Assembly: GCF_000526495.1 (NCBI RefSeq)
Contig: NZ_JAGE01000001.1
Location: 928,001-992,000, forward strand
Reading direction: 5' to 3'
From: Ruminiclostridium josui JCM 17888
Lineage (GTDB): Bacteria > Bacillota > Clostridia > Acetivibrionales > DSM-1351
DNA length: 64,000 nt
The notes under the pieces were generated by a model, which worked only from the letters and a program-made list of their open reading frames with translations, made no database searches and had not been told where the DNA came from. The position numbers and the translations under genes were made by a program. Shown here in pieces: positions 1 to 64,000 of this stretch; positions within the stretch are counted from its first letter, which is position 1, and each line of letters begins with the position of its first letter.

Positions 1-1294
1 TTTGAACAGGTATATTCAGTATATCTGCCTGAAACTGCATAAGAAAGTCGCTTGCACTTGCACCTCCGTCAACTTTGAGTGCATTTAGCTCTATCCCCGA
101 ATCCAGTTCCATAGCTTCTAGTACATCCCGGCTTTGATATGCTATAGATTCAAGAGTGGCTCTAATTATATGCCTCCTGTTCGTACCTCGGGTTATCCCA
201 AGAATCGTACCCCGTGCATACATATCCCAGTACGGTGCCCCTAATCCCGTAAATGCAGGAACAACGTACACCCCTCCGGTGTCAGGAACTTTTTTTGCCT
301 CTATATCACTTTCATTTGCAGTTTTTATTATGCCAAGTTCATCTCTTAGCCATTGAATAGCTGCTCCGGCATTGAATACACTACCTTCAAGTGCATACTC
401 AACCTGATTATCTATACCCCATGCAATTGTAGTGAGAAGGTTATTTTTTGAAGCTACAAGCCTCTTTCCAGTATTCATCAGAATGAAACAGCCTGTACCA
501 TATGTATTTTTTGCATCACCCTGTTTAAAGCAGGCTTGTCCGAAAAGAGAGGCATGCTGGTCCCCGGCTATTCCGGAAATGGGTATTTGGGCGCCCAGAA
601 TTTTTTCGTTGGAATATGCACATACTCCTGATGATGGAACTACCTCCGGCAACATACAAGCCGGTATTCCCAGTTCTTCCAGCAGTTCTTCATCCCATTT
701 TAAATCATTTATATTATATAGCATGGTTCTGGAGGCATTTGAATAATCGGTGATGTGCTTCCGACCTCCAGTCAAATTCCATATGAGCCATGAATCTATG
801 GTCCCGGCAAGTAACTCTCCCCTTTGAGCTCTTTCCTTTGCTCCCTTAACATTATCCAGAATCCATTTGATTTTGGTTCCAGAAAAATATGCATCTATTA
901 CCAACCCTGTTTTACACTTTATTTTATCTCTCAATCCAGCCATCTTTAAACTGTCGCATATTTCGGAACTTCTTCTGCACTGCCAAACAATGGCTCTATG
1001 TACGGGTTTTCCTGTGTTTTTGTCCCATACAACTACAGTCTCTCTCTGGTTTGTGATACCGATGCAGGCAATTGAGTCAATGCTTATGCCTGCCATTTTT
1101 ATTGCTCCGGTTATAGCAGCCATCTGGTCTCTAAAAATATCTTCAGCATCATGTTCAACCCATCCAGGCTGAGGATAAAACTGTTGCAAAGGTACGCTCT
1201 TTATTCCAGCTATATTGCCGTTCAAGCTGTCGAATATTACTGCTCTGGAACTGGTAGTTCCCTGATCAAGTGATAAAATAAATCTCTTGTGCAT
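1..1294 (-). CDS. glpK: Glycerol kinase (3' end outside window)
   Basis: Phosphorylates glycerol with ATP to sn-glycerol 3-phosphate in the cytoplasm, the entry step of glycerol use. Reading the minus strand from an ATG at 1294 gives an N-terminus with the sugar-kinase phosphate motif [15 protein letters not shown]. The last codons in the window read [18 protein letters not shown], the adenosine-binding region typical of GlpK. About 431 residues are present out of the usual ~497, so roughly 65 C-terminal residues lie beyond base 1. A GGGGA ribosome site about 8 bases upstream supports the start. The next gene upstream in the same direction (azlD) ends at 1364, leaving 69 bases. Family assignment is secure; regulation is not visible. 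Confidence 0.95.
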
Positions 1295-1363
1295 AAATCC
1301 GTCCCCTTTGTAATCACAAAGTCGCTCTACTTTCATTTTCGTTATCAATATTATAACATATTA

Positions 1364-1675
1364 CTACACTCTGGAAATTATCATCTCACAAATATAAGCA
1401 ACAGCAATTGCACACACAGCTACTTTTAGCAAGCTTTTTTCAAAGTAAGCCAATATAACTGCAATACCAAGTCCTATTAGAGCTGATAAAAGATGTCCTG
1501 TAGATGTAAGTATATCAGGAAATATCATAGCTCCAAGAACTGCATAAGGCACATATCCAAGAAATGCAGTTATAAACCTAGATTTTATTTTATTTTTTAT
1601 AACAGCCATGGGAAGAACCCGTGGAAAATATGTAACCAATGCCATAAGAAGTACTGCAATCAAAGTATTATTCAT
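1364..1675 (-). CDS. azlD: AzlD-family branched-chain amino acid exporter subunit
   Basis: Small membrane partner of AzlC; together they export branched-chain amino acids and analogues such as azaleucine. The protein is about 103 residues with three to four hydrophobic helices and the family hallmark TYFPRVLPM near its N-terminus, after MNNTLIAVLLMAL. An upstream in-frame ATG at 1708 exists, but the start at 1675 is preferred. It gives the normal AzlD N-terminus and overlaps the azlC stop by 8 bases, the usual translational coupling of this pair. Family recognition is firm; the substrate is taken from the family. Confidence 0.88.
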   Translation of the reverse strand: MNNTLIAVLLMALVTYFPRVLPMAVIKNKIKSRFITAFLGYVPYAVLGAMIFPDILTSTGHLLSALIGLGIAVILAYFEKSLLKVAVCAIAVAYICEMIISRV

Positions 1676-2414
1676 TTGCCGTATCCTCCATTGGAAAAAG
1701 CTTTGCACCTATTGTACATGCAATAAATGTGGCTATAATTATTCTCCATCCACCTGATACAGCTGAAAAGACAGGTACCCATTTTATTAGAGAGCTTATA
1801 AATATAGCACAACCTGCCACAATCAGAGCAGCTTTTGATTTCTTTGCTGCCGGGATTACAAGCGCAATAAACATTGCATATAAAGCAATACCCATTGAAT
1901 TTTGTAAAGATTCGGGCAGTATGGTACACACTATAGCACCCGCTGCAGTACCTGCCGCCCACCCGATATAGGGTAGTACTTCAAGTCCTGTCATATAGGA
2001 AAATGTGATGTCCTTTTTTTGCATGGCAGCTACTGTAAAGGTTTCATCGGTTATTCCGAAGGACATTATCCAACGCTTATATCCAGGTATTCCCTCAACT
2101 ATTTTCTGGGATAGTGACAGGGACATAAGCATATATCTTATATTTATGACAAAGGTTGTAATGGTAATTTCGGCCAGGCCTGCTCCTGCGATAATCAGGT
2201 TTGTGCCTGCAAACTGTCCCGCCGAAGTTAGGTTTGTCATTGATATTAATATGACTATCCAAACAGGTATTCCCCCCTTTACAGCCATAAGCCCGAATGT
2301 AAAGGATACGGGAAAATAACCCAAAGCTATAGGAAGGCTTTGTTTTGAACCGTCAATAAAATCATGTAATGCGCTGTGTTTGCTATGTAATACTTTCTCT
2401 TGCTTAGTTAACAT
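1668..2414 (-). CDS. azlC: AzlC-family branched-chain amino acid exporter, large subunit
   Basis: Integral membrane protein of 248 residues, the large subunit of the AzlCD exporter. It has the family pattern GSKQSLPIALGYFPVSFTFG near residues 23-42, then several hydrophobic helices including LTSAGQFAGTNLI and SFGITDETFT. The length matches the family. The ATG at 2414 follows an AAGGAT-type ribosome site. It overlaps azlD by 8 bases, so the two are co-translated. Members of this family are often regulated by Lrp-type proteins, but no regulator gene is next to it here. Confidence 0.9.
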   Translation of the reverse strand: MLTKQEKVLHSKHSALHDFIDGSKQSLPIALGYFPVSFTFGLMAVKGGIPVWIVILISMTNLTSAGQFAGTNLIIAGAGLAEITITTFVINIRYMLMSLSLSQKIVEGIPGYKRWIMSFGITDETFTVAAMQKKDITFSYMTGLEVLPYIGWAAGTAAGAIVCTILPESLQNSMGIALYAMFIALVIPAAKKSKAALIVAGCAIFISSLIKWVPVFSAVSGGWRIIIATFIACTIGAKLFPMEDTANE

Positions 2415-2554
2415 TTCTTATATCCTTTTTTCATTTTCTTGTAAATTAACAACAAGTAGTATTATAACATAGAAAAGGGGTGTTAACTCGATTAAGATAC
2501 CCTATTTTTATCAAGTGGTAAATTTGATTATATAAAAAGTAGTTTTATATGCAT

Positions 2555-2605
2555 AAAAGACTTCCACGTGTCACTCCTCTCAAGTTCTACGCATAGAAGT
2601 CTTTT
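2555..2605 (-). terminator. Stem-loop after the peptide-maturation operon
   Basis: A perfect 10-bp inverted repeat (AAAAGACTTC at 2555-2564, GAAGTCTTTT at 2596-2605) encloses a 31-base loop. Within it a second hairpin, TTCTA-TGCG-TAGAA on the minus strand, could compete. On the minus strand it follows the stop at 2628 and ends in TCTTTT, so the simplest reading is a terminator. The long loop with internal pairing leaves a small structured RNA possible. Confidence 0.5.
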
Positions 2606-2627
2606 CAATATATCTATATTCAAATTC

Positions 2628-2915
2628 CTATAGTGCTATTTCATTCTCCTTCATTTGATTTTGGATAACTTCAAGTATACCACCAAAGGTTGCAAATTTC
2701 CCGTTGGCAATCTCTTCTTGAGGAATTGTAATGTTGAATTGGCTCTTTACATCAAAGTAAATGTATAGTAAATCCCTTGCGTGCAGACGTATCTCATCTC
2801 CTAAAAGGTTTTTATTATAATAATCCTTGTCCCATTTTGTAAAATCAATATCAAATCTTTTTTTGAAAATTTTAATAAGCTCTTCTTTTATATTATCTAC
2901 TAGTAACTTGTCCAT
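2628..2915 (-). CDS. Acyl-carrier-protein-related protein of a clostridial peptide maturation system
   Basis: A 95-residue protein with the length and four-helix sequence pattern of an acyl carrier protein; the segment FNITIP aligns with the FDIEIP-like segment of ACPs. It matches the acyl-carrier-related component found with the CcpM radical SAM enzyme and TIGR04066 proteins in clostridial peptide loci. When aligned from FNITIP backwards, the DSL serine that normally carries phosphopantetheine falls on the alanine of HARD. It is therefore probably not a working carrier. It is the last gene of the run, 14 bases after its neighbour, with an AGGAG ribosome site. Its role in maturation is unknown; a scaffold or partner protein is possible. 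Confidence 0.75.
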   Translation of the reverse strand: MDKLLVDNIKEELIKIFKKRFDIDFTKWDKDYYNKNLLGDEIRLHARDLLYIYFDVKSQFNITIPQEEIANGKFATFGGILEVIQNQMKENEIAL

Positions 2916-2929
2916 CGTAAGTTTCTCCT

Positions 2930-4057
2930 TTATACTATCTCTACATTACCGTACTCAATAAGTCTATCAATAGTTTTGTCTACCATATAGTTGGAATCAT
3001 TTTCATTTAATATATTAAGTACAGGTATTTTATTACCATTATATTTAACTTTCTTCTCATCAATAAACTTACAATCTAATGAAATATAAGATTTCACATA
3101 TTCCTCATTTGCTTTTAGCCAATCAAATTGCATGTTTGCAATGTTGAAAAAATCAACCTCAAATCCAAACTTATATTTAAACAAATTTGAATACTCTTCA
3201 AGTCCCTCAGGCTTACATTCTTCATACAATAAGCTTGCTATTACAACATCCGGAAGCACCGCCTGCGAAATTTCGAAAGCTAGCAATCCAAATTTGTTGG
3301 TAATCTTTCTGTTAAATGGCATTATACCCCCGGGTACCCCAATTATTATAACATCGGGCTCTTCTGTATTTTCAATTTTCTTGATAAATCTATTGAACAT
3401 CACCACTTTATTGACATCAGAAAATGCATTTCCATACATGAATGAAGGAAAGGAATGGAACCCCATCATTTCACAGTATGACCTAGTACCTATCTGACTT
3501 ACTTTATATCCTAATTTCTGTATTTTTTCCCTTAATGCAAGCTGGATTTCAAATTTATTTGTTCTTTCAGCTACTCCAACCGTCAAAATAATAGGCGTAT
3601 CTATTTCTTCAATATTTTCGTTTTCAGCAACTATCCCCTCAGGCAAAACATTCTGATTTTCATCAAAATACTTAAAATACACTCCCTCGCAATTACACAT
3701 AGACGATATTTCTTCAATAACCTCTTTATCCAACTTTAACGAGCATATTATATTTTTTTTGGATTTCACTGCTAATTTAATCTTACTAAATATATATTTT
3801 TCAAAATCAAAAGGTAGATGTGATTCAACAAACATTACAGTATCACATAAGTCCAGTGATTTTTCAAAATCCCCGGATACCGAGATACCTATATCCGATC
3901 CTCTATCTGCAATGCCAGCATCCTTTCCTGTAAATCCCCATCCATTGGGAGATACAAGACATGATATTTCATATCCCATAAGTAAAGACCTATGCCTTAT
4001 TATCGGAGTAACCTCCATATTGTATGGATAAATCAAAAGTCTCTCATTTTTCCCCAT
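2930..4057 (-). CDS. Peptide maturation system protein, TIGR04066-like
   Basis: A 375-residue cytoplasmic protein with no signal peptide or clear membrane segment. I recognise it as the TIGR04066-type protein that accompanies CcpM radical SAM maturases in clostridial peptide clusters. No catalytic role is established for the family. The N-terminal half (LLIYPYNMEVTPIIRHRSLL) and the segment VTPIILTVGVAERTNKFE-like region around residue 155-175 look like a Rossmann-type nucleotide-binding fold. The phrase IIGVPGGIMPFNRKITNKFG near residue 240 may be a ligand loop. It starts after a GGAGGG ribosome site, 19 bases downstream of the maturase, so the two are co-transcribed. The name rests on context plus recalled family features. 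Confidence 0.7.
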   Translation of the reverse strand: MGKNERLLIYPYNMEVTPIIRHRSLLMGYEISCLVSPNGWGFTGKDAGIADRGSDIGISVSGDFEKSLDLCDTVMFVESHLPFDFEKYIFSKIKLAVKSKKNIICSLKLDKEVIEEISSMCNCEGVYFKYFDENQNVLPEGIVAENENIEEIDTPIILTVGVAERTNKFEIQLALREKIQKLGYKVSQIGTRSYCEMMGFHSFPSFMYGNAFSDVNKVVMFNRFIKKIENTEEPDVIIIGVPGGIMPFNRKITNKFGLLAFEISQAVLPDVVIASLLYEECKPEGLEEYSNLFKYKFGFEVDFFNIANMQFDWLKANEEYVKSYISLDCKFIDEKKVKYNGNKIPVLNILNENDSNYMVDKTIDRLIEYGNVEIV

Positions 4058-4076
4058 GTTAACTTTCCCTCCATTA

Positions 4077-5528
4077 TTACAGTTTCCGCTCTGACATATC
4101 TGCTTTTACTAATTCAGCTCCAAATTCCCTTAAAGTACAAATATCCTTTAACATACTATCAGCTGTGTCTATTACACTACTGCATCTTGAAACCTTCTTT
4201 TCTGCTGACAATTCATCTATATCATCTGCTGCTGATGCACATAAATTGCAAAACATAAGTGCCCAACAGTTTATACACTTATCTTCACTTAATTTTCCTA
4301 TATTTAGAAGAGTTTTTATTTTATCAACATCAAAACCATCATTTATATTTCCTATTTTCATATGTGGTGAAGATTCACTAACCCTTTCACAGGGGTAAAA
4401 ATTACCGTCAACATCTGTGAAAAGTCTTTGAACACCAGCTACGCATGGTCCTCCATGATGAAATCTGTCAGGTATCTCATCTCTCATTTTCAATCGACTG
4501 TATCTAACTTTCCTTTCCACATATTCCTTTGACAGTAGTTTAGATGTATATTTTTCATCTAGATGTCCAAGATTTGATAAAAATATCTTAAAAATTTCAT
4601 ATTCAATTTCGGAAATATAGTTTTCAGATGCTTTTACAGTATCTTTTCTGTATAAATTGGATATTTCTGATGCCATAACGCTTGCTTCTTTTGCTAATTC
4701 AAAATCAGTAAAAAAATTATTTACACAGCTAAACTCATTCCGAGGATCTAACACAGCATTGAAAGTAATATTACTACTTAAAAAATCAGGAAATTTAGTT
4801 TTAACCATTTCAAGATTTTCCATTACTTTTTCAAAAGTCCCTTTATCATCTCTATATACCCTATTTTTGTTATGTATCTCAGAAGAACCATCAAGACTTA
4901 TTAGCAAATGTACATTATGCTTTTGAAAATATTCTACAATTTCTTCAGTCAAAAGGGTGGCATTTGTTGTCACTGAAAAGTGAATATATTTGCCTTCTGC
5001 TTTTTCTTCGAAATACTCAACACAATTTTTTATGAATTCAAATTCAAGGAGTGGCTCACCCCCATAGAATGCCAACAAGCCTTTATCATTATCTCTTGAA
5101 TGATCAATATAAAAATCTATTGCCTTTTGGGCCGTTTCAAGAGTCATTTTCTCATTTGAATGAACCCTATTTTCATAATCTCCTGAATAAATACAATATT
5201 TACACCTGAGATTACATTGCTTTGTTATCTGCAATGTAATCATATTAACTTTATTATTAAGGTGACTTAAAATAGTATCATTTAAAGGATGATACATTTC
5301 CTTTGGTCTTTTTTCTGATAAGAAACCTAAATCACGCAAATTATCTATTGACTCTTTAGCTTGTGCGTTAAACTCCATAGTACAATTACCGGTATCATCA
5401 CTATTTATATAATTAAGCAGCTTATATTCTTCTTCAGATAAGTCAAGAATCACATTTTTATTTACGTCATACAAATAATGGCCTCCTGGGGTTTTAAACA
5501 GATGTATGAAAGAATTCAAAACTATCAC
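4077..5528 (-). CDS. ccpM: Radical SAM/SPASM peptide maturase, CcpM type
   Basis: A 483-residue radical SAM enzyme expected to modify the precursor encoded just upstream. The N-terminal ~90 residues resemble a peptide-binding (RRE-like) region. The 4Fe-4S motif CNLRCKYC lies at residues 105-112, followed by the SAM-binding GGEPLLE. The C-terminal third is a SPASM domain with CVAG, FYPCE, CINCW and FCNLCA cysteine clusters for extra iron-sulfur centres. Such enzymes typically install thioether or C-C crosslinks. The start is uncertain: GTG at 5528 is only 2 bases after AAGGAGG, while an in-frame TTG at 5519 has 11-base spacing and may be the real one. It lies behind a terminator that follows the precursor gene, so it is probably expressed at a lower level than the peptide. 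Confidence 0.88.
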   Translation of the reverse strand: MIVLNSFIHLFKTPGGHYLYDVNKNVILDLSEEEYKLLNYINSDDTGNCTMEFNAQAKESIDNLRDLGFLSEKRPKEMYHPLNDTILSHLNNKVNMITLQITKQCNLRCKYCIYSGDYENRVHSNEKMTLETAQKAIDFYIDHSRDNDKGLLAFYGGEPLLEFEFIKNCVEYFEEKAEGKYIHFSVTTNATLLTEEIVEYFQKHNVHLLISLDGSSEIHNKNRVYRDDKGTFEKVMENLEMVKTKFPDFLSSNITFNAVLDPRNEFSCVNNFFTDFELAKEASVMASEISNLYRKDTVKASENYISEIEYEIFKIFLSNLGHLDEKYTSKLLSKEYVERKVRYSRLKMRDEIPDRFHHGGPCVAGVQRLFTDVDGNFYPCERVSESSPHMKIGNINDGFDVDKIKTLLNIGKLSEDKCINCWALMFCNLCASAADDIDELSAEKKVSRCSSVIDTADSMLKDICTLREFGAELVKADMSERKL

Positions 5529-5544
5529 ATCCTCCTTATTAATT

Positions 5545-5583
5545 AAAAATAACCGGAATAAAGACTATATTCCGGTTATTTTT
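5545..5583 (-). terminator. Terminator between precursor gene and maturase
   Basis: A 16-bp stem (5545-5560 with 5568-5583, core AATAACCGGAATA) and a 7-base loop, followed on the minus strand by TTTTTAATT. It stands directly after the precursor stop codon and just before the ccpM ribosome site. Partial read-through would give abundant precursor and little enzyme, a common RiPP arrangement. Confidence 0.8.
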
Positions 5584-5589
5584 TTATGA

Positions 5590-5724
5590 TTACCTACTCT
5601 TATTCAGATAATCATACACATACCCTCCAGTTGTATGGTCACATGTTGGGCCATACCAATCACAGCCAGCATATGCCTCTATAGTTCCCTTATAGCTATG
5701 TAGTTTTTTACCTAACTTTTTCAT
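5590..5724 (-). CDS. RiPP precursor peptide, clostridial CLI_3235 type
   Basis: A 44-residue ORF that falls below usual gene-calling cut-offs. It begins MKKLGKKLHSYKGTIEAYAG; the MKKLGKKL...TIEAYA leader matches what I recall of clostridial CLI_3235-family precursors that occur with CcpM enzymes. The C-terminal core contains only two cysteines (AGCDW and PTCDH) and ends in GGYVYDYLNKSR, rich in Tyr and Gly. A good AGGTG ribosome site stands 8 bases before the ATG, and a strong terminator follows the stop. Its place between an ABC exporter and the maturase fits a precursor. The product structure cannot be read from sequence; crosslinks from Cys or aromatic residues are possible. Confidence 0.85.
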   Translation of the reverse strand: MKKLGKKLHSYKGTIEAYAGCDWYGPTCDHTTGGYVYDYLNKSR

Positions 5725-5777
5725 TTTTTTCACCTCGCTTTCATGTATACTAACTTATTAAACAAGGCTTTACTTTA

Positions 5778-5823
5778 TTTAAACTCATTAAGTTTTACCG
5801 CGGATAAACCTTGTGAGTTTAAA
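5778..5823. promoter_or_regulatory. 46-bp imperfect palindrome upstream of the precursor gene
   Basis: TTTAAACTCA at 5778-5787 mirrors TGAGTTTAAA at 5814-5823 around a central CCGCGG (5798-5803), with most inner positions also paired. It lies between the ABC exporter stop and the precursor start. No T-run follows it in the minus direction, so a regulator-binding site is as likely as a terminator of the exporter gene. Confidence 0.45.
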
Positions 5824-5841
5824 TTTAATTTAGTACATTCC

Positions 5842-7578
5842 TTACATAGCTAGAAAATCTCTATACTCTTTGAATCCGTTCTCAAAATCTTTATAGCTTT
5901 GGAATTGGTGTATACTTCCGTTATCGACCAATAAAATTCTGTCCACTTTGGTCAAAATATCAGGCTTGTGGCTTATTATTAAAACTGTTTTGTCATCAAA
6001 ATCCTGCATCAAAAGCTGGTTCAAATAAACCTCCGATTCAGCATCATAATTTGCCGTGGCCTCATCAAGAACAAGTATTTTTGCTTCTCTGGCAAATGCT
6101 CTTGCTACGGCTATTTTCTGCCTTTGACCACCTGATAGCTTTGAACCGTTTCTGCCTACCTCACTTTTGTACTTTAAGGGCATGTCCTTTATGAACTCAT
6201 ATGCACCACTTCGCTTTGCAGCCTTTTTTAGCAGTGATTCATCTTTTTTTAAGCCTATACATATATTTTCTTCAATTGATGTGTCAAAAAGATACAAATC
6301 CTGATTTACTACTGATATCAAACTTCTATAATCCTTTAGGTTAATACTGCTTATATCTGTTCCATCTAATTCAATTTTTCCATTGTCAGGCTTATAAAAT
6401 CTCAACAGCAGATTAATAAATGTGCTCTTTCCTGAGCCGTTTGCCCCTATAATGGCAATTTTTTCTCCCGGATTTATTTCAAGATTAATATTATTTAAAA
6501 TTTGCTCATCTTCTCTATATGAAAAGCTAACATTATTAAACTTTATCTTACCTTTAACTTTGCTTGCATCCAATCTTACAAGGTTGTTAGTCTTTCCCTC
6601 TGTTTCTGTTTCCATATCAATAAATTCAAAAAATCTTTTTGCAGAAGGAATTATATTAGAAAAATTATATCCAATATTCAATATTGCTGATATTGGAGCA
6701 ATAACATAAGCACTATATGTTAAAAAAGCAAACAATCCTCCAATGCTAACGCCATTTCGGAAAACAATATATGCTCCAAGTATGTATAAAACACAATTAA
6801 TTCCCTGAAACACTATACTCTCAGAGTACTCATTGAACTTATCTAAAAAAGCTAATTTTATATTCATTTTAACAATACTTTTTTGCTTTTTTATAAATTC
6901 ACCTATTTTTACCCTGTCAATCCCTAATAGTTTAATTTCTTTAATACCGGTTATGGTATCTCCGTACCAAGATGAATATTCCCTGTTATACTCCAGATAC
7001 TCCTTAAACATAGATTCTCTCTTTTTTGCAAGAAATTTTACGGTAAAAAATCTAAAAGGAGCTACCAAAATTACTACTATAGTTAGTTTCCAGTCAATCA
7101 TCAAAAGCCCCACCAGACCTCCGATAATTCTGAATACCTGGGATATTATAATAAAAGTACCCTTATCGCATATTCTTGATATATTTCCAACATCCATTCC
7201 AATGTTACTCATAATTTCAGAAAAATTTGTACTATTAAAGTATTGCAGTTTTAGCTTCAAAAGATGTTTAAACGCTTTCTTTTGTAATGAATACTGGAAC
7301 ATAGAATTTAAATAAGAATAATATTTTGTTTCAAGTAACCCAATTGCTTGATCAATTAAAACCAAAGCAAAAGTAAGAAGAGAAAATTTAACTACAATTC
7401 CAAAATTACTTTTAAGTAGACCATTATCCATAACCTCCTTGCTAAGGAGCGGAAAAAGCATATTGATACCGGCAGAAGAAATAATACATACAAAAATAAT
7501 ACTGATTTTTTTAATATAAGGCCTTAAGAGTTTCAAAATTCTCTTTAGTATAATATTGGTATCTTTAGTAAATAACAT
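5842..7578 (-). CDS. ABC exporter (fused membrane and ATPase domains), likely peptide export
   Basis: A 578-residue half-transporter: about six membrane helices in residues 1-320, then an ATPase domain. Visible motifs are Walker A GANGSGKST (near residue 379), signature LSGGQRQK, Walker B ILVLDEAT and the switch ISHKPD. The length is typical of MsbA/LmrA-type exporters that act as dimers. It has no N-terminal C39 peptidase, so leader removal would need another enzyme. It is the first gene of the RiPP locus and precedes the precursor by 117 bases. GAGGT stands just before the ATG. Export of the mature peptide, with self-protection, is the likely role; this comes from context. Confidence 0.82.
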   Translation of the reverse strand: MLFTKDTNIILKRILKLLRPYIKKISIIFVCIISSAGINMLFPLLSKEVMDNGLLKSNFGIVVKFSLLTFALVLIDQAIGLLETKYYSYLNSMFQYSLQKKAFKHLLKLKLQYFNSTNFSEIMSNIGMDVGNISRICDKGTFIIISQVFRIIGGLVGLLMIDWKLTIVVILVAPFRFFTVKFLAKKRESMFKEYLEYNREYSSWYGDTITGIKEIKLLGIDRVKIGEFIKKQKSIVKMNIKLAFLDKFNEYSESIVFQGINCVLYILGAYIVFRNGVSIGGLFAFLTYSAYVIAPISAILNIGYNFSNIIPSAKRFFEFIDMETETEGKTNNLVRLDASKVKGKIKFNNVSFSYREDEQILNNINLEINPGEKIAIIGANGSGKSTFINLLLRFYKPDNGKIELDGTDISSINLKDYRSLISVVNQDLYLFDTSIEENICIGLKKDESLLKKAAKRSGAYEFIKDMPLKYKSEVGRNGSKLSGGQRQKIAVARAFAREAKILVLDEATANYDAESEVYLNQLLMQDFDDKTVLIISHKPDILTKVDRILLVDNGSIHQFQSYKDFENGFKEYRDFLAM

Positions 7579-7637
7579 TTTAACCTCATGAATAAATTAC
7601 TGTATTTTTATATTTTGTAATATTCTTCCTATAATCT

Positions 7638-7666
7638 ATAGTATAACTATATCCAAAATTTGTCAA
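7638..7666 (-). promoter_or_regulatory. Sigma-A type promoter for the RiPP locus
   Basis: On the minus strand TTGACA (7666-7661) is followed by 17 bases and TACTAT (7643-7638), about 60 bases before the exporter start. The -35 box is perfect and the -10 box matches at four of six positions. Confidence 0.65.
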
Positions 7667-7761
7667 TTAAAATTATTAAAGTAAAATTCAGAGTGTTAAT
7701 TTAATAGAATTTAAAAACACCTCGAACCAAGATATTATGTAAATAATGTAATTAATTGAAA

Positions 7762-7852
7762 AGGATATTTTACCGCTGCTCACATTCATTCTCAATGATT
7801 CATTGTGTAGCAAAAACCTACCCAATGCTAGAGGTTTTCGGTAAAATATCCT
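7762..7852 (-). repeat. 91-bp structured element with 14-bp perfect inverted ends
   Basis: AGGATATTTTACCG (7762-7775) and CGGTAAAATATCCT (7839-7852) are exact inverted repeats. Between them are two further possible hairpins: AAACCT/AGGTTT around 7813-7836, and a GCTCACA/TGTGTAGC pair around 7776-7811. This gives a three-way-junction shape. It begins 13 bases after the peptide-transporter stop and ends with TTTT on the minus strand. It could be a terminator, a structured 3' UTR or a small non-autonomous mobile element. No target duplication is obvious. Confidence 0.5.
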
Positions 7853-7865
7853 ATAAAGCCTTTCG

Positions 7866-9782
7866 TTATTTTTCAATATATTTAGCCTTTAGAATAGGTA
7901 GTATAGTGGCCACTATCAGTACTATCAATATAATAAATGCAATTGTGTTAGATGCAGCAAATCCACTTGGACCATTTCCCTTTATAACTCCCGTAACTTG
8001 AAGTATTATGCCTATAAGTCCTACTATAGACCCTCCTGCTACAAGTCCTGAAGATAAGCTTATACCGTTTGAAACCCTTGCATCTTTTTCTTGTTGTGAC
8101 TTGCTGACTTTTTCAACAAAAAATCTAACTAATGCGCCTATTAGAATTATAGAAGTTGTGGATATTGGTAAATAAAAACCTATAGCTACTGTCATTACAG
8201 GAAGTCTTAACAAGAATAATACGACACCCATAACAGCACCAGCTATAACCATAACCCATGGCAATTCCCCAGACATTATACCCGCCGTCAGAGTTGCCAT
8301 TAAATTAGCTTGAGGCAGTGCGAAAGCAACATTATCACCAGTCGCTGCCAATTGGTTTGAAAGTAATAATATAGTGCCAACAACTACAGCAGTACCAGCT
8401 ACACCGGCTATAGTAAAATATTTCTGCATTTCATTTTTACTGCCACCAATTAAGAAAGTAACTTTTTGTGATTGAGTATAACCTCCAGCCATTGCTATAG
8501 CGGTAACAATAAATGTACCAAATAAAAGTAAGGACCTGTTATTTTCAGTATTTTTCCATCCCATGACTACAAATAACAAGGTTACAATAACTATAGAAGC
8601 TATGGTCATGCCTGATACAGGGAGGTTAGATGTTCCTATAGTACCAGTTAAACGGCCGGCAACTATAACAAAAAGTAACGATAAGAAAAATGACAAAATA
8701 GATGCAGTAATTGCCATTAATATATTACCTTTTGAAATTATAAAACCTCCTATAAACCCTACTACTATTCCTCCAATTAATATCAAACTTTCAATAGATG
8801 AAGACTCGCCGCTTTTAGAAGATTTTGCATTAAGGGTTTCTTTTATAGATGAAATTATTGTAGGAATAAGTTTTAAAGCACCTATTAATCCCCCTGAAAG
8901 CATCATGCCTGCACCCATGTATTTTACATAACTACCAGCAATATGTGTAACCTGCATACTATTAATAGCAACATCAGGGTTATTCCATACATTTGCGCCT
9001 TCTTTTCCAAGTTCAGCAAAATACCCGATTAAAGGTGTAATACCGAAGTTAGATAATATTGAACCTGCAAACATAGCCACAGAAACATCCATTCCTACAA
9101 TAAATCCTATTCCTAATAAAAGAGGGTTTACTTCGATTTCAAATTTCCACTTGTAGAATTTTTCATTTACATAGCTTATAACATTGTTGGCTACATTCAA
9201 AAATGAACCGGTTATAACAGTTAATATCCCGCCTATACCAAATCCAATGCCCATAAACTTCATTGATTCCCCGGCACCTTCTGAGGCAACTAGGGTTTCT
9301 GATATAGCCAGTGACTCCGGGTACATTAATTTACCGTGTTCCTCAACAATAAGATAATTATGAACAAGAGCAGCTATTCCTACACCAAATAACACTCCTC
9401 CCGCACTAACAATAAATCCTTCTAGAAATGTAATTTTAAAACCTATTAAAAGAACTGCGGGTAAAACGAATATAACACCACTAGCAACTGATTCCCCTCC
9501 ACTTGACATTCCCTGCACCAAGTTTTTGGCAAGAATACCTTTATGTTTGGCAAATACCGCTATAAATGCTGAACCTATTATGGAACCAGGTATACCAGCT
9601 GCAACTGTAAGTCCGGATTTCATACCAGAATAGGCAGTAGAAGCTGTGAATAATGCAGCTAAAATAACACCGATTATTAATACAGCAATATTCCCTCCTG
9701 ATTTAGATTCATCGGAAACATATGGTACATAGTCTTTTCCGTTTATGCCACCATAAGCATCTTTAGACAATTTTTTATCCAT
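7866..9782 (-). CDS. OPT-family oligopeptide transporter
   Basis: A membrane protein of about 638 residues with some fourteen hydrophobic helices. It has family features of the bacterial OPT transporters such as SAYSGMKSGLTVAAGIPGS near the N-terminus and LPVMTVAIGFYLP near the C-terminus. It is expected to take up peptides with ion coupling. The ATG at 9782 (MDKKLSKDAYGG) is chosen over an earlier in-frame ATG at 9836 because it has an AGAGGT site at proper distance and does not overlap the preceding gene. It follows the dipeptidase by 14 bases; import and hydrolysis of peptides are thus encoded together. The exact substrate is unknown. Confidence 0.88.
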   Translation of the reverse strand: MDKKLSKDAYGGINGKDYVPYVSDESKSGGNIAVLIIGVILAALFTASTAYSGMKSGLTVAAGIPGSIIGSAFIAVFAKHKGILAKNLVQGMSSGGESVASGVIFVLPAVLLIGFKITFLEGFIVSAGGVLFGVGIAALVHNYLIVEEHGKLMYPESLAISETLVASEGAGESMKFMGIGFGIGGILTVITGSFLNVANNVISYVNEKFYKWKFEIEVNPLLLGIGFIVGMDVSVAMFAGSILSNFGITPLIGYFAELGKEGANVWNNPDVAINSMQVTHIAGSYVKYMGAGMMLSGGLIGALKLIPTIISSIKETLNAKSSKSGESSSIESLILIGGIVVGFIGGFIISKGNILMAITASILSFFLSLLFVIVAGRLTGTIGTSNLPVSGMTIASIVIVTLLFVVMGWKNTENNRSLLLFGTFIVTAIAMAGGYTQSQKVTFLIGGSKNEMQKYFTIAGVAGTAVVVGTILLLSNQLAATGDNVAFALPQANLMATLTAGIMSGELPWVMVIAGAVMGVVLFLLRLPVMTVAIGFYLPISTTSIILIGALVRFFVEKVSKSQQEKDARVSNGISLSSGLVAGGSIVGLIGIILQVTGVIKGNGPSGFAASNTIAFIILIVLIVATILPILKAKYIEK

Positions 9783-9796
9783 AGTACATACCTCTA

Positions 9797-11254
9797 TTAT
9801 TTTATATTCTTTAGTACTTCCAATAAATATTCCCACATCCTCTGAACCGAAGAAATACTCATGTGTTCATTGGGAGTGTGAACGTCATATAGGTTTGGTC
9901 CAAATGAAATTACATCAAGTTTATCAAATTTTTCAGCAAACAAACCGCACTCCAGACCGGCATGTATTGCAGTTATATGAGGCTTCTTTTTGTACATTTT
10001 TTCATATACATCTTCGAAAACTGTTCTTATTTTTGAACCAGGATTATATTCCCATTCAGGATAATCTGATTCTGTAACAACACTTCCACCGTTTAATTTT
10101 GCAGTTACAATAATTCTATTAGTTAATTCATTCTTTAAACTTTTTACTGAACTTCTGATTGAGCTTATAAATTCTATAGAATCTTTCGAAGTTGTAATTA
10201 CTCCAAGGTTCAAGGAGCTTTCCACTAACCCCTTAATATCCATGCTCATGGAAGTAACTCCATTTATCAGCAAGTATAAATAATTAACTACATTAATAGT
10301 TGATTCTTTCGAAAGCATTTCCTGAGGTCTGTCAGGTAAAGCTTCAAATTCCACTCTTACATCCGGGTCTTGTTTTCTCAATTCGGTTTTAAACATTTTT
10401 TCACATTCAGATATTTTTTTCTCAACTAAGGCTCTATCATCCGCTCTTACTAAAATTACAGCATCTGACTCACGTGGAATTGCATTGTGTTTTGAACCCC
10501 CATTTAATGAACTAAGCCTAAACTCAACCTCAGATAAAATATACATAAGTATACGACCCATTAGTTTATTGGAGTTTCCTCTTTCTTTATCTATCTCCAT
10601 TCCCGAATGTCCACCTTTTAGCCCCCTAATTTTCACTATATATGGCACAAGGTTTGCATCTGTGGCTTCCCATACTGCCGGAATTGTCGTTCTAGCTGTA
10701 CGTCCACCTGCACAACTTACTAATAGGGTACCCTCTTCTTCTGAATCTATGTTAATAAGTATTCTTCCTTTTATATTTTTAGGCTCCAATGCCATAGCTC
10801 CATCCATTCCAGTTTCTTCAGAAGTAGTAACAAGTAATTCTATTGGTGGATGTTGATATTTATCAGAAGCCAAAATTGCCAAGCCCATGGCAACTGCAAT
10901 TCCATTATCAGCCCCTAAAGTTGTGTCAGTTGCATATATCATGTCATCAATTACTCGTAACTTTATCGGATCTTTTGTAAAATCATGCTCTATATCTTTA
11001 TTTTTTTCACATACCATATCCATATGCCCTTGCAAAACAACAGCAGGGCTGTTTTCGAATCCCGGTGTCCCTTTCTTTCTTATAACAACATTTAATGCAG
11101 AGTCCTGAACATACTCCAAATTATGCTCTTTAGCAAAGGATACCAAATAGTCGCTAACCTCTTTTTCATTTCCTGACCCTCTTGGAATCTGCGTAAGCTT
11201 TTCAAAGTATTTAAATACATCAACAGGTTGTAAGTTCTTAAGTATGTCTGCCAT
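9797..11254 (-). CDS. pepD: Xaa-His/beta-Ala-His dipeptidase, M20 family
   Basis: A 485-residue cytosolic zinc dipeptidase that hydrolyses unspecific dipeptides. M20 metal and catalytic motifs are clear: VVLQGHMDMVCEK (His and Asp), TLGADNGIAVAM (bridging Asp), LLVTTSEETGMDGAM (catalytic Glu) and the C-terminal IHAGLECGLFAEK. The length is right for PepD. The lid/dimerisation domain lies between residues ~205 and ~400. It is the first gene of a two-gene unit with the OPT transporter. A possible -10 box TATAAT sits about 60 bases upstream (11315-11310 on the minus strand). Confidence 0.93.
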   Translation of the reverse strand: MADILKNLQPVDVFKYFEKLTQIPRGSGNEKEVSDYLVSFAKEHNLEYVQDSALNVVIRKKGTPGFENSPAVVLQGHMDMVCEKNKDIEHDFTKDPIKLRVIDDMIYATDTTLGADNGIAVAMGLAILASDKYQHPPIELLVTTSEETGMDGAMALEPKNIKGRILINIDSEEEGTLLVSCAGGRTARTTIPAVWEATDANLVPYIVKIRGLKGGHSGMEIDKERGNSNKLMGRILMYILSEVEFRLSSLNGGSKHNAIPRESDAVILVRADDRALVEKKISECEKMFKTELRKQDPDVRVEFEALPDRPQEMLSKESTINVVNYLYLLINGVTSMSMDIKGLVESSLNLGVITTSKDSIEFISSIRSSVKSLKNELTNRIIVTAKLNGGSVVTESDYPEWEYNPGSKIRTVFEDVYEKMYKKKPHITAIHAGLECGLFAEKFDKLDVISFGPNLYDVHTPNEHMSISSVQRMWEYLLEVLKNIK

Positions 11255-11728
11255 TATTATTACCTCACATTCTTATTTTGAATTATTTGCCGAAAAACTC
11301 TATATCATTATTATACTAATTACCCAATAATATTAAACTTTATGTCTTTATGCTTTTTTTTTTATAATCGTATTCTTTTCCATGTATGGTAAATATTTTT
11401 CCATTTCATATAAATTGTTTAAAAATTGCTTAATAACTGAAATCTTTTTTCGGAAAGATGTTAATTTTTTTCGAGAATATTAAAGTTTTTTTGTCAATTT
11501 TTAACATACGTATAACAAATACATAAAATAATGCTAAAATTACGTATAGTCAAATATATTTCTTTTCAGCAATTGCAATTATTCAAAAAATCATTCTTGC
11601 AACACACTTCCTTTAGAATCACTATACCTTTATTTACTTAGAAATAATTATTCCATTAAACTGTGTGACTGATAAAGCAAGCTAAAAGGCTTTTATAATA
11701 AAAAATTTAATAAGTGGGGGAATTTTAA
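11255..11728. other. 474-bp AT-rich divergent intergenic region
   Basis: This gap lies between pepD (leftward) and the cytochrome operon (rightward). No ORF with coding character was found. It holds probable promoters in both directions, including the box pair listed at 11501-11529, and many A/T runs. Confidence 0.6.
11501..11529 (+). promoter_or_regulatory. Candidate promoter of the cytochrome operon
   Basis: TTAACA (11501-11506) is separated by 17 bases from TAAAAT (11524-11529). The start codon is 200 bases further, which would leave a long untranslated leader with no structure that I recognise. Confidence 0.4.
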
Positions 11729-13606
11729 ATGAACTTTTTGGGTACATGGATGCTGCGATTTGCTTTTACATGTGGTCTTATATCGTTTCTGCTCATTGCC
11801 TTTAAACAAGAAAAAGAAGAAAATAAGAATCTTGGAATACTAACGGGTATAGTTGCAAGCTTTGGAGTTCTTCTATCATCGCTCCTTTTACTTTATTCTC
11901 TAGTAAGTGGAAACTATTCAATTGAATATGTGTATCATAATACAGAGAAATCACTTCCGCTAATATATAAAATATCGGCATTCTGGTCTGGGAGTTCAGG
12001 TTCAATGCTTATTTGGACTTCTGTATTGGCTGTTCTTCTAATTATAGTCTTTCTTAGAAATAAGGAAAAAAGTTCAACCAAAACTATATCTGGTGTTTTA
12101 TTGTTTGTTATGACACTTTTTATGTTCGTTGTAACATTCATAAAAAATCCATTTAAAGCAGTGTCAGAACAAAGTGACGGATTTGGTCTTAATCCTTCGC
12201 TCCAAAGTCTAGGTATGGTCTTTCACCCACCTGTGATAATTATCGCCTTTTCTTTTTTCTTCATAGCTTTTGGGTATCAATTATTTGACATCAGAAAAAA
12301 CACTGAGGAACACATAAATATTACATGGAAATGGGCAATGTGGGGTTGGGTACTTCTTACCTTTGGAATTATCACAGGCGGTATATGGGCATATACTGAG
12401 CTTGGTTGGGGTGGCTACTGGGCATGGGATCCAATAGAAAATTCATCTTTGGTTAACTGGTTATTTGCAACAGCTTTTCTCCATAGCTTACGAGGTAAAA
12501 GCAATAACAACAAAAGAATGAATTTCCTTTTGATATTTTTAACTGTATTCACTATACTTGTTGGAACATACATTGCAAGAAGCGGATTATTAAATTCGGT
12601 ACATGCTTACAGCAGCCGTGGTGTCACAGTGGTTTTCGGTGTGGTATTAGTGGTACTCGTACTGCTTTTCATTGTTTATTACTTCAAAATTAAAAGATTA
12701 CATCCCAAAAATAATACTAAGAAATCATTTCTGAGCATAATTAAGTCTGGCAATCTGTTTTCTATACTAAGTATTATAACAGCCGTATTAATTTTCGGAG
12801 GTACTACATTCCCTTTGTATGGAGGGCTCTTTCTCAAAGCTGTATCGGATACGCCAATAAGTTTCTATGAGTACGTTTTCGGTGTATTTGGTATACTGGT
12901 ACTTTTAATTCTTGCAATTAATCCAAGCTTATATACAAGGAAAGTTCTTTTAATTCCAGGTAGCGTATGTGGATTAGCAGTATTAGCTCTAATGCTATTT
13001 CTTTGTGATTATGGCTTCCTTACAAAATTGTCTTTAGCTGTTTGTGCCATGCTGACAGTAAATTTAATTATAGAACTTGCATTTAATTATAAAAAGCACA
13101 TTGGTAATAAGAAAAGTGTGGCAGTTTTATTGCTACATGCTCCACTGATAATAATGGTAGTAGGATTTGCAGGGTCTATGGGTATGCTTTTAAATTCTGA
13201 TGTAACTATCGAAAAGGGCAATACTGCGGTTGTGGGAAAATATGAGGTAAAATACAGAAACCTATATTGGAAAGAAGAACCAGGGAAAACAACAGCTGTT
13301 TCTGTTATAGGTGTTAGCGGTCCTAAAGGAAAACTCCAACTAAAGCCCGAACTTTCATATTATCAGAAAATGAAAATATCTCACTCCAGAGCAGTTATAA
13401 AATCAGGGCTTGGTGAAGATTTGTACATAATTTTCGAAGGAATAGACGACAAAGACAATATCACATTAAAAGTTAAAATAGTAAAGTTTGTTAGTCTTGT
13501 ATGGATAGGCAGTATTTTATTGCTTATAGGTACAATCCTCTATTATTTTTCTGAAAATAAAAAAACAAGGATACTCATAAAAAATATTTTAGAACAGGAG
13601 GTATAA
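11729..13606 (+). CDS. CcmF/NrfE-like cytochrome c haem lyase
   Basis: A 625-residue polytopic membrane protein of the haem-handling family that attaches haem to apocytochrome c outside the membrane. The tryptophan-rich WWD signature GWGGYWAWDPIENSSLVNW is near residue 230. Histidines in MVFHPPVI and LHSLRG flank it as expected for haem ligands, and SSGSMLIW matches CcmF. The C-terminal ~110 residues form an extracytoplasmic domain closed by one more helix. There is no CcmE, CcmH or ResB/CcsB partner in the window. It begins an operon: the stop is 2 bases before the next ATG, whose AGGAGG lies inside this gene. Clostridia rarely carry such genes, so its pairing with two cytochromes is informative. 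Confidence 0.87.
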   Translation: MNFLGTWMLRFAFTCGLISFLLIAFKQEKEENKNLGILTGIVASFGVLLSSLLLLYSLVSGNYSIEYVYHNTEKSLPLIYKISAFWSGSSGSMLIWTSVLAVLLIIVFLRNKEKSSTKTISGVLLFVMTLFMFVVTFIKNPFKAVSEQSDGFGLNPSLQSLGMVFHPPVIIIAFSFFFIAFGYQLFDIRKNTEEHINITWKWAMWGWVLLTFGIITGGIWAYTELGWGGYWAWDPIENSSLVNWLFATAFLHSLRGKSNNNKRMNFLLIFLTVFTILVGTYIARSGLLNSVHAYSSRGVTVVFGVVLVVLVLLFIVYYFKIKRLHPKNNTKKSFLSIIKSGNLFSILSIITAVLIFGGTTFPLYGGLFLKAVSDTPISFYEYVFGVFGILVLLILAINPSLYTRKVLLIPGSVCGLAVLALMLFLCDYGFLTKLSLAVCAMLTVNLIIELAFNYKKHIGNKKSVAVLLLHAPLIIMVVGFAGSMGMLLNSDVTIEKGNTAVVGKYEVKYRNLYWKEEPGKTTAVSVIGVSGPKGKLQLKPELSYYQKMKISHSRAVIKSGLGEDLYIIFEGIDDKDNITLKVKIVKFVSLVWIGSILLLIGTILYYFSENKKTRILIKNILEQEV

Positions 13607-13608
13607 AA

Positions 13609-15723
13609 ATGACTAAGGTATCAAATCTATCTCACAAGATTATTGTTGTTATTGCAATAACAGCAATTTTTATGGTTACTCAAATTTCTTCAGTACGGTC
13701 TGGAACTATTGATTTATCAAAGCCGGAGTTTGACTTTGACAAAATCGTTTTTACCAAACATCAGCCATACTCAGGTTATGAGAACCATATGATTGATGGG
13801 AACTTTGGATTTACAGCTGTAAAAGGCGGTGGATTGTATATCCTCAATAATGCCTTTTCAGGGAATCCTACTGTAACTAATGTTTTGCAAAACTCTATCT
13901 GTAAAAACGGACGTTACGCAGGAAAGAAGCTTACAGGCGGAGCCTTCTATTCCTTTGATCTGAGCTATGATGCGAAGCAGATTGTTTTTGCCTATACAGA
14001 TGCTCAGAACTCCTACGGTGTTTGGAATGAAAACACAACTTACCATATCTTCAAGGTAAATGTGGATGGGACAGATCTTACACAGCTGACTGACGGAAAT
14101 GTAAATGATTTTGATCCACGCTGGCTTCCGGATGGAAGAATTGTATTTATATCAGAAAGAAGAGGTGGTTATGGACGTTGCCATCAGCGTACAGTTCCAA
14201 CCTTTAACCTTCATACAATGAATGCAGACGGAAGTGATATCAGATGCATAAGTTACCATGAAACTAATGAATGGAGCCCATGCGTAGATAACAACGGTAT
14301 GATTGTATACACTCGTTGGGACTATATGGACAGAGGAGCTAATCATGCACATTCTGCGTGGATAACCACACCAGACGGCCTTGATGCAAGAGCTATTACC
14401 TTAAACTATCCAAACTCGGGTAAAGATTGGTGGACCAATGTACCTTTAATGCAAAATTCATTACGGGCAATTCCTAATTCAAACAAATATGTTGCAACAG
14501 CTGCCCCTCACCATGCTCAAAACTACGGACCACTAATTGTAATTGATCCTGATGTTGAGGATGATGACAATCTTTCTACTATTACAAAAATTACACCTGA
14601 TGCAAAGTATCCTGAATCCGAAACAGGAACTACAACTGATCAAAAATATGGAACACCCTACCCTTTGAGTGAGGATTATTTTTTGTGTGTATATGATCCA
14701 AATGCAAATACTAATGGTGCAAACAAGCGCTATGGCATATACGCAATAGATTCAAAAGGAAACAAGACAATGCTATATAGCGATCCTAATTTTTCTTGTT
14801 ACAGCCCGATACCATTAAAGCCGCGTACCGTGCCAAATAGTATTCCGAGCTCGGACATACCCACTGGACAGGCTCAGGATGGAGTTGTATCAGTAATGAA
14901 CGTTTATGACTCACTTCTACCTTTCCCTGCAGGAACAAAGATTAAAGAGCTGAGAATATGGCAGGTATATCCAAAGACGACACCTCTAGCAACAGACCCT
15001 ATAGTAAGCTATGAAGGAACTGAAAGCTTGTGGTCAGGAAGAAATACCAGAGGACTCTTAGGAACAGTACCCGTTGAAGAAGATGGAAGTGCATCTTTCT
15101 ATCTCCCCCCTGGAAAAGCTGTTTTTTTCCAAGCTATTGACCAAGATGGAACTGCTGTTCAGACTATGAGATCTGATACATTCCTTATTCCCGGACAAAA
15201 TCGGCTGTTATGTCAAGGCTGCCACGAACCTGCCCGTAAAGCTGCAGAGAATCCTGAAAGTGTTCCCCTTGCATTAAGGAGGGCACCATCAAAAATTACA
15301 CCAGATCCATCCGAAGGAGCAAGGCCAATGAGCTTCCCAAGGCTTATTCAGCCTATCTTGGATAAAAAATGTATATCATGTCACAATGGTTCACAGGTGC
15401 CTGACCTTAGAAAGGGAAATATAGACTCTCAAACAAAATGGTTTAGCTCATATAAAAACTTGAAACCATATGTTGCTTTATTTGATGTAATGTATCCAGG
15501 TGCTAACTGGGATCATGTTTACCCAAGAACTGAACCTGGCAAGTTTGGTGCTAGAGCATCAACTTTATATAAGAAGCTTAAGAGCGGACATGGTAATCTT
15601 ACACAAAGTGAGCTTCACTCATTTATCATATGGTTGGATTCAGGAATTGCACCGTTCTTCGGAGACTATAAGAATATTGATGCACAGTTAAGAGGAGAAC
15701 AGGTTGAACCTTCTCTGGATTAA
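13609..15723 (+). CDS. Secreted di-haem cytochrome with TolB-like propeller and HzsA-type middle domain
   Basis: A 704-residue exported protein. Residues 1-31 form a Sec signal peptide ending near SSVRSG. Residues ~50-420 contain PD40/TolB-like propeller repeats (DLTQLTDGNVNDFDPRWLPD, SDIRCISYHE, EWSPCVDNNG). Residues ~440-560 match the middle domain of hydrazine synthase alpha-like proteins (LLGTVPVEEDGSASFYLPPG, then AVQTMRSDTFLIPGQ). They lead to haem motif CQGCH at about 535; a second motif, CISCH, is at about 588. No dockerin or anchor is seen. It does not imply hydrazine chemistry; the domain also occurs in many uncharacterised multihaem proteins. It lies directly after the haem lyase that presumably matures it. 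Confidence 0.82.
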   Translation: MTKVSNLSHKIIVVIAITAIFMVTQISSVRSGTIDLSKPEFDFDKIVFTKHQPYSGYENHMIDGNFGFTAVKGGGLYILNNAFSGNPTVTNVLQNSICKNGRYAGKKLTGGAFYSFDLSYDAKQIVFAYTDAQNSYGVWNENTTYHIFKVNVDGTDLTQLTDGNVNDFDPRWLPDGRIVFISERRGGYGRCHQRTVPTFNLHTMNADGSDIRCISYHETNEWSPCVDNNGMIVYTRWDYMDRGANHAHSAWITTPDGLDARAITLNYPNSGKDWWTNVPLMQNSLRAIPNSNKYVATAAPHHAQNYGPLIVIDPDVEDDDNLSTITKITPDAKYPESETGTTTDQKYGTPYPLSEDYFLCVYDPNANTNGANKRYGIYAIDSKGNKTMLYSDPNFSCYSPIPLKPRTVPNSIPSSDIPTGQAQDGVVSVMNVYDSLLPFPAGTKIKELRIWQVYPKTTPLATDPIVSYEGTESLWSGRNTRGLLGTVPVEEDGSASFYLPPGKAVFFQAIDQDGTAVQTMRSDTFLIPGQNRLLCQGCHEPARKAAENPESVPLALRRAPSKITPDPSEGARPMSFPRLIQPILDKKCISCHNGSQVPDLRKGNIDSQTKWFSSYKNLKPYVALFDVMYPGANWDHVYPRTEPGKFGARASTLYKKLKSGHGNLTQSELHSFIIWLDSGIAPFFGDYKNIDAQLRGEQVEPSLD

Positions 15724-15764
15724 TTCCATAGCCTAAAAATAAATAATGGATGGGAGTGTTAAAA

Positions 15765-18374
15765 ATGAATAGGCATACAAAGAAAAAATTTATTCCCATG
15801 ATTCTTTCCATAGCAATAGTTATTACTATAGTAAGCTTCCTGTTTCCAGAAAGCAATATTGGTTATACGGCTCAAAATTCATATTATTCACCTTTTGATA
15901 CTGCATATTCTCCCGATGGCAGCGTGATTGCGGTATCAGATTCAACTAAAGGACAGATTGAGATATTGAATGCATCCAATGGTGAAATCCAAAAGATTAT
16001 ACAATTGGATGGACAGCCAAAAGCTCTTGCATGGAACGGGAATAAAAACATATATGTTTCAGAGTACGGAGCAGGAACTGTTGCCGAAGTAAATCCTGTT
16101 TCAGGAGAAGTAACAAGACGATTTCCAACAGGGGCGAACCCTCTGGGAGTAAAAGTAGTAGACAATAAACTTATTGTATCTGATTATAGCCTTAAGAAAG
16201 TATCTATTGTTGATTTATCCTCCGGTAGTGTTGAAAAAAATATTGCTGTGAGAGATTATCCCTACTTAATTGATAGTACTATTGATGGTAAATATGCAGT
16301 AGTTGGACATGCATTACCATCAGGAAATGCTTCAGAATCCAAGTATGCTGCATCAGTTACTTTTATTGACATGAACACCTATAGTGAAGCTGCAAACATA
16401 GTACTTCCACAGGGCTCATCAAATGTAAGAGGAATTAAATGTTCACCAGACGGCAAGTGGGCATATGTTCTTCATACATTTGGAAAAACCTCCCTCCCTA
16501 CTACCCAAATTACTAGAGGGTGGACAATGACAAATGCAGTTACCATAATTGATATAGCAAATAAAGAAATATATACCACATTCTTATTGGACAGAATGAT
16601 GGAGGGAGCAGCAGACCCATGGGGGCTAACAATATCATCAGACAGTAAAACCATGTGGGTTAGTGTGTCAGGAACTCATCAGGTGCTGAAAATCGATTTA
16701 AATGGTCTTCACCAGCTTTTACAAGGAAATTTAAACGGTGGTGATAGCTCGCAAATCAATCCTAACACATACTACAAAATAGTAAACAGAAATAGTGGAA
16801 AAGCAGTTGATATACCAAATGGTAATCCAGCAAACAACACTCAGTTGATACAATGGGATGATGTTGGCAACAATAATCAGCAATATAGGTTTGTCGCTGA
16901 TTCAGAAGGATATTATACCATTATCAACAAAGGAACTAATAAAGCATTGGACAACGCAGGTGCTACCTCTGATAATTCAGCTGTGGTTGAATGGGATGTG
17001 ACTTCTTCAAATAATCAGAAATGGAAGATAATTGACGCTGGTAATGGATATATTAAGCTTCAGGTGAAATCCAGCCAGAAATATTTAGACGTAAGTGGTG
17101 CTTCCGTTGCTAATAATGCTGGTTTAGTAACAAACAGCAGCAGCACAAGTTTGAGCCAGCAATGGAAAATATCAGTGGCTGGAGCCACAAATTCCGGCAA
17201 TTATTCATTATTAAATCGTTCAAAATCAGGTTTTGATAAACCATATTCAGATATCTGGTTACAAATCAAAGCTGATCCTTCAAAAAAAAGTGACCTTAAA
17301 TACGATCTTGGAGCCTTATGGGGAGCAGGTCTACTAAAAAAGATAGATTTACCAGGTCAGGGGCCAAGAGGTATATCATTATCACCAGACGGTAAAACTG
17401 TAGCCGTAGGTGCATATTTTGCAGGAGAAGTATATCTTATAGATGCAACAGGAAATGTATTAAAAAATACAGTAAAACTCGGTATTCAACCCCAAGAAAG
17501 CCAAGTTAGAAGTGGCGAACGTATATTCCATGATGCATCAACTACTACACAAAAATGGCTCAGCTGTGCTTCCTGTCATCCTGATGGCAGGGCTGATGGA
17601 CTAAATTGGGATATGCCAAATGATGGTATAGGCAATACTAAAAACACTAAATCAATGCTATATGTTTTTGACACCCCTCCAGCAATGTGGCGTGGAGTAA
17701 GGGATGATGCCCATGTTGGTGTAAAAGCTGGTTTCAAATACATAAAGTTTAAAGAGCCTACCCAACAAGAACTTGATGATGTTGCTGCTTATATCAAGAG
17801 TCTCTCTGAAGAACCTAGTCCATACTCCAATGAAGGTACAATGACAGCAGATGCTGCTGCAGGAAAAGCAATTTTTGAAAGCCCGGAAACAAATTGTTCA
17901 TATTGTCATTCTGGACCACTGTATACAGATTTGAAGGCTCACGATGTAGGCTCAAAAGATAACCTTGATCCCGATGGATTCTATTATACCCCAACACTAA
18001 AGGAATTGTGGAGGACTGCTCCTTATATGCATGATGGTTCTGCTGCAACACTTCGCGAAGTATTGACAACAATGAATCCAGATGACAAACATGGAAAGAC
18101 TTCACACCTTACCGATGAGCAAATCAACCAGTTGGAGGCTTACTTGCTTCAGATAGATAGCAATCCTAATCAAACATTACAAAAAGGTGATGTAAACGGA
18201 GATGGAGATGTTAATGCAATTGACTTGGCATATATGAAAAAGTACTTAATGGGAGAACTTGATTTGCCTGCTGAACAGCTTAAAGCAGCTGATGTTGATG
18301 ATAATGGGGATATAAATGCAATTGATTTTGCTATTTTGAAACAAGTAGTTCTTGGACTAAAACCTAATTTATAG
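15765..18374 (+). CDS. Dockerin-bearing di-haem cytochrome (YVTN propeller, ricin lectin, MauG-like domain)
   Basis: A secreted protein of about 869 residues; ATG 15765 follows a GGGAG site. Segments in order: signal peptide (1-~37); YVTN-type propeller blades (~40-320); ricin-type lectin/CBM13 (~330-476, with YYKIVNRNSGKAVDI and repeated W-D/N-Q patterns); further propeller sequence (~486-576, RGISLSPDGKTVAVGAYFAG). A di-haem cytochrome c peroxidase/MauG-like region follows, with CASCH (~600) and CSYCH (~711) and a possible distal Met in APYMHDGSAATLREV. Last comes a type I dockerin (~808-869) with two repeats containing DVNGDGDVNAIDLAYMKKYL and DVDDNGDINAIDFAIL. The dockerin should place it in the cellulosome by binding cohesins. 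The lectin suggests glycan binding. The redox partner is unknown. Confidence 0.88.
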   Translation: MNRHTKKKFIPMILSIAIVITIVSFLFPESNIGYTAQNSYYSPFDTAYSPDGSVIAVSDSTKGQIEILNASNGEIQKIIQLDGQPKALAWNGNKNIYVSEYGAGTVAEVNPVSGEVTRRFPTGANPLGVKVVDNKLIVSDYSLKKVSIVDLSSGSVEKNIAVRDYPYLIDSTIDGKYAVVGHALPSGNASESKYAASVTFIDMNTYSEAANIVLPQGSSNVRGIKCSPDGKWAYVLHTFGKTSLPTTQITRGWTMTNAVTIIDIANKEIYTTFLLDRMMEGAADPWGLTISSDSKTMWVSVSGTHQVLKIDLNGLHQLLQGNLNGGDSSQINPNTYYKIVNRNSGKAVDIPNGNPANNTQLIQWDDVGNNNQQYRFVADSEGYYTIINKGTNKALDNAGATSDNSAVVEWDVTSSNNQKWKIIDAGNGYIKLQVKSSQKYLDVSGASVANNAGLVTNSSSTSLSQQWKISVAGATNSGNYSLLNRSKSGFDKPYSDIWLQIKADPSKKSDLKYDLGALWGAGLLKKIDLPGQGPRGISLSPDGKTVAVGAYFAGEVYLIDATGNVLKNTVKLGIQPQESQVRSGERIFHDASTTTQKWLSCASCHPDGRADGLNWDMPNDGIGNTKNTKSMLYVFDTPPAMWRGVRDDAHVGVKAGFKYIKFKEPTQQELDDVAAYIKSLSEEPSPYSNEGTMTADAAAGKAIFESPETNCSYCHSGPLYTDLKAHDVGSKDNLDPDGFYYTPTLKELWRTAPYMHDGSAATLREVLTTMNPDDKHGKTSHLTDEQINQLEAYLLQIDSNPNQTLQKGDVNGDGDVNAIDLAYMKKYLMGELDLPAEQLKAADVDDNGDINAIDFAILKQVVLGLKPNL

Positions 18375-18408
18375 GACAAATAAATCTAACCCTAAAGTTA
18401 GTTTCTTT

Positions 18409-18446
18409 TAGCGTAGCGGTTTTGTGGCTGCTACGCTACTTTTATG
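18409..18446 (+). terminator. Terminator after the cytochrome operon
   Basis: TAGCGTAGC (18409-18417) pairs perfectly with GCTACGCTA (18430-18438) over a 12-base loop, followed by CTTTTATG. It lies 34 bases after the dockerin gene stop. Confidence 0.75.
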
Positions 18447-18487
18447 CATCCAAGAAAAATTTTCTGGTATTTAATGTTATCCAAAAA

Positions 18488-18516
18488 TTGCATATACTTT
18501 TTCATTAGTGTATAGT
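18488..18516 (+). promoter_or_regulatory. Sigma-A type promoter of the beta-helix gene
   Basis: TTGCAT (18488-18493), 17-base spacer, TATAGT (18511-18516), about 100 bases ahead of the ATG at 18618. Confidence 0.55.
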
Positions 18517-18617
18517 AAATTGTTTCTATTATGTAAAGTTTATTACAATTTTGTTCCTATCCAAATATTCCATTATGTGGTAATATGTGAATAACCATTA
18601 AATACGGAGGTGTCTTC

Positions 18618-19673
18618 ATGAAAAACAAAGATAAACTTAAAGGATTTTTTTCAGGAATTATATTTTCAGCAATCATAGGGGCATTTGCATTGGGGGTAAC
18701 AGTTTTTGCAGCACCTATAGAAAGCAAGCTATCAGTTGTGTATGATAACATTAAAATCTATATTGATGGGACCCTTTTCCAACCTAAGGACTCTAATGGT
18801 AACGATATTAAACCTTTTATTTCAAAGGGAATTACCTATTTGCCTGTATCAGCATTAAGTAAGGCCCTGGGAAAAGATGTTAGTTGGGATGGAAAGACAA
18901 AGAGTATTTATATAGGAAAACAACCTGCTTCAAAGGCTAAAGAAGTAACGGTTTCTAATGTTAATGAACTCTTTGACGCACTTGGCTCTAATAAACATAT
19001 TAAGCTGAAACCAGGAACTTACAATATTTCAGATTTGAATCAAGATTACATTAAAAGTAAAAATATATATTGGGAAAGCGTGTACGACGGCAATGAATTA
19101 ATTCTAGATGAAATAAGTAATCTGACATTGGAAGGTTTGGGAGATAGCCCTGTTGAATTAGTTGTTGAGCCAAGATATGCAAATGTTCTGACATTTAAAA
19201 ATTCAAATAAAATAGCTATAAAGAATATTAAAGCCGGACATACCATTGAGAAGGGTTCCTGTGTAGGGGGCGTATTCAAATTTAATTTATCAAAGGATAT
19301 AGATATATCAGACAGTATTTTATATGGATGTGGAACCTATGGAATTATAGCAGAAGATACTGAACACCTAAAATTTAGTAATTCCATTATCGAGGAGTGT
19401 ACATACGGAGCAATGACTTTAAATTACTGCAAAGATTTCGCCTTTGATAATAGTAAAATCAGAAAGTGTGAAAACTATGAGTTGATTGAAATTTATTCTT
19501 CAACAAGTATAGTATACAACAAATGCGAAATATCTGATAATACATCAAGCGATATTTTATCTGTAAGCTTATCTAATAACGTTAAATTTACAAATTGTAA
19601 ATTCAAAAATAACAGCCCATTTAATCCTACTCTCTTCCCTGCTGTTGATTTTACAGGAACTACTTTCGAGTAA
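18618..19673 (+). CDS. Secreted stalk-domain and right-handed beta-helix protein
   Basis: A 351-residue exported protein. Residues 1-~33 form a signal peptide (FFSGIIFSAIIGAFALGVTVFAAP). Residues ~40-110 resemble the copper amine oxidase N-terminal-like stalk domain (VYDNIKIYIDGTLFQP, GITYLPVSALSKALGKDVSWD), a wall-binding or adaptor module in Firmicutes. Residues ~120-351 form a right-handed beta-helix with regularly spaced ladders (NLTLEGLG, NKIAIKNIKAG, KDIDISDSILYGCGTYGI, DFAFDNSKIRKCE). This fold is common in polysaccharide lyases and carbohydrate-binding proteins. No catalytic set can be assigned and there is no dockerin. The start is supported by GGAGGTG. It is monocistronic by its own promoter and the hairpin after it. 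Confidence 0.75.
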   Translation: MKNKDKLKGFFSGIIFSAIIGAFALGVTVFAAPIESKLSVVYDNIKIYIDGTLFQPKDSNGNDIKPFISKGITYLPVSALSKALGKDVSWDGKTKSIYIGKQPASKAKEVTVSNVNELFDALGSNKHIKLKPGTYNISDLNQDYIKSKNIYWESVYDGNELILDEISNLTLEGLGDSPVELVVEPRYANVLTFKNSNKIAIKNIKAGHTIEKGSCVGGVFKFNLSKDIDISDSILYGCGTYGIIAEDTEHLKFSNSIIEECTYGAMTLNYCKDFAFDNSKIRKCENYELIEIYSSTSIVYNKCEISDNTSSDILSVSLSNNVKFTNCKFKNNSPFNPTLFPAVDFTGTTFE

Positions 19674-19732
19674 TGTTTTAGTTACATAAATTCTATTTCA
19701 TTCATTAAATTAATTGTTCATGATTTTGAGTG

Positions 19733-19775
19733 TATAGCCGTTCAATAATGAGAACTATTTCTTCGGACGGCTATA
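19733..19775 (+). terminator. Hairpin after the beta-helix gene
   Basis: TATAGCCGT (19733-19741) pairs with ACGGCTATA (19767-19775); two more pairs extend the stem inward. Only a weak T-tract (TTTACTATTT) follows. The remainder of the 375-bp gap to 20048 holds the accC promoter and nothing else that I recognise. Confidence 0.55.
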
Positions 19776-19830
19776 TTTACTATTTGCTCCTTCATTATCA
19801 CTTAGTAAATGAAGTATTTTTGTCATATAT

Positions 19831-19860
19831 TTCACGACTATAAGCATAATATGGTATAAT
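19831..19860 (+). promoter_or_regulatory. Candidate promoter of the biotin carboxylase gene
   Basis: TTCACG (19831-19836), 18-base spacer and a perfect TATAAT (19855-19860), about 190 bases before the GTG start. Confidence 0.45.
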
Positions 19861-20048
19861 GGCTATAATTGATATATTTTACTTGAAAATCAACAAAGTA
19901 ATTGGTAGAATTGTTAAAAAAGCAAAATAATACCTAAGAAAAATTTAATCCAATTATATGATGTAAGAGTTTTAAAATACTGAAAAATGCAATAGTAGTA
20001 AATTAAAATATACAAGGAAATACAAATTAAAAAAGAAGGTGATAATTA

Positions 20049-21602
20049 GTGATTAAAAAAGTACTTGTAGCTAATAGAGGGGAAATTGCAATAAGAATTT
20101 TCAGAACACTTCGCGAAATGGGAATTTCTTCTGTTGCTATATATTCCGATAATGATAAGGATAGTACGTTTGTTCAATATGCAGATTATAGTTACCCTTT
20201 AGAGGGAGATACTGCAAAAGAAACATATATGAATATTGATAAAATAATCAAGATTGCTGTAGAAGCCGGAGTTGATGCTATACATCCTGGATACGGTTTT
20301 TTATCTGAAAATGCATCATTTGTAAAAGCTGTTGAAGATTCAGGTATTGTTTTTATAGGACCTAGTTCAGAAGTTGTCAGTTCACTAGGAAATAAATTTA
20401 AAGCTCGAGATATTATTAAAAAATTAGATATTCCATTGATTCCAGGAACTAAAAAGGTTATCTATACCTTTGAGGAAGCAGAGCAAATTGCTTCCACCGT
20501 TGGATATCCAGTAATGATAAAACCCGCTGCAGGCGGCGGCGGAAAGGGTATGAATATTGCGAATGACAGAAGTGAGTTAGAGAGCGCTTTTTATAAGAGC
20601 CAAAACTTAGCTGAGTCAGTATTTCATGATAATTCTGTTTGCTTAGAAAGATATTATGCAGATGCTCATCATGTAGAGGTTCAAATTTTAGCAGATACAC
20701 ATGGCAATGTACTTCATTTAGGTGAACGAGAATGCTCAATCCAAAGAAGATTCCAAAAGGTAGTTGAAGAATCCCCTTGTTTAATTATATCTGAACATAT
20801 AAGAAATAAAATATTTGAATATGCAGTTTCTATTGCAAAGGAAGTTAATTATACCGGTGCTGGAACTATAGAATTTTTATATAGCAACGGAGAAGTTTTC
20901 TTTTTGGAAATGAACACAAGAATTCAGGTTGAACATGCAGTTACAGAAATGGTTACAGATATAGATATTGTAAAGATGCAAGTATTAATAGCATCAGGCT
21001 ATGAACTTCCTGTAAAGCAAGAGGATATAAAAATCAGGGGACACGCTATAGAATGTAGAATTTACTCTGAAGATACAAGTAATAATTTTATGCCTTCAGT
21101 AGGAGAGATTACGTATTGTCAGCTGCCACATGGATTGGGAGTAAGGGTGGATTCTGCAATAGGACATAACTATTGTGTTAGTCATCTCTTTGATCCTATG
21201 CTTGCCAAATTAATTGTAAGAGGAAATACTAGAGAAGAAGCAATATGTCGAATGAGCAGAGCATTAGATGAGTTTATTATTGAAGGTGTAAAAACAAATA
21301 TTGACTACCTTAAGGCAATAATGGAAGATACTCAATATATCAATCTCAAAGTAAATACTAATTTTTTGAAAGATAGACATGAAGAGTTAATGAATTCAGC
21401 TATGAAAACAAAGCATATTAAAAATAGGTTTAAGCAAAAGATTCCAGTTTATAGGGAAAGCATACAAAACTATAATGAAGTTGGAATAAGTGAAACTCCA
21501 GCATGTGAATTTGAACCTATCAGCGTTGAATCGAATGAAAATTCGCTACAACAGCTTGTGGATGAAATCTCTTTGCCAAGTCTTCTTTCAATTGATGGCT
21601 AA
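20049..21602 (+). CDS. accC: Biotin carboxylase (AccC-type), orphan
   Basis: Carboxylates biotin on a carrier protein using ATP and bicarbonate, the first half-reaction of acetyl-/acyl-CoA carboxylases. The N-terminus KKVLVANRGEIAIRIFRTL, ATP-grasp loop MIKPAAGGGGKGMNIA and EMNTRIQVEHAVTEMVT are all intact. At 517 residues it is ~65 longer than AccC. The extra tail (ETPACEFEPISVESNENSLQ) carries no biotinyl MKM motif, so it is not a fused BCCP. GTG start with AAGAAGGTG upstream. No BCCP or carboxyltransferase gene is adjacent. An IS256-family element begins 14 bases after the stop and could have separated it from former neighbours. Function is secure; partner and pathway are unknown. Confidence 0.87.
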   Translation: MIKKVLVANRGEIAIRIFRTLREMGISSVAIYSDNDKDSTFVQYADYSYPLEGDTAKETYMNIDKIIKIAVEAGVDAIHPGYGFLSENASFVKAVEDSGIVFIGPSSEVVSSLGNKFKARDIIKKLDIPLIPGTKKVIYTFEEAEQIASTVGYPVMIKPAAGGGGKGMNIANDRSELESAFYKSQNLAESVFHDNSVCLERYYADAHHVEVQILADTHGNVLHLGERECSIQRRFQKVVEESPCLIISEHIRNKIFEYAVSIAKEVNYTGAGTIEFLYSNGEVFFLEMNTRIQVEHAVTEMVTDIDIVKMQVLIASGYELPVKQEDIKIRGHAIECRIYSEDTSNNFMPSVGEITYCQLPHGLGVRVDSAIGHNYCVSHLFDPMLAKLIVRGNTREEAICRMSRALDEFIIEGVKTNIDYLKAIMEDTQYINLKVNTNFLKDRHEELMNSAMKTKHIKNRFKQKIPVYRESIQNYNEVGISETPACEFEPISVESNENSLQQLVDEISLPSLLSIDG

Positions 21603-21615
21603 AATAAAAGCATGT

Positions 21616-23124
21616 AAAAGTCAAGCTTAGATGTTTTGCATTGAGCCTGTGAAGAAAAGTCTGTAAAATCAGCTTTCTATGATAAAATCAAATTATCATA
21701 GGAGGCTATTTTTTATGGCAAGAAGAAAGAATTCGATGAGCGAAGGAAAAAAGAACATTATTGCATCCCTACTTCAAGAGTATGACATCAAGACTGCAGA
21801 AGACATCCAGGAAGCACTTAAAGACTTGTTAGGGGGTACCATTCAGAGCATGTTGGAAGCCGAGATGGATCAGCATTTAGGCTATGAACCATACGAACGT
21901 TCCAATAACACCAATTACAGGAACGGAAAAAAATCCAAATCAATACAAAGTACATATGGTAAGATGGAAATTGACGTTCCACAAGATCGAGAATGTTCCT
22001 TTGAGCCACAAATCGTGAAGAAGCGTCAAAAGGATATCTCAAGCATTGACCAAAAGATCATTGCTATGTATGCAAGAGGTTTGACAACTCGCCAGATCTC
22101 TGACCAGATCGAAGAAATCTACGGATTTGAAGTTAGTGAAGGCATGGTATCCGATATCACAAACAAACTGCTTCCAGAAATTGAGGAATGGCAACAACGT
22201 CCACTATCCAGCGTTTACCCAATTGTATTCATAGATGCTGTGCACTTTTCTGTTAGGGACAACAATGTCATCAAGAAGCTGGCTGCATACATCATTCTTG
22301 GAATCAATGAAGAAGGCCAAAAGGAAGTGTTAAGCATTCAGATAGGCCAAAATGAAAGCAGTAAATATTGGCTTAGTGTCCTAAATGAACTGAAGAACCG
22401 TGGAGTCAAGGATATTCTTATACTTTGTGCAGATGGCCTGAGTGGCATCAAGGAATCCATTGCTGTAGCTTTTCCGGAAACAGAGTATCAACGCTGCATA
22501 GTCCATCAGGTAAGAAACACACTAAAATATGTTGCAGACAAAGATAAGAAGGAGTTTGCTAATGACCTGAAGACAATCTACCATGCCCCTACAGAGGAGA
22601 CCGGATATGAGCGTATGATGCAAATTACGGACAAGTGGCAGGACCGTTATCCTAACGCCATGAAGAGTTGGTCTACGAACTGGGATATCCTAAGCCCGAT
22701 TTTCAAGTTTTCTACGGATGTTCGCAAGGTAATCTACACAACCAATGCTATAGAAAGCCTGAACAGCACATATCGTCGTCTGAATCGTCAAAGAAGCGTA
22801 TTTCCAAGTGACACAGCCCTCTTAAAGGCCCTATATCTAGCAACCTTTGAGGCAACCAAGAAGTGGACTATGACTCTCCGTAACTGGGGTAAAGTCTACG
22901 GTGAGTTGTCCATCATGTATGAGGGCAGGCTTCTGCAATAAAATCAGGACAATCAAAAACACCCTTTTGGAAGGGTGCTATTGACATGCCATTAATTTAC
23001 TATTATATTGTAGACAAGTTATGAAAGCCAGCATCTGGCCTTCACAACTCTAATAAAATTATCATAGAAAGCTATTTACAGAGATTATTTCACACACTCT
23101 TTGCATTATCTAAGCTTGACTTTT
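21616..23124 (+). mobile_element. IS256-family insertion sequence, complete
   Basis: The ends 21616-~21690 and ~23055-23124 are long imperfect inverted repeats. Both begin AAAAGTCAAGCTTAGAT and share an inner block AGCTTTCTATGATAA. They flank a full transposase. The element is about 1.5 kb. I see no clear 8-9 bp target duplication. A hairpin CACCCTT-TTGG-AAGGGTG (22960-22977) follows the transposase. It sits between two convergent transcription units. Confidence 0.85.
21715..22941 (+). CDS. IS256-family (mutator-type) transposase
   Basis: A DDE transposase of 408 residues that cuts and pastes its element. Family motifs include LLGGTIQSMLEAEMDQHLGY near the N-terminus, PQDRECSFEPQIVKKRQKDI, the catalytic regions VFIDAVHFSVRD and LILCADGLSGIKESI, and the C-terminal YTTNAIESLNSTYRRLNRQR. 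The reading frame is intact, so the element may be active. ATG 21715 is preferred over 21679 because AGGAGG lies 9 bases before it. That ribosome site overlaps one arm of a hairpin (CTATGATAA 21677-21685 with TTATCATAG 21693-21701). The hairpin could limit translation from outside transcripts. Confidence 0.93.
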   Translation: MARRKNSMSEGKKNIIASLLQEYDIKTAEDIQEALKDLLGGTIQSMLEAEMDQHLGYEPYERSNNTNYRNGKKSKSIQSTYGKMEIDVPQDRECSFEPQIVKKRQKDISSIDQKIIAMYARGLTTRQISDQIEEIYGFEVSEGMVSDITNKLLPEIEEWQQRPLSSVYPIVFIDAVHFSVRDNNVIKKLAAYIILGINEEGQKEVLSIQIGQNESSKYWLSVLNELKNRGVKDILILCADGLSGIKESIAVAFPETEYQRCIVHQVRNTLKYVADKDKKEFANDLKTIYHAPTEETGYERMMQITDKWQDRYPNAMKSWSTNWDILSPIFKFSTDVRKVIYTTNAIESLNSTYRRLNRQRSVFPSDTALLKALYLATFEATKKWTMTLRNWGKVYGELSIMYEGRLLQ

Positions 23125-23170
23125 TATTTTTTGTTGCGACACAAATATGAGTAAGCGTTTATTGATTCTT

Positions 23171-24325
23171 TTAATCAAGTCTCTTTCTAAGTCTTAGTGT
23201 TGATATAAATAATAAAGCAACAGTAAATCCAGATAGTATTATAACTTCATTTATTATATAATCAAGTCCTATTCCCTTAAGCATAACTCCCCTTACTATT
23301 GTTATAAAATATGTAACTGGTAGTATGTTTCCTATGGCAGAAACCACTTGAGGCATAGCCTGTCTTGGAAAAACAAAACCTGATAACAAAACGCTTGGAA
23401 GCATAAAAGCTAGCATCAAAAGCATCGCCTGCATTTGGTTTTTTACTATTGTTGATATAAACATACCTATTGACAATGAACATATAACAAATAAAAAACC
23501 AAGAACAAGAAGCAGGGCAATGCTCCCTGCAATATGTACATCAAACCAAAATACACATATAGCTAGTGCCAATATGAATGATAAATAACCAATAATCACA
23601 TTTGGGATAAGCTTTGCAAGAATAAGTTCAAAAGATTTTATTGGAGTAACTATCAACTGCTCAATAGTACCCTTCTCTTTCTCTCTCACTAGTGCAAATG
23701 CTGTAAGCATGATAGTTAAGTTCTGAAGAATTAATCCTAGCTGTCCTGGTATAGTAAAGTTTTTGCTTTCCAGATTAGGATTATACCAAACCTTGGAATT
23801 AATTGTAATACCTCCAAGAGAAGAAATATAGCTTCCTATCTTCTCTAAACCATCTTCTTTTAATTTCTTAGAATACATTTCTGAAACAAGTAGTCCGCTG
23901 TTTAGTGCAGTCCTAGCCACAGTAGGATCAGAACCATCTATAATCAATTGAGTTTGTGCAATCTCATTTTTCTTTAAACTTTTTGCGTAATCAGCAGGTA
24001 TTACTATTCCCGCCTTTATCTTACCAGAATCCATAAGATCGGATAACTCTTTTTCACTTGAAACATAGTAATCAACTTCAAAATAATTTGATGTGATAAA
24101 TTTGTCCATATACTCTCTGCTTTCAGGAGTCATACTTTGGTCAAAAACAGCAGTAGGTATTTGATCAACATCTGTTTTTACTGCATACCCAAAAAGAAGC
24201 ATCATCATTATAGGCATAACAATGGCTATTCTCAAGCTTATAGAGTCTCTTTTTATCTGAATTAACTCTTTACGTACAATAGAACGAAATCTAGTTAAAT
24301 TGAATTTAGCTCTACTTTTTTTCAT
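23171..24325 (-). CDS. ABC-2 type efflux permease
   Basis: A 384-residue membrane protein of the ABC-2/YhhJ type. It has one helix near residues 28-48, a large extracytoplasmic region (~50-200, SREYMDKFITSNYFEVDYYV...), then five or so helices. The classical motif ALVREKEKGTIEQLIVTPIK sits near residues 214-233. It works with the adjacent ATPase (16-base gap) and the HlyD-like lipoprotein. It is the last gene of the type II polyketide operon, so it probably exports the polyketide; this is inference from context. The IS256 element ends 46 bases beyond its stop. Confidence 0.85.
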   Translation of the reverse strand: MKKSRAKFNLTRFRSIVRKELIQIKRDSISLRIAIVMPIMMMLLFGYAVKTDVDQIPTAVFDQSMTPESREYMDKFITSNYFEVDYYVSSEKELSDLMDSGKIKAGIVIPADYAKSLKKNEIAQTQLIIDGSDPTVARTALNSGLLVSEMYSKKLKEDGLEKIGSYISSLGGITINSKVWYNPNLESKNFTIPGQLGLILQNLTIMLTAFALVREKEKGTIEQLIVTPIKSFELILAKLIPNVIIGYLSFILALAICVFWFDVHIAGSIALLLVLGFLFVICSLSIGMFISTIVKNQMQAMLLMLAFMLPSVLLSGFVFPRQAMPQVVSAIGNILPVTYFITIVRGVMLKGIGLDYIINEVIILSGFTVALLFISTLRLRKRLD

Positions 24326-24341
24326 TTACTTCCCCCCTTGT

Positions 24342-25124
24342 TTAATTGTTATTTTTAATAAACTTCATCTCATCAAAGGTTGCATTAACTTTCTTCTTAG
24401 TAACTAGCTCAACGTATTTTATAAATACATTTTCAAGATTTTTTTCTTTTTCAGATTCTATTAATTCTTTAGGTGGAGCAGTTTTTATAATATTTCCATT
24501 TAGTATAAATGAAACTATATCACAGCTCTCTGCTTCGTCCATGTAGTGTGTTGTAACTAGTATGGTGATACCCTGTTTAGTTAACTCATGAAGTATCTGC
24601 CAGAATATTCTTCTTGACACTGGGTCAACACCAGCTGTTGGTTCATCTAATATAAGAAGTTTTGGCTTGTGTATTAGTGCACATCCTAATGCCAATCTTT
24701 GTTTCCATCCACCAGATAATGTACCAGCAAGGCTTTTTTCTTTTCCTTCAAGATTAGCCATTGCAATAAGTTCCGCTTTTCTTTCTTCACGAATCTTTTT
24801 ATTTAATCCATATACACCAGCGTAAAAATCCAGATTTTCTTCTACCGTTAAATCTTCATATAGACTAAATTTTTGTGACATATACCCAAGGTTCATTCTA
24901 ACTTCTTCAGTTTCTTTTACAACATCTCTTCCTAATACAGTTAACTTACCACTTGTAGGAGTTAAAACGCCACAGAGCATTCTGATAGTAGTAGACTTTC
25001 CAGAACCATTAGGTCCAAGAAATCCGAATATACAGCCATTAGGAATTTGAAAGCTTATACCATTAACTGCAATGTGATTTCCAAACTTTTTCGTTAGATT
25101 ATCAACCTCTATTGCGAATTCCAT
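24342..25124 (-). CDS. ABC transporter ATPase of the polyketide export system
   Basis: A 260-residue cytoplasmic ATPase. Motifs: Walker A FLGPNGSGKSTTIRML, Q-loop LGYMSQKFSLYEDLTVEENL, signature TLSGGWKQRLALG, Walker B LLILDEPTAGVDP and the H-loop TTHYMDEAE. This is the DrrA/CcmA-like subclass paired with ABC-2 permeases in drug and polyketide export. It lies between permease and adaptor genes with 10- and 16-base gaps. Substrate is inferred from the operon. Confidence 0.9.
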   Translation of the reverse strand: MEFAIEVDNLTKKFGNHIAVNGISFQIPNGCIFGFLGPNGSGKSTTIRMLCGVLTPTSGKLTVLGRDVVKETEEVRMNLGYMSQKFSLYEDLTVEENLDFYAGVYGLNKKIREERKAELIAMANLEGKEKSLAGTLSGGWKQRLALGCALIHKPKLLILDEPTAGVDPVSRRIFWQILHELTKQGITILVTTHYMDEAESCDIVSFILNGNIIKTAPPKELIESEKEKNLENVFIKYVELVTKKKVNATFDEMKFIKNNN

Positions 25125-25134
25125 AATTTGCCTC

Positions 25135-25917
25135 CTATTGAATCACAGTTTCTACAGTCATACCTGTCCTTATTTTATCAAGATTATCCAGAATCTTTAC
25201 TCTTACTTCAAATACAGTATTTTCTTTGGCTAAGTTTGTCTCTATATTTTGGGGAGTGTATTCTGCCCTATCTGCAATATATATAATTTTCCCTTTAATA
25301 TTTGCTCCTGAAAGAGCACTACATTGTAGAGATATCTCATCATTAAGTTCTATCTTATTAAGATACTTCTGCTGAATAAAAAGTTTAACTTCCATATTGT
25401 TTGGGTCTGAAATAGTAGCCACTTTTGAACCAGCATTAATTATGTCTCCTAAATTTGCAATTCTAAGTTGGTATACACCATCTGAATTAGCCTTAACTTT
25501 AAATTTTGATAATGCTAGTTTAGCTTGGTCTAATTGAGCCTTTGTTGCATCACGGTCAGCTTCTGCCTGTTTTATTTCAGTATCAGGTCTTGAATTTTCC
25601 TTTAACTGATTTATTCTTTCCTCTTTCATCCTAAGTACTGCTTCTTGTTGCTGAACTATTAAACTCTGAGCTGAAGAATCAAGTTCGAATAGAACATCAT
25701 CTTTTTTTATACTGTCTCCTTCGTTTTTATTAATTTTAACTATTTTTCCTGCAACTTCACTTGCAACATCTACCGTATTAGCTTCTATTGTACCACTTAG
25801 TGTATATTTCTGTTTGTTATTAATATGACTGCATCCACAAATAAGAGAAACTAAACTGATACATGTAATTAATAGAAACATTGACTTTTTTAAATTTAAT
25901 ATAACTTTCTTTTTCAT
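25135..25917 (-). CDS. HlyD-family adaptor lipoprotein of the efflux system
   Basis: A 260-residue exported lipoprotein with a signal peptide ending in the lipobox SLICGC (Cys29 region). It has the biotinyl-lipoyl-like half domains of membrane fusion proteins: GTIEANTVDVASEVAGKIVK and SDGVYQLRIANLGDIINAGS. A coiled-coil hairpin lies at ~85-140 (QEAVLRMKEERINQLKEN, QAEADRDATKAQLDQAKLAL) and a beta-barrel segment after it. In Gram-positives such proteins assist ABC-2 exporters. It is encoded 10 bases before the ATPase. Confidence 0.87.
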   Translation of the reverse strand: MKKKVILNLKKSMFLLITCISLVSLICGCSHINNKQKYTLSGTIEANTVDVASEVAGKIVKINKNEGDSIKKDDVLFELDSSAQSLIVQQQEAVLRMKEERINQLKENSRPDTEIKQAEADRDATKAQLDQAKLALSKFKVKANSDGVYQLRIANLGDIINAGSKVATISDPNNMEVKLFIQQKYLNKIELNDEISLQCSALSGANIKGKIIYIADRAEYTPQNIETNLAKENTVFEVRVKILDNLDKIRTGMTVETVIQ

Positions 25918-25952
25918 AGCACACCTCTATTATATAAAAATTTTAATAATAA

Positions 25953-26717
25953 CTATTTACTTACACCAATCAAAAATGACCAGAATTTTGGCAAGCTCTG
26001 GAGTTTAACCCATATTGCCCAAACGTTTTTCTTATAATCTATATAGCTTTTACCAAATCTCTCAACTAATTCTTTCTCTTCAAAGATATTGAACCAGAAT
26101 ATTTGAGATATTGGAAGTATAAATCCTAGAATAATTGATACCGGGGTACCCCTTAATATTCCGAGACCAATAGAGATTCTTGACATAGCAGAGTAAACAG
26201 GATGCCTTATTATGGAGTGAATGATTGACTCAGTTTTTACACTCTCTTCTGGAAAATAAACATAGTACATAAAGAGGTTATCCACACCAAATATTTTAAT
26301 AGTTTTTCTATGGAGAAGTACAGCTGAAACCACGAAATATGCTGCAATTATTGCTCTCACATATATGTTTATAATCGAACCTGACTCTGAATAAGCAAAT
26401 ATAGGATGCAATGCTGATGTATATATGCATGGCATAGTAGTTACATGGAACCTGTAAAAAGCCTTTCTATAAGCAACACCTTTGCCAAATTTTCTAATAT
26501 ACTTTTCTCTTTTACCATACATCTGACCAAGTACTGTTACCCCTACAGCAAGTATTAGGGCTTGACCTACTATCTGTGAATATTTAAATGTACGGTCAAA
26601 AAAGTAATAAAATACTGCCAAAGCAGCAACTTCACCTATTGTAATAAAATAGAACAGGAACTGGTTAATCTTTTTTTTCCCATATACTTTTTCTTCTAAA
26701 AATACTTTATTTTCCAT
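25953..26717 (-). CDS. Membrane methyltransferase, ICMT/PEMT-like
   Basis: A 254-residue integral membrane protein with five to six hydrophobic helices. The C-terminal signature IIRHPVYSAMSRISIGLG followed by EEKELVERFGKSYIDYKKNV is that of isoprenylcysteine carboxyl methyltransferase and phospholipid methyltransferase-like enzymes. These use S-adenosylmethionine. The ATG at 26717 (MENKVFLEEK) is chosen because GAGGAGG lies 6 bases before it; an earlier in-frame ATG at 26735 lies upstream of that site. In this operon it may O- or C-methylate the aromatic polyketide at the membrane, but a lipid substrate cannot be excluded. Confidence 0.68.
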   Translation of the reverse strand: MENKVFLEEKVYGKKKINQFLFYFITIGEVAALAVFYYFFDRTFKYSQIVGQALILAVGVTVLGQMYGKREKYIRKFGKGVAYRKAFYRFHVTTMPCIYTSALHPIFAYSESGSIINIYVRAIIAAYFVVSAVLLHRKTIKIFGVDNLFMYYVYFPEESVKTESIIHSIIRHPVYSAMSRISIGLGILRGTPVSIILGFILPISQIFWFNIFEEKELVERFGKSYIDYKKNVWAIWVKLQSLPKFWSFLIGVSK

Positions 26718-26737
26718 TGTAACCTCCTCATTCATTA

Positions 26738-27547
26738 TTAATTTTCTTCAATTATAGCCAATCCAGCACTTGCTTTTTTTACCTTTACCGGAAAGGCAGC
26801 GACTTTAAATCCAAATGGATTATCTAGACTTTGTAGATTACCTAACTTTTCAATCATATAATAAGGTCTTTTTCTTCCATGTATATGTACTGGCCACAGA
26901 TAACTTTTATCTTTACTTTCAATGTAGTTATCATGCATCCACTGAAAAGGTTGATCCAATCCAAATCCATCTGTTCCTATTACCTGCACACCTAAATCTA
27001 ATAAAAAATCCAGTCCTTCTACAGATAAGCCAACATACTTACTTGTATAATCCGAACTTCCCCAGTATTTTTCGCCACCTGTTCTTAAAAGCACAATATC
27101 ATCTTTTTTAAGTAAGTACCCTATTTCTTTTAGTTTCTTTTCTATTTCTTCTTTTGAAATTTCTAAACAAGAATTTCTCTGACTAAAATCCAAAACAACA
27201 GCATCATTAAAGAATGGTTCTAAAGGTATCTCACTAATATCTCTACCAAGAGGACCATAATGATAAGGTGAATCTACATGAGTCCCAGTATGGGTAGATA
27301 ACTTTACAAACTCAGTTGAAAGCCCCATATTATCTTTAAAATCTGCTGGTTTCAACGTCCTGCCTCTAATTAGTATTTTTATGGCATTTATTAATTTCTT
27401 TAAGAAATTTTCCCCCTTCCATAAAAGGCCCATTCCTAAATAAAGTGCCCCCTTTGTATGACTGATATAATTTATCTTAGGAGCTACTTCCTCAGAAAGA
27501 ATATCGTTCTCTATTGGCATACTGAGGTCTATTATTTTTAGTGACAT
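26738..27547 (-). CDS. Cyclase-family metal-dependent hydrolase
   Basis: A 269-residue soluble protein of the cyclase/kynurenine formamidase superfamily. It has the metal-binding motif STHTGTHVDSPYHYG at ~86-100, the N-terminal IIDLSMPIENDI, and IGTDGFGLDQP downstream. Relatives include isatin hydrolase and kynurenine formamidase, and some members occur in polyketide gene clusters. It follows KS-beta by 15 bases, with AGGAAGG before the ATG. A hydrolase or ring-closing role on the polyketide is plausible but unproved. Confidence 0.75.
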   Translation of the reverse strand: MSLKIIDLSMPIENDILSEEVAPKINYISHTKGALYLGMGLLWKGENFLKKLINAIKILIRGRTLKPADFKDNMGLSTEFVKLSTHTGTHVDSPYHYGPLGRDISEIPLEPFFNDAVVLDFSQRNSCLEISKEEIEKKLKEIGYLLKKDDIVLLRTGGEKYWGSSDYTSKYVGLSVEGLDFLLDLGVQVIGTDGFGLDQPFQWMHDNYIESKDKSYLWPVHIHGRKRPYYMIEKLGNLQSLDNPFGFKVAAFPVKVKKASAGLAIIEEN

Positions 27548-27562
27548 CTTACACCTTCCTAC

Positions 27563-28789
27563 CTATTGCATGTACTTTCTCAGCATCAATGCACTAATTT
27601 TTCCATCAAGCCAACTTCTATGAATCACAAGTACATTTTTAACATCACGTTTTATTGTTTCAGTTCCTACAAGCATTTTGTTAAACTCAGCATCACCAGA
27701 GTCATATCTTTCTGGATGACCTGGTATAAGACCATGCTTTATAGCCATTGAACCTACAAATATATCAACTATACTGTTAAAACTCAAACAATATCCAACA
27801 ACTGGTTTTGGAGTATATACTATATTTTCTCTACCCTTAAAAATTCTCTTAAGTGCTAACATTTCATAGTAATCTCCATCTTCCGAAGCGTCAGCAGTTG
27901 GCAAAACAAGATCTATTCCCTCAGAAGTCATGTTTGCATCTTCAATACATCTTGTTATAACCTTACACATGCTGTCTATGATTTCTTCGTTAAGCTTGAA
28001 TGTGCAGCTTGAAGTGTTTACCGAGTGAAAGGAAACAATCTCTCCAAAAATTTCTGCTTCTCTCTTCAGTGCATACTCCTCAGTTTCGAGAGTCAAAATT
28101 CCAGCTCCGTTCGATATATGCGAGCCATCTCTTCTAATATCAAAAGGTCTATAGCGAGATTTGGATAACTTATTTTTCTCATTCAGTGCCTTAAAGAAAA
28201 TATCAAATACAATATTTTCTCCTGCTCCTGCAAAAACAACATCATTGATATTTCTTTTCAGCATAGTAGCAGCAATGTTTACTGCATCAATACCTGTATT
28301 TGATCCAGACATTACCGCACAATTCTCGCCATTTGTCTTAAATGTAACTGATATCTCACCTACGTTAGCACCATAATAGAATGCAAGCCCTGTATAAGGT
28401 GAAATCTTAGGTGAACTATCTACCACAACTTTTTTCACCTGTTGGAGACCAAAATCTATTTGTGCAAACATCGACCCCATTACAACGCCAATCCTCTTGG
28501 ATGCTTCTTCGTCGCTTAATTTTTTTTCAAGGTTACTTACCTTTACATTCTCAATCGCTGCAACAAGGCTATAAATCACTTGTTTATCCAAATACCTTAA
28601 CTTCTTCTTCTCAATATCATATTCTGAAATATCAAAGTCGGGCTTCTTTCCGATAGTTAGGTTTACGCCTTCACTTAATTCTACTTCTTCAAATAAAGAT
28701 TCTTTATTAAGTAAATTATACCATAATTTTTCAGAATAGCTGGTTCCTGGAGTCACTAATCCAAAACCTGTTAAAACAATTCTTTTCAT
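27563..28789 (-). CDS. KS-beta / chain-length factor of a type II polyketide synthase
   Basis: A 408-residue ketosynthase-fold protein, the non-catalytic partner that pairs with KS-alpha and sets chain length. All three catalytic positions are lost. Aligned to KS-alpha, the Cys site reads MSGSNTG (Ser in place of Cys), the HGTGT region reads PTADASEDGD, and the GH(A/L) region reads VVGYCLSF. Actinobacterial chain-length factors typically have Gln at the Cys position, so Ser is divergent. The ATG at 28789 is 2 bases after the KS-alpha stop, with GGGGAG inside the preceding gene. An in-frame GTG at 28801 would overlap it. Co-translation with KS-alpha supports a heterodimer. Confidence 0.87.
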   Translation of the reverse strand: MKRIVLTGFGLVTPGTSYSEKLWYNLLNKESLFEEVELSEGVNLTIGKKPDFDISEYDIEKKKLRYLDKQVIYSLVAAIENVKVSNLEKKLSDEEASKRIGVVMGSMFAQIDFGLQQVKKVVVDSSPKISPYTGLAFYYGANVGEISVTFKTNGENCAVMSGSNTGIDAVNIAATMLKRNINDVVFAGAGENIVFDIFFKALNEKNKLSKSRYRPFDIRRDGSHISNGAGILTLETEEYALKREAEIFGEIVSFHSVNTSSCTFKLNEEIIDSMCKVITRCIEDANMTSEGIDLVLPTADASEDGDYYEMLALKRIFKGRENIVYTPKPVVGYCLSFNSIVDIFVGSMAIKHGLIPGHPERYDSGDAEFNKMLVGTETIKRDVKNVLVIHRSWLDGKISALMLRKYMQ

Positions 28790-28791
28790 AG

Positions 28792-30060
28792 TTAATCGCA
28801 CTCCCCTTCCCAGTTTCTAAGTACCATAGCCATATTAGATCCTCCAAAGCCTGTAGCAGTTTTAAGCACTACATTACACCTAGAAAGTTTCCTAGCATTA
28901 TTAGGTACGCAATCAAGGTCACATTCAGAGTCATGTTCAGCATAATTTACTGTTGGAGGCACAATCTTTGTCTCTAGACTCTTTATGAGTTGTACAATCT
29001 CAATTGCAGTAGCTCCACCGAATGCATGACCAATCATGGACTTTATTGACCCAATGCTTATATTCTTTGAATGCTCACCAAGTGCTTGTTTTATAGCCCT
29101 TACTTCCGCCTTATCATTTGCAAGTGTGCCTGTGCCATGACAACTTACATAGTCAATCATATCCTCAGACACATTTGCCTCTTTTAAAGCCATTTTAATA
29201 GCATCTGACCACCTTGTACCATGTTCTGATGGATGAACCATATGGTCACCATCAGTAGTTGCAGCATAGCCTAACACCTCCGCATAGATTTTAGCCTTTC
29301 TCTTTAAAGCCAGTTCAAGGTCTTCAAGTATAAAGAAAGCTGCTCCTTCACCAAAAACCATACCTGTCCTATCTTTTGAGAAAGGTCTGCATGCTGATGA
29401 TGGTTCTCCTTTCCATCTTGATGTAGCTCCAATAATATAGAAACTTAAATAATTTGTTATAACCATAGGTGCATCGAGTCCACCCGCAATAGCTACATCT
29501 ATGTATCCGTCTCTTATATCTCTGAAGCAGTTACCTACCGACTCGCCACCCGCATAACAACTTGTCCCAATAGACCTTAATATTCCATCTGCCTTAAAAT
29601 AATGTGCTAATAATGACGGCCATGATGCCGGAGGAAAAGAATAGATAATTTCTGGACTTACTGCAGAGTTGTTTATTGTTCCTAAATATTTTGCCGATTC
29701 ATTATAAGCAGATTCAATACCACCAGTTGTTGTACCGACATAAACCCCAAATTTATCTGATTCAAACAACTCTCTTGCAGCTTCAATATTGGATTTATCA
29801 TAGGCTTCCTTTGCAGCTACAAATCCATACTTCATACTTCTGTCTAGATACTTTTCATAAGTATCATGTTCTAAGAAATGCTCATTGAATTTAAAATCCT
29901 TTATTTCTGCCCCTAATGCTCTTACTCCAAGTCGACTTATTCTATCAACATAGTCAACCTTGCTATCGCCTTTAATGAGGTTTTCCCACCAGTTTTCAAC
30001 AGATATTCCAAGAGAGGAAACTACCCCCATCCCCGTAACAACTACACGTCTTTTTTTCAT
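28792..30060 (-). CDS. KS-alpha, type II polyketide ketosynthase
   Basis: A ~422-residue beta-ketoacyl synthase with a full Cys-His-His set: IGTSCYAGGES (Cys near residue 168), SCHGTGTLANDKAE, and KSMIGHAFGGAT. It starts KKRRVVVTGMGVVSSLG and ends TGFGGSNMAMVL, as KAS-II/KS-alpha proteins do. It would condense malonyl units on a carrier protein together with KS-beta. No acyl carrier protein gene is found anywhere in the operon, so the carrier must come from elsewhere. The ATG at 30060 has GTGGAG very close upstream; a GTG at 30069 is the alternative. Confidence 0.9.
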   Translation of the reverse strand: MKKRRVVVTGMGVVSSLGISVENWWENLIKGDSKVDYVDRISRLGVRALGAEIKDFKFNEHFLEHDTYEKYLDRSMKYGFVAAKEAYDKSNIEAARELFESDKFGVYVGTTTGGIESAYNESAKYLGTINNSAVSPEIIYSFPPASWPSLLAHYFKADGILRSIGTSCYAGGESVGNCFRDIRDGYIDVAIAGGLDAPMVITNYLSFYIIGATSRWKGEPSSACRPFSKDRTGMVFGEGAAFFILEDLELALKRKAKIYAEVLGYAATTDGDHMVHPSEHGTRWSDAIKMALKEANVSEDMIDYVSCHGTGTLANDKAEVRAIKQALGEHSKNISIGSIKSMIGHAFGGATAIEIVQLIKSLETKIVPPTVNYAEHDSECDLDCVPNNARKLSRCNVVLKTATGFGGSNMAMVLRNWEGECD

Positions 30061-30105
30061 ATACTCCACTCTCTCAATTTTCTTTCATTTTAGATTGTTC
30101 TACAA

Positions 30106-31059
30106 TTATAGCCAATTAGATTTTTTTGCCCACTTAAATACATTTACAGACTTAACAAAACCACGTAAATCATTATGATAATCATCTACGTGCTGTTTAA
30201 TGACCCTTTTTGCTACAGTTTTTGCAAGAAGTTTACCGATAATTGGTATCCTTATGTCATATTCCCTGAGTATGCTGAACCTGCACCTATTATCCCCAAG
30301 GTCTTTAAATATCCATCTAATCACCATATATTTCACTGGGAACGTAGGTGGATAATGCTGATAATAAATAGCTTTTTTCTCTTTATCTAAATGAAAATGT
30401 ATATGAGAAGGAAAAACATTCTTTCCTACATATTCATTCAGTTCAAATTCAATTAAGTTTGGTTCTCTCTTAAGTACCTTCACATTGATTGCTGTAGGAA
30501 ACAAAATTGGCCAAAGTTCTGGGTTGCCAATGGTTTCAAACGCTTCATTAACTGATAGATTTATATCAATTGAATGATTAACAAAGCATGAATTTTTAAT
30601 TATTTTAGTTATCGAATGATTTGAATACTCAAGGTCTAACTTTATAGACCTAAGTGTAAGTAAGCTATTTTTCTTTATGAAAAGATTCCATGCAATCAAA
30701 GATACTATGCGACTTATTATATGAGTGTTATTATCAATCTCATGTATTGATTTTACTAATGTTCCATTATTCAACTTTTCTAAAACCCATATTCCGTTAT
30801 GTACAGATAACGGTTTTGGAGGCTTTGGTTGGTTAAAAGTTATGTACTTATCTTTTTCAAAGGTTCTTACAGTTTCAATGCTCTCAGTTCCATTTGAATT
30901 ACGTATGGTCATAATAACTCTTTGCTCTTTGTCATTAATAACTATTGGCTTAATTTCTTCTACATGAGGAAGTAAATCTGGCCACTTTTCTATTTCGTAA
31001 AGTCGTTTATAGACTTCACTTACTGGAGCTTGTATAAAATATTGATGATTAAATTTCAT
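30106..31059 (-). CDS. Two-domain SRPBCC aromatase/cyclase
   Basis: A 317-residue protein built of two START/SRPBCC domains. The first begins HQYFIQAPVSEVYKRLYEIEKWPDLLPHVEEI, the second SIDINLSVNEAFETIGNPELWPILFPTAINV near residue 165. Di-domain aromatase/cyclases in type II polyketide clusters have this architecture and fold the poly-beta-keto chain to make first-ring aromatic products. Its start overlaps the previous gene by 4 bases (ATGA). It precedes KS-alpha by about 45 bases. Confidence 0.8.
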   Translation of the reverse strand: MKFNHQYFIQAPVSEVYKRLYEIEKWPDLLPHVEEIKPIVINDKEQRVIMTIRNSNGTESIETVRTFEKDKYITFNQPKPPKPLSVHNGIWVLEKLNNGTLVKSIHEIDNNTHIISRIVSLIAWNLFIKKNSLLTLRSIKLDLEYSNHSITKIIKNSCFVNHSIDINLSVNEAFETIGNPELWPILFPTAINVKVLKREPNLIEFELNEYVGKNVFPSHIHFHLDKEKKAIYYQHYPPTFPVKYMVIRWIFKDLGDNRCRFSILREYDIRIPIIGKLLAKTVAKRVIKQHVDDYHNDLRGFVKSVNVFKWAKKSNWL

Positions 31060-31532
31060 GTAATCTTATCTCCTTGTACAACACAGTTCTTTCGTTCAAG
31101 ATAAAGCTTAAGTCCTTTTAACTCTCTTTCACTATTAGAGTCAATAAAAAATATCTTTGCTATGTGCGATATAAGACCTTTGAAAATCCTAAATTTAACT
31201 TCATATGTATGTGTTAGTCGGACTATGGTTTTCCCATATTTCTTCTCAACTATCCATTCACCTTTCATACTTTTTAAAGGCTTTGCCGGTTCATATTGCC
31301 TAAAAGTTACAATTTTCTTCTCATCATCATAAACTCTTTCCGATTTCCATTTGAACTCTTTGTTCTTTGTAATTGCAGTCATTTCAACTTCTATTCTGTT
31401 CTTTTCAGCCTTAAGAATCTTAGCGGCTTGACATGGTGGAAATATTTCTGGCCATCTGCTTACATCTTTTATTGCTTCATAAACTTCATCAGCATCTGCT
31501 TTTATTTCTATGGTACTTTCGGTATAATGCAT
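31056..31532 (-). CDS. Single-domain SRPBCC polyketide cyclase
   Basis: A 158-residue START-type domain beginning MHYTESTIEIKADADEVYEAIKDVSRWPEIFPPCQAAKI, followed by EFKWKSERVYDDEKKIVTFRQ and a long C-terminal helix. Similar in pattern to TcmN-like aromatase/cyclases and to both neighbours, suggesting gene duplication. A GGGAGG ribosome site precedes the ATG. Likely acts on a ring-forming step of the same polyketide; specific position unknown. Confidence 0.78.
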   Translation of the reverse strand: MHYTESTIEIKADADEVYEAIKDVSRWPEIFPPCQAAKILKAEKNRIEVEMTAITKNKEFKWKSERVYDDEKKIVTFRQYEPAKPLKSMKGEWIVEKKYGKTIVRLTHTYEVKFRIFKGLISHIAKIFFIDSNSERELKGLKLYLERKNCVVQGDKIT

Positions 31533-31571
31533 AACTAACCTCCCTTTTCATGTATTCTTTAACGTCAATTC

Positions 31572-32030
31572 TTAATTGTCACTTTCAAGTTTATGTTTGA
31601 ATTCACTTAAAACAAGTTCAGCATGATTGTACACAAAGTGTTTTCCTATTATAAGTTTTACAAGAAGATCTCCAATATAGCCGTATTTAGCTTCAATGCA
31701 GTGGATAAGTACCATCTCAAGTGTGCCGTCTTTACATTCACGTACATACCATTCCCCTGAATTTGATTTTATTGGCCATGGACTTTTTATTTGTCTAAAT
31801 TTCACCTTATACTCATCTGGGAACAATTCACAATATGTTTCCATTGAAATAAAGCGTCCATTTACAGTACTCTCCATGTATCTTATAAATGAATTACCTT
31901 TTTTCTCTAATATAGATACTTTCTTACACTCTTTTATAAAATTTGGCCACATTTCCGAATCCACAATAAGCTCATAAGCCTTATCCTTACTAGCAGCTAT
32001 TTTACGTGTATTTACAAACATATGCATCAT
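31572..32030 (-). CDS. Single-domain SRPBCC polyketide cyclase
   Basis: A protein of about 152 residues with the START-type pattern VNTRKIAASKDKAYELIVDSEMWPNFIKECKK and ISMETYCELFPDEYKVKFRQ. An open frame runs further upstream to 32180, but that part overlaps the reductase gene and lacks domain sequence. The ATG at 32030 follows AGGGGGG and starts directly at the domain, so it is preferred. It is the third of three cyclase-like genes in a row. Confidence 0.75.
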   Translation of the reverse strand: MMHMFVNTRKIAASKDKAYELIVDSEMWPNFIKECKKVSILEKKGNSFIRYMESTVNGRFISMETYCELFPDEYKVKFRQIKSPWPIKSNSGEWYVRECKDGTLEMVLIHCIEAKYGYIGDLLVKLIIGKHFVYNHAELVLSEFKHKLESDN

Positions 32031-32047
32031 AGACCTGGTTATCCCCC

Positions 32048-33055
32048 CTATACTAAACCTTGCTTTTGTGCCCAGTCTAATGTCCTTCTTATCCCCTCTT
32101 CCAAAGAGATTTTTGGGTTGTACCTGAAGTCTTTTTTTGCCTTGGTGCAATCGCACACCCAATAGTTTGATGTCATCCATTTAACATCTCTTCTTGCTAA
32201 TGGTGGATCAAATCGAAACACATATCCAATCCCCTCCAGGATAGTACTTAAAGTCATCGTCCACCACTTTGGCCAAAATTTCTTAGGATATCCTGTATTT
32301 AAGGATTTCGTAATCTCTGATAAGATCTCACTTATCTTGTATGGACGCCCATCTGATAGAAAGTATGTTTGTCCAATTGTTTTTTCACTCTTCTCTGCTC
32401 CGATTAACCCTTCTACAAGGTTATCAACGAAACAGAAATCAAATAGATTTTCATGGCTGCCAGGTATAGGTAGTGACTTACCGGATACACTTGCCTCTTT
32501 AATCATCTTAAAGAAGCCAACCCAGTCCTTATCCCCAATTCCATACACCATAGGCGGACGTATTACAACAATAGGAAGACTGTATTTTTTGTGATATTCA
32601 CTAGCAATCTTCTCTACTTCAACTTTACTGATTCCGTAATTTGTTATTGGTTTTAATGGACTATTTTCATTAAGAAGTTTTCCATCTCTTGACGGACCTG
32701 TCGCTGCTATAGAACTCATAAGGACAATCTTCTTTATTCCCTCACTAGAAATGGCAGTATCAAGTATGTTTCTTGTTCCTAGTACATTAACTTCTTCATA
32801 ATGCTTGTAAGGTTTGATAAGGCTAGGATGGGCTCTAGCCGCAAGGTGATAAATTACATCTACGTCCTCCAAGGCTAGTTTCACAGAGACAGGGTCTTTA
32901 ACATCACCGATTACAAACTTAACATCTGGAAAGTCTATAATTGAAGTGTCAGATTTTTCTCTAACAAGGCATTTGATCTGCCTTCCTTCCGCTGATAACT
33001 TCTTTATTAGCCGCTTTCCAATAAATCCGGTACCACCAGTTATTAGCGTGTACAT
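32048..33055 (-). CDS. NAD(P)-dependent epimerase/3-beta-HSD-type reductase
   Basis: A 335-residue extended SDR enzyme. The cofactor motif TGGTGFIGKRLIKKL starts at residue 7 and the catalytic pair is in NYGISKVEVEK (Tyr-x-x-x-Lys); LMSSIAATGPS supplies the Ser. The sequence FVDNLVEGLIGAEKS and SDGRPYKISEILSEIT are typical of the 3-beta-hydroxysteroid dehydrogenase/dihydroflavonol reductase branch. As first gene of the polyketide operon it may reduce a keto group of the polyketide or change a tailoring sugar; the first is more likely. A palindromic operator-like site stands just upstream. Confidence 0.83.
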   Translation of the reverse strand: MYTLITGGTGFIGKRLIKKLSAEGRQIKCLVREKSDTSIIDFPDVKFVIGDVKDPVSVKLALEDVDVIYHLAARAHPSLIKPYKHYEEVNVLGTRNILDTAISSEGIKKIVLMSSIAATGPSRDGKLLNENSPLKPITNYGISKVEVEKIASEYHKKYSLPIVVIRPPMVYGIGDKDWVGFFKMIKEASVSGKSLPIPGSHENLFDFCFVDNLVEGLIGAEKSEKTIGQTYFLSDGRPYKISEILSEITKSLNTGYPKKFWPKWWTMTLSTILEGIGYVFRFDPPLARRDVKWMTSNYWVCDCTKAKKDFRYNPKISLEEGIRRTLDWAQKQGLV

Positions 33056-33083
33056 TTCTACTTCCTACTTTCTTTTTAATTTA

Positions 33084-33113
33084 ATTAGTAATTACTAATA
33101 TTTAATTCGTCAA
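33084..33113 (-). promoter_or_regulatory. Promoter with overlapping palindromic operator for the type II PKS operon
   Basis: On the minus strand TTGACG (33113-33108), a 17-base spacer and TACTAA (33090-33085) form a promoter. A perfect 16-bp palindrome ATTAGTAATTACTAAT (33084-33099) covers the -10 box. This is the layout of repression by a dimeric regulator such as MarR or TetR types. No regulator gene lies next to it. Confidence 0.5.
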
Positions 33114-33310
33114 AAAATACAATATATAGTATTTTTACCTTTAATTTTATTAAATCCCAGTTATTTTTTTGCATATTTTATGTTATTACTCATTAATTAA
33201 AGTCAACCAAAATATTCAACTATTATGAGAAAATGTTTTATTTTTTGAGTCTCTGTTAAATAAAATCATCGTTGATTGGGCTAATAAGCTACGAAATCAA
33301 TATACTAAAA

Positions 33311-34003
33311 GGGAGTGTCGCAAAACTACTTAAAAAGTAGTCAGCGGTGCTCCCTTCTTTTGCTCCAATATTTTTAGATGTTAAATTGTTGATTACTCTG
33401 TAGTTAATTCCCTATTTTGTGGAATTTGAGCGCACTTTAATAGGCCTATTAGATTTCGTTGGAATTTTAGCAGGCTTTTACTTCATGAAGTTCTTTTCCA
33501 CATCGGTCATTTTGAATTTTGGAGTGTAATTTGTTTATGTTATAGCCAAAACACAGCAGGATAAATTCGGTTTTAACACTGTTTTTCCCTCGTGTTAAAA
33601 AACGGCTGAAATTGTAATCACTTTTTAGAACTCCAAAGGCTCCTTCAACTTGGATGGAACGATTTACCCTTAGAAGAATGCCTTTCTCCGTCAAGATGTT
33701 TTCATAAGATTTTTGTCTCTTTTTTACAAATGTCTTAGATACCTGCATTTTGCGATTTCCTTGGGCTTTTGTACACTTAGACTTATAGGGGCAATTACTG
33801 CAATCTTCACATTCATATATGCTAATCTCGGAACGATATCCTGTTGCTGATTTTCTATGAGTTGTTCCTGACATTTTTAATTGTTTTCCATTATGGCACG
33901 TATACTCATCTTTCTCTTCATCATAATGCATATTTTCACGCTTGCTGATATCTTTCTTGAAGCTTTTCTTCTTCCATATCTCGTATGTTTGAGGTATTGT
34001 TTG
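33311..34003 (-). pseudogene. IS1182-family transposase remnant (C-terminal part and one end)
   Basis: The intact stretch 33467-33931 encodes 154 residues with IS1182 features: a four-cysteine zinc-like cluster (CEDCSNCPYKSKC) and IQVEGAFGVLKSDYNFSRFL. The same frame continues upstream to about 34003 (IPQTYEIWKKKSFKKDI, KRENMHYDEE) without a start. The N-terminal DDE half is missing. The end 33311-33358 begins GGGAGTGTCGCAAAACTAC, like IS1182-type terminal repeats, and can fold into a hairpin. It abuts an IS3 remnant. Outside it, 33114-33310 shows only AT-rich sequence. Confidence 0.75.
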
Positions 34004-34790
34004 AATGTGTCCTGTGACGATTATAGAACAACTCTATATATTCAAAGACAGCTTTTTTTGCCTCATCTCGAGTACTAAAGGTATAATCATTCAGCCATTC
34101 CATTTTTAGTTTGCCCCAGAAGGATTCCATTGGTGCATTGTCGTAACAGTTGCCTTTTCTACTCATACTGCAGATAAAGCCGAGCTTTTCAAGTAATTTC
34201 TGATACTCTTTGCTAGCATATTGTACTCCTCGATCTGAATGTACTATCAATCCTTCCTTTGCTCCGGTTCGTCCGATGGCTTGCTTGAGAGCAGGTGATA
34301 CAATCTCGGTTTTCATACGGCTATCCATAGCCCAGCCAACCAAGCCACGACTGTATAGATCCATTACTCCTGCAAAGTATAGCCAACCTTCTTTTGTTGG
34401 TATGTATGTTATATCAGATACCCATTTTTCATTGGGTTTGTCCGTGGAAATTTTGATTCAATATGTTATCAGCGACTGGTAGATTGTGCTTTGAGTTGGT
34501 TGTTGCCTAGTATTTCTTTGTTACTTTTGACCTGATACCATTTGCTTTAATAATTCTGGCAACTCGAACTCTGCTTGCCTTATGGTCAGCAGGCAGATTA
34601 TTAGTAATCTGAGGTGCACCGTAGATTCTACGGCTCTTCTCATGAATTTCTTTGATTGGTTTCAGTAGCTTACGATTCTCAGTGGTTCGTTTACTCTCTC
34701 CTCTGGATGCATAAGCATAATAGCCGCTTCACATCTTTGCAATCCGAAATACGAAGCGATGTTCAAAGATAAACTTGAACTCTACTATTT
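34004..34790 (-). pseudogene. IS3-family transposase OrfB, broken
   Basis: The C-terminal part of the integrase domain is readable (33936-34364: MDLYSRGLVGWAMDSRM, VHSDRGVQYASKEYQ, NAPMESFWGKLKMEWL, YNRHRTHS). Upstream, fragments such as KRTTENRKLLKPIKEIHEKS and RIYGAPQITNNLPA are recognisable, but stops and frame changes lie near 34450-34520 and 34730-34790. Past about 34003 the frame reads into the IS1182 remnant. The gene cannot make an active protein. Confidence 0.8.
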
Positions 34791-35078
34791 CTGATTTTTC
34801 GCAAAGTAGGCCGCGGCTTTTTTTAGTATTTCGTTTTCCTCTTTGAGATCAGCCAATTCACGGCGAAGTTTTCTGATTTCATCATCTTCCGGCTTCAAGT
34901 TGCCACTACCGGGAAAGGCGTTGTTACCATCATTTTTGTAATTCCTTACCCAATCCCTGACTGTAGTATAATGAACATTAAGTTCCTCAGTTATTTTACT
35001 AACAGTTGCTTCACCGGATAAAATTCGCAATACTGCTTGCTCCTTAAATGCTTTGTCAAATTTTCTTCGTTCTCCCAT
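34785..35078 (-). CDS. IS3-family transposase OrfA
   Basis: A 97-residue helix-turn-helix protein beginning MGERRKFDKAFKEQAVLRIL and ending in a leucine-zipper-like coiled coil (EIRKLRRELADLKEENEILK). The ATG at 35078 has GGAGGG upstream. The frame is intact, but its OrfB partner is broken, so the element is inactive. The outer end lies between here and the hypothetical gene stop at 35192, around a sequence CTCCAGTTTGATGGACACG on the minus strand. Confidence 0.82.
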   Translation of the reverse strand: MGERRKFDKAFKEQAVLRILSGEATVSKITEELNVHYTTVRDWVRNYKNDGNNAFPGSGNLKPEDDEIRKLRRELADLKEENEILKKAAAYFAKNQK

Positions 35079-35191
35079 TTGAATCCCTCCATTTTTATTA
35101 TGTAGGGATTCTTCGTGTCCATCAAACTGGAGCAAGGTCATACTAGAATTAATGATAATGCCTTCAAGAGAACTTCCTATCTTACATTGTG

Positions 35192-35803
35192 TTATAGTTC
35201 TACGCAAGGGTTACTTTCGTATGCCGAGCCCATTAAGCACATCTGATTAAGAATTTCTGCATACAAATCAAATAAAGCTCTTAACCTATCAATATCTTTT
35301 ATCACACCTGCTACGCAAAAATATAACTCATCAACACCTTCGGGAAAACTTTTGCCAAACCATCCCTCGTCGTCTTTTATTTCAAGACTGATATTTGGTT
35401 GAAACTCAATCAGTTTTCTGATTTTACTATTTGAAAATAATGTGCGTAGTTTCTGCTCATCATTGCCTTTAATAATAAAATCTTCGTCAAATTCAGGAAA
35501 TCCAACTTCAACATCCTGTCCACCTAAAAATTTTCCAATCTCACTAAAAATACCTTTTCTGTAAATCTTAAATCTGAATCCGTCTTTATTTACATAAGGT
35601 GCCCTCATTCTTGTATAAGTAGTACTGGATTTTCCTGTTGAAACAGTATACGTATCTAAAGTAACAGTCCAATCTTTTACCTGAGCAACAACTTTGTCCG
35701 TTGAAAAAAAGCCACCCTCTACGAATTCACTACCAATTTGATCACTTAATGATTTCCAGATTTCTTTTTTACTTGGTCCAAATATTTCTCTAAAAATTCC
35801 CAT
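35192..35803 (-). CDS. Hypothetical protein
   Basis: A 203-residue soluble protein of a family I do not recognise with certainty. It starts MGIFREIFGPSKKEIWKSLSDQI and has alternating beta-rich segments (VVAQVKDWTVTLDTYTVSTG, YTRMRAPYVNKDGFRFKIYR), then a C-terminal helix (DIDRLRALFDLYAEILNQMC). There is no signal peptide or membrane helix. The C-terminus SAYESNPCVEL seems natural even though IS3 debris begins right after the stop. It is alone in its transcription unit. No function is proposed. Confidence 0.6.
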   Translation of the reverse strand: MGIFREIFGPSKKEIWKSLSDQIGSEFVEGGFFSTDKVVAQVKDWTVTLDTYTVSTGKSSTTYTRMRAPYVNKDGFRFKIYRKGIFSEIGKFLGGQDVEVGFPEFDEDFIIKGNDEQKLRTLFSNSKIRKLIEFQPNISLEIKDDEGWFGKSFPEGVDELYFCVAGVIKDIDRLRALFDLYAEILNQMCLMGSAYESNPCVEL

Positions 35804-36140
35804 TTAACCCTCTCCCTATGTAATATCATTTTACTTTTGCTTGATAAATCTATTTTTGCACAGTGCTCTTTATCCCTATTTCAATTATATTTTATTAATT
35901 ATAACAAAGTAAGTCTAATCATTAAAAGATTTAGAATGATATAAGTCTCAGGATACTTTTCCCACATTATACCATATAATTCCTTAAAAATGCTCTGCAT
36001 TTTCACCTATTTTATGATTTTAAAGAAAAAAACATTCCAACTATTTCTTATCTTTCTTAACCTGTTCAATAGATTTCCAAAAATCAATATTTATGGTAGA
36101 CTTTATTCATATGAATCTAAAATTATGGGAGGGATAAGTA
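35804..36140. other. 337-bp intergenic region, no gene seen
   Basis: AT-rich DNA between divergent genes. It must contain both promoters, but no strong box pair could be picked. No repeat or RNA structure was recognised. Confidence 0.5.
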
Positions 36141-36659
36141 ATGGACTTTTTACAATTGGCGGAGAAACGTTTTTCTGTAAGAAGCTTTGCAGATAAGGAG
36201 ATTGAACAAGAAAAGATTGATGCAATATTACGAGCCGGTCAGGTAGCTCCTACAGCTTGTAATTTTCAACCTCAGAAGATACTGGTAATTAAGAGCAAGG
36301 AGGCTTTAGAAAAATATAGAAAATGTACAGTCTGTCACTTTAATGCTCCCCTTGCTATCCTCACATGTTACGATAAGTCACTTTGCTGGACAAGAGAATA
36401 TGACGGAAAAACAAGCGGAGATATCGATGCTGCAATTATCACAACTCATATGATGCTTGAAGCCGCAAATCTGGGAATCGGTTCCACATGGGTTATGCAC
36501 TTTATTCCGGAGGCTATTCGTGAAGAATTTCAATTGCCGGATAATTATGAGCCTGTTAGTATTCTTGCTATGGGATATCCGGCGGAGGATGCAAAGCCAT
36601 CTCCAAGTCATTCCAATATCAAGCCTCTGTCCGATACGGTTTTTTATGATGAGTATTGA
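36141..36659 (+). CDS. Nitroreductase-family flavoprotein
   Basis: A 172-residue FMN-dependent oxidoreductase that reduces nitro groups, quinones or similar acceptors with NAD(P)H. It has the N-terminal flavin-binding pattern AEKRFSVRSFADKEIEQEKI, then APTACNFQPQKILVI. The C-terminal GIGSTWVMHFIPEAIREEFQLPDN and SILAMGYPAE are typical of the family. It is a short member. The start follows GGGAGGG. Monocistronic; the physiological substrate is unknown. Confidence 0.88.
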   Translation: MDFLQLAEKRFSVRSFADKEIEQEKIDAILRAGQVAPTACNFQPQKILVIKSKEALEKYRKCTVCHFNAPLAILTCYDKSLCWTREYDGKTSGDIDAAIITTHMMLEAANLGIGSTWVMHFIPEAIREEFQLPDNYEPVSILAMGYPAEDAKPSPSHSNIKPLSDTVFYDEY

Positions 36660-36664
36660 TTATG

Positions 36665-36701
36665 AGTTATAAGTCCTGCCAGTTTGGCAGGACTTATAAC
36701 T
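36665..36701. terminator. Bidirectional hairpin between convergent genes
   Basis: A perfect 16-bp stem (AGTTATAAGTCCTGCC at 36665-36680 with its complement at 36686-36701) and a 5-base loop, between the nitroreductase stop and the ccdA-tlpA stop. There is no long T-run. Confidence 0.65.
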
Positions 36702-36762
36702 ATCTCATCACCGACTTCAACATAGTTCTGACTTACTCTCCTATAACACAGGTACCCTGGAT

Positions 36763-38070
36763 TTATTCCGTTGCCTGTATAGCCTGATTAATTACATTAA
36801 TCATTATGTCTTTCGTCATCATTCCCGGTACATAGCCCAAAACATTTCCTTCTTTATCAATCATAAAGGTTGTTGGAAACGCTGATATGTTGTAGTTTCT
36901 GAATATTTCTCCCGTTTCATCAAATACCGTTGGAAAAGTATATTTATTATCCTCTAAAAATGATTTTATCTCTTCTTTTTTAACATCTTGATTGTTTGGA
37001 TACTCCTCGCTTTTAGGATTAGCAACCCCTAGAAATACTACTTCGTCCCGGTTCAGATTATATTTATTATATAGTTCCTCAATATCCGGCATTTCCTTTT
37101 TACACGGAGGACACCACGTTGCCCAAAAATTAAGGAATACGACTTTACCCTTGTAATCAGACAGCTTATGTTTTTTGCCATATTGATCTGTCAAGGTAAA
37201 ATCAAAAGCGGGAATCACTCTCTTCTCCCCACTCGATGTGCCGTCTTTTTCAGTAGCCTGATTTTCTGATGTGTCCGAAGTGTTCTTCGATTCTGATTTA
37301 TCTTGTATTACCTGTGAATTATTCTGTTGATTATTACTTATTGAATTTAGATAACCTGATACACCATTCATCCATCCTGTAAAAATCATAACACCCATTA
37401 TTATGAGAATAACTCCTCCAACTTTTACGGTGTATTTTAAGAGCTTTTGTTTTGCCTTTAGTAAATTCAATACTTGCGTAGTAAACAAGCCTAGAAGCAG
37501 GAAAGGCACTAAGAAACCAATAGCATAAACAAATACAAGTATATTGCCCATTACTGATGATGTTGCACCGGAAGCCATAATTAGAACAGAGGATAATGCA
37601 GGTCCTATACAGGGAGTCCATGCAAAACTAAAGGTAAATCCCATAGCAAGTGCTATAGCAGGATTCATCTTTTTATCAGGCAGATTCATCTTTATTTTTC
37701 TTTCTCTTTGCAAAAATGAAAGATTAAAAATTCCAATCTGAAATAATCCTAATAATATAATTAAAACACCACCAATTCTGGTAAGCAGTAGCTTGTTGCT
37801 ACTAAAAAAGCTACCAAGAGCAGTAAATGACATACCTAATATAAAAAAGCTGAAGGATATTCCCAAAACAAAAAATATGGTATTTAGAAACACTTTTTTT
37901 CTTTCATATTCAATAGTACCATCTTCTAAAACCTTTTTCCCATTACCTGCCAAATATCCCATGTAGACCGGGATTAGTGGTATTACGCAAGGAGAAAAAA
38001 AGGATAATATTCCTTCTATAAATACAAGTATAAAACTCACACTGTTTGTCCCTGTTAAATTTCCAATCAT
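36763..38070 (-). CDS. CcdA-TlpA/ResA fusion: thiol-disulfide redox relay
   Basis: A fusion of about 435 residues. Residues ~10-235 are a CcdA/DsbD-type membrane domain with six helices and the two redox Cys in FFSPCVIPLIPVYMGYLAG and FAWTPCIGPALSSVL. After a low-complexity linker (~240-280, Asn/Ser/Glu-rich) comes an extracytoplasmic thioredoxin-like domain with VVFLNFWATWCPPCKKEMPD (near residue 325). It passes electrons from cytoplasmic thioredoxin to outside thiols; relatives reduce apocytochrome c or repair oxidised cysteines. The ATG at 38070 has GGAGG 5 bases upstream. It could serve the c-type cytochromes at 13609-18374, but it is not linked to them. Confidence 0.87.
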   Translation of the reverse strand: MIGNLTGTNSVSFILVFIEGILSFFSPCVIPLIPVYMGYLAGNGKKVLEDGTIEYERKKVFLNTIFFVLGISFSFFILGMSFTALGSFFSSNKLLLTRIGGVLIILLGLFQIGIFNLSFLQRERKIKMNLPDKKMNPAIALAMGFTFSFAWTPCIGPALSSVLIMASGATSSVMGNILVFVYAIGFLVPFLLLGLFTTQVLNLLKAKQKLLKYTVKVGGVILIIMGVMIFTGWMNGVSGYLNSISNNQQNNSQVIQDKSESKNTSDTSENQATEKDGTSSGEKRVIPAFDFTLTDQYGKKHKLSDYKGKVVFLNFWATWCPPCKKEMPDIEELYNKYNLNRDEVVFLGVANPKSEEYPNNQDVKKEEIKSFLEDNKYTFPTVFDETGEIFRNYNISAFPTTFMIDKEGNVLGYVPGMMTKDIMINVINQAIQATE

Positions 38071-38140
38071 AAAATCCTCCATCATAATACTTCTATTCCG
38101 GTTTTATACTGTGATTAAATCACATAGGCTATTGTTTACT

Positions 38141-38317
38141 TTATGTGAAATTGAATTCCGTGGCAATGCTTTCTCTTCCACTTATTTTGTCATTATAATA
38201 TTCATAGAAAGAGATTCCTAAAAAGCTGCCTGTGATATTAATAACGTATTGAAAGCCCAAATTCTGAAGTGCCAAAGTTGCATTGTAACTGCGTAATCCT
38301 CTAGTGTTCCATCGAAC
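38141..38317 (-). pseudogene. Rhodanese-domain remnant of a CoA-disulfide reductase-like gene
   Basis: The minus strand reads GLRSYNATLALQNLGFQYVI followed by ITGSFLGISFYEYYND and ESIATEFNFT before a stop at 38141. This is the end of the C-terminal rhodanese domain found on FAD-dependent CoA-disulfide reductase-like enzymes. A stop codon lies in frame just before it and nothing upstream extends the gene. About 58 codons remain. Confidence 0.65.
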
Positions 38318-38348
38318 TTAATGGCAGTGGCAACAATATTTTGTCTTT

Positions 38349-38849
38349 TTATTTTACAATCCATTCTTTTGCCCAGCTAAACAAATCTTCCGACATTGCA
38401 TCAAACTCCACTTCACCGCCGTTTTTAAGAGTTAAAAATGTAGAAACAATCTCTTTTTCCTTGTGGTTTACAACTTCAATTAAGTTTCTTAGATGTTTTG
38501 TATATTTTCCAGTTTCCTTGAAAGCGATGGCCTGCACAACAAAGGATGCAGATTTATAAAGTCCTCGCAAAATTTCATTATTCTTTTCGTACAGCATATT
38601 ATGGATGCATCCATGATAGATATTGCAAGTGCCAATTTTAATTGCTCTGTCAATGGCGTTAGCATCTATTTTGGGTAGTAGCTCATCAAGGCTGCCCTTT
38701 ATAGGCTTTGTATCGTTATAGAATTGGAAAAGATCAGATGCTTCCCCACGTCCATAGCTTCCCTGCAATCCAACAAACCAAACTCTATGGCTGAAGTTTT
38801 TCTGCAAAGCTAGTAGAAAATCATCCATCCAAGTTGTAATTTCAAGCAT
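38349..38849 (-). CDS. Nucleotidyltransferase-like protein with catalytic segment deleted
   Basis: A 166-residue protein. The N-terminus holds WFVGLQGSYGRGEAS, the start of an antibiotic-type nucleotidyltransferase fold. In the family this is followed by a D-x-D metal motif and about 45-50 further residues. Here the sequence jumps straight to SDLFQFYNDTKPIKGSLDEL, which belongs after that segment. The rest (NIYHGCIHNMLYEKN, YKSASFVVQAIAFKETGKY) is normal. An in-frame deletion has therefore removed the catalytic aspartates, and the protein is probably inactive. The length comparison relies on recalled relatives. Confidence 0.65.
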   Translation of the reverse strand: MLEITTWMDDFLLALQKNFSHRVWFVGLQGSYGRGEASDLFQFYNDTKPIKGSLDELLPKIDANAIDRAIKIGTCNIYHGCIHNMLYEKNNEILRGLYKSASFVVQAIAFKETGKYTKHLRNLIEVVNHKEKEIVSTFLTLKNGGEVEFDAMSEDLFSWAKEWIVK

Positions 38850-39002
38850 ATCTATCCCTCTATAAATTCAAATTTATCTTTTTTCTTCAACTATACTTTT
38901 TATTCTTTTTGTTCAAGCACTTTTCCTGCATACCCACAGCTAATCAAGTAATATAATGACGGCACCGCATGGTAAAATATTACTATTTAACTAAGCCATT
39001 TA

Positions 39003-39773
39003 TTAAACAAATAAGTAGCTGGTCATAGACAAGGAGCCCATTGTGTAGCCCTTGTTAAATATGGATATCTTGTCCTCTCCGTCAGTAGCACCAAGGATGT
39101 ATAAAATGGGGTAAAAATGTTCCGGCGTAGGCACGGATAATTTTGCATTTTCTCCTAAGCTTATATAATTAATAACATTCTCATGTTTTTTATTTTCTAT
39201 ATTTTCTTGAATAAAATCATCAAATTCATGGGCCCAGTCAAAGCCATTGTCCTGCCTTCCCCAGTCAATTAAAAGCAGATTATGAACAATATTTCCCGTG
39301 CCAAATAAAAGAACACCTTGATGTCTTAATGATTTTAGCTCCTTGCCTATTTTGAAATGTACCTCAGGTGGCGCAGTGGCATCTATGCTTATTTGAAATA
39401 CTGGAATATCCCTTTCGGGATACATATGAACCAACACAGACCAAGTACCATGATCGATGCCCCAAGTATTATCAAATATATTTGGAGTGGTTATTAGACT
39501 TTTCGTATGCTCGGCAAGTTTTGGATTCCCGGGACTATTATATAAAATCTCATATAACTCTTTAGGAAATCCGTACATATCATATATAGTTTTGGGATTC
39601 TCTTCATTCATAATCCTAGTGCCTTTTGTATACCAATGTGCTGAGATTGATATTATTGACTCAGGCTTAGGAATTTTCTTTGCTATTTCTCTCCAGTTCC
39701 TTGTATACTGGTTATCTTCTATTGCATTCATAGGTGAACCATGTCCTACAAACACCATCGGCATTTTTGACAT
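39003..39773 (-). CDS. ygiD: DODA-type extradiol ring-opening dioxygenase (YgiD-like)
   Basis: A 256-residue member of the class III extradiol dioxygenase family (4,5-DOPA dioxygenase-like). Zinc/iron ligand histidines are seen in VFVGHGSPMNAIEDN, IISISAHWYTKGTRI and WGIDHGTWSVLVHMYP, and GTGNIVHNLL carries a further conserved His. The length is normal. A GGAGATG ribosome site precedes the ATG. In an anaerobe oxygen-dependent ring cleavage is doubtful, so the true reaction may differ. It stands alone. Confidence 0.88.
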   Translation of the reverse strand: MSKMPMVFVGHGSPMNAIEDNQYTRNWREIAKKIPKPESIISISAHWYTKGTRIMNEENPKTIYDMYGFPKELYEILYNSPGNPKLAEHTKSLITTPNIFDNTWGIDHGTWSVLVHMYPERDIPVFQISIDATAPPEVHFKIGKELKSLRHQGVLLFGTGNIVHNLLLIDWGRQDNGFDWAHEFDDFIQENIENKKHENVINYISLGENAKLSVPTPEHFYPILYILGATDGEDKISIFNKGYTMGSLSMTSYLFV

Positions 39774-39935
39774 ATGGTCATCTCCTTTTTGCTCACCGAT
39801 TTGATATTGTACTTAATAACATCTTTCCCCGGTTTTCTGTTTCCAAAACGAATAATTTTATCGAATCAGTCTCCGTTTATTTCATATATAGAGGGAAACA
39901 CTAGTTAAATAATTAACTACTGTTATTTATTTTTT

Positions 39936-39951
39936 GGTCATATTCAGGTCA
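39936..39951 (+). promoter_or_regulatory. GGTCA direct repeat upstream of ABC/two-component operon
   Basis: Two GGTCA half-sites start 11 bases apart (39936 and 39947), one helical turn, 56 bases before the permease ATG. OmpR-type regulators such as the one encoded downstream bind such tandem repeats. Autoregulation is an inference. Confidence 0.35.
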
Positions 39952-40006
39952 CAATCGGGATTTATATTAGGTACATCGACAATAAAATTATGAAAGAGGT
40001 AAAGTT

Positions 40007-41098
40007 ATGAAACTAGCATGGAAAGAAATTAAGCATAGCAAATCTAAATATGTATTAATAGAGAGCATCCTTATTCTGATGATATTTATGGTTGTATTTT
40101 TATCTGGTCTGGCAAATGGACTTGGTTGGGCCATTAGTGCCTCCATTGAAAAGAGAGATGCGGAGTATTTCGTAATGAGTACAGATGCCGAAAAATTAAT
40201 CTCCATATCCAATATAAACACAGATGTATTGGAAAAAGTAGCATCTCAAACAAGTAACAATGTAACAAATCTTAATATCAAGAGGTCCAATATTAACACA
40301 TTAGAGGATGAGCAGAAATTAGATATCACCTATTTTGTTATTAATCCATCAAGTTTTCTTTCTCCGGATGCAACTGAAGGGACAGCATTATCAAATTCCT
40401 CAGCAGAGTATCCAATTCTATTGGATGATTCCTTTAAGGAAAAAGATATAGACATTGGAGATGTAATAGAGGATTCTGTAACTGGACTTTCTTTAACAGT
40501 AGTAGGCTTTACCCATGATGAGATTTATGGTCACTCACCTGTAGGCTTTATTGGAGCAGATACATTTACAACTCTTAATCTGAAGGTAAATTCTTCTTAT
40601 ACTGAAAAGTATAATGCAATCGCAGTGCAGGGCTCGGATATCGAAAATATTAATATAAAAGGATTAGAAGTGGTAGATAAAGCAACAGTGATTGATAATC
40701 TTCCGGGGTACGCCGCTGAGCAGTTAACTATTAAAATGATTCTTTGGGTACTAGTTATAATATCTGCAGCAGTATTAGGTGTATTCTTCTACGTAATTAC
40801 TATTCAGAAGCAAAAACAGTTCGGTGTGCTTAAAGCCATAGGAATGAAGATGTCAGAACTTGCAAGATATATTATGCATCAAGTTCTAATTCTTTCAGCT
40901 TTTGGTGTACTTGTCGGCAATCTTATTGCCGTTGGTATGGCCTCTATGCTCCCAAGTAGTATGCCCTTCGCTCTTGAAATGCCTATGGTGATTATTATAT
41001 CTATTGTATTTATAGCAATCTCCTTACTCACCAGTTTAGTCTCCATAAGAAAAGTTGCAAAAGTAGACCCGATTATAATTATAGGAGGAAATGAATAA
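40007..41098 (+). CDS. FtsX/MacB-type ABC transporter permease
   Basis: A 363-residue membrane protein: one helix at ~15-38, an extracytoplasmic domain (~40-240), then three helices. The FtsX region includes FYVITIQKQKQFGVLKAIGMKMSE and the C-terminal LTSLVSIRKVAKVDPIIIIGG. It couples to the adjacent ATPase; the stop and next ATG overlap as TAATG. Such transporters with a downstream two-component system often sense or expel antimicrobial peptides or lipids. It starts after AAGAGGT. Substrate unknown. Confidence 0.85.
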   Translation: MKLAWKEIKHSKSKYVLIESILILMIFMVVFLSGLANGLGWAISASIEKRDAEYFVMSTDAEKLISISNINTDVLEKVASQTSNNVTNLNIKRSNINTLEDEQKLDITYFVINPSSFLSPDATEGTALSNSSAEYPILLDDSFKEKDIDIGDVIEDSVTGLSLTVVGFTHDEIYGHSPVGFIGADTFTTLNLKVNSSYTEKYNAIAVQGSDIENINIKGLEVVDKATVIDNLPGYAAEQLTIKMILWVLVIISAAVLGVFFYVITIQKQKQFGVLKAIGMKMSELARYIMHQVLILSAFGVLVGNLIAVGMASMLPSSMPFALEMPMVIIISIVFIAISLLTSLVSIRKVAKVDPIIIIGGNE

Positions 41099-41787
41099 TG
41101 AATAATGAATATGCATTACAGTTAAATAATATATCAAAATCTTATCAAGATGGTGACCAACAAAATAACATATTAAAAAATGTTTCCCTAGAAGTAAAAC
41201 CGGGTGAATTTGTTGCAATTATTGGTCCTTCCGGCTCAGGTAAAAGTACGTTTCTATCCATATCCGGTGCATTACTTTCACCAACAGATGGTAGCGTTGT
41301 AGTTGGCGGAGAAAAGGTTTTAAAAAAGCAAAGCAAAAAATTGGTTAAAATCCGCAGGGAAAAGATTGGATTTATATTTCAGAGTCATCACCTCCTTCCT
41401 TTTCTAACAGCAAAAGAACAGCTTACATTTGTAATTGATATGAATAAAAAGAATGGGAAAACTAAAATGAATGCAGATGATATGCTAGAAGACCTTGGAT
41501 TGTCAGGATGTGCAAATAAATATCCTGCAAAAATGTCCGGTGGTGAAAAACAACGTGTAGCAATTGCAAGAGCTTTTATGAATAATCCAGATATAATCCT
41601 GGCTGATGAGCCTACAGCAAGCCTAGATGGAACAAGAGGCCGACAGGTAGTGGAATTAATTAGAAAAGAAGTTAAAAAGCACAATAAAGCAGCTATCATG
41701 GTAACTCATGATGAAAGAGTATTAGACCTTGTGGATGTTGTATATCGATTAGAAAATGCTGAATTGAAAAAAGTAGTAAATCATTAA
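41098..41787 (+). CDS. ABC transporter ATPase (LolD/MacB-like)
   Basis: A 229-residue ATPase. Motifs: Walker A AIIGPSGSGKSTFL, Q-loop FIFQSHHLLPFLTA, signature KMSGGEKQRVAIARA, Walker B IILADEPTASLDG and the H-loop MVTHDERVLD. Belongs to the class paired with FtsX-type permeases, and overlaps the permease gene by one base. It is followed closely by the response regulator, forming one four-gene unit. Confidence 0.92.
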   Translation: MNNEYALQLNNISKSYQDGDQQNNILKNVSLEVKPGEFVAIIGPSGSGKSTFLSISGALLSPTDGSVVVGGEKVLKKQSKKLVKIRREKIGFIFQSHHLLPFLTAKEQLTFVIDMNKKNGKTKMNADDMLEDLGLSGCANKYPAKMSGGEKQRVAIARAFMNNPDIILADEPTASLDGTRGRQVVELIRKEVKKHNKAAIMVTHDERVLDLVDVVYRLENAELKKVVNH

Positions 41788-41805
41788 TTGAAAGCGGGTG
41801 ATAGC

Positions 41806-42474
41806 ATGTTCTCCATTCTTGTTGTTGAAGATGATGAGATACTAAATAAGATGATATGTGCAAAGTTACAGCAAGAATCCTATCGTGTGTTTACTTCATA
41901 CGATGGAGAACAAGCTCTAGCCCTGCTGGACAAGGAACATATCGATTTGATTATCAGCGATATAATGATGCCAAATATGGATGGATACCAATTAGCTAAG
42001 GAGCTTCGGGATGCAGAATATACAATTCCAATTCTAATGATAACAGCGAAGAATCAATTTGAAGATATGGAAAAAGGATTTCGTGCTGGAACAGATGATT
42101 ATATGGTTAAGCCAATTAGTATGAGAGAATTAGTACTCCGAGTGAAGGCATTGTTAAGGAGAGCTCAAATAGCAAATGAAAAAAAGTTAGTAGTAGGTAG
42201 TACCTTACTTGATTATAATGCCTTGACAGTTAAGGTTAATGAAGAAATCTACGAAATGCCACCTAAGGAATTCTATCTCCTTTTTAAGCTTTTGAGTAAC
42301 CCAAATAAGATATTTACAAGACAAGAATTAATGGATGAAATATGGGGGTTGGACACAGAGGTGGATGACCGTACCATCGATTCTCATATTAAGAAGCTTC
42401 GCAGAAAATTTGAACATTGTTCTGACTTTGAAATTGTTACCATTCGGGGACTAGGGTATAAATCAAAAATATAG
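41806..42474 (+). CDS. OmpR-family response regulator
   Basis: A ~222-residue regulator. The receiver domain has acidic residues in VVEDDEI, the phosphorylated Asp in DLIISDIMMPNMDGYQ, and LMITAK (Thr) with DDYMVKPI (Lys). The C-terminal winged helix contains YEMPPKEFYLLFKLLSNPNK and VDDRTIDSHIKKLRRKF. ATG 41806 with GCGGGTG upstream is preferred over an in-frame TTG at 41788. It probably controls the two transporter genes before it. Confidence 0.92.
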   Translation: MFSILVVEDDEILNKMICAKLQQESYRVFTSYDGEQALALLDKEHIDLIISDIMMPNMDGYQLAKELRDAEYTIPILMITAKNQFEDMEKGFRAGTDDYMVKPISMRELVLRVKALLRRAQIANEKKLVVGSTLLDYNALTVKVNEEIYEMPPKEFYLLFKLLSNPNKIFTRQELMDEIWGLDTEVDDRTIDSHIKKLRRKFEHCSDFEIVTIRGLGYKSKI

Positions 42475-42493
42475 GAAAGGATTCATAATTCCA

Positions 42494-43573
42494 ATGACGA
42501 CGAAAATTAGAAAGAGCAAAATATCTCTACGATTAAAGCTTGCGTTGGCATCCATTATAATCCTTTTTATTTCCTGTGGAATCGCGTATTTTATAGTATT
42601 TATGGGCTTTTCCTACCTATACAGCGGTCCAATTACCAGTACAGTTGCACTATATATGTGCCTTATTACTTGTGCCATAACCATGATTTTGGGTGGTGTG
42701 GCACTTTGGCATTCAGCCTCCTATATAATGAACCCTATTGTTGAAATTAGTAAAGGAATACAAAAGGTAGCCGAGGGTGACTTTACAGTACAATTATCAT
42801 TTAATAATATTCATAGAAGAAAAAACGAGTTATATTCAGATGAAATTGATGTAATGGCAGAAAATTTTAACAAAATGACACGGGAATTAAATGGAATGGA
42901 CTATATGCGAAAGGATTTTATGAGCAATGTATCCCATGAAATTAAGACGCCTGTTGCAGCAATTGCAGGTTTTTCAGAGATGCTGTTGGATGGAGGCCTT
43001 AGTGAACAAGAACAAAAGGAATACCTTTCATATATCTATCAGGAATCACAAAGACTTTCTCGTATGAGTGAAAACATGCTTCATATGTCCAGATTGGATA
43101 ATCAGAATATCGTGGACTTAAAACAGGAAGTCAAGGTGGATGAACAAATTAGGCGTTGTATAATCCTTCTGGAGGAAAAGTGGTGTGATAAAGATATTCA
43201 ATATGAACTTGATCTTGAAAAATGCAGTATGGCAAGTAACTATGACTTACTCTTTCAGTTGTGGACTAATCTAATTGATAATGCCATAAAATATTCAGGT
43301 AAAAAGTGTACCATATGGATTGCAACCAAGGTTATAGACAATTTTCTTAAGTTTACAATCAGGGACGAAGGAATAGGAATATCAAAAGAAAAATTAAGTA
43401 AAATATATGATAAATTCTATCAGTGTGATGAATCACACAAAAGGCTTGGTAATGGGCTGGGTCTATCCATAGTAAAAAGGATTATTGAATTACTAAATGG
43501 CAATATTTTGTGTGAAAGTGAAGTAGGTGTAGGAACGACTATGACCGTTATATTGCCCATTCAAAAATTTTGA
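42494..43573 (+). CDS. Sensor histidine kinase
   Basis: A 359-residue membrane kinase. Two helices (~18-42 and ~53-78) enclose a very short outside loop, so it has little extracytoplasmic sensing domain. A HAMP-like linker follows (NPIVEISKGIQKVAEGDF). The phospho-acceptor His is in FMSNVSHEIKTPVAAIAGFS. ATPase boxes are NLIDNAIKYS, RDEGIGISKEKL and LGNGLGLSIVKRI. Kinases with such small loops commonly get their signal through a partner ABC transporter, which fits the operon. Confidence 0.92.
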   Translation: MTTKIRKSKISLRLKLALASIIILFISCGIAYFIVFMGFSYLYSGPITSTVALYMCLITCAITMILGGVALWHSASYIMNPIVEISKGIQKVAEGDFTVQLSFNNIHRRKNELYSDEIDVMAENFNKMTRELNGMDYMRKDFMSNVSHEIKTPVAAIAGFSEMLLDGGLSEQEQKEYLSYIYQESQRLSRMSENMLHMSRLDNQNIVDLKQEVKVDEQIRRCIILLEEKWCDKDIQYELDLEKCSMASNYDLLFQLWTNLIDNAIKYSGKKCTIWIATKVIDNFLKFTIRDEGIGISKEKLSKIYDKFYQCDESHKRLGNGLGLSIVKRIIELLNGNILCESEVGVGTTMTVILPIQKF

Positions 43574-43585
43574 TGTGGAATGTAT

Positions 43586-43633
43586 GAATTGGCTGATACC
43601 CTCGTCCTAAAACACTGGAATATCAGCCAATTC
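43586..43633. terminator. Hairpin between histidine kinase and megasynthase
   Basis: A perfect 13-bp stem (GAATTGGCTGATA at 43586-43598, TATCAGCCAATTC at 43621-43633) with a 22-base loop, placed between the convergent ends of the two genes. No strong T-run, so termination strength is uncertain. Confidence 0.55.
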
Positions 43634-43684
43634 TGCAAACAGTATCTAATTTTTCGTCCCAAATGCTATTTAAACCACAATTGA

Positions 43685-46600
43685 TTACTTCTTATTAGAA
43701 TATAGTTTTGAACAAAAATCTATAATTGGTGTAACTGATTTTGGCTCATTAAGAAGCATCATATGATTTGGTGCATCTACATCCATTATCTTTAAATTAG
43801 ATAGTTGGTTTTTCCACTCAGTCCAATAGTTTACATGGTCAAAGGAAAATTCATCTCTAGTAACAGTTAGGTATGGTTTTAAATTACCTTCAAACAATCC
43901 TCCGCCATTTCTAAAGTAAAAGCAATCAATATTTTGCTGATTAATTATAGGCGTTATTTTGTATTTTTCCAATTCATAAGCAAGCTGAACCTTTACGTTC
44001 TGATTAAGCAGAACATCTAGTTGACTTTCTGTCTTAGACAAACCATGGGCTTTTGCCAATTCTATGATTTGCTTGAAAAATTCTTCATCACTTACGTCTA
44101 TATTCAACTCATCCCTATGAATAAGGGTTTTCTCTAATTCCCCATGATTCTGCAAAACTGAAGAAAGCAGCATCATATTGACTGTTTGAAAAATAATATT
44201 TTTAACTGCATTTTTGTTGAACCCGGTTAAGCTCTCCTGGAATGTATTGTCAGGCGAATCTATCATCACAAGGGTACTAACTGTCTGACCGAGTTCTTGA
44301 AGTTGACGTGTTATTTCATACGCTAAAATACCTCCCATACAAAACCCGCCTATATCATAAGGCCCCTCAGGTTGTATGGTCTGTATTATATGTGTATAAT
44401 ATGAAGCCATTGCATATATCCCATGAAGAGGTGTATGATTAGTCATCCATCCCCGGGCTTGAATGCCGAAAAATGGTCTCTCTATATTTTCTCCGATTAA
44501 TTTATATGCCTCCACGCCTCCTAGAGCCCCATGAATCCAGAATATAGGGGTTCCATAAGAGCTTTTATTCAGGTGAATAAGTTCCGGAAATCCTGTCCAA
44601 GCAGTCGGCATTATTCTATTTGTGTTTACTTCCTTCATCACTGGGTCGCTTTTTGCGAATTCAGCAGACATATCTATAATATCCTGTAATGTTCTGCATT
44701 TCTGTAATCCAGTGAGATTAATTGCCGGAGCTATCCTGGTTTGCAATTGCTGCAACAACGGCATCAGCATTATTGAATCAATTCCATACTGCTCTACAGG
44801 TACATTTAACTTCATTTTCGAAGCTTCAATTTTCAGTAAATTAGATACTATATCTACTATATACTCTGACAGGGATATTTCTTCACTAAAATGCTCATTG
44901 CCCTCAAGCAATTTAATTGCTTTTTGCGGTTCTAATTCATTGGTTTGTTCAGAGCCAATCCAATAAAGCTGCTTTTCAAATGGATAGTTTGGCACAGATA
45001 TCTTACGAGTTTTTTCCCCTTCATGTAATGCTTCCCATGGGATATCGTTTCCGTTAACCCAATAAAGTGCAAGTTTTTCAGGATCCTTTTCTTCTAAAAG
45101 TGCTTGTAACATGATATCCCCTATTTTTCCTGAAAACAGTCCATTTAGCTGTTCTTCCAAAATTCCTTCAAATATTTTCTGTGTATTCCCCTTTAAATCC
45201 TTATCCGTAGCCTGTCCTAAATATTGTCTAAGGGCTTTGACCAAATCTTCATGGTTTCTTACTACCATTGCCAATCGCACTTCCATCGCCTGACGGCCTG
45301 TTTGAAGTGTATATTCCAAATCCAAAAGAGAATACTCTTGCTGTGATTGCACAAACTCTAACAACTGTTTAGAAGCAGCTAATAACCGTTCTTTATTTTT
45401 TGCTGAAAGAACTATAATATGAGAAGTATTTTCAGAATAACACTGCTGAGGCTCCTCATTCTCAGGAACATATTCTTCCAGAACTACATGTGCATTCACT
45501 CCACCTAGTCCATAAGAATTAATGCTGGCACGCCTTGGGAGTTGTTTTCCTGTACTGTCCACCAGCACATCCCATTTGTGATTTTCCGATGAAATCAAGA
45601 AGGGACTTCTATCCAGAGATATATCCTCATTTATAAATCCAAATCCAGGAATTCCGGGTATTATCCGCTTTTGGAGTGCCAAAATCACTTTTAGCAGTCC
45701 TGCAAGTCCTGAAAAAATCTCTCCGTGTCCAATGCAGGGCTTTAAGCTACTAATATAGCAGTTTGGTATTGGCGAATCTTCCTGTGCTGAAGCTATAAGC
45801 TCTTGATATCCAGATTTTAAAGCATTAATTTCAATGCTATCTGCCAGTGTTCCCCCTATTCCATGAGCCTCTATATATGAAACTGTTCTAGGATCAATCC
45901 CTGCTGAGCGGTACGCCTGCATCATAGCAGTTTTCATACCAGATGCGTTGGGTGCAAACAAGGAAACTCCTTTACCACCATGGGCTACGGATGTTCCTTT
46001 TACTACAGCATAAATTCTATCATTATCAGCAATAGCTTTTGATAAAGGTTTTATAATTATTGCTCCAACTCCTTCACTTCTTACGAAACCATCAGCATCT
46101 TTCTGGAATGATTTTGATTTCCCTTCCTTACTTAAAAGATTCGCTGACTCAAGGTTAATAAATCCCACTGGAGACAAAAGCAGATTAACTGCTCCTATTA
46201 TAGCCTGCTCGCATTCGTGATTCTTAATTGATTGAATTGCACGATGTAGAGCAACCATAGCTGAGGAGCATCCTGTTTCACAGCATTCACTAGGTCCGCT
46301 CAGATTTAATATATAAGAAATGCGGTTGGCCATCATTGATGGTGATGAATTAGCAGATAAACTCATACTATCTGATGTATTAGCCCCCATTTTTCCACCC
46401 CTGTAGTCACTAGGAGTCGCAGCAATAAATACTCCTGTTGATATGCCAGGCAATGCCTTTGGATTAATACCGGCATCTTCTATTGCGTACCAGATATATG
46501 TCAGCAAAAGACGTTGTTCAGGGCAAATATATTCTGCTTCTTTAGGTGAAATTCCAAAAAATAGCGGATCAAATTCTGCTACTCCACTAATAAAGCCTCC

Positions 46601-49600
46601 CCGCTTGCTCTGCATAGCTTCCATTTCATCTTTATAATCGCTATACCAATGTCTCCAATCTGACCAACGCTCTTGAGGAATTTCAATAATACAATCCTCT
46701 CCATTTATCAAATTATCCCAAAATTCACTTAAACTGTCACCTTTAGGGAATCTGCCACTTATTCCAATAATAGCAAAAGAGTCTTGTATCTCTTTTATCT
46801 GTTCCTGTTTTTTAACTTCTTCCGACTGTGAAAATACCTTTAATTTTGTAGTCCAATTTATCGTATTATTCAAGGCGATTTCGCTGGTCTCTGCTGCAGC
46901 CGCCGCTTCGTCCTCAATATTAGCAAGTTGAGTATCTTGTTTTATAGATGAACCTATCACCTCGCCGTACTTAGATATAATGTAATCGGCCAATTGATTA
47001 ATTGTACTGTATTCAAACATTATTGTAATATCAAGATCTATGTTCAATGCCTGACCTATTATCCTAACCAAATTAACTGCAATTATAGAATCAAGACCAT
47101 AGTCTGATAATGAATCTCCATAACCAATTTTGTCCATATCAACCTTTAATGTTTCTGAAATCTTCTGGGCTATGGTAAGTTTTATATAGTCCTCAAGCTT
47201 ATTTGATTTGAAGGAACCTCTTTTCTCCTTTTTACTCATTGCAGTTTCTACGGTTTTTTCGTTATGCGATTTTTTATCTGCCTGTACTTTGCTTACAACT
47301 TTTATATTACCCGTTTCAGAGTTTCCTACCTGTTTTTGGCGAACTATTCCATCGCTTTTTGCAGCAATAATTTGCTGCAAAAAGTTCAAGGATTTTTCAA
47401 AAGGACGTAAGAATGAATGAAAACCTTCCTCTTCCAATAATCTATACCAAGTTTCAGTTGCTAGTCCAGGGCATCCTGGTATACGCAAAATTGGGTCCTC
47501 ATACATCCACCATCCGTCTAATAGTCCAAATGTCAAATGGCTGAACAAATTGTTGCTACTTATTTCATTAAGCAGTATCAAACCATTTTTCTTTAGTACT
47601 GCCTTAGCATTGCGCATAGTTTCCCTGATATTTTTTGTTGCATGCAAAACATTAGCAGCTATTACAATATCATATTCCCCTCCAATGATTCCTTGAGAAT
47701 CAATAGGCTGTTCAACATTAAATACTTTATAGGTCAAATAAGGATTATTAGCTCCATATTCTTTTTCTGCATGTAATAAAAACGCCTTGGATATATCTGT
47801 ATAGCAGTATTCTTCTATATTATTCTGATATTTTCTAAGCTTTTCTAACACCACTGCACTTGTTCCGCCAGTACCTGCGCCAATCTCTATTATCTTAAGC
47901 TTTGACTGAGAGTCCTGAAGGAGCCTTTCTTCAATGTAAGCAACAACTGTGTTAGCTAATATTTCATTAAAGAAGTGTCCGGCTATATTATTTTTATAAA
48001 CCGCCTCCACAAATTCTACTGACGAATCTGGAAACATTGCTTCAGTAGCTAGCATTTTACCAGTTAAAATGTCCGGTAAAGCTCTCAAGGTTTTCTCTAC
48101 CAAAACAGCTTGTGCCTTCATTTCTGGTTCTTCCCACCATGAAACCTTTTTAATCTCCCATTCTTTCCATAAGGTTTCAATATCCAAAGCAGCGTATTCT
48201 TTTGCAGAATATGTGCCTTCATTATATGTAATATAGCCTGCCTGTATTAAAAGCCTGATACTTTCTTCCAGCCAGCGTTCAAATACAGTGCCTGGTTTAA
48301 TTTTAGTCTTTAACGTATCAAATGATTGACCTTTTCCTACAAATAATCCTATATTCTGCAATTGAACCGATAGTAATTTATATAACAGCTCATCCATCTC
48401 TTTCATTTCTACATCTATTTTTTTCAGCTGCTTTGCAGGCAATTTAGGTATCAGAATCCTATCCTTCAGCTTCTGCATATCTAAAGCCGCATCCCTGGTG
48501 TAAATTGTACATAAATCCTTTGATATACTCATTCCTCTCATACCTGAAGGAGAGGTTGTTTTCACAAAGGATATCTGCTGCATTGGTCCGGCCAGCAGCC
48601 TGTCCAAGACATCAGCAGCCTCCTGTGGTTCAATCAAGCCTATACCTGCCTGCGCAAGCCGGTCTTTGTCCTTTACATTGTTAAAGAAATATCCCCAATT
48701 TACTACTTTTACAGCACATTTTAATTCCTGTGCCAACTGATGTGCAAATGCATCCTCAAAGACACAACATGAAGAATACGGGCTTTGCCCCGGTGCCATA
48801 AGGTATGAATTAATAGAGGAAAAGAAAAGCATAAAATCTAACGGTTCTTTTTGGAACACCCGAGCTAAATTCACACATACATTAATCTTTGAGGAAAGTA
48901 CCTCCTGAAATATCTCCTCATCTATTTTTGAAATGGAGCCACCTAAGAAGACCTGAGCCGAATGAACTACACCGGAAATCTCAGGGTATTGCTGTTTAAT
49001 CTTATCATAAGCTTGTTGAAGAGATTGTATCCTTGCAGCATCAGCGGAAATATATATAGGCTCTGATCCTATTTTTGATAATCTGTCTATTTTTGCTTGA
49101 ATAGCCTCATCCTTAACTCGTCGTCCAATCCAAATGATTTTTGCATTGTATGTACGAATCATGCATTCACTCCAAGCTTCACCAATGCTTCCCGCTCCTC
49201 CTATAACAACATATACACCTTTATTTTTAAACAAGGTCTCCTCTTGAGGCAGATTTTTAATCTGAACCAGCTGCTGCCTATACCACTGATTACCTCGATA
49301 AATCAGGGCAGTTCCTCGAGAATCCGGAGTCATGGTGAAAATATCTTCCAAAGGCCAACTACACTCGGCTTCCATATCAACAAGCCTTACTTTCCAATTG
49401 AAATACTCTTTCGCCATTGAACCTATAAACCCGTGCAGGCTAGCATGAGTAGGATTTATCTTTTCATTTTTATTTATTGCCTGGGTTTGACAAGTAATCA
49501 AAGTCCAGTTTATGTCTTTACTATCATACCCCAGTTTAAGCAAGGCTTTTACTAGTCTGAATACTTGGATAACCCCGAATTTTTGTCCGTCTATTATACA

Positions 49601-52600
49601 GTTATCCATGGCTGAAGGTAAAATTTCCAAAGGGAAAATGCAGATTAAATGTTCAATAGAACCATATGTATTCAACTTTTCAGCCATATCCTCTATATTG
49701 TCCTCTGGCTTTATATCTGATAAAGTTACAGATTTATAGTACTGGCTGATTGCTTTAATATTTTGCTCTGTTCCACCAATAACCAAAACCCTTTCGTCAG
49801 GGTTCAACTGAGTTTGGGACTTCTCAACCTGAATTACATCCCAACTCGGAAGTAATGAAATATTTCCCACCAATTGGGATGTAGGGTCTTGAGCCGGTAC
49901 AGTAGATTTCATTTCCTTATCATCCTTAGAGGATCCTCCTAAGGTTTTTGTTGAAGCCTTCTTCATTCGAACACAGAGCATACCTCTTTCGTCATACAAA
50001 TCAATATCGTACTTAACTGTCCTATCCCCAGCTGAACTACCCTCACTATAACTAATCAGTGCCCACATATCAGAAGTGCAAGTGCCTAAAACCTCCAACT
50101 CCTGCAAAGCAAAAAGCAGAGATGGCTTCAGGTCTTCCAGATTCCCTGTTGTACTTAGCATAAGTGACATGGATTGAAAAGCAGCATCTATTATACAAGG
50201 GTGAAGCGTAAATTGATTAATAGTATCATTTAGTGAGACAGGTAATTTCAGCCTTGTCAGCACTTGATTTGTCCCTGTGTAAACTTCGGTAATGCATCGA
50301 TATGAACTTCCATAACTAACACCTAATTTTTTTATCGTCCCATAGTATTCTTCAGGTGAAAATGAGATTTGTTGATATTTTAATTTCATATCAATTAAAT
50401 CCAAAGTTTGAACATCTGAACGTGAGTTCACCGTGAACAAACCCTCACTATACACTATAGGTTCCATTCCAGCTTCTTCTGATTTGCTGTAAACTTTATA
50501 TGAAACCTCTCCTGTTTCCGTTGGCAAAAGTCCAATATGAATTTTCACAGGGTCATTTCCCACTGTAATAGGTCTGGTCCAAACCACATTTTTAAGGCAT
50601 ATTACAGGCATGTTTAATTCTGACAGATCAATAGCATTTTCTACAGCTGCCCTTATCATTTCCAGATATGCTGCTCCTGGCAATATATTTTCACCGTTAA
50701 CTACATGATCCCTTAAAATAAATTCTTTATTTGTTAAAGTAGAACTAAACTTCAGTCCAGAAAAGTCTGATGTGTTCTGATGTAATAATGGATGAATACA
50801 TACTTCTCCTTTTATATTGCTATTGCACTTTTTCTGAGTATCGTCCACCCAATACCGCTCTTTGGTAAATGGGTAGGTTGGTAGAGGAATACGGCAATAT
50901 CCATCATTTATAAATAACTGTTCAAAATCAAGGTTATACCCCTGTATATATAAATCTGCTATTGTAGCCATATACTCCATATAATTTTGACCTTGATCGT
51001 TTTCAGAACAGTACTTTATACATTGGTTCCCGTAACGTTTTAAAGCGGGCTGCTCTCTAAAGTCATTCCCATCTAATTCAGATACATATACCTGTTGATG
51101 CTTACCCTTCTCCAACCACTTTTTCAACAATACTGTAAGCTCCTCTAAATTTTGGACTACACAGGCCAAGCGGTGATTAAAGTGTTTTCTCCCAAGGAGT
51201 AAGGTGTAGCTCATATCACCAGAATTCACTTTTGGATTGTTTTCACAAAACTCTACCAATCGCTCAGCTTGCCGACGAAGTTGTTCAAAGGAACGTGCAG
51301 ATAATACAATTAGGTAACCACTCTTTTCTCTATGACTCCTTTCAATCTCTGGAGCCTCCTCGATTACCATATGAGCATTTGTACCACTAAATCCGAAGGA
51401 GCTAACCACTGCCCGGCGTTTTGAATCAGGTTCTACCTCCCAGTCCCGGAGACCTGTGTTTATATAAAACGGACTATTCTCTAACTGGACAGATGGGTTA
51501 GGAGAATTAAAATGTAATGTAGGAGGAATTTTTTTGTTCTTCAATGACAAAAGAATCTTTATTACTCCTGCTACTCCCGATACAAGCTGAGTATGGCCAA
51601 TATTTGTTTTTATTGTACCTAAGGCACAATATGCTTTTCTATTAGTATAGTGGGAAAACGCTCGTGTCAATGCCTGAAATTCAATAGGATCACCTAATAC
51701 TGTACCAGTGCCATGAGCTTCTACCATTTGGATTTGCTCTGGATTTATGTCAAAAGTGTCATATACATATCTTTCTAAACGTTCCTGAGCATTCCCACTA
51801 GGCGCAGTTATTCCATTTGTGGTACCATCCTGATTTATGGCAGTTCCAGAAATAATTCCATATATATGATCTCCATGGGCTACGGCATCACTAAGACGTT
51901 TAAGAACAACAACGCCTGCTCCTTCACCAATGATAAATCCATCAGCACTTTCATCGAAGCTTTGGCAACAGCCGGTAGGTGAAAGCATTCCACCCTTATT
52001 GGCAGCTAAAAAGTTCTTTGGTGTTGATTGAACGTATACTCCTCCGGCCAAAGCCATCTCACTCTCCCCAGACCATAAGTTTTGGCAGGCAAGGTGAATG
52101 GCTACAAGGGAACTGGAACAGGCAGTATCAACGGCTATAGCCGGCCCATGCAAGTCTAGATAGTACGCAATTCTTGTAGGAATAACCGAACTCATGTTAC
52201 CCCATATTGCTTGAGCAGGTAAATCATCCCCCAGTAGTTCTTGATAATCTCCTGTAGCACAACCCACAAAAACACCACATTTTTTCCCCTGAATTGCTGC
52301 TCCCGCATAACCTGAATCTTCTAGTGCCTTCCAGCACTCTTCCAAAAAGATTCGTTGCTGTGGGTCCATATAAGCAGCCTCAAAACCTGAAATATTGAAA
52401 AATAGAGGTTCAAATAGGTCAATGCCGCTTAAGAAGCTGCCTTTTTTACAGTACTTATCATTTTCTGAAAAATAATTTGATATATCCCAACGAGTTACTT
52501 CTTCCGTCAGGTCTACTCCATTTGATATATGCTCCCACAATTGATTTACTGTTTCTGATTTAGCAAATCGTCCGCTCATACCAACTATTGCAATGGGCTC

Positions 52601-55600
52601 CCTGGATTCATTGTTATCCGCCATCTTTTTACTTGTGCTATAGCAATTATTGCAAGAAATAAAATCTTCGGAGCCAATATTATTGTCTAATGGCTCTTCT
52701 TGTTTTCCATTATAAATCAATTCACTATTAAACTCTGTTTTTTGTTTTAAAACACCAGTAATCTTATTTTTGTATTTTGACAAAATATATTTACACAGTT
52801 GATTTATCGAACTATATTCATATGTGCAGGTTACGTCCAGGTCAATTAATAAGGTATCGTTTATTGCATGAACCAAACTAATTCCTGAAATAGAGTCCAA
52901 CCCGTAGTCTGCAAAGGATTGCTCTACATCCAGTACATTATTATCTAATTTCAATGTTGCAGATAACGTTTCCATTACTACTTCTTTTACATAATCAAAT
53001 ACTATCTGATCAGATAATTCTTCCCCGGAAAATACCACTTTTGGTGCAGGACTTGCCTTGAATATCCTGTTTTTTGAGAAATATTCATCTTTTATTACAC
53101 GTTTTTCATGGCTATTTTCAGGAGTTTTATAGTTTTTCAGTGTAAAAGGATAGGTTGGCAAACTTATTTTAAAAGGTCTAACATTACCATATATCAAATT
53201 CCAATCTATACTAATACCTTTAGCCCACAGTTCTGCAATCCTCAGTAAATCACCGTTTAATAACCAATCCTTAATTAACTCTTGAGATTTCTTATCCTCA
53301 AATAATTTTACAAAGTCGGACTTTGCATCTCCATGGAAGCAATTTTCAATATTTTCATTAGAATTAATAAACTTTTCTAATTTTTCACATAATTCAGCTA
53401 TAGAATTTACAACAAAAATAACCCTGCTGTCCATTCCCTCTCTGCCGGTTTGAAGGGTATAAGCCAGAGATGCCAAATCTAAACCTGTAAATTCCTGTTT
53501 TCTAACATATGCAAGCATATCCTTTGCATATTCTTTTAGACATTCCTTGTTTCTGGCTGATATAGGAATCAAATAAGAACTACTATTATTATATTTACTC
53601 TGTTTGGATTCTCCATTCCTCTTGTATTCTTCCATAATGGTGTGAACATTTGTACCCCCAATTCCAAAGGAACTCACTGCTGCTCTACGTGGAAAAGGTA
53701 CATTGTCCCATCTCGTCAGCTTATCTACAACATAAAATGGTGAATTATTAAAATCAAAATTAGGATTTGGAATTTTATAATTAAGAGTTTGGGGAATTTC
53801 TTCATTATATAAGCTTAGTGCTACCTTAATGCATCCCACAAGACCTGCTGCTGTGTCAAGGTGTCCAATATTGGTTTTAACGGAGCCAATTCCGCAGAAC
53901 TGTTTCTTTGCAGTATACTTTCTGTATGCATCATCCAATGCTGATAGTTCAACAGGATCTCCTAGTTTTGTACCTGTTCCATGGGCTTCAATATAGCTTA
54001 TCGTTTCGGGATTTACACCAGTCATATTAATTGCTTTTTGAATCACTTCACTCTGACCCTTAATTCCTGGAGCATAAAATCCTACTTTATCAGCTCCGTC
54101 ATTATTAACAGCAACCCCTCTTATAATGGCATAAATATTATCCTTGTCTTTTATAGCGTCCACTGCCTTCTTGACGAGAATAACTGCAACTCCATCCCCA
54201 CCTACTATCCCGTCTGCTGAGGCGTCAAAAGTCTTTACATGACCATCGCTGGAAAAATTCATTCCACCCTGATGCATATATCCTGATGTGGTAAATATTG
54301 AGCAGCCGCCAACCAGCGCATATTTTGCATCATCAACCATCAGGCTCTGATAAGCAAGATTTAATCCTGCCAATGAAGAAGAACAGTTTGTCTGGACAAA
54401 AAGGCTTGGTCCTTTTAACCCTAATTTATAGGATATCATTGTGGCTATAGTGCCGCCTTGGGCATAAATCCTTGATGAATACCCCATAGAGTCTCCCATT
54501 ATCTCATCCGTCCCTACAAACTGTTGGGGATTGGTACTGGTACTCATAAATACACTTGTATTTGGAATTTGCTTTGAGATGTATCCAGCATCCTCTATGG
54601 CTTTCCATGAATGAAGAAGCAGCATCCTTGCTTGAGGATCCATAAGTTCTGCATCCTTTGGAGAAATATTGAAAAATTCCGCATCAAATAAATCCTTTCC
54701 ATCAATACATCCTTGAACAGGAATAAAATCCGGCTTATTGATAATATCATCAGACAGCCCTGCTTCTATAAGTTCTTCTCTGCTAAAAACTTTGAAGCAT
54801 TCTTTTCCCGATCTTATATTTTCCCAAAATTCATAGTGATTTTTTGCACCAGGGACACAAACAGAAATTCCTATAATGGCCAGGCTATCATTGTAATATT
54901 CAGGATATTCGGAGTAAGAATCAGAATAATCCATCTTTTTGTCTACCCTGTTCAAATCAGTATTTGTATTAGTCTCGGTAGTCAATAGCGATACCCCTTC
55001 TGATGTAACCGTTGTCACATGCTCACTTAATTCTTTTATGTTGGAATATTTAAATAATACTGTGACATTAAGATTAATTCCTAATTCCTCATTTATCCTA
55101 TCTATGACCATCACAGCTAAAATAGAATCTCCGCCTATTTGGAAAAAGCCGTCTTTTGCGCTTATTTCGTCAATTTTGAGAGTTTCCTTCCATATTTTTA
55201 ATATCCTTTCTTCTATTTGAGACTGTGGCAGGGCAATCTCTTCTGTTCTTACCACCTTAATTTTGCGACTCATCAAATCCTTTCTGTCAATTTTACCACT
55301 CAGAGTCAGTGGCATTGATTCAATTTCTATAAAGAAAGCAGGTATCATGTAATCCGGCAAACGTACTTTCAGGTGGTTCCGTAATATTTCTGTACTAATG
55401 GGATTTCCATGTTCTTCATTTGATGAATTTTTACGTACATAGTAGGCAACAAGATGCTTTATTTCTTCCTGCTCTTTTAAAACTACAGCACATTCCTGAA
55501 TTTCTGGATGAGACCTAAGCTGAGTTTCAATCTCACCCAATTCAATACGGAATCCATGGAATTTTACCTGATAATCGATTCGGCCTAGGAACTCAATATT

Positions 55601-58600
55601 ACCATCGGTACGATACCTTGCCAAGTCACCTGTCTTATACAGCTTAGTCCCGGGTATAAATGGATTCTCAATAAACTTATTCGCTGTTTGGTCAGGTTGG
55701 TTAAGATACCCTCTGGCAAGACCGTCTCCTGCAATGCACAATTCTCCCGGAACTCCAATTGGCTGTAGCTCATTGTTCTGGTTAATTATGCATATCCATT
55801 TATTATTGATAGGTTTCCCGATAGGAACAATCCCCTCCGGCAAATCCTCTTCATTATATGGGCATTCCCAAACTGTAGAAATGATAGTATCTTCAGTGGG
55901 ACCGTAAGCATTATAGTATTTAACTTTTTTATACCACTTCTTAAGTAGTTTATAATCTATTTCAGAGCCACCTGTAATAAGTTTTTCCATTGTGTATATT
56001 CTTTCCGGGTCTACACCTGCTAAATAAGGAGGAGGCAACAGAGCAATTGTTACTTTATTCTCATTCATGTAATTTTCAAATTCCCTCACATCATCTATTT
56101 TTTCTTGAGGAATTATACATAATGAGGCTCCCGCCAGAAGTGATATAAATATTTCGAAAGTCGAAGCATCAAAAGAAATACTGGCAAATTGAGCTACCCT
56201 GTCCTTTTCAGTTATAATAAGCTTGTCAGTGAAGAACTTACTTAAATTTGCTATTCCCTTGTGCTCAATCATAGCTGCTTTAGGCATACCAGTGCTTCCT
56301 GATGTATAAATTACATATGCTAAATCATTTGATTTGATTTTATTTGTAATGTATTTTTTATTATCCTTATGATTCTCTAATTTAAATTTGTCAATGTCGG
56401 AATCAACTGTGATTACTTTGGTATCATCATCAGTTATTTGTAATACTGTATTAATGAGTTTTGACTGGGTCAGTATAACTGAAGCACCACTGTCTTTTAT
56501 CATATACTTTAAACGCTCAGAAGGATTCCTGGGTTCCAGAGGAAGGTAAACACCTCCGGCTTTAAGTATTCCTAAAATCCCTGCAATTAACTCAACTGAC
56601 CTTTCCATACAAAGACCAACCATGCATTCCTTTGTTATCCCCACAGATAGCAAATAGTCAGAAATACTATCGCTTTTTTCAGACAATTCTCCATATGTAA
56701 GTGTTTTTTCACCGCAACTTACAGCAATAACATCCGGTGTTTTTTTTGCCTGCTCCTCAAACAATTCATGTATGCACTTGTCAGAATAATCTACCCTGTT
56801 TGAATTCCAGTCAGCCAAAATGGCCTTCTTCTCCCTTTCTGATATTAACTGATATTTTTCCAAGGCTAATCCCGGGTTTTCTATTCCATCCTCCAAAAGC
56901 TTTAAGTAATGCTCCATCATATTACTTATATTGACCGCACTAAATAAATCAGGATTATACTTTAAGTTAAGGGTAATATCGTCTGTCTCCTCGTAAATCT
57001 CCAATGCTAATTCATATTCTCCCTCCTGATGTATTTCCTCAACGAATTCTATAGGAAAAACATCGCGACAACTCTCCTGAATCTCATGTAATCCATTTGA
57101 TTGGAAGAAATTTTGATAAGCGAAAGTAACCTGAAAAACAGGATTATTTCTTAAACTGCGAGGAATATTTAAGTCATGAACTAAAATTGGAAAAGGATAT
57201 GCAGCATGATCCAGTCCGTCTATCAAGGTAAACTGCAGCTTTCTCATGAAATCAATGAGTGTATCCTCACATAATATCTGACTCCGTATAGCAATCATAT
57301 TTACAAAATAGCCAATAACTTTTTCAAACCGTTCCTCCGGACGTCCTGCTACAGGCATTCCTACGATAATATCATTTTGCCCAGAGTAAGTATATAACAA
57401 AAGTTTGAAGATTCCCAAAAAAACTACTGATAAATTAAAATCATTGTCTTTGGCAAATAGCTTTACTCTGTTTATCAAATCCTTTGTAAGATGGTGGGTA
57501 TATACCTCTCCTGCATAACTTTGAACCAAGGGCCTTCCATAGTCACTGGGAAGCTCCAGTATCGGCAATATTCCTGATAATTGATTTTTCCAGTATAAAC
57601 GGTGTTCTTCTCCCTCAGGGCTTTCCAGCATATCCTTTTCCCACTTGGCAAAACTGGAACAATCTGGTAAAGAAGTGCTTATTGTAACATTTTCTCCTTT
57701 AAGTAGTGCTTTAAATGTATTTAATAATTCTGTAACCAGCAAAAGCATTGAGCTGCCGTCAAATATAATATGATGAATGGTAATAAGCACAAAATGCTCT
57801 TTACCTTGATATGATAAGAAGCTTATCCTCATCAAAGAATCATTTTTCATTAAAAAAGGCTTTTTAGACTTCTCTCTGATATACGGAATAATATCACAAT
57901 ACTCCAAAGAAGATATGTCTTCTTCATATACCGTAACGGTTTTCGCTGGTTCTATCTTTATAAAAGGCATTCCACTCTCTTCAATAATGGTACTGATTAA
58001 AATTGGATGTTTTTTAACAACCAAGTCACATGCCTTATTGAACTTTATTTTATCTATGTCACCACTGATACGAATGCAAATTGGTACGTTATAGGCACTC
58101 ATATCGGGGAACATTTTTTGCAGCATCCATAAACCTTTCTGTCCTTCAGAAAGATTTATAGAATATGCTTGTCCGGAAACGGAGTTATCAGCAGATTGTG
58201 ACGCTGAAGCTGATTTGATATCTAAAGTATCACTGCTCTTTATTATTCTTTTTTTAACGATACTATCTGCTAACGACAAAATAGTTTTATGTTCAAATAT
58301 CTCACGAATTGTAAGCCTTATTTGAAAATTCTTCTCTAGCCCCCTGATTAATCTCAGGATATTAATAGAATCTAAACCAATACTTTGGATACTTTTTTCC
58401 ATGTGAATTCTATCTTGCTTTATTTTTAACTTGTCTTTCAAAAAATCAGTAATATACGAAGTTATTTTATTTAACTCTGAATCCATTTCTAAATTATAAG
58501 TATTTGAACTCTGCCCTTTATTAGTACTCTGCTCCTCAAGATGACTGTGGCTATACTCGTATAGTATCTGAAGCTTATTATTGATGTAGTCATTGCGGCA

Positions 58601-60256
58601 TTGCCTTCTTTGAATTTTGCCACTGCCTGTTCTTGGTATACTTCCCGGTCTAACCAGAACGATTTTAGCCAGTTCCAGTTGATGTGTCTCTGTTACAGCT
58701 GCAAATATCCCATCTACTATTTTCTGATAATCAATATCATCTGAAACAGAGACTTCCTGTACCACCATTACATGTTCTATCTGATTAACCTCATAAGAAA
58801 AGACAGCCAATGGCAATGTAAGGGTAGGAACTTTTTTCTTTATTGTCCATTCTATATCAACAGGATAATAGTTTTTACCATGAATTACTATTACCTCTTT
58901 ACTACGACCAACAATATAGAGATGATTATCTTCTATAAAACCCAGATCTCCTGTACGTAAAAAACTTTTTGTTTTGCTATGTTTTAATTTCCCTTTGAAG
59001 GTTTGCTCCGTTTCAATATCCCGATTCAAATACCCGATACCGGCTGATGGAGACTTAACCCATATTTCTCCAATCTTATCTCCTGAAGAAATTTCATTTG
59101 TTTCAGGATTCACAATTACTATTTTGTTTGGAGCTTCAATCTCTCCGCAGCTCACTAACCACTTTCTTGTACTATCATTATCAGCTTTTTTAATAATATC
59201 AAGCTCTAAGCTTGAAACATCTGCAGGAATAAATCTTAATGCCTCACCCGGTCTTTTGGTAGTTACTGAACCACATTCCGATAAGCCATAATGGGGACAG
59301 AATACTTCTTTTTTCAATCCTAAAGGCTGAAATTTCTCAGTAAATTTTTCATAAGTTGCTTTACTAACAGGCTCACCACCGCATATAATTGCCTGAAGTG
59401 ATTTAAGTGAAATGTCTTTGATTTCAGAAATATCAACATCAGAGCAACAGAAATCAAAAGCAAAATTAGGTGCGGCGGTATGCGTTGCAGACCACTGATT
59501 AATAGCTTTAAACCATAACTCAGGATTTTTAACAAAGCTGTCTGGAGATAGTATTATACTTGTTGCACCTTTCAAAAGCGGTCCAAGTATATTGAAGAAA
59601 AGTCCGAAATTGTGAAATTGTGGCATCCATGTGACAATACAACTTTCACTGTTTATTTTCCACTGATTTGAGCCTAAAAATGCTTGAGATACTACGTTAG
59701 CTTGGGTTAGCATAACCCCTTTTGGCTGAGAGGTAGAACCGGATGTGTAAAGCAGCATGGCCAAATCCTGGAGTTTCTGCTTTCTTGGCTCAAGATAAAT
59801 GTGGTTACTCAAGTCTAATTCAGAAATATTTATTATTTTTATGCTTTTAATATCCTGTTTACTATTTAAGAATTCCATAAAAATTGAAGCTGTGATAATA
59901 CAAGCAGCTTGCGAATCTTCCAAAATTGTCTTAATTTTTTCAAAAGCCTGTTCCGGCTGGGATAAGTCCGTTATGGCCATTGGTATTGCTACAATATTAG
60001 CATACCAGCAGGCAAGTAATGCATTAATATATTCAAGACCCGTTGGTAATAACAGTATTGCCTTTGATTGTGGTGGCATTTCCTGCAGTTTACTGCCTAA
60101 GATTCTTGATTTAAGTAGTAAAGATGTCCCTGTCAGAAAAGACTGATTATCTGATTGTAAAACAAACATATTCTTTTCCGGAAATTGCATACAGGTATTA
60201 GAAAACACCTGCCACGGCGTACTTGTAAGCTCTTGCTCAAAGCTATGTAATTTCAT
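43685..60256 (-). CDS. Hybrid NRPS / trans-AT polyketide synthase megasynthase
   Basis: A 5,523-residue assembly line. Approximate domains: FAAL-type acyl-AMP ligase 1-560 (LLYTSGSTSQPKGVM); ACP ~590-660 (IGLDSI); condensation ~700-1135 (HHIIFDG); adenylation ~1150-1660 (YVIYTSGSTGMPK, NAYGPTED); PCP ~1711 (GGDSI); KS1 ~1790-2200 (TNCSSS); ACP ~2454; KS2 ~2558-2960 (TACSSS); DH ~3130-3440 (DHVVNGENILPG, HPCIIDAAFQ); KR ~3680-3870 (GGAGSIGEA, Tyr in SPYSS); C-methyltransferase ~3990-4280 (EIGAGTGGTS); ACP ~4388; KS3 ~4496-4920 (ETGCSSA); ACP ~5157; thioesterase ~5230-5523 (GGFCMGG). No acyltransferase is present, so malonyl units must come from a trans AT encoded elsewhere. The start at 60256 has GGAGG 7 bases upstream. 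It should join an acyl or aryl starter, one amino acid and three ketide units. Product unknown. Confidence 0.93.
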   Translation of the reverse strand: MKLHSFEQELTSTPWQVFSNTCMQFPEKNMFVLQSDNQSFLTGTSLLLKSRILGSKLQEMPPQSKAILLLPTGLEYINALLACWYANIVAIPMAITDLSQPEQAFEKIKTILEDSQAACIITASIFMEFLNSKQDIKSIKIINISELDLSNHIYLEPRKQKLQDLAMLLYTSGSTSQPKGVMLTQANVVSQAFLGSNQWKINSESCIVTWMPQFHNFGLFFNILGPLLKGATSIILSPDSFVKNPELWFKAINQWSATHTAAPNFAFDFCCSDVDISEIKDISLKSLQAIICGGEPVSKATYEKFTEKFQPLGLKKEVFCPHYGLSECGSVTTKRPGEALRFIPADVSSLELDIIKKADNDSTRKWLVSCGEIEAPNKIVIVNPETNEISSGDKIGEIWVKSPSAGIGYLNRDIETEQTFKGKLKHSKTKSFLRTGDLGFIEDNHLYIVGRSKEVIVIHGKNYYPVDIEWTIKKKVPTLTLPLAVFSYEVNQIEHVMVVQEVSVSDDIDYQKIVDGIFAAVTETHQLELAKIVLVRPGSIPRTGSGKIQRRQCRNDYINNKLQILYEYSHSHLEEQSTNKGQSSNTYNLEMDSELNKITSYITDFLKDKLKIKQDRIHMEKSIQSIGLDSINILRLIRGLEKNFQIRLTIREIFEHKTILSLADSIVKKRIIKSSDTLDIKSASASQSADNSVSGQAYSINLSEGQKGLWMLQKMFPDMSAYNVPICIRISGDIDKIKFNKACDLVVKKHPILISTIIEESGMPFIKIEPAKTVTVYEEDISSLEYCDIIPYIREKSKKPFLMKNDSLMRISFLSYQGKEHFVLITIHHIIFDGSSMLLLVTELLNTFKALLKGENVTISTSLPDCSSFAKWEKDMLESPEGEEHRLYWKNQLSGILPILELPSDYGRPLVQSYAGEVYTHHLTKDLINRVKLFAKDNDFNLSVVFLGIFKLLLYTYSGQNDIIVGMPVAGRPEERFEKVIGYFVNMIAIRSQILCEDTLIDFMRKLQFTLIDGLDHAAYPFPILVHDLNIPRSLRNNPVFQVTFAYQNFFQSNGLHEIQESCRDVFPIEFVEEIHQEGEYELALEIYEETDDITLNLKYNPDLFSAVNISNMMEHYLKLLEDGIENPGLALEKYQLISEREKKAILADWNSNRVDYSDKCIHELFEEQAKKTPDVIAVSCGEKTLTYGELSEKSDSISDYLLSVGITKECMVGLCMERSVELIAGILGILKAGGVYLPLEPRNPSERLKYMIKDSGASVILTQSKLINTVLQITDDDTKVITVDSDIDKFKLENHKDNKKYITNKIKSNDLAYVIYTSGSTGMPKAAMIEHKGIANLSKFFTDKLIITEKDRVAQFASISFDASTFEIFISLLAGASLCIIPQEKIDDVREFENYMNENKVTIALLPPPYLAGVDPERIYTMEKLITGGSEIDYKLLKKWYKKVKYYNAYGPTEDTIISTVWECPYNEEDLPEGIVPIGKPINNKWICIINQNNELQPIGVPGELCIAGDGLARGYLNQPDQTANKFIENPFIPGTKLYKTGDLARYRTDGNIEFLGRIDYQVKFHGFRIELGEIETQLRSHPEIQECAVVLKEQEEIKHLVAYYVRKNSSNEEHGNPISTEILRNHLKVRLPDYMIPAFFIEIESMPLTLSGKIDRKDLMSRKIKVVRTEEIALPQSQIEERILKIWKETLKIDEISAKDGFFQIGGDSILAVMVIDRINEELGINLNVTVLFKYSNIKELSEHVTTVTSEGVSLLTTETNTNTDLNRVDKKMDYSDSYSEYPEYYNDSLAIIGISVCVPGAKNHYEFWENIRSGKECFKVFSREELIEAGLSDDIINKPDFIPVQGCIDGKDLFDAEFFNISPKDAELMDPQARMLLLHSWKAIEDAGYISKQIPNTSVFMSTSTNPQQFVGTDEIMGDSMGYSSRIYAQGGTIATMISYKLGLKGPSLFVQTNCSSSLAGLNLAYQSLMVDDAKYALVGGCSIFTTSGYMHQGGMNFSSDGHVKTFDASADGIVGGDGVAVILVKKAVDAIKDKDNIYAIIRGVAVNNDGADKVGFYAPGIKGQSEVIQKAINMTGVNPETISYIEAHGTGTKLGDPVELSALDDAYRKYTAKKQFCGIGSVKTNIGHLDTAAGLVGCIKVALSLYNEEIPQTLNYKIPNPNFDFNNSPFYVVDKLTRWDNVPFPRRAAVSSFGIGGTNVHTIMEEYKRNGESKQSKYNNSSSYLIPISARNKECLKEYAKDMLAYVRKQEFTGLDLASLAYTLQTGREGMDSRVIFVVNSIAELCEKLEKFINSNENIENCFHGDAKSDFVKLFEDKKSQELIKDWLLNGDLLRIAELWAKGISIDWNLIYGNVRPFKISLPTYPFTLKNYKTPENSHEKRVIKDEYFSKNRIFKASPAPKVVFSGEELSDQIVFDYVKEVVMETLSATLKLDNNVLDVEQSFADYGLDSISGISLVHAINDTLLIDLDVTCTYEYSSINQLCKYILSKYKNKITGVLKQKTEFNSELIYNGKQEEPLDNNIGSEDFISCNNCYSTSKKMADNNESREPIAIVGMSGRFAKSETVNQLWEHISNGVDLTEEVTRWDISNYFSENDKYCKKGSFLSGIDLFEPLFFNISGFEAAYMDPQQRIFLEECWKALEDSGYAGAAIQGKKCGVFVGCATGDYQELLGDDLPAQAIWGNMSSVIPTRIAYYLDLHGPAIAVDTACSSSLVAIHLACQNLWSGESEMALAGGVYVQSTPKNFLAANKGGMLSPTGCCQSFDESADGFIIGEGAGVVVLKRLSDAVAHGDHIYGIISGTAINQDGTTNGITAPSGNAQERLERYVYDTFDINPEQIQMVEAHGTGTVLGDPIEFQALTRAFSHYTNRKAYCALGTIKTNIGHTQLVSGVAGVIKILLSLKNKKIPPTLHFNSPNPSVQLENSPFYINTGLRDWEVEPDSKRRAVVSSFGFSGTNAHMVIEEAPEIERSHREKSGYLIVLSARSFEQLRRQAERLVEFCENNPKVNSGDMSYTLLLGRKHFNHRLACVVQNLEELTVLLKKWLEKGKHQQVYVSELDGNDFREQPALKRYGNQCIKYCSENDQGQNYMEYMATIADLYIQGYNLDFEQLFINDGYCRIPLPTYPFTKERYWVDDTQKKCNSNIKGEVCIHPLLHQNTSDFSGLKFSSTLTNKEFILRDHVVNGENILPGAAYLEMIRAAVENAIDLSELNMPVICLKNVVWTRPITVGNDPVKIHIGLLPTETGEVSYKVYSKSEEAGMEPIVYSEGLFTVNSRSDVQTLDLIDMKLKYQQISFSPEEYYGTIKKLGVSYGSSYRCITEVYTGTNQVLTRLKLPVSLNDTINQFTLHPCIIDAAFQSMSLMLSTTGNLEDLKPSLLFALQELEVLGTCTSDMWALISYSEGSSAGDRTVKYDIDLYDERGMLCVRMKKASTKTLGGSSKDDKEMKSTVPAQDPTSQLVGNISLLPSWDVIQVEKSQTQLNPDERVLVIGGTEQNIKAISQYYKSVTLSDIKPEDNIEDMAEKLNTYGSIEHLICIFPLEILPSAMDNCIIDGQKFGVIQVFRLVKALLKLGYDSKDINWTLITCQTQAINKNEKINPTHASLHGFIGSMAKEYFNWKVRLVDMEAECSWPLEDIFTMTPDSRGTALIYRGNQWYRQQLVQIKNLPQEETLFKNKGVYVVIGGAGSIGEAWSECMIRTYNAKIIWIGRRVKDEAIQAKIDRLSKIGSEPIYISADAARIQSLQQAYDKIKQQYPEISGVVHSAQVFLGGSISKIDEEIFQEVLSSKINVCVNLARVFQKEPLDFMLFFSSINSYLMAPGQSPYSSCCVFEDAFAHQLAQELKCAVKVVNWGYFFNNVKDKDRLAQAGIGLIEPQEAADVLDRLLAGPMQQISFVKTTSPSGMRGMSISKDLCTIYTRDAALDMQKLKDRILIPKLPAKQLKKIDVEMKEMDELLYKLLSVQLQNIGLFVGKGQSFDTLKTKIKPGTVFERWLEESIRLLIQAGYITYNEGTYSAKEYAALDIETLWKEWEIKKVSWWEEPEMKAQAVLVEKTLRALPDILTGKMLATEAMFPDSSVEFVEAVYKNNIAGHFFNEILANTVVAYIEERLLQDSQSKLKIIEIGAGTGGTSAVVLEKLRKYQNNIEEYCYTDISKAFLLHAEKEYGANNPYLTYKVFNVEQPIDSQGIIGGEYDIVIAANVLHATKNIRETMRNAKAVLKKNGLILLNEISSNNLFSHLTFGLLDGWWMYEDPILRIPGCPGLATETWYRLLEEEGFHSFLRPFEKSLNFLQQIIAAKSDGIVRQKQVGNSETGNIKVVSKVQADKKSHNEKTVETAMSKKEKRGSFKSNKLEDYIKLTIAQKISETLKVDMDKIGYGDSLSDYGLDSIIAVNLVRIIGQALNIDLDITIMFEYSTINQLADYIISKYGEVIGSSIKQDTQLANIEDEAAAAAETSEIALNNTINWTTKLKVFSQSEEVKKQEQIKEIQDSFAIIGISGRFPKGDSLSEFWDNLINGEDCIIEIPQERWSDWRHWYSDYKDEMEAMQSKRGGFISGVAEFDPLFFGISPKEAEYICPEQRLLLTYIWYAIEDAGINPKALPGISTGVFIAATPSDYRGGKMGANTSDSMSLSANSSPSMMANRISYILNLSGPSECCETGCSSAMVALHRAIQSIKNHECEQAIIGAVNLLLSPVGFINLESANLLSKEGKSKSFQKDADGFVRSEGVGAIIIKPLSKAIADNDRIYAVVKGTSVAHGGKGVSLFAPNASGMKTAMMQAYRSAGIDPRTVSYIEAHGIGGTLADSIEINALKSGYQELIASAQEDSPIPNCYISSLKPCIGHGEIFSGLAGLLKVILALQKRIIPGIPGFGFINEDISLDRSPFLISSENHKWDVLVDSTGKQLPRRASINSYGLGGVNAHVVLEEYVPENEEPQQCYSENTSHIIVLSAKNKERLLAASKQLLEFVQSQQEYSLLDLEYTLQTGRQAMEVRLAMVVRNHEDLVKALRQYLGQATDKDLKGNTQKIFEGILEEQLNGLFSGKIGDIMLQALLEEKDPEKLALYWVNGNDIPWEALHEGEKTRKISVPNYPFEKQLYWIGSEQTNELEPQKAIKLLEGNEHFSEEISLSEYIVDIVSNLLKIEASKMKLNVPVEQYGIDSIMLMPLLQQLQTRIAPAINLTGLQKCRTLQDIIDMSAEFAKSDPVMKEVNTNRIMPTAWTGFPELIHLNKSSYGTPIFWIHGALGGVEAYKLIGENIERPFFGIQARGWMTNHTPLHGIYAMASYYTHIIQTIQPEGPYDIGGFCMGGILAYEITRQLQELGQTVSTLVMIDSPDNTFQESLTGFNKNAVKNIIFQTVNMMLLSSVLQNHGELEKTLIHRDELNIDVSDEEFFKQIIELAKAHGLSKTESQLDVLLNQNVKVQLAYELEKYKITPIINQQNIDCFYFRNGGGLFEGNLKPYLTVTRDEFSFDHVNYWTEWKNQLSNLKIMDVDAPNHMMLLNEPKSVTPIIDFCSKLYSNKK

Positions 60257-60289
60257 ATGCGTTCCTCCGTACAATATTCTTATTCAGTT

Positions 60290-60847
60290 CTATCTACTCT
60301 GGAAATAGGTGATTGGAAACTTTTCAATAATTCGTCCGATTATATTTTGACTGTGCTTAACCAAATAGGCTCTAGATAACAACAATGATTGCTCTTGAGT
60401 ACCAAAATATTGAGCCAGTGAATTACATGGTTCAGTCCAATATCCGATTATTTCTCGATACGTATCTAATTTTTCTTTCTTCCATAGCAATCCAATAGGC
60501 ATATCAGTATTAAGTAATTTATCTTGGCTCCATGGAGAAAGAAGTTCATACATATAAATAGATTCAGCATAAACATAATTCTGCCGATTGCTCTTTAGTA
60601 AAACGCTCCTTTTAAGAATTTTTGTATTATTGGAGCATAGAGATTTTTCTTTTTCACCGCTGAATGTAAATTGTTGTTCCAACTTTTCTACAGTGATAGA
60701 CTCACCTGTATATAGTCTAAGTAAATCTGTAACTGTGCCATCTGTAGCTAGAAGAATTTTTTGAAACAAACTTAACGGTTCATTTTTGGTAATAAAGTCA
60801 TCAAAAGACATAAATTCCAGTTGATTTTCATCTTTGTCAGCAATCAT
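60290..60847 (-). CDS. Chorismate lyase-like protein (DUF98/UbiC-like)
   Basis: A protein of about 185 residues with the chorismate pyruvate-lyase-like pattern: LFQKILLATDGTVTDLLRLY, then SRAYLVKHSQNIIGRIIEKF at the end. Relatives make 4-hydroxybenzoate and pyruvate from chorismate. ATG 60847 is chosen because GGGGTG stands 8 bases upstream; a GTG at 60895 lacks any ribosome site. It precedes the megasynthase by 33 bases in the same operon, so 4-hydroxybenzoate is a candidate starter for the loading domain. Family assignment is from pattern memory and should be checked by structure-based search. Confidence 0.7.
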   Translation of the reverse strand: MIADKDENQLEFMSFDDFITKNEPLSLFQKILLATDGTVTDLLRLYTGESITVEKLEQQFTFSGEKEKSLCSNNTKILKRSVLLKSNRQNYVYAESIYMYELLSPWSQDKLLNTDMPIGLLWKKEKLDTYREIIGYWTEPCNSLAQYFGTQEQSLLLSRAYLVKHSQNIIGRIIEKFPITYFQSR

Positions 60848-60929
60848 TCCGATGGCACCCCTTTGTAAATCGTCATTTTTGACTAAATAAAGCACGAATG
60901 TATTACAATAATATCCATATTTATATAAT

Positions 60930-60957
60930 ATTATAATTTTTGTGATTTTTTTGTCGT
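60930..60957 (-). promoter_or_regulatory. Candidate promoter of the megasynthase operon
   Basis: On the minus strand ACGACA (60957-60952), 16 bases, TATAAT (60935-60930), about 85 bases before the ATG at 60847. The surrounding 329-bp gap (60896-61224) also holds the clpP promoter; no other element was recognised. Confidence 0.45.
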
Positions 60958-61136
60958 TATTTGATATTTGAGCTTTATTTTTTGCCTAAATTAATCTATA
61001 ATAGCTTCAGTATATACGGGAAATTAATAAGGAAATCTAAACTGTAAGTCATTCCAGATAATAGAGATGAAACAATGAATTTGCCATGGTCTGAGCTCTA
61101 TATATAAATCATTTATTTATCTTAACTAAATAAGTG

Positions 61137-61164
61137 TTCACAAATATGGGAATTATGTTATAAT
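61137..61164 (+). promoter_or_regulatory. Sigma-A type promoter of the clpP-like gene
   Basis: TTCACA (61137-61142), 16-base spacer, perfect TATAAT (61159-61164), 60 bases before the ATG. Confidence 0.55.
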
Positions 61165-61224
61165 TATACAAAATGTTAACTATAATATCTGTATCACTGT
61201 ATAAAAAACTAGGAGCGTGATAAT

Positions 61225-61815
61225 ATGAAAGATAAAGATTTAGCACAAGGTGAAGACTCAAAAAACCCAAACTTGTTACTTGAGAAGCTATTAAAGACTA
61301 GATCAATAATTATTTCAGGAGAAATTAACCAAGCTTTAGCCGAAAAAGTAACTATGCAGCTTCTCTCACTTCAAGAAATGGGAAATGAACCAATAAAGAT
61401 ATTTCTTAACAGTCAGGGAGGCCATGTTGAGGCTGGAGATACAATCCATGATATGATTAAGTTAGTCAAACCAAAAGTAGTTATAATAGGAACTGGTTGG
61501 GTTGCAAGTGCCGGTATTACTATTTATCTGGCAGCAGAAAAAGAAAATAGGTATTCCTTACCTAATACAAGATATATGATACATCAACCATTAGGAGGAG
61601 TGAATGGTGCTGTTTCTGATATATTGATTGAAGCTGATGAGGTAATAAGAATACGTGAGAGAATAAATAGGATTATAAGTAATGCAACAGGTCAGCCTTT
61701 TGAAAAAGTGGAAAAAGACACTGATAGGAATTTTTGGTTAAGTGCAGAGGAAGCCATTAAATACGGAATAGTAAATAAAATCATTACAAAATATGAGGAA
61801 TTGGAAAATATATAG
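61225..61815 (+). CDS. ClpP-family serine protease subunit
   Basis: A 196-residue ClpP-like protease subunit that would form a tetradecameric chamber with a Clp ATPase. The triad is complete: Ser in GTGWVASAGITIYLAAE, His in RYMIHQPLGG, and Asp in VEKDTDRNFWLSAEEA. GWVASAG replaces the usual GQAASMG, which marks it as a divergent paralogue and not the housekeeping ClpP. The N-terminus (MKDKDLAQGEDSKNPN) is also non-standard. No tig or clpX is adjacent. It is divergent from the NRPS/PKS operon. An AGGAGCGTG site precedes the ATG. Confidence 0.88.
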   Translation: MKDKDLAQGEDSKNPNLLLEKLLKTRSIIISGEINQALAEKVTMQLLSLQEMGNEPIKIFLNSQGGHVEAGDTIHDMIKLVKPKVVIIGTGWVASAGITIYLAAEKENRYSLPNTRYMIHQPLGGVNGAVSDILIEADEVIRIRERINRIISNATGQPFEKVEKDTDRNFWLSAEEAIKYGIVNKIITKYEELENI

Positions 61816-61866
61816 TAAGAAAATACAACTAAAACTTCAATCAAAATTTAAGACTTAAATAGCAGA

Positions 61867-61910
61867 CTAACAGGTATTTGCCTAAACAAATACCTGTTTA
61901 GTTTATTTAT
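61867..61910. terminator. Bidirectional terminator after clpP-like gene
   Basis: CTAACAGGTATTTG (61867-61880) pairs with CAAATACCTGTTTAG (61887-61901), followed by TTTATTTATTT. It lies between convergent stops. Confidence 0.75.
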
Positions 61911-61916
61911 TTGGAG

Positions 61917-62828
61917 TTATTTGCTGCCAGCATAAAACTTAAGATATTTTTCAATATTTGCATCCCAATATGCTCCTTCATGTTTCCCCTTATTAAGGTA
62001 ATACTGGGAATCTACACCTTTAGAATATAATATCTTGTACAGCTTTTCACAGCCCTCATAGAATCTATAACTATCTTGATCACCACAATCCAGATATACC
62101 TTCAAGTTGGTAAGGTCTTTATTTTGAGCTACTAGAATGGGATCTCCCTCATTTTTTAGCTCTTCAGTTGGATGCAAAAAGGATCTGACTGGACTTGTGC
62201 TGCCGTCTAAAAAAATTGCAGGGCTATGTCCACCCACTTTGCTAAACATATCTGTATGCGCAAATGCCATATGTAATGCCACCCAACCACCCATAGATAT
62301 TCCGCCAATATAGCGGCCTTCTCTGGAAGAAATGGTGCTATAGGTTTTATCAATAAAGGGGACTAATTCCTTATAAAGGTAATCTTCATACCTACCCGTA
62401 TCAAAATAATTCAGTGAATTATTTTCATCATTTTGAGAATTTATTCCATAGCTATTATCAATTTGTGGTGCAACAATGATTAATGGCACAATTTCTTTTT
62501 TGTCAATTAGCTCATTTGCCTTTTTATCCGTTTGAAGTTCTGGAAACCATGAATCCTCATTCCCTGTATATCCATGTATTAAATAAAGTACCGGGTACTT
62601 ATTCTTATTGCTATACCCTTTAGGCAGATAAATATTAATCTTCATTTCTTTTTTTAGTGCCTCACTTGAAAAAGAAATTTTTGTGACTCCTTCAAAATTA
62701 TCCTGAGTGTTTTTTATAGTTTCTGCTGATTCTTTTGTTGCGGTACGGACGCTTTTTTGACCACATCCGCTTATTATGAAGAAAACCATAATAATAAATA
62801 TAAGTGTACTCATTTTTCCACATGTCAT
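61917..62828 (-). CDS. CE1-type esterase lipoprotein
   Basis: A 303-residue exported alpha/beta hydrolase. The signal peptide ends in lipobox FIISGCGQ, so the protein should be membrane-anchored outside. Core motifs: YPVLYLIHGYTGNEDSWF (oxyanion side), nucleophile Ser in YIGGISMGGWVALHMA, Asp in LDCGDQDSYRF and His in NKGKHEGAYW. This is the esterase D/feruloyl-acetylxylan esterase group that removes acyl groups from plant cell-wall polymers. GAGGAGG precedes the ATG. No dockerin. A second CE1 gene lies just upstream in the same direction. Confidence 0.85.
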   Translation of the reverse strand: MTCGKMSTLIFIIMVFFIISGCGQKSVRTATKESAETIKNTQDNFEGVTKISFSSEALKKEMKINIYLPKGYSNKNKYPVLYLIHGYTGNEDSWFPELQTDKKANELIDKKEIVPLIIVAPQIDNSYGINSQNDENNSLNYFDTGRYEDYLYKELVPFIDKTYSTISSREGRYIGGISMGGWVALHMAFAHTDMFSKVGGHSPAIFLDGSTSPVRSFLHPTEELKNEGDPILVAQNKDLTNLKVYLDCGDQDSYRFYEGCEKLYKILYSKGVDSQYYLNKGKHEGAYWDANIEKYLKFYAGSK

Positions 62829-62895
62829 ATAGTTACCTCCTCTAAATTATACTTTTTAAGAATCAATTTAATTCCTAATTCCATGGTTTATATGC

Positions 62896-62940
62896 AAAAA
62901 GAACAGAGAGAAAATAATTCTGTCTCCCTGTTCTTTTTTT
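62896..62940. terminator. Terminator between the two esterase genes
   Basis: AAAAAGAACAG paired with CTGTTCTTTTT (62896-62906 with 62928-62938), extended by a few inner bases. Both strands have a T-run after the stem. It ends transcription of the upstream esterase. Confidence 0.75.
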
Positions 62941-62989
62941 AAGATTGTTTTACTTTACCGTAACTGCATCGTTTTTGTCTAAACTGTAT

Positions 62990-64000
62990 TTATTTGTTAT
63001 CAAAGAACAAATCCGGTAAGATATTGTATAAATAACGATTCACACAAGTCCAGTTATGTGCTCCGCCCTCCAATGTTAAGTAATAGAAGTTACCTTTTCT
63101 AAGATCTGCGGAATAAACAAACATGTCAGTAAGTTTCTTCATTTCAGCAATCTGGGAATTCATTCCGCCATAAGCTAAATCAGCAGTACCTGTTGCACAG
63201 AAGATTCGTATATCATCTTTTGTATAACCTGCTCTTTTAGCGATTTCAGATAAATATTTAGCTTTAATCTCGTCATCTGTTCCTGTGAAAGCATATCCTT
63301 CATTCTTTATTGAGTCTACATCCTGCCAGCACCATAAACTAATTGGAACATAGTATTTAAAATAATCTATAGCATAAATATAGTTATACCAAGTGCAGGC
63401 TGACCCCATGGAGAAACCACCAACAGCTCTGTGATTTCTTGCTGCCTTCAAGTCATATTCACTAAGTGACTGAGCGTATACATTATATTTTCCTTCGATA
63501 GTAGGTATTATATCATTCACTAATTCATTATGGAAATTTTTAATACGGAACAATCCATCTTCACTCTGTCTTTCAGCTGAATATGGAGCTGTATTATACC
63601 AAGTAGGAGTAACGATAATCATTGGCTTCATCTTGCCATCAGCAATCAAATTATCAACTACTCTCATAAGTTCGGTATTCTGGCCAACTCCGCCAAAAGC
63701 AGTGTGCTGACTCTCAGCATTACCATGAATCAGATATAATACATCATATTTCTTAGTTGTATCACTTTCGTCATATCCATGAGGAAGATATACAAGCATA
63801 TACTTGTCTAAATCCCTTGCCTCTGCATCATAAGTATTTGTTTTATAGTCAACTCTTACGATCGAACCCCTTATACTCTCAGGGTCTGATGTTCTGTATG
63901 CCTTTGGTATATCTCTACACTCTTTTTCATCAAATGATAAGTCGTTATGTACCAAATTATCAATAGCAGCCTGCAACATATTGAGCAATTCATCAAATTT
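62990..64000 (-). CDS. CE1-family acetylxylan/feruloyl esterase (5' end outside window)
   Basis: At least 337 residues; the frame is still open at base 64000 (KFDELLNMLQ), so the N-terminus is missing. Catalytic features: DVLYLIHGNAESQHTAFGG, nucleophile Ser in RAVGGFSMGSACTWYNY, Asp in CATGTADLAYGG and His in LEGGAHNWTCVNRYL. This is the esterase module found in cellulosomal and free xylanase systems, cleaving acetyl or feruloyl esters from xylan. The protein ends shortly after the module without a dockerin; a dockerin or binding module could be on the missing N-terminal side. Confidence 0.85.
   Translation of the reverse strand, partial: KFDELLNMLQAAIDNLVHNDLSFDEKECRDIPKAYRTSDPESIRGSIVRVDYKTNTYDAEARDLDKYMLVYLPHGYDESDTTKKYDVLYLIHGNAESQHTAFGGVGQNTELMRVVDNLIADGKMKPMIIVTPTWYNTAPYSAERQSEDGLFRIKNFHNELVNDIIPTIEGKYNVYAQSLSEYDLKAARNHRAVGGFSMGSACTWYNYIYAIDYFKYYVPISLWCWQDVDSIKNEGYAFTGTDDEIKAKYLSEIAKRAGYTKDDIRIFCATGTADLAYGGMNSQIAEMKKLTDMFVYSADLRKGNFYYLTLEGGAHNWTCVNRYLYNILPDLFFDNK

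Follow-up and report, generated by a model that had tools for sequence, protein, structure and literature searches.

The 64,000-nucleotide stretch of Ruminiclostridium josui JCM 17888 DNA analysed here (the window) carries a three-gene operon that relates a plant-wall-degrading system to hydrazine synthase (HZS), the enzyme of anammox bacteria. On the reading that we favour, with moderate confidence, the operon encodes a secreted, four-haem alpha/beta-gamma oxidoreductase, HZS-like in build, that is carried on the cellulosome and would perform peroxidase/MauG-type chemistry at the plant wall.

All three genes lie on the + strand, as do the features within and directly after them that are described below. 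Gene 1 (11729..13606; 625 aa) encodes a CcmF/NrfE-type haem lyase, a membrane protein recognised by family and structure matches; gene 2 (13609..15723; 704 aa) encodes an HZS alpha-like protein with a hydrophobic N-terminus and two CXXCH motifs; and gene 3 (15750..18374; 874 aa) encodes an HZS beta-gamma-like fusion with a lectin insert and a dockerin. Only 2 and 26 bases separate genes 1 and 2 and genes 2 and 3, respectively, and the start codon of gene 2 is preceded by AGGAGG. After gene 3 there is a terminator-like hairpin of 13 pairs (18409..18438), a consensus match only, from a scan that found 9 terminator-like sites where shuffles gave 4.3; the corresponding promoter scan was uninformative (30 promoter-like sites, 29.8 in shuffles). 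The genes are real, intact and operon-like, and the ends of their reading frames coincide to the base with those of the three adjacent genes described in a first-pass annotation. GC content is 0.34 in gene 1, 0.40 in gene 2, 0.38 in gene 3 and 0.35 in the rest of the window. Downstream of the operon, the product of positions 18618-19673 combines a Cu_amine_oxidN1 domain with a right-handed beta helix; in genome G009 an apparent homologue (by eye) is found at L104:2362-3465, some 11 kb away from the operon there.

The identification of gene 1 as a CcmF-like haem lyase, made in the first-pass annotation, holds up well. The protein matches the CcmF/NrfE family TIGR00353 at 4.4e-84 (283 bits, below the curated cut-off of 569), Pfam Cytochrom_C_asm and CcmF_C both above cut-off, and the CcmF structure 6zmq at 1.2e-43. 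Its WGGYWAWDP motif and histidines 166, 252, 292 and 470 align with those of 6zmq, so that it has both the tryptophan-rich WWD motif and the four conserved histidines of CcmF haem lyases.

Gene 2 is, by domain match and alignment, a homologue of the HZS alpha subunit. Residues 444-540 (14938..15228) form an HZS_alpha middle domain (Pfam 1.3e-19, above cut-off), and two CXXCH motifs align with those of the alpha subunit, the first (residues 535-539; 15211..15225) at the position of haem alpha-I and the second (residues 588-592; 15370..15384) at that of haem alpha-II; an HZS_alpha domain together with two haem motifs is what marks an alpha subunit. The N-terminal half is propeller-like, and the protein can be aligned piecewise with HZS alpha, 5c2v_A. 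An HH motif at residues 301-302 (14509..14514, with His302 at 14512-14514) was also located by alignment. The AlphaFold model of this protein, from a 6-row alignment, was too poor for use (pLDDT 40). The earlier description of this product as a secreted di-haem protein with an HzsA-type middle thus stands for its domain and its haem motifs, while secretion, for gene 3 as for gene 2, corresponds to hydrophobic N-termini judged by eye.

Gene 3 combines the two remaining HZS subunits in one chain. The first part of an HZS-beta-like propeller occupies residues 42-324 (15873..16721; alignment, model and Foldseek), followed by a ricin-type beta-trefoil lectin insert at residues 339-474 (16764..17171; Pfam 1.1e-29, ThreeFoil 1.4e-26) and by the last propeller strands at residues 529-576 (17334..17477; alignment and model). 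Then comes a di-haem HZS-gamma/CCP-MauG-like domain at residues 583-803 (17496..18158; family matches), with CXXCH motifs aligning at the positions of haem gamma-I (residues 606-610; 17565..17579) and haem gamma-II (residues 716-720; 17895..17909), and finally a type I dockerin at residues 812-867 (18183..18350; Pfam Dockerin_1 1.6e-17). In the alignment, Trp647 (17688..17690) falls at the position of gamma-His144, the place at which, according to PMC12758564, CCP and MauG have their catalytic tryptophan. The Dockerin_1 match is above cut-off, as are CCP_MauG (7.6e-8) and Cytochrom_C (6.7e-8). By alignment, gene 3 therefore has the two-CXXCH domain with Trp at the catalytic position that typifies di-haem peroxidases and MauG, as well as the beta propeller and gamma di-haem part expected of HZS: it matches HZS gamma (5c2v_C) at 4.5e-26 and HZS beta (5c2v_B) at 6.5e-20. 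An AlphaFold model from 3 rows was good in the propeller alone and unusable for the di-haem, lectin and dockerin parts; the best PDB match of the predicted propeller in Foldseek was again HZS beta, 5c2v_B (E 1.2e-21). The HZS beta-gamma fusion model NF052342 is matched at 1.6e-43 and 148.9 bits, far under its cut-off of 1250, and by this measure gene 3 is related, not equivalent, to the HZS beta-gamma protein. As a marker NF052342 was rejected, since it matches 3/3 metagenome-assembled genomes (MAGs) but also 3/14 control genomes, none of them above cut-off; the control matches arise because the propeller is promiscuous.

The first-pass annotation had rightly named the MauG-like di-haem part and the type I dockerin of gene 3, and had missed the beta propeller, the lectin and the relationship to HZS. 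It had also described the products of genes 2 and 3 as two di-haem proteins; each does carry two CXXCH motifs, but they are better read, probably, as a single alpha/beta-gamma complex with four haems.

Of 58 genomes of the order, the window's genome included, 8 carry HZS_alpha, each with a dockerin-bearing beta-gamma partner, and the same 8 appear among the 60 relatives searched; in a sample of the phylum it occurs in 3 of 398 genomes (the window's and two others), and within the genus in only 4 of 11. Identities are 92% for Ruminiclostridium papyrosolvens C7 and 85% for Pseudobacteroides cellulosolvens, and 46%, 45% and 35% for the matches in Pirellulales, Phycisphaerae and Hydrogenedentota MAGs. 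In all 8 clostridial loci alpha directly precedes beta-gamma, all four CXXCH motifs are kept, and lectin and dockerin are above their Pfam cut-offs. The ccmF gene directly precedes alpha in 7 of the 8; at the eighth locus, in G035, genes of ResB and Cytochrom_C_asm type follow downstream after one intervening gene. The operon proposed in the first pass thus recurs in cellulosomal relatives. Quick trees place the clostridial rows together, with support of 96 (alpha) and 97 (beta-gamma); these join two other Bacillota genomes in the alpha tree (99) and then Phycisphaerae and Pirellulales rows. Anammox rows sit on long branches (2.6 and 3.0), and with this quick method long-branch caution applies. 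Neither lectin nor dockerin is listed in the beta-gamma proteins of the Phycisphaerae or Hydrogenedentota MAGs or in that of G124, and because of their absence from these relatives both were probably gained in the cellulosomal line.

Two further observations concern the wider family. G124 and G302 (L068:5056-11602, L069/L090), Bacillota from outside the order, have an N-terminally longer alpha protein; G124 has in addition a nearby CcmF gene and a beta-gamma protein with one CXXCH kept and no dockerin listed. Among 392 sampled genomes of the Planctomycetota, the phylum of the Pirellulales MAG, HZS_alpha occurs in 77, 8 of which hold at least 12 candidates each, a large expansion.

The operon genes are under purifying selection. 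Against six orthologues, dN/dS is 0.052-0.070 for alpha, 0.105-0.148 for beta-gamma and 0.104-0.164 for ccmF, with G035 saturated for alpha and beta-gamma and several dS values above 1. The dockerin alone gives 0.46 between the window's genome and G006, which indicates that it is weakly constrained in this comparison. Its Pfam score, above cut-off in all eight orthologues, shows that the dockerin is genuine, and the genome, with 75 dockerin matches, is cellulosomal; a type I dockerin in a dockerin-rich genome is the mark of a cellulosomal protein. Together with the purifying selection and the recurrence of the operon in cellulosomal relatives, this makes a haem protein fixed to the cellulosome the most plausible reading. 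Six genomes other than the window's offered a second dockerin protein for comparison, and in all six its repeats resemble by eye those of the beta-gamma dockerin (five type-1 dockerins and one type-2); Pfam identifies this partner as GH43 in G054 and GH5 in G004. Repeat types are AID/ATD in Ruminiclostridium, SLD/SID in G054 and M-x-D in P. cellulosolvens and G013. Dockerin-bearing neighbours of the haem loci include GH43-CBM6 in G054, and GH5 and GH9 in G004, where they surround a one-CXXCH type of dockerin protein described below.

What would such a complex do? CcmF would load the four CXXCH motifs with haem c on the outer side of the membrane. The beta-gamma protein would dock to a cohesin by its dockerin and touch sugar by its lectin, and alpha, which has no dockerin, would be held to beta-gamma as in HZS, given the shared architecture. 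The chemistry would be of the di-haem peroxidase/MauG kind, with no hydrazine synthesis: the gamma-I-like haem (His610) would work with Trp647 and swap electrons with the gamma-II-like haem, and the alpha-I-like haem, together with His539 and the family-conserved His302, may be a second reactive site. A wall-derived molecule would be oxidised beside the hydrolases with the use of peroxide or another small acceptor, the substrate being a guess. Its likeliest target would be a phenolic or a sugar end derived from the wall, and a role as a peroxide guard, in which a di-haem peroxidase clears H2O2 around the anaerobe's cellulosome and takes no part in wall attack, ranks next. The CCP_MauG match and the tryptophan at the CCP/MauG position would suit such a guard; a bare di-haem peroxidase, on the other hand, needs neither a lectin nor alpha, the most constrained of the three genes, and we regard the guard as a rather unlikely explanation.

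The haem lyases of the relatives point to a second kind of putative docked haem protein. CcmF_C is found in 9 of the 60 relatives, at 10 loci, and 7 of these genomes have the ccmF-alpha-beta-gamma trio. At the other three loci (in G004, in G047 and, as a second one, in P. cellulosolvens) the CcmF gene directly precedes that of a protein of about 1010 residues that combines Ig/PKD-type domains with a single CXXCH and with a dockerin above cut-off. This second operon type lies at L087:6506-11431 (G004), L088:6658-11627 (G047) and L089:5802-10995 (P. cellulosolvens); its dockerin protein has a conserved region of about 500 residues without a Pfam match and is unrelated to alpha and beta-gamma. 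PF01578 is matched in 12 of the 60 relatives at E<=0.001 and above cut-off in 11, which indirectly bears out the initial remark that c-type cytochromes are usually missing from this group of clostridia. In ten of these 11 genomes, G035 among them, the lyase locus also encodes CXXCH proteins that bear a dockerin; the eleventh is G037. Within the order, c-type haem attachment is thus almost restricted to genomes that have proteins of this kind, in a count where genome kinship is uncorrected.

Four haem motifs in a surface complex, and the three loci at which a different dockerin protein with one CXXCH stands beside CcmF, would also fit a general surface redox function, in which the haems form an electron outlet at the surface of the cellulosome that links oxidation of sugars or phenols to a partner cell, to iron or to humics. 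These organisms belong to a fermentative group with few haem lyases, however, which makes an electron outlet improbable.

A possible link between haem-dockerin loci and FkbO/Hyg5-like chorismatases was considered and given little weight. Such genes (alignment A3) occur in 38 of the 60 relatives at E<=0.001; at a line of 100 bits, drawn after a gap from 119 to 43.8 bits had been seen, the number falls to 10, and 9 of these genomes have haem-dockerin loci. The link is weak because three of those nine genomes supplied A3 rows, because related genomes inflate the hypergeometric figures, and because in G000, G005 and G007 the gene lies in what appears by eye to be a natural-product cluster. Direct adjacency to haem genes is limited to G004, G035, G036 and a Hydrogenedentota MAG. 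Chorismatase-like genes, FkbO/Hyg5-like or with a Rid domain, stand beside haem loci at L015:3291-4448, L087:5270-6319, L089:11156-12283 and L074:102-1217, in three clostridia and one Hydrogenedentota MAG.

MauG and MbnH suggest another role, that of a protein-modifying enzyme which would oxidise residues of a co-secreted protein such as alpha or a cellulosomal protein. Gene 3 matches the MbnH-family model TIGR04039 at 2.1e-16 and the MauG model TIGR03791 at 1.5e-11, both under cut-off, but alpha and the haem lyase apart, none of the genes that might encode a substrate recurs at every locus, and we give this role little chance.

Homology and architecture might also suggest true nitrogen chemistry, that is, turnover of NO, hydroxylamine or nitrite, up to hydrazine synthesis itself. 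The residues reported to define HZS (PMC12607021 and PMC12758564, from the accessible parts of both) speak strongly against it. Those of alpha were followed in an HZS_alpha alignment of 18 anammox rows from 15 genomes, labelled true anammox by their sequence likeness to 5c2v, and 33 non-anammox rows, 8 of them from clostridia. Tyr591, the proximal ligand of haem alpha-I, is present in 18/18 anammox rows and 0/33 others, its place being taken in clostridia by Arg (7/8) or His (1/8). Cys303 of the zinc site is Cys in 17/18 anammox rows and Tyr in 8/8 clostridial ones. In the gamma part, Cys165, which makes a third bond to haem, is replaced by Lys666, and His144 by Trp647, each in 8/8 clostridial rows; this tryptophan is not general, three non-clostridial relatives having Ala or Ser instead. 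The column of His772, distal to haem alpha-II, holds Gly in 8/8, and His661 is kept in 8/8, one column off. Because Tyr591, Cys303, gamma-Cys165 and gamma-His144 are all replaced, the complex of genes 2 and 3 is, as judged from these residues, not an HZS. PMC12758564 reached the same verdict for its own homologues in the parts accessible, and nitrogen chemistry is very improbable here. The column of gene 2 His302 shows the opposite pattern to Tyr591, with His in 33/33 non-anammox rows and 0/18 anammox rows, and His302 is a candidate for the ancestral partner of the alpha-I haem outside anammox, which would have been lost as anammox HZS took up Tyr591.

A gap in haem supply counts against the favoured reading and is its main weak point. 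Ferrochelatase (PF00762) was found in 0/11 genomes of the genus and 0/8 further searches, 18 distinct genomes altogether, by a search that matched 8 of 14 known genomes used as a control. Heme b synthase AhbD was above cut-off in 0/11 genomes of the genus, the best match having 168 bits where 500 are required, with weaker radical-SAM matches to AhbD in 11/11. Haem would accordingly come from outside or be made by an unseen route. That the genes are kept for haem-free proteins whose fold serves only for binding, as this gap might suggest, is scarcely credible when all eight orthologues retain the four CXXCH motifs, each locus retains a haem lyase and purifying selection is strong.

The favoured reading, a docked four-haem oxidoreductase, can be set against known systems. 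With anammox HZS (PDB 5c2v) it shares the HZS_alpha domain, the beta propeller, the gamma di-haem domain and the two plus two CXXCH motifs; the clostridial form differs in its fused beta and gamma and its added lectin and dockerin, and in the quick trees HZS itself lies apart at the end of a long branch. The bacterial di-haem peroxidases, MauG and MbnH share the CCP_MauG domain and Trp647, to which the clostridial complex adds propeller, lectin, dockerin and an alpha partner, and the MauG and MbnH scores are sub-cut-off. Peroxidockerins are not known to be CXXCH proteins. They are haem peroxidases with a dockerin that belong to the peroxidase-cyclooxygenase superfamily (PMC4420034), a distant precedent in which haem peroxidase and dockerin are shared and the superfamily differs.

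Among the closest known systems, too, are the HZS-like alpha and beta-gamma pairs that were reported in December 2025 from Planctomycetota, from Desulfobacterota and from a small number of other groups (PMC12758564; what follows draws on the accessible parts of that paper). In both, alpha and fused beta-gamma homologues are co-located; as in clades I-III, alpha comes first and Trp stands at gamma-His144, and lack of Tyr591 is common to both. The clostridial alpha has two CXXCH motifs, which are reported lacking in clades II and III, and the clostridial beta-gamma has no extra haems, unlike clades I and III, and no Cys165, unlike clade I. Unlike those pairs, too, the clostridial loci have no FG-GAP gene alongside, carry lectin and dockerin, and occur in a clostridial host. 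The strings 'clostridi' and 'bacillota' are absent from the main text of that paper, and its beta-gamma tree holds 'Bacillus'.

As to cellulose-directed cytochromes, Cbp2D and Cbp2E of Cellvibrio japonicus are secreted proteins with a c-type cytochrome domain, which the bacterium requires to grow on insoluble cellulose (PMC12542752). The clostridial proteins would resemble them in being secreted, cellulose-directed and equipped with such a domain; Cbp2D and Cbp2E differ in having CBM2 and in belonging to an aerobe with LPMO, and the accessible parts of PMC12542752 do not mention HZS-like parts or a dockerin. According to a passage of the review PMC12484212, native bacterial cellulosomes have so far yielded no oxidative enzymes that degrade lignin. 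Dockerin proteins are known from ANME archaea (PMC9012536), where cytochrome-dockerin fusions are not described in the parts accessible. The words cytochrome, heme and peroxidase are absent from the main texts of PMC6507058, PMC5590126 and PMC11557425, two of which concern the P. cellulosolvens cellulosome. The open-licence PMC literature yielded a single paper that brings HZS and the cellulosome together, by its listing unrelated, and the clostridial lectin- and dockerin-bearing HZS-like form was not found there.

More broadly, and tentatively, the native cellulosomes of several clostridial lineages may carry a redox module made up of tetra-haem HZS-like complexes and separate one-haem dockerin proteins, each type with its own haem lyase, that attacks or protects the plant wall by oxidation. 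A docked haem oxidoreductase would add redox chemistry to cellulosomes, which are treated as hydrolytic machines, and fermenting anaerobes would gain a possible oxidative step on the plant wall. Relatives of HZS, long deemed a hallmark of anammox, are placed in culturable clostridia such as R. papyrosolvens and P. cellulosolvens, where an ancestral, non-hydrazine function of the HZS fold becomes testable.
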